The notes under the pieces were generated by a model, which was not told where the DNA came from, made no database searches, and saw only the letters and a program-made list of their open reading frames with translations. A DNA stretch of 13,803 nt, taken from contig JACQWU010000151.1 of the NCBI GenBank assembly GCA_016209155.1, forward strand, positions 1 to 13,803, given 5' to 3'. A program made the position numbers and the translations under genes. Each line of letters begins with the position of its first letter. Within the stretch, counting starts at the first letter, position 1. Below, one piece after another: positions 1 to 13,803 of this stretch. This DNA is from Candidatus Desantisiibacteriota bacterium. GTDB taxonomy: Bacteria; JACRDZ01.

Positions 1-2
1 CA

Positions 3-530
3 AAACAGGGTGATGATTTTCTTCGAAAATATAATGATATGTTTGATAATCCTACAGAAATGGATGAAATTTTAAAGAAAAAAATATTAGAATCCATTAC
101 TATGAATAAAAAAACTCTTCTGGATTTTAAAAAGATAAAACCATATCTTGATAAAGGATTTGAAAGTTCTTTATGGAAAGATATGTCAAAACGCTGTATT
201 ACATGCGGAATATGCACATATCTCTGTCCTACATGCCAGTGTTTTGATATTCATGATGAAACTGGAAAAGACTGGGGACCTGTCAGATTTCGTACCTGGG
301 ATACTTGCATGTCCCCTGATTTTACCCGTATGGCAGGAGGACATAACCCGCGTGAAAAAAAAGTGAGCAGAATCCGTCAGCGATTTATGCATAAATTCAA
401 ATATTATTTTGACTATTTTTCAATACCTGATTGTACAGGCTGCGGCAGATGTATTCAATTTTGTCCTGTTAATATAGATGTATTTGAATTATTGCAGAAA
501 TTAGAAAAACAGGGAGATAAAATTCAATGA
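3..530 (+). CDS. Dicluster 4Fe-4S electron-transfer protein, HydB/AsrA-like (5' truncated)
   Basis: The reading frame is open from the first bases of the window, so this is the C-terminal 175 residues of a longer protein; relatives are usually about 330-350 residues. The ATG at 39 is probably internal. Two ferredoxin-type motifs are visible. The first is CITCGICTYLCP (from nt 195), followed by extra cysteines in PTCQC. The second is CTGCGRCIQFCP (from nt 432). Each has the CxxCxxCxxxCP spacing of a 4Fe-4S cluster. The stretch between them (WDTC, NPREKKVSRIRQRFMHKF) is typical of sulfhydrogenase beta and anaerobic sulfite reductase A subunits. The stop codon overlaps the ATG of the next gene by 4 nt (527-530), so the two are translationally coupled and probably form one cytoplasmic electron-transfer module. 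The ultimate partner (hydrogenase, Hdr-type or sulfite reductase) lies outside the window. Confidence 0.85.
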   Translation, partial: KQGDDFLRKYNDMFDNPTEMDEILKKKILESITMNKKTLLDFKKIKPYLDKGFESSLWKDMSKRCITCGICTYLCPTCQCFDIHDETGKDWGPVRFRTWDTCMSPDFTRMAGGHNPREKKVSRIRQRFMHKFKYYFDYFSIPDCTGCGRCIQFCPVNIDVFELLQKLEKQGDKIQ

Positions 531-1354
531 ATAATATATATATTCCATATTTAATGATTATAAAAGATATTATACAGGAAACTTTTGATGTTAAAACTTT
601 TCAATTGGAGTTCAAAAATAAAGAAGATAAAGATAAATTTTCTTTTTTGCCGGGACAGTTTTGTGAATTTTCTGTTTTCGGTGTTGGAGAATCAACTTTT
701 TGTATAGCTTCTTCACCAACAAGAAGTCAATATCTGGAATGCAGTATAAAAAAAATAGGAAAAGTGACGGGCGCAATCCATGAACTTAAAAAAGGTGATG
801 TCATAGGACTTCGAGGTCCTTATGGAAAAAGTTTCCCTTTAGAATTAATAAAAGATAAAAATATTTTATTTGTTGGCGGCGGGATTGGACTTGCACCCCT
901 TCATTCATTAATTGATTATTGTCTGGATAACAGAAAAGATTATAAAAAGATTGATATTATATACGGCAGCAGAACTCCCTCAGACCTTGTATATACGCAT
1001 GATTTCGATAGATGGAAAAAAGCAAATGATGTAAATCTTTATATAACAGTTGATAGAATAATAGGCGGCTGGGCAGGGCATGTTGGTTTTGTGCCTATGT
1101 ATTTACAGGAACTTAAACCCTCTCATGAAAACACTGTCGCAATTACATGCGGACCTCCAATCATGATAAAATTTGTTATTGAAACATTATCAAATCTCGG
1201 ATTTTCTCCCGACATGATTCTCACCTCATTGGAAATGAAAATGAAATGCGGGGTAGGGAAGTGCGGCAGATGTAATATTGGAAATACGTATGTTTGCCAG
1301 GACGGTCCAATTTTTTCCTATGAGCAGATAAAACCTCTTCCAAAGGAATTTTAA
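527..1354 (+). CDS. FAD/NAD(P)-binding reductase subunit, HydG/AsrB/PyrK-like
   Basis: This 275-residue protein has the ferredoxin-NADP reductase fold with a C-terminal iron-sulfur site, as in sulfhydrogenase gamma, AsrB and PyrK. Visible parts, in order: a flavin domain with LPGQF (41-45) and CIASSP (59-64); a nucleotide-binding Rossmann part with LFVGGGIGLAPL (114-125) and the CGPPIM motif (208-213); and four cysteines (C241, C246, C249, C257; Cx4Cx2Cx7C) that should hold a 2Fe-2S cluster. By family knowledge it moves electrons between NAD(P)H and the clusters of the preceding dicluster protein. The start at 527 is fixed by the ATGA overlap with the upstream stop and a GGAG at 512-515. Its own stop lies at the foot of the palindromic element that follows. 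No hydrogenase or sulfite reductase subunit follows it, so the exact complex cannot be named. Confidence 0.88.
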   Translation: MNNIYIPYLMIIKDIIQETFDVKTFQLEFKNKEDKDKFSFLPGQFCEFSVFGVGESTFCIASSPTRSQYLECSIKKIGKVTGAIHELKKGDVIGLRGPYGKSFPLELIKDKNILFVGGGIGLAPLHSLIDYCLDNRKDYKKIDIIYGSRTPSDLVYTHDFDRWKKANDVNLYITVDRIIGGWAGHVGFVPMYLQELKPSHENTVAITCGPPIMIKFVIETLSNLGFSPDMILTSLEMKMKCGVGKCGRCNIGNTYVCQDGPIFSYEQIKPLPKEF

Positions 1355-1536
1355 TATCTGAATCTTGCATAGCAAGATTCAGATATCGCCAATACATCCC
1401 GAAATCCTGCGTCTTCGGTGATTTTGCTCCTCACCGTACTACCTTAAGTACGGTTGCGTCGTAAAATCACCTGCCAGACTTGTCTTTCGGGCGCCTTGGC
1501 GATTTTACCTGAATCTGAAGTGCAAGATTCAGGTAA
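1354..1536. repeat. Multi-stem palindromic intergenic element (MITE/REP-like)
   Basis: About 183 bp made almost entirely of nested inverted repeats. The left-end hairpin has a perfect 15-bp stem (1354-1368 with 1372-1386, 3-nt loop). The right-end hairpin has a perfect 12-bp stem (1505-1516 with 1525-1536). Between them are nested pairs: TCGCCAA 1386-1392 with 1496-1502, CCCGAAA 1398-1404 with 1485-1491, GGTGATTTT 1417-1425 with 1463-1471, and ACCGTACT 1433-1440 with 1447-1454. The two ends also match each other as CTGAATCTTGCA (1358-1369) against TGCAAGATTCAG (1521-1532). It is noncoding and more G+C rich than its flanks. No T-run follows the first hairpin, so it is not a classical terminator, although it would fold in the 3' end of the HydG-like mRNA. 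No clear flanking target duplication was seen. Confidence 0.8.
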
Positions 1537-1584
1537 TAGCAAATTTATTTGACATGATTATAATATTTTTTTGCGTAGATTGTA

Positions 1585-1607
1585 GGGGCAGGTCTTGCAC
1601 CTGCCCG
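1585..1607. repeat. Short REP-like palindrome between convergent genes
   Basis: GGGCAGGT (1586-1593) pairs with ACCTGCCC (1599-1606) around the 5-nt loop CTTGC. It lies 11 nt downstream of the stop codon of the minus-strand gene ending at 1618. It has the look of the dispersed GTAGGGGCAGG-type palindromes seen in many bacterial genomes. It could act as a 3' stabiliser or weak terminator for the minus-strand mRNA, but no T-run follows it on either strand. Confidence 0.6.
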
Positions 1608-1617
1608 CATTTAATCA

Positions 1618-3582
1618 TCAACGGCCTCCGCGATCCTTTTCCGGTGGATAATCAGGTTTAGCGCTTTCCCATGTAATCGAGGTTTCACAGTTGTCCTCGC
1701 CAAGAACGGACTCTAAATTATCAGAGTATTGGGCATTCCCGGCATTAAGCTCCCAGTCTTCATTAAAGTACAAAGAGAGCGGCCCAAATAAGAGCGGCGG
1801 TTTTGGTTGAAATTCAGGAGTTTTGAGATTGAAATCTTTATCTTGCTCATCTGTTGTGGTTCCATTTACCGTCGTAGTTTCAGTTTTTACATGTAATCCG
1901 TATTGTTTAGTCATGATCAGACTGCAATCAAGTCGTCGATCAGCAATATTAATGATTCCGTTGAAAGATAATGTTTCATCCGGCATAGAACTGACATTAA
2001 AGTTTCCGGCACCATCCCAGGTCTCAGTATATGTTGTGTTCCCTTCAGTTTTCGACAATGAGCCAGAGGCGGAATATCCTATATTGAATTCCTTCTTGTT
2101 GGTTACAAATATGAATGGCCATTGTGGTTCTGGTTTATCATCAGGACTTAGACGATAACCGCTGACGAAAGCACGAATGTCGATTTCGATGTCTGCAGAA
2201 CGCAGAAGCTTGCCGCCAATCGAGCGGTTGATATGAAAAGTTACGCGCCAGCGGGTAAGATGAGCAACATTACTGTACCGGCCGCCCAGCCACACTTGAA
2301 CCAATCCGGTTTCACGCGGTGGTTGTTTGAAATCGACTTTTATATTGCCTGCCCGCCATTTGTTGATTTTCAATTCATCAAAGCTGGTTAAACGTGGATC
2401 ACCTACCATGCTGAGTTCTGGCTCAGAAGGCTTTTGTGTTTCACTTCCAATGCGGACATGACCTTCGATCTTTCCAAATTCTCCCTGAATCTGCATTTCC
2501 TGATTGATCTCATCAATTGAGAGATATTGAATAGTAGGCCGCAAAGCGTTAATAAATGCTCCACTGTTACCATAGAGCATATCAACTTGAGATATACTAC
2601 TTTTGTCTACACCAGTAAATAGGCCTTGATGAATAAGATATGCGTTTACCTCATCAATCCCATATGGACGCATAAGCGGTTCTGTATCCAGGCCAGACCA
2701 TGAGCCTGATATGTGATTGGTTCCTAACATTAACTCAAAAAAATCCTGGGCCGAACCTACCATCGTATTCGCAAGAGGTGAACCTTCCCAGCCAATAACA
2801 AGACCAGCACCAGCACTTTGTAAAGGATCAATCCATTCAGCCAGATTAATACCTGTTACATTTAAATAAACTATACTTTCATCCGGGAACGACCAGCCAT
2901 AATCCCTGATAAACTTAGGAGTTATTGCAAAGCATTGACGGCTGCCCTGATAACCATCTTCCGTCCAAAATGGAGCAAAAGCATAGATTAATCTATCGGC
3001 ATTAAGATCAGCCTCAAATTCTTTATTCAGAGCCGCCCCGGTCTTCGCCCCGGTTAGTGTGCATATCCCATGAATTGTGCCTTCAGGGGTTTCCATGAAA
3101 CCACCTGAACCGGTGATAAAGAAAACACCATCGCCATTAACAGCTTTAAGTCCATCTACATCGCAGACCTTTGGGTAAAAATCCGAATTCGGGCCTATAT
3201 CAACCAAAGAGAAACCCAAGCCTTTTGCTATTCGCCCAATGCGGTCTATTGAGTCTTTGTCCACCCAGTTTTCCGTAACATGATTGAAATTTATGACAGG
3301 AAGACTCGGCCACATATTCATCAATCGAAATTGGTCACCAGTAACAATAGGACCCTCTTCATAATTCACTGATCCGGTCAGACTGGTCACTGAGCTCTGA
3401 AGCAATTCTGGCAATGGTTTTGAAACTAAATCATCGGCCTTTTTTACTCGATTTAATGTTGTATCAAAATTATTTATAATGAGCAGTTTTCGTCCATCTG
3501 TGAAAACTGCCCAGGCACAGGAAGATGCAGAAGTGTATCCTACCTCGTAGAAGGCCGTCTGTTTTTTTAAGAATTTCACCAT
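1618..3582 (-). CDS. Body of an interrupted exported protein, possible degenerate caspase-like fold
   Basis: A 654-codon frame with no family I can name firmly. The same frame continues upstream without any other stop, through 13 codons and one TAA (3622-3624), into the lipoprotein signal peptide at 3906. No Shine-Dalgarno precedes the ATG at 3582. I therefore read it as the body of one gene broken by a nonsense codon. Residues about 120-290 follow the layout of C25/CHAT-like (clan CD) proteins: GVFFITGSGG (152-161), CFAITPKFI (217-225), SIVYLNVTG (236-244) and GAGLVIGWEG (258-267) before a FFELMLG segment. The expected catalytic His and Cys positions appear as Ser/Gly and Thr. Residues from about 370 on look beta-rich and rich in Thr, Asn and Gly, as in extracellular proteins. 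G+C is visibly higher than in the neighbours, which suggests separate ancestry. The fold assignment is an inference. Confidence 0.6.
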   Translation of the reverse strand: MVKFLKKQTAFYEVGYTSASSCAWAVFTDGRKLLIINNFDTTLNRVKKADDLVSKPLPELLQSSVTSLTGSVNYEEGPIVTGDQFRLMNMWPSLPVINFNHVTENWVDKDSIDRIGRIAKGLGFSLVDIGPNSDFYPKVCDVDGLKAVNGDGVFFITGSGGFMETPEGTIHGICTLTGAKTGAALNKEFEADLNADRLIYAFAPFWTEDGYQGSRQCFAITPKFIRDYGWSFPDESIVYLNVTGINLAEWIDPLQSAGAGLVIGWEGSPLANTMVGSAQDFFELMLGTNHISGSWSGLDTEPLMRPYGIDEVNAYLIHQGLFTGVDKSSISQVDMLYGNSGAFINALRPTIQYLSIDEINQEMQIQGEFGKIEGHVRIGSETQKPSEPELSMVGDPRLTSFDELKINKWRAGNIKVDFKQPPRETGLVQVWLGGRYSNVAHLTRWRVTFHINRSIGGKLLRSADIEIDIRAFVSGYRLSPDDKPEPQWPFIFVTNKKEFNIGYSASGSLSKTEGNTTYTETWDGAGNFNVSSMPDETLSFNGIINIADRRLDCSLIMTKQYGLHVKTETTTVNGTTTDEQDKDFNLKTPEFQPKPPLLFGPLSLYFNEDWELNAGNAQYSDNLESVLGEDNCETSITWESAKPDYPPEKDRGGR

Positions 3583-3621
3583 CGAAGTCGAATTGAAAGC
3601 TGCATCTGATCTTAATTGACG

Positions 3622-3906
3622 TTAGAGTTCTGCTTCAATAGCATCAAGCGTAGATAGTCTTTTGGTATCGGATACTGGATCTCCCTTTTTCCCTGATCCT
3701 GAATTGTTAGTGCTATCTGAAATGTCAGTATTATCTGAATTTTGGATTTTTGATTCCGTCCCTCCTTTTCCTCCACTGCTACAGCTTGCAAGCCACAATG
3801 TTGATGCAATAACAACACACGCGGTCATCCAATTTAAGAAATTATTACGAAAAAAGAAAAGAGTTAAGTTAAAAGAATTTCGTGATTTATTATGATTGTT
3901 TAACAT
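3622..3906 (-). CDS. Lipoprotein signal-peptide fragment of the interrupted gene
   Basis: Ninety-four codons with a basic N-region (HNKSRNSFNL), a second short charged/aromatic stretch, the hydrophobic core WMTACVVIASTLWL, and the lipobox LASC followed by SSGGKGG. These are the hallmarks of a Sec-exported, lipidated protein with a flexible tether. The remainder (SKIQNSDNTDISDSTNNSGSG) is low-complexity linker, and the last residues (LSTLDAIEAEL) look like the start of a folded domain. The frame then hits TAA at 3622-3624 and stays open in the same frame into the 654-codon body. AAGGAGG sits 8 nt upstream of the ATG at 3906, so initiation here is well supported. The gene starts 38 nt after the tatC stop and is probably co-transcribed with it. 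If translated as it stands, it would give a lipidated tail without its domain. Confidence 0.75.
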   Translation of the reverse strand: MLNNHNKSRNSFNLTLFFFRNNFLNWMTACVVIASTLWLASCSSGGKGGTESKIQNSDNTDISDSTNNSGSGKKGDPVSDTKRLSTLDAIEAEL

Positions 3907-3944
3907 TTCATCTTCCTCCTTTTTATTAATACAGCCAAAATTTT

Positions 3945-4661
3945 TTAAATTTTAAATTTAGAAAACACAGCAACAAGTAACCTGATAATTTCATACAATA
4001 TGCCGGCAATCATAAATGTTATTATAAGAATAAACCAGTCATTCATTCCAAAATAATTTATAATTAATAAAATAAAAAAAACGGATACTACACTTCGATA
4101 TTTTTTCATTTTTTCAGCATTTGTAATTTGATAATATGAAAGAAAAAAAGAAAGCGGAAGTATTTCAAAAAAAAATCCAAATGCGAAAATTATCGAAAAG
4201 AAGAATTTTAAGTATTCTTTTACGGATATAAAGGGCAATATCCATGGAGGAGCAATGGAAATCAGCCATTTTGTTATCGGGAAAATATAATAATAATAAC
4301 AGATCCATGCCCCAATTGCAAAAGAACATGCGGTAATAAAACTAAATATTAAAATATATTTTTTTTCATTTTTATAAAGCCCGGGAGAAATAAATTTCCA
4401 TAATTCACCTATGACAACCGGAAAAGCAAAAATAAATCCAAATATAACAGCTAATTCGATATGAATTAGCAGCCCATCAAGGGGATTAAATAAGACAGCA
4501 TATGGAAGGCTTTTTATTATTTCTTTAAGAATAATATTGCTGAATTGATATACAATAATACTGCTAATTACAATTACAGATAGAGAAATTATTATTGTAT
4601 TACGAATTTCTTTTATATGCTCAATGACAGACATTCTATCGCTCTGAGAAATATTCTTCAT
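3945..4661 (-). CDS. tatC: Sec-independent (twin-arginine) translocase subunit TatC
   Basis: A 238-residue polytopic membrane protein with the TatC signature. HIKEIR (15-20) stands for the usual HLxELR near the N-terminus. FPVVIGELWKFISPGLYKNEKK (80-101) carries the conserved P-x-W-x-F-x-PGLY-x-x-E block. FGFFFEILPL (161-170) carries the buried glutamate of the fourth helix region. About six hydrophobic segments are visible, as in the family, and the length is typical. TatC is the receptor for twin-arginine signal peptides on folded exported proteins. The ATG overlaps the pdxA stop (4658-4661), implying coupled translation. The segment before the last helix, where relatives usually have PPD, reads NYFGMNDWF, so this copy is divergent there. 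No tatA/tatB is present in the window. Confidence 0.92.
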   Translation of the reverse strand: MKNISQSDRMSVIEHIKEIRNTIIISLSVIVISSIIVYQFSNIILKEIIKSLPYAVLFNPLDGLLIHIELAVIFGFIFAFPVVIGELWKFISPGLYKNEKKYILIFSFITACSFAIGAWICYYYYIFPITKWLISIAPPWILPFISVKEYLKFFFSIIFAFGFFFEILPLSFFLSYYQITNAEKMKKYRSVVSVFFILLIINYFGMNDWFILIITFMIAGILYEIIRLLVAVFSKFKI

Positions 4662-5653
4662 TTATTCACCAGATAAGCTGCAAGTTTAATTGCACTGTTT
4701 AGACTTGAACATGATGCAGTACCTTTTTGTGCTATATCAAAAGCAGTCCCGTGATCAACGGATGTGCGGATTATCGGGAGCCCAAGTGTTAAATTTACAC
4801 CGGTATCCATATAAAGCATTTTTAGCGGAATTAATCCCTGATCATGATACATAACAATCACAGCATCATATGTCCCGTGTTGTGCAGTATAAAATAATGT
4901 GTCAGCAGGGTAGGGCCCGGAAACATCAATATTTTTTTTCTGCATATTTAAAATTGCAGGAATAATTTTTGTTCTTTCTTCATTACCAAAAAGTCCGCCT
5001 TCTCCAGAATGCGGATTAAGACCGCATACAGCGATTTTAGGACTTTTGATTACAAATTTTTTATTTAAAAAGTCAAAAGTCAGCTTTATCTTTTCCTGAA
5101 TTTTTTCTTGCGTTATATTCAGGCTTACTTTATTTATCGCTATGTGTGTTGTTACCAGAACAACTTTAAGTTTTTCTCCCGCCAGCATCATGGCAAATTT
5201 TTTTGTTTTTGTTAATTTTGCAAGAAGTTCTGTATGCCCGGCATAAAGAAAACCTGCCTTATTTATTGATTCTTTATTGATTGGACAGGTTACCATAGCA
5301 TGGAAAGTTTCTTTTTTGAGATATTCAAAAGCTTTATAAATATATTCAATAGAAGCTTTCCCTGACATTTTTTGAATTGTGCCGATTTTTAATTTGTCTA
5401 AAAGAATATTATTTAAATTAAGACAATTTATATATCCGGATTTTTCTGTTATATTTGATAAAGTATCAATAATATTAATTGAACCTTTAATATTAAACAT
5501 TTCCATCCGGTGTTTTAGTACACCTGCGTCCCCAATAACTAAAGGTATATAATTTTCATCGGAATATGAAAAGCAGGTTAAAGCTTTGCATATTATTTCC
5601 GGTCCGACTCCGCCGGGGTCTCCCATAGTTATAGCAATAACAGGTTTACTCAT
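4658..5653 (-). CDS. pdxA: 4-hydroxythreonine-4-phosphate dehydrogenase PdxA
   Basis: A 331-residue protein, normal length for PdxA, which oxidises 4-phosphohydroxy-L-threonine with NAD(P) in the DXP-dependent route to pyridoxal phosphate. Family marks are clear: MGDPGGVGPEI at the N-terminus (10-20), the substrate-binding GHTE (139-142), metal-ligand histidines at H170, H215 (NPHSGEGG) and H270 (YHDQG), and the C-terminal block RTSVDHGTAFDIAQKG (296-311). A GGAG is placed 7 nt before the ATG at 5653. The gene lies between a small membrane-protein gene and tatC, and overlaps the latter by 4 nt. Some relatives (PdxA2-like) act on other hydroxy acids, so the B6 role is the default reading rather than proven. 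Confidence 0.95.
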   Translation of the reverse strand: MSKPVIAITMGDPGGVGPEIICKALTCFSYSDENYIPLVIGDAGVLKHRMEMFNIKGSINIIDTLSNITEKSGYINCLNLNNILLDKLKIGTIQKMSGKASIEYIYKAFEYLKKETFHAMVTCPINKESINKAGFLYAGHTELLAKLTKTKKFAMMLAGEKLKVVLVTTHIAINKVSLNITQEKIQEKIKLTFDFLNKKFVIKSPKIAVCGLNPHSGEGGLFGNEERTKIIPAILNMQKKNIDVSGPYPADTLFYTAQHGTYDAVIVMYHDQGLIPLKMLYMDTGVNLTLGLPIIRTSVDHGTAFDIAQKGTASCSSLNSAIKLAAYLVNK

Positions 5654-5691
5654 TTTAGCTCCTATAATTCAAAACAGGTATTTAGACTGAT

Positions 5692-5738
5692 GGCTGAAGG
5701 ATTTTAGTTAAATGCCTAAAAACCTTAAGTCTTCAGCC
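5692..5738. repeat. Inverted repeat in the pdxA leader
   Basis: GGCTGAAG (5692-5699) pairs with CTTCAGCC (5731-5738). A further outer pair, CAGGT (5685-5689) with ACCTG (5744-5748), extends the structure. It lies in the 99-nt gap between the small membrane-protein gene and pdxA, on the transcribed minus strand. It could be a processing site or weak attenuator. There is no T-run to make it a clear terminator, and no known B6-sensing element was recognised. Confidence 0.45.
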
Positions 5739-5752
5739 TATTCACCTGAAAA

Positions 5753-6136
5753 TCAAAATATCTTCCCCAATACATATCCAAGTAAAAAACCAATCAAAAA
5801 GAATGTCCCTAATATTCGTGCATCAATAGCTTTTTTTGTCTCCCCGCGTGCTACAAAAAAAATTGATCCGAGATAAGCAATCCCGTTTATAAGCCATACA
5901 AGGGGTAAGGAAATAAGTTTAATAATAAAAGGTCCTATCCACGGTACGGCCGATATCCATATCCCCAGTGTTGAAATAATACCGGTAAAAACAGGAGTAA
6001 TCAATCCATATAAAATTATAAGAGAAGTGGTGATTTTTTTATTTAAATGAAATTTAACAGCGATTAATATTATTATAATTAATACTATCCAGAGTATTAA
6101 AATTTTTATTATTTTTTTAAATTTATTATTATCCAT
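5753..6136 (-). CDS. Small hydrophobic membrane protein, unknown function
   Basis: With the ATG at 6136 the product is 127 residues. That start is preferred because AAAAAGG lies just upstream with good spacing; the frame could be extended to a TTG at 6157, but this would put the Shine-Dalgarno inside the gene. A basic N-terminus (KFKKIIK) is followed by about four membrane segments: roughly 9-28, 36-58, 66-94 and 107-125. A short charged loop (ARGETKKAIDARI, 96-108) precedes the last helix, and the C-terminus is VLGKIF. I do not recognise a family. It is the first gene of the minus-strand run that continues with pdxA and tatC, 99 nt before pdxA. Confidence 0.75.
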   Translation of the reverse strand: MDNNKFKKIIKILILWIVLIIIILIAVKFHLNKKITTSLIILYGLITPVFTGIISTLGIWISAVPWIGPFIIKLISLPLVWLINGIAYLGSIFFVARGETKKAIDARILGTFFLIGFLLGYVLGKIF

Positions 6137-6157
6137 TATCTGCCTTTTTAAAATCAA

Positions 6158-6166
6158 ATTATATCA
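6158..6166 (-). promoter_or_regulatory. Extended -10 promoter for the membrane protein/pdxA/tatC run
   Basis: On the minus strand the sequence reads TGATATAAT, a perfect extended -10 element (TGnTATAAT). Transcription would start about 15 nt before the ATG at 6136. No good -35 box is found at 17 nt, which extended -10 promoters can tolerate. It is AT-rich sequence, so a chance match is possible. Confidence 0.4.
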
Positions 6167-6205
6167 TATTTTTTGAAAATATAAACTAATGAATTAAATC
6201 TTGAC

Positions 6206-6365
6206 GCAATCGGTCAATTATTTGTGGAATCTGTCATCGCAGGGAGTGAAAAGACGAAGCAATCCCATTGAAATTGCTTCCTCTTCGTTTCACTCTGGCT
6301 TTTGCTCACCCGCCCGCAATGACAATCAAGAATTAATGATTTTTCTCCAATAACAGACCGATTAC
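6206..6365. mobile_element. MITE-like element with 8-bp flanking direct repeats
   Basis: A noncoding element of about 160 bp. Its ends are inverted: GCAATCGGTC (6206-6215) against GACCGATTAC (6356-6365), one mismatch, with weaker similarity continuing inward (TTATT...GGA against TCTCCAATAA). Both ends are directly flanked by ATCTTGAC (6198-6205 and 6366-6373), as expected for an 8-bp target-site duplication. The interior is a second palindrome: TGTCATCGCAGGG (6232-6244) against CCCGCAATGACA (6313-6324), AGTGAAA (6245-6251) against TTTCACT (6288-6294), and GAAGCAAT (6256-6263) against ATTGCTTC (6273-6280). This core resembles the widespread TCATTGCG...GAAGCAAT dispersed repeats. There is no transposase frame inside, so any mobility would need a helper encoded elsewhere. 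Confidence 0.7.
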
Positions 6366-6368
6366 ATC

Positions 6369-6397
6369 TTGACTTTTATCCGTGCAATTAGTATATT
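6369..6397 (+). promoter_or_regulatory. Sigma-70-type promoter for the nucleotidyltransferase gene
   Basis: TTGACT (6369-6374), a 17-bp spacer and TATATT (6392-6397): five of six matches in each box at optimal spacing. Transcription would begin about 100 nt before the TTG start at 6505. The -35 box lies within the right-hand copy of the ATCTTGAC direct repeat flanking the MITE-like element, so it has survived the insertion. Confidence 0.55.
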
Positions 6398-6504
6398 TAT
6401 CAATGCATTTTAAAATATACGTTTGAAAATATACAAAAAAATTCACAAATACGGGGATGCACCTTAAATATCATTTTAATTAACAGTAAAAACAAGGAGT
6501 AATT

Positions 6505-7473
6505 TTGGATACAATTATTTTAGCCGGAGATCAAAAAAAAAATATAAAAATTAATGATGATAACAAAGCTTTCCTTTTGCTCGAACAAAAACCTGTTATT
6601 ATTCATGTATTAAAAACACTTTTATTCCATCCGGAAATAGATAATATTTATGTTGTAGGTCCCAAAGAAAGATTAGATAAGACATTAAAAGCATATGAAT
6701 ATGAACTAAATAGTTCGTCTAAAAAAATATTTACCATAGAACAAAAAAAGAGCCTTCTTGAAAATGTGCTGGAAGGATTCTATTGCTCAATCCCTGAATA
6801 TAATAATAAAACACTTTCAATAGAACAAATTAAAATTAAATATATTGATAAAGCCGCATTATTTCTTCCAGGTGATATACCTCTTGTAATGCCCGAAGAG
6901 ATTTCTTTTTTTATTTCCAATTGTGATCTGAAAAAATATGATTATTTTATCGGGATAACCCCTGAAAATGTCATGGAAACATATTATCCTGAAACACAAT
7001 CTCCCGGAATTATTATGGCATATATGCATTTTAAAGAAGGACGGTATCGTGTAAGTAATATACATTTAGCCAGGCTTTTTAAATTAAACGAATTGAAATA
7101 TTTTGCTCAAATTTATAATATCCGTTATCAGAAAAAAATTAAAAATATTTATCGATTTATTAAATATGTGTCCGATGCGCCGGATACATTTAAAATTTAT
7201 AAATATTATCTTTGTATGCAGATAGCTCTTTTTTTTAACAATTTTAAATTAAAATTATTCTCTGATTTCTTTCGAAAATTTGTTCCGATAAATGAAGTTG
7301 AAACAATTTTATCTAATATTATAAATGCAAAATTAAAAACAATTATAATTCCATTTGGCGGGATAGCTGTTGATATTGATAATGAAAAAGATTTTGCGGC
7401 ACTTCAATCTATGTTTAATAAATGGATAAAAAAACAAAGAGATTTTTTCGAAAAAAAAGCCCCAAAGCTTTAA
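6505..7473 (+). CDS. MobA-like nucleotidyltransferase (GT-A fold), function unknown
   Basis: A 322-residue protein with the layout of NTP transferases. It has an N-terminal strand-loop DTIILAGDQ (2-10), then KAFLLLEQKPVIIHVLKTLL (21-40) and IDNIYVVGP (45-53), where family members bind the nucleotide and dimerise. LPGDIPLVMPEEI (121-133) carries the metal-binding Asp (D124), and GGIAVDIDNEKDF (285-297) matches the usual C-terminal DIDT-x-ED. The normally glycine-rich LAGGxGxR loop is degenerate here (LAGDQKKN), and residues 180-270 form a Lys/Tyr/Phe-rich insert, so the substrate cannot be inferred. It starts with TTG at 6505; AAGGAG at 6494-6499 with 5-nt spacing decides this. An A10 run (6533-6542) lies in the loop codons. 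It converges on the large lipoprotein gene, and its stop falls inside the shared terminator. Confidence 0.78.
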   Translation: MDTIILAGDQKKNIKINDDNKAFLLLEQKPVIIHVLKTLLFHPEIDNIYVVGPKERLDKTLKAYEYELNSSSKKIFTIEQKKSLLENVLEGFYCSIPEYNNKTLSIEQIKIKYIDKAALFLPGDIPLVMPEEISFFISNCDLKKYDYFIGITPENVMETYYPETQSPGIIMAYMHFKEGRYRVSNIHLARLFKLNELKYFAQIYNIRYQKKIKNIYRFIKYVSDAPDTFKIYKYYLCMQIALFFNNFKLKLFSDFFRKFVPINEVETILSNIINAKLKTIIIPFGGIAVDIDNEKDFAALQSMFNKWIKKQRDFFEKKAPKL

Positions 7474-7487
7474 GCTTTGAGGCTTTT
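7455..7487. terminator. Bidirectional rho-independent terminator between convergent genes
   Basis: AAAAGCC-C-CAAAGCTT (7455-7470) pairs with AAGCTTTG-A-GGCTTTT (7472-7487), a stem of about 15 bp with one internal mismatch. The top strand continues with Ts after the stem. On the bottom strand the hairpin is followed by a run of eight Ts. It serves the + gene ending at 7473, whose last codons and stop lie within the stem-loop, and the - gene ending at 7506. Confidence 0.85.
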
Positions 7488-7505
7488 CCCCGATATATAA
7501 GTTGA

Positions 7506-10500
7506 TTAATAACCGCCTGCTCCTGTTGTAAAATACCATATAGGCCCTTCGGAAATATATTCCCCATCAGACGCATTAACTTTCCATGCATAAGTTGTAA
7601 AAGGTAATAAAGTTAATGAAAGATTTGTATTTTGAATCGTACCTTCATAATCTATTACTCCATTACCGAAATTATTAATATGCCCGACGCCAATCGTGTA
7701 ATAAACTGTATCCCCTAAATCCGGATCTCCACCTAACCATGATAAATTAATAGTGTTAGTCAGAGAAATAAAATAGTTCGAAGGAGATGGATTGTATGGC
7801 GTATACGGTGGATTATTACCTGCATAAAACTGACCTGTAGTAAAATGCCATACTGGTCCGGCGAACACGTTTCCATGATCATCTTTTGCAACAATATACC
7901 ATTTATATGATGTATTTTCAATTAAGGTTTCTGGAATATAATAGCTTGTCCCTGATACCCATCCTCTATAAGGTATAGCTGCTGCTGATTCAAGTCCAAA
8001 ATAAACATCAAATGTTACAGGATCACCTTCAGGATCGCCTCCATCCCAATAAAGATACATAGAAGTAGGTGCCCCTGTGTTTCCATCCCATGGATATGGA
8101 TCTTTTACATAAGGTGGATTGTTGGTGAAATTACCTGTTGTAAATCTCCAGACCGGACCTACGAATTCATTATTATGATTATCCCTTGCAATAACCTGCC
8201 ACAAATATTGAGTGCCTTTAGCTAAATCGTTAGGGATATTATAGTATGGAGAATAAAGTCCTGTAACTAAGGTCGGTAAAGGTAACGTTGTTCCCATGCG
8301 AATTTCATATATTATAGGATCACCCTCAGGATCCCCGCCTTCCCAGCTTAAATCCTGCGCTAATGAAACTTCAGATTGCCAATCCCATGGATATGGATTT
8401 CTTGCATATGGAGGGTTATTAGTAAAGTTCCCTGTTGTGAATTGCCACATTGGACCCATTGTGGTATTTCCATTATTGTCTTTTACAACTACCTGCCAAT
8501 TATATGTTGTACCTGGCAATAAATCAAAAGGCAGCGGGAAAAACTGGCTGTATAAAGGTCCATATTTTGTGAGCGGCCAGGTTCCGGATTTCCCAAAGTA
8601 AACCTCATAAGTAAGAGGATCTCCCTCAGGATCTCCGGCCATCCAGCTTAAATCAACTGTTACTGAAACCTCAGATTGCCAATCCCATGGATATGGCGTA
8701 TTTACCCATGGTGGATTATTCATTTGTCTGCCGGTTGTAAATGACCATACAGGGCTTTTTACTCCATCCGGATGTGAGGTATCTTTTGCTTTAACAAACC
8801 AGTAATAAACAGTTCCCTGAGCTAAACCATCAACCCAATATGACGTATAATCATAAGTATACCCGTGAATAATAGGTGCTGATTCCGGATTGGGTGAAGT
8901 ACTGATATAAATTTCATAATTTACCGGATCCCATTCCGGATCTCCGCCTGCCCACATAAAATTATAAGCTGTTGGAACATTTATTTGTCCCTGGAATGGA
9001 TTTGGTCCGCTCGGGTAAAATGGAGGTTGATTTCCTCCTCCAAAATCACCTGTTTTGAAATTCCATAATTTACTTTCTACTTCACCGCCATCAGTTCCAT
9101 CCGGTTTTATTGATTTCGCAACTATTTTCCAGACATAAGATGTGTTTTTTTCCAGCATTGGAGTAGGATAAGAACGGACATTTGTTTCAGTTTTAAATTC
9201 AAGTATGTATCCGGCTTTTGCCATCCACACTTCATAGCTTACATAATCACCGGGGTCAGGATCTCCGCCATCCCATCCTAAATTTATAAATAGCGGTTGA
9301 TTTATAGCCCAATCCCATGGATTTGGATTACCGACCCATGGCATTCCATTGACCATGTTCCCGCCTGTTTTAAAACTCCAAATTTCACTCTTTGATACAG
9401 CACCGCTTTTGTCTTTTGCTGTAACTCGCCAATAATACCATGTCTCAGGATTAAGTCTTCGATCTATATATGCGTTTGGCATTGTTAATCCATTTATACG
9501 TATAAATGGAGTTGTATCTACCATAGATATATTTTGATCTAAAGCGATATCGTAAGTTACAAAATCATTCATGTCCGGATCGCCACCAAACCAGCTTAAG
9601 TTTGGATTAGTTGGAACCCCAAATTGTCCCACCCATGGATTTGGATTTGATGGTATAAATGGAGGATTATTTCCTGTCCCGTAACTGCCGGTTGTGAATG
9701 ACCAGATTGGACCTCTAACTTCAGGGTTAACATAATCAAATGCAACAACATACCAGAAATAAGTTGTTCCCGGTTCTAAATTTATCCAGAAAGTAGTGTT
9801 ATTTGAATATGAACTACCAAAATATCCAATATTTGCAGCGGTTGTTCCAAGATAAAGGTCATAATCTAAAACATCGCCATTTGGGTCACCGCAATTCCAT
9901 GTAAGCATAAATGAAGTTGGAACATTCATTTGTCCTACCCATGGATTTGGCATATTAGGGATAAATGGAGGATTGTTACCGCCTGTACCACCGCTTCCGC
10001 CTGTTTTAAATGACCAGATTGGACTTTCCATTCTTCCGCCAAATGCGCCATTAGGCTTTTTAGATTTAGCTATAATTTTCCAAACATATCTTGTCCATGG
10101 CTTAAGTGCCTGTGGAGTAAAGGATGGATACATTGTTTCCATTTTAAAGTTTGGAGCATAAGGTGTGCCTTCTTCGTCAAAATATACTTCATAGCTTACT
10201 ATATCGCCGTTAGGATCACCGCCATCCCAATTTAAAGTTATATAAATCGGCTGCCAATCTGCCCAATCCCAGGGATTTGGATTACCTATCCATGGAGGCA
10301 TTTCACCATCTGTTGCAAAGTTCCCGGTTTTAAAACTCCAAATTTCTCCTTTAGTTTTTGCACCTGACTTATCCGTTGCAGTAACCTGCCAGTAAACCCA
10401 GGTGTTTGGTTCAAGAGGCTTATCAATAAATAGACTTGTACTTGTAAGCTCCCCGCTTTTAAATTCCGGAGTTCCATTTTTTACATTATCAAAATTTTTA

Positions 10501-11816
10501 TCACCTACAACTTCGTAAGTAACAAAATCACCGGGATCAGGATCTCCGCCAAACCAGTTTAGACTTAGATTAATCGGAGCATTTTGATCCCCGTTAAACG
10601 GTTGCGGGTTACCCGGCATAAATGGAGGATTATTTTTAGTATTATCATAAGGACTACCTGTGACAAATGTCCATACCGGTCCTTCTGTTGAATGTCCCTG
10701 GTCATCTTTGACAACTACTTTCCAGACATATGCTGAATTTGGTTCTAATGCTGAATCATAAAAATTAGTTATCTGTGAATTTTCAAGAAGTAATGTGGTT
10801 GGATTAGTAGCTGTATCAGTTTGCTTGTTTAAATATAAACTACAAGATAGAGTATCATATATAAATGTGGTATTATAATTAATAGTTGGACTATATGGAT
10901 TACCTATTGAATCATATAAATAGGTTGTATCAGTTGTCACAACTGTACTCACATCCGGATCCCCAATTTCCCAGCTTATAAATAATTTAGTCGGTTTATT
11001 TCTATCCCCGTTAAATGGGTCTGGATTAAAAGGCGGATAAGGCGGTTGATTTGCCGTAATTGTACTATCATTTCCGGTAGTAAAGAACCATATTGGTCCA
11101 ATACTTTTATTTCCATTTAAATCAACAGCTTCAACAAACCAATAATAAGTTGAGCTTTGATCAAGATCCTCAAGATCGATCAATGGTGCAAGGGCAGTAT
11201 AATTTGGCGTTGAAGTATTAAGATTTTTGTTTTTTCCAATATAGATTAAATATTTGACCTGATCACCCGGATCCGAATCTCCGCCACTCCAGAATAATTT
11301 TAAATTTTTGTTGGGTTGATCTTTAGCTCCAATTGCCGGATATGGAAAATTTGGAATATAAGGAGGAGTATTTCCAGAGCCCGTCCCTGTGTAGCCAAAA
11401 GTTGTAAAATCCCAGACTGCGCTCGATGTTATTTTTCCTTGTTTAACTACATCAACACGCCAAAAATAATGGGATGCCATTTGTAAAACAGCTTGACAAG
11501 AAGTTGATGTGGAAGGACCAAAAACCTTTTTTTTTTGTTTTTTATTATCTTTTTCTAAATATACTGTATATTGATAAGTGGTTGTTCCATTAATCATCTC
11601 ATCAAACCAATCCGTATTACTGCTGCCGCCTTCCCATGTTAAAGTTAAACTGGTTTGCTGTTCTGCCGCATGATTTGGCGGATATTTAAGGTTTGGTGCT
11701 CCCGGTCCGCTTCCTCCGCTTCCTCCGCTGCTATTTTTATTACTTGGACCGCATGCTAAAGAGCAACTAAGGATTAAAATAATTAAAAATGCAAATAAAT
11801 TAAATATTTTTTTCAT
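7506..11816 (-). CDS. Giant surface lipoprotein with 13 fibronectin-III-like repeats
   Basis: A 1436-residue protein. Residues 1-22 are a lipoprotein signal peptide (KK, then FNLFAFLIILIL, lipobox SLAC with C22), followed by a Gly/Ser tether (28-38). The rest is 13 tandem modules of about 100 residues: 41-140, 149-248, 256-387, 396-498, 506-606, 615-710, 717-818, 824-922, 930-1029, 1034-1129, 1134-1228, 1233-1328 and 1335-1432. The common plan is NNPP...P-P-P...LxW-GGDP-GD...Y-VY-G...TxYxWxVxAxD...GPxWxFxTG, which is the strand pattern of FN3 domains. The Asp-rich GGDPxxGD loop suggests calcium or structural turns (inference). Module 3 has a roughly 30-residue insert. No catalytic domain or anchor beyond the lipid is seen. 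The role is probably as a surface scaffold, adhesin or ligand-binding stalk. GGAGG with 7-nt spacing supports the ATG at 11816. An A10 run occurs near codon 95. Confidence 0.88.
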   Translation of the reverse strand: MKKIFNLFAFLIILILSCSLACGPSNKNSSGGSGGSGPGAPNLKYPPNHAAEQQTSLTLTWEGGSSNTDWFDEMINGTTTYQYTVYLEKDNKKQKKKVFGPSTSTSCQAVLQMASHYFWRVDVVKQGKITSSAVWDFTTFGYTGTGSGNTPPYIPNFPYPAIGAKDQPNKNLKLFWSGGDSDPGDQVKYLIYIGKNKNLNTSTPNYTALAPLIDLEDLDQSSTYYWFVEAVDLNGNKSIGPIWFFTTGNDSTITANQPPYPPFNPDPFNGDRNKPTKLFISWEIGDPDVSTVVTTDTTYLYDSIGNPYSPTINYNTTFIYDTLSCSLYLNKQTDTATNPTTLLLENSQITNFYDSALEPNSAYVWKVVVKDDQGHSTEGPVWTFVTGSPYDNTKNNPPFMPGNPQPFNGDQNAPINLSLNWFGGDPDPGDFVTYEVVGDKNFDNVKNGTPEFKSGELTSTSLFIDKPLEPNTWVYWQVTATDKSGAKTKGEIWSFKTGNFATDGEMPPWIGNPNPWDWADWQPIYITLNWDGGDPNGDIVSYEVYFDEEGTPYAPNFKMETMYPSFTPQALKPWTRYVWKIIAKSKKPNGAFGGRMESPIWSFKTGGSGGTGGNNPPFIPNMPNPWVGQMNVPTSFMLTWNCGDPNGDVLDYDLYLGTTAANIGYFGSSYSNNTTFWINLEPGTTYFWYVVAFDYVNPEVRGPIWSFTTGSYGTGNNPPFIPSNPNPWVGQFGVPTNPNLSWFGGDPDMNDFVTYDIALDQNISMVDTTPFIRINGLTMPNAYIDRRLNPETWYYWRVTAKDKSGAVSKSEIWSFKTGGNMVNGMPWVGNPNPWDWAINQPLFINLGWDGGDPDPGDYVSYEVWMAKAGYILEFKTETNVRSYPTPMLEKNTSYVWKIVAKSIKPDGTDGGEVESKLWNFKTGDFGGGNQPPFYPSGPNPFQGQINVPTAYNFMWAGGDPEWDPVNYEIYISTSPNPESAPIIHGYTYDYTSYWVDGLAQGTVYYWFVKAKDTSHPDGVKSPVWSFTTGRQMNNPPWVNTPYPWDWQSEVSVTVDLSWMAGDPEGDPLTYEVYFGKSGTWPLTKYGPLYSQFFPLPFDLLPGTTYNWQVVVKDNNGNTTMGPMWQFTTGNFTNNPPYARNPYPWDWQSEVSLAQDLSWEGGDPEGDPIIYEIRMGTTLPLPTLVTGLYSPYYNIPNDLAKGTQYLWQVIARDNHNNEFVGPVWRFTTGNFTNNPPYVKDPYPWDGNTGAPTSMYLYWDGGDPEGDPVTFDVYFGLESAAAIPYRGWVSGTSYYIPETLIENTSYKWYIVAKDDHGNVFAGPVWHFTTGQFYAGNNPPYTPYNPSPSNYFISLTNTINLSWLGGDPDLGDTVYYTIGVGHINNFGNGVIDYEGTIQNTNLSLTLLPFTTYAWKVNASDGEYISEGPIWYFTTGAGGY
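7521..11696 (-). repeat. Thirteen tandem FN3-like coding repeats, about 300 bp each
   Basis: Every module ends in W-x-F-x-TG and starts with (N)NPP or MPPW. Modules 10, 11 and 12 are each other's closest relatives. Near-identical DNA (TTCAGATTGCCAATCCCATGG context) recurs at 8364-8396 and 8664-8696, exactly 300 bp apart with one mismatch in 33. Modules 4-5-6 and 7-8-9 correspond one to one, marking an older three-module duplication. Details are in the findings. Confidence 0.85.
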
Positions 11817-11857
11817 TCTAAAACCTCCTCTATTTAATATTTAAGAATAAAACAAAA

Positions 11858-11885
11858 TTGATAATTGATAATTGATAATTGATAA
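11858..11885. repeat. Four exact copies of a 7-bp tandem repeat, TTGATAA
   Basis: TTGATAA is repeated four times without variation at 11858, 11865, 11872 and 11879. The array lies in the leader of the giant lipoprotein gene, between its predicted promoter and the ATG at 11816. Confidence 0.9.
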
Positions 11886-11925
11886 TAATTATATAATAAT
11901 TATCGCATAGTAATTTAACTATATA

Positions 11926-11954
11926 ATAATAGTGTGTAAAAATTATTTTGTCAA
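11926..11954 (-). promoter_or_regulatory. Promoter for the giant FN3 lipoprotein gene
   Basis: On the minus strand, TTGACA (11954-11949), a 17-bp spacer and TATTAT (11931-11926): a perfect -35 and five of six in the -10. Transcription would start about 100 nt before the ATG at 11816, leaving a long AT-rich leader that contains the TTGATAA array. Confidence 0.6.
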
Positions 11955-11986
11955 ATAAATTTTTATTTTATTTTCAAAACTTATCC

Positions 11987-12015
11987 TTGACACTAAAATT
12001 ATCTTAAAATATAAT
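11987..12015 (+). promoter_or_regulatory. Consensus sigma-70 promoter for the methyltransferase/ATP-grasp gene
   Basis: TTGACA (11987-11992), a 17-bp spacer and TATAAT (12010-12015): a full match to the housekeeping consensus in both boxes and spacing. It points toward the ATG at 12116 with a leader of roughly 95 nt, and sits back to back with the minus-strand promoter about 32 bp away. Confidence 0.7.
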
Positions 12016-12065
12016 TTGCAGATAAATTTATATGATATATAATATGATATTTTAAAGGAGATTAT

Positions 12066-12098
12066 ATGATTTGAAATTTCAAATCTCAAATCTCAAAT
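12066..12098 (+). promoter_or_regulatory. Leader with a two-codon ORF, an 18-bp palindrome and CAAATCT repeats
   Basis: AAAGGAG (12054-12060) is followed after 5 nt by ATG-ATT-TGA (12066-12074), a minimal Met-Ile-stop frame. It overlaps the perfect palindrome GATTTGAAATTTCAAATC (12068-12085), which runs into CAAATCT direct repeats (12080, 12087, partial at 12094). The true gene start has its own AGGAG at 12105-12109. The stretch could be an operator or translational control site, or a small repeat insertion. Its function is unproven. Confidence 0.35.
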
Positions 12099-12115
12099 TA
12101 TTATAGGAGAAAAAA

Positions 12116-13803
12116 ATGATGGAAAAAGCACCTCCGGAAAAACCTCCGCAACGAGGTAAAAATGGTAAATCAATAAAAAAAATATTAGGACCTGTCCCTA
12201 ATCTTGAAGAATATGTTCTTTCTGACTGGTGGCGTGGAATTTTTAATTCTCTTTATTTAAAAACCGATGCTGATGTTGTTGATGATAAAAATATTACCAG
12301 CCATGAGATTGAATTATTTGCAAATATATTAAAACTTTCTCCTGATGATAAAGTACTTGATTTATGCTGCGGACAGGGACGGCATGCATTAGAACTTGCT
12401 TCACGCGGATTTAAAAATGTGGAAGGTCTGGATAGATCCCATTATTTAATACAGAAAGCCAAATCATATGCCAGGAAAGAAGGTTTCAACATTAAATTCA
12501 GGGAAGGAGATGCAAGAGACCTGCCTTTTCCTCCTGATGCTTTTGATGCAATTATGATTCTGGGAAATAGTTTTGGATATTTTGAAACAAGTAATGATGA
12601 TTTAAGGATTCTAAAAGAAATATTTAAAGTATTAAAACCATGGGGAAGGCTGATAATTGATGTTTCAGACGGTAAATATTTGAAAAAAAATTTTCAGCCG
12701 AGGTCATGGGAATGGATAGATAAAAAACTTTTTGTGTGCAGAGAAAGATCTCTTTCCCATGATGGACAACGGCTCATATCGCGTGAAGTTATTACCAACG
12801 TGGAAAAAGGCGTGATAGCTGATCAGTTCTACGCCGAGAGATTATATACTAAAGATAATTTAACCGAATTAATTAAAGATGCAGGGTTTAAAGATTGTAT
12901 TTTCCATGGAGAAATATCCACAAATTCTCAGAGAAAACAGGATCTGGGAATGATGGAAAAACGTATCATTGTTACTGCAACTGCAAGAAAAGAATGGACT
13001 CCGCTTAAGAAAAAGCCAAAAGAAATAGTAAAAAATGTAATGGTTATTTTAGGTGATCCGGCAAAAAAAGATTTGTTAAAACCTTCATATGTATTTGACG
13101 ATGATGATTTTTATACAATTGATCAGCTAAAATCCGCGTTACGGAGATTATCAAATTACCATTTTAATTATTTAAATAATCATGATACACTTATTCTTGA
13201 TATGAAAAAAATATACGGTAAAATAGATTTTGTGCTTAATTTATGTGATGAGGGTTTTAATAATGATCCGAGAAAAGAATTGCATATTCCCGCGCTGCTT
13301 GAAAAACTTGATATCCCCTATACAGGATCAGGTCCGCAATGTCTTGCATATTGTTATGATAAATCACTTGTCAGAGGAATAGCAAAAGAAATGGGTATTC
13401 CTGTCCCCAAAGCTTTTTTTATCAAACCTGATGATACAACCTTTGAACTGCCGTTTGGTTTTTCGGTATTTGTAAAACCCAATTTCGGCGATTCAAGTTT
13501 CGGGATAAACCAGAGAAGTGTTGCTAATAATCTTGAAGAATTATTAAATATTATTTCAGAAATCAGAGAAAGTTTTGGATATGATAAACCTATATTAGTT
13601 GAAGAATATCTTACAGGAAAAGATCTAAGCGTGGGGATTATAGGTAATCCTCCCACTTCGTATAATGTTTTACCCATTGTAGAGGAAGACTATTCCGTTC
13701 TTCCCGCTAATTTACCTAAAATATGCGGATATGAAGCTAAATGGTGTCCTGATTCTCCATATTGGAATATTAAATCTATCCCTGCTGATTTACCGGATGA
13801 AAA
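12116..13803 (+). CDS. Fusion: class I SAM methyltransferase + D-Ala-D-Ala-ligase-like ATP-grasp (3' truncated)
   Basis: The frame is open from ATG 12116 (AGGAG 6 nt upstream) to the window end: 562 codons, no stop. Residues about 25-295 form a class I methyltransferase: SAM motif I DLCCGQGRH (82-90), the acidic residue after strand 2 in EGLDRS (103-108), GDARDLPF (131-138), DAFDAIMI (142-149) and VLKPWGRLIID (173-183). A Lys-rich linker (about 293-307) leads to a second domain beginning VMVILG (308-313). This domain matches Ddl: DFVLNLCDEG (371-380), IPYTGSGPQC (400-409), DK (415-416), VFVKPNFGDSSFG (451-463), VEEYLTGKDLSV (495-506) and GYEAKW (538-543). The Mg-binding D...N-x-N end lies beyond the window. 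It probably methylates and ligates related small-molecule or peptide substrates in the cytoplasm, but the substrate is unknown. The fusion makes a plain cell-wall Ddl role unlikely. It is probably driven by the consensus promoter at 11987. Confidence 0.87.
   Translation, partial: MMEKAPPEKPPQRGKNGKSIKKILGPVPNLEEYVLSDWWRGIFNSLYLKTDADVVDDKNITSHEIELFANILKLSPDDKVLDLCCGQGRHALELASRGFKNVEGLDRSHYLIQKAKSYARKEGFNIKFREGDARDLPFPPDAFDAIMILGNSFGYFETSNDDLRILKEIFKVLKPWGRLIIDVSDGKYLKKNFQPRSWEWIDKKLFVCRERSLSHDGQRLISREVITNVEKGVIADQFYAERLYTKDNLTELIKDAGFKDCIFHGEISTNSQRKQDLGMMEKRIIVTATARKEWTPLKKKPKEIVKNVMVILGDPAKKDLLKPSYVFDDDDFYTIDQLKSALRRLSNYHFNYLNNHDTLILDMKKIYGKIDFVLNLCDEGFNNDPRKELHIPALLEKLDIPYTGSGPQCLAYCYDKSLVRGIAKEMGIPVPKAFFIKPDDTTFELPFGFSVFVKPNFGDSSFGINQRSVANNLEELLNIISEIRESFGYDKPILVEEYLTGKDLSVGIIGNPPTSYNVLPIVEEDYSVLPANLPKICGYEAKWCPDSPYWNIKSIPADLPDE

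Follow-up and report, generated by a model that had tools for sequence, protein, structure and literature searches.

What does a cell make with a single polypeptide in which a class I SAM methyltransferase is fused to an ATP-grasp ligase resembling the D-Ala-D-Ala ligases (Ddl)? A gene for such a protein begins near the end of the stretch of DNA analysed here (13,803 nucleotides from Candidatus Desantisiibacteriota, termed the window), which is an entire contig (G000:C317) of a draft genome that is 79% complete.

The fusion gene and its continuation on a second contig

The open reading frame at window positions 12116-13801 (plus strand) is free of stops over 562 codons and runs off the contig end. 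These are the 5' codons of the fusion gene (12116..13803), whose 3' end lies on another contig (G000:C75:1-290). A sequence-only reading of the window had advised extending the gene in the 3' direction to look for the Mg-binding motif. A search of the same genome with a homologue's C-terminal region located the C-terminus of the fusion on bases 3-290 of that contig, in frame. The continuation is 78% identical to the homologue used as query, carries DYARFDWRLDSKGNPKLLEVNPNPGWCWDGH and includes the Mg-binding block RFDWRLDSKGNPKLLEVNPNP. The two contigs do not overlap, and comparison with homologues suggests a gap of about 14 bases and a complete protein of about 664 residues.

In the truncated protein, Pfam places a methyltransferase core at residues ~75-185 (Methyltransf_25 at 80-177, 8.6e-22) and the start of Dala_Dala_lig_C at residues 424-543 (1e-9). 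Pfam, an alignment to NmbA (9ri2) over residues 36-260 and the predicted fold of a homologue's half together assign residues ~36-290 (12221..12985, plus strand, as all features that follow in this paragraph) to the methyltransferase and its cap region. The SAM-binding motif I, VLDLCCGQGRH, is evident in this half (residues ~79-90, 12350..12385), and GNSFGYF at the motif IV/V position (residues 150-156, 12563..12583) is invariant or nearly so among the fusions. A linker of residues ~291-303 (12986..13024), delimited in the predicted structure of the homologue L031, leads to the Ddl-like ATP-grasp half (residues 304-562 of ~664, 13025..13803), which is supported by Pfam and by a predicted Ddl fold over residues 304-642. 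Here we find CDEG (residues 377-380, 13244..13255) where true Ddl enzymes have LHG, PYTGSG (residues 401-406), VKPNFGDSS with the ATP-binding lysine equivalent to K144 of DdlB (residues 453-461, 13472..13498), VEEYLTG (residues 495-501) and GYEAKW (residues 538-543, 13727..13744), in which DdlB K215 is retained and Y216 is replaced by Trp in the alignment to DdlB. The initial view that one frame encodes a SAM methyltransferase and a Ddl-like ATP-grasp domain is therefore borne out by the reading frame, Pfam and the homologues, and motif I, PYTGSG, VKPNFGDSS and VEEYLTG had been placed correctly in the translated frame.

Two other genes of the window stand out. Positions 7506-11816 (minus strand, transcribed divergently from the fusion gene) encode a protein of 1436 residues whose N-terminus resembles that of a lipoprotein (a hydrophobic segment and then a Cys) and which contains many repeats resembling fibronectin type III. 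A 654-residue protein encoded at 1618-3582 (minus strand) has zero Pfam matches at 1e-5.

Spread, history and gene context of the fusion

A homologue scan with one genome per species yielded 225 stretches that encode a relative, and the best 80 were retained. In these best 80 of 225 both halves lie in one frame, with 64-76% identity and a length of 640-680 aa, and the methyltransferase and ligase Pfam domains were both matched in 65/65 homologues scanned. The sequence-only reading had been concerned about a frameshift or join near position 13020, and about homologues that exist as two genes everywhere. There is no frameshift or mis-join near 13020, because all 65 scanned homologues and all of the best 80 loci carry both halves, and the second concern is contradicted by the same fused loci. 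An artefact of assembly, a frameshift or a mis-join between the halves is thus ruled out by the in-frame fusion in the best 80 of the 225 relatives. Divergent fusions with 50-51% identity have an unchanged architecture.

The bacterial hosts among the best 80 of 225 include Atribacterota, Planctomycetota, Thermodesulfobacteriota, Actinomycetota, Nitrospinota, Omnitrophota, Thermotogota and others, and the archaeal hosts include Methanomicrobiales, Jordarchaeia, Methanophagales, Altiarchaeota and others; we take most of these lineages to come from anaerobic habitats. The fusion is present in 28 of 386 sampled bacterial genomes (mostly one per family) and in 34/40 genomes of the Methanoculleus family. 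For two copies of that family (G403:C1:1842152-1843735 and G406:C458:1963-3333) the match begins after residues 113 and 183, respectively, and so lacks SAM motif I; gene decay, a frameshift or a contig end could account for this. In another genome (G128, L142:1468-2394) a homologue with 65% identity to the methyltransferase half stops after 309 codons, and uvrA is the next gene. This locus appears to have lost its ligase half, which suggests that the methyltransferase half can persist without the ligase. On plasmids no fusion was found, only separate ATP-grasp homologues in rhizobia.

In a quick tree of the fusions, to which mis-binned contigs can add noise, archaeal sequences occupy several separate places. 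Methanomicrobiales stand beside Desulfobacteraceae (SH-aLRT 92), Altiarchaeota beside deltaproteobacteria (SH-aLRT 87) and Methanophagales beside Thermodesulfobacterium (SH-aLRT 83), and Jordarchaeia and Freyarchaeota form a group of their own (SH-aLRT 99). This scattering fits a history in which the gene may have been exchanged repeatedly between bacteria and archaea.

No neighbour of the fusion gene is conserved across loci; the widest specific cluster comprises 6 loci, if generic ABC ATPases are left aside. Neither a protease nor a transporter recurs beside the gene. Small open reading frames (20-90 aa) within 1.5 kb of the fusion are not conserved across phyla or outside Methanomicrobiales, and one is conserved beside the fusion within a single archaeal order only. 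The fusion gene thus seems to travel and work alone. Genome-wide co-occurrence was absent for BshC (7/28 fusion genomes versus 75/386 overall, p = 0.46), for the aminomutase KamA (2/28 versus 84/386, p = 0.057, tending towards depletion) and for genes that combine a GNAT with a histone-deacetylase-like domain (GNAT-HDAC; 1/7 genomes, p = 0.41). The anticipated peptide-carrier gene does not occur at the fusion loci, nor does a conserved neighbour of any other kind. Among anti-phage defence models, only the generic methyltransferase fold matches mad2, not the part specific to that model.

Nearest relatives of the two halves

The best sequence match of the methyltransferase half in the PDB is NmbA (9RI2), with 94 bits versus 67 for the next entry. 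The alignment covers residues 36-260 and thereby most of the cap region (E 7.7e-29 with a profile), at a similarity of ~28%. NmbA N-methylates bacillithiol at the cysteine nitrogen (PMC12719100). The two proteins are related class I SAM methyltransferases with related cap regions. However, NmbA is a stand-alone enzyme of ~260 aa that belongs with BshABC, whereas the fusion has 640-680 aa, does not co-occur with BshC and is present in archaea, among which none was found to have the bacillithiol pathway (PMC12719100). The methyltransferase half is therefore not an NmbA. The genome of the window itself has a BshC match (G000:C137:2-697) and may hence make bacillithiol.

In a fold search with the predicted half of a homologue (mean pLDDT 82), the methyltransferase resembles many small-molecule methyltransferases with Z of 20-23. 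The matches include TylM1, CypM, CgnL, GSMT, GNMT and NmbA (21.9) and are mostly N-directed; C- and O-methyltransferases fit this fold too. GSMT and GNMT (Z 20.4-21.6) share the small-molecule N-methyltransferase fold, but have ~20% identity, a weaker sequence match than NmbA and no attached ligase. The half matches the PIMT (PCMT) model marginally (0.0023). The cap contains many invariant charged residues (R209, R211, R223, E224, D236, E241, R273 and D276), which suggests a polar, perhaps zwitterionic substrate.

The ligase half (residues 304-642), compared through the predicted structure of L031 (mean pLDDT 84), matches Ddl enzymes with Z of 26-29.5 over the whole three-part fold. The ATP and Mg residues of DdlB (K97, K144, K215, R255, D257, E270 and N272) are retained in 9/9 aligned fusions, with the R-D-...-E-x-N set present in the fusion C-terminus. 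The E. coli DdlB positions that we take to recognise D-Ala behave differently in this alignment: at E15 the GGxSxE motif is absent from the nine fusions, CDEG stands at the LHG site, a Trp takes the place of Y216, and S281/L282 have become Gly and either His or Lys, while S150 is mostly retained. The best curated matches are Ddl and D-Ala-D-Lac models, and a full-length homologue scores under the NCBIfam cut-offs (TIGR01205, 130 versus 245.65 bits; NF002378, 132 versus 243). The ligase half shares the three-part fold and the ATP/Mg residues with DdlB and VanA (COG1181, TIGR01205). Unlike these enzymes, it has a methyltransferase attached, has lost the D-Ala residues, misses every curated cut-off, sits outside the Ddl clade and occurs in archaea without murein. 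We infer that it works like a Ddl, forming an acyl phosphate and then an amide at the expense of ATP, yet is not a Ddl, which agrees with the original description of a Ddl-like domain distinct from the stand-alone enzymes.

The nearest stand-alone relatives of the ligase half, at 34-36%, are the "A"-type ligases encoded in tandem ATP-grasp pairs (L004, L005, L007 and L019), which share with it the motifs NLCE, GKW/AKW and NPNP. These A-type ligases are not joined to a methyltransferase and occur as one of two ligases beside an aminomutase gene, whereas the fusion does not co-occur with KamA, and no KamA gene or second ATP-grasp gene adjoins it at the fusion loci. The cluster recurs: after a KamA-type aminomutase gene come a tandem pair of Ddl-like ATP-grasp genes at L004:1-3338, L005:3-3389, L007:3-3543 and L019:137-3268, and one such gene at L014:103-2403; it is also found in the phylum of the window's genome. 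In L007 a GNAT gene is added, and the protein it encodes is a homologue of the GNAT portion of a GNAT-HDAC fusion. The cluster looks like an uncharacterised pathway for a beta-amino-acid peptide. In genome G295 (L145:5227-8999) a GNAT-HDAC gene and a divergent fusion (50%) are arranged head to head. The GNAT and aminomutase genes that had been predicted as neighbours thus do occur beside the nearest stand-alone ligases, and in the form of GNAT-HDAC once beside a divergent fusion, but they do not accompany the fusion across genomes. These two adjacencies had hinted at a shared pathway with KamA and GNAT-HDAC; since fusion genomes are not enriched in either gene, we take the connection as ancestry and not as evidence of a pathway. 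An AU test rejected the grouping of the fusion with the A-type ligases, but with two rows omitted that the free tree places on that side, so this rejection carries no weight.

A proposed activity and its alternatives

Starting from the features established by computation (domain content, fusion, conservation, distribution, kept ATP/Mg residues and replaced D-Ala residues), we lean, by a little, towards a bifunctional enzyme of small-molecule biosynthesis that forms an amide and N-methylates this amide or one of its building blocks. The ligase half would activate a carboxylate as acyl phosphate with ATP and Mg and couple it to an amine or similar nucleophile, to give a dipeptide-like amide other than D-Ala-D-Ala. 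The methyltransferase half would methylate, with SAM as donor, either one building block or the amide made by the ligase, and a nitrogen is the most likely acceptor. Knowledge of the two families suggests N-methylation, an amide product, the order of the steps and the service of both halves to one product. For the last point the fusion itself is the evidence, since gene context gives no signal. As the gene has no constant companions, this pair of reactions probably suffices when starting from common metabolites. The earlier suggestion that one polypeptide makes and ligates a methylated amino acid or peptide fits this anatomy; its versions with a peptidoglycan precursor or a carrier gene are not borne out.

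A modified peptidoglycan precursor would call for a variant D-Ala-D-Ala or D-Ala-D-X cell-wall ligase with a methyltransferase attached. The full Ddl fold and the Ddl and D-Ala-D-Lac models as top curated matches are what such an enzyme would show, but the curated cut-offs are missed widely (130 versus 245.65 bits), E15, LHG, Y216 and S281/L282 of DdlB are replaced, and true Ddl sequences form one branch (SH-aLRT 100) that excludes the ligase half. Moreover, the genome of the window already has a separate Ddl with LHG, YEAKY and GMTNLSL (contig C40), and the fusion occurs almost throughout Methanoculleus as well as in other archaea without murein. With the D-Ala-recognising residues replaced and such archaea among the carriers, the protein is not a cell-wall Ddl, and we regard this explanation as very improbable. 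A different proposal is that a low-molecular-weight thiol is made or capped, with the ligase coupling a cysteine-type amino acid and the methyltransferase N-methylating it. The listed hosts, presumably mostly from anaerobic habitats, would agree with this. So would NmbA, which acts in this manner on bacillithiol, as the nearest solved relative (PMC12719100). However, this similarity is only ~28%, many other N-methyltransferases score equally high by fold, BshC is no more frequent in fusion genomes than expected (p = 0.46), and the fusion occurs in archaea, none of which was found with the bacillithiol pathway (PMC12719100), so that we consider a thiol product improbable.

The two enzyme types could also modify a peptide or protein, either in a RiPP-like pathway or by protein methylation and tailing. 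In graspetides, ATP-grasp enzymes and methyltransferases cooperate on peptides. Such systems, in which both enzymes act together (PMC8939145, PMC13001092), provide a precedent; the structural matches of the methyltransferase half also include CypM and CgnL. Against this, no 20-90 aa open reading frame within 1.5 kb is conserved outside Methanomicrobiales, neighbours, proteases and transporters do not recur at the fusion loci, the ligase fold is of the Ddl type and the PIMT match is marginal, which makes peptide modification a doubtful explanation with little weight. Finally, the halves might have separate jobs and be joined only for co-expression or stability, the methyltransferase acting for example on the product of another pathway. 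The surviving methyltransferase-only homologue in G128 is compatible with this, but across great evolutionary distances, through repeated transfers and in members with as little as 50% identity the halves have stayed joined, and we think separate jobs unlikely.

We found no description of a methyltransferase-Ddl-like fusion in the open-access papers searched, and a term search in the main text of a survey of archaeal fusions returned no such domain pair. Both halves come from known superfamilies; it is their combination that is without description in the open-access literature searched. With both activities on one chain and with culturable hosts, the product of the proposed bifunctional enzyme can be sought directly by expression or comparative metabolomics. 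Tentatively, and as a possibility that we hold below even, this single widely shared gene may make, without any other dedicated gene, a new N-methylated dipeptide-like metabolite or cofactor that would occur in many anaerobic bacteria and archaea and in nearly the whole Methanoculleus family. An enzyme that is conserved at 64-76% identity in both bacteria and archaea, seems to have passed between them several times and is carried by nearly all members of a cultured methanogen family points to an overlooked common metabolite.
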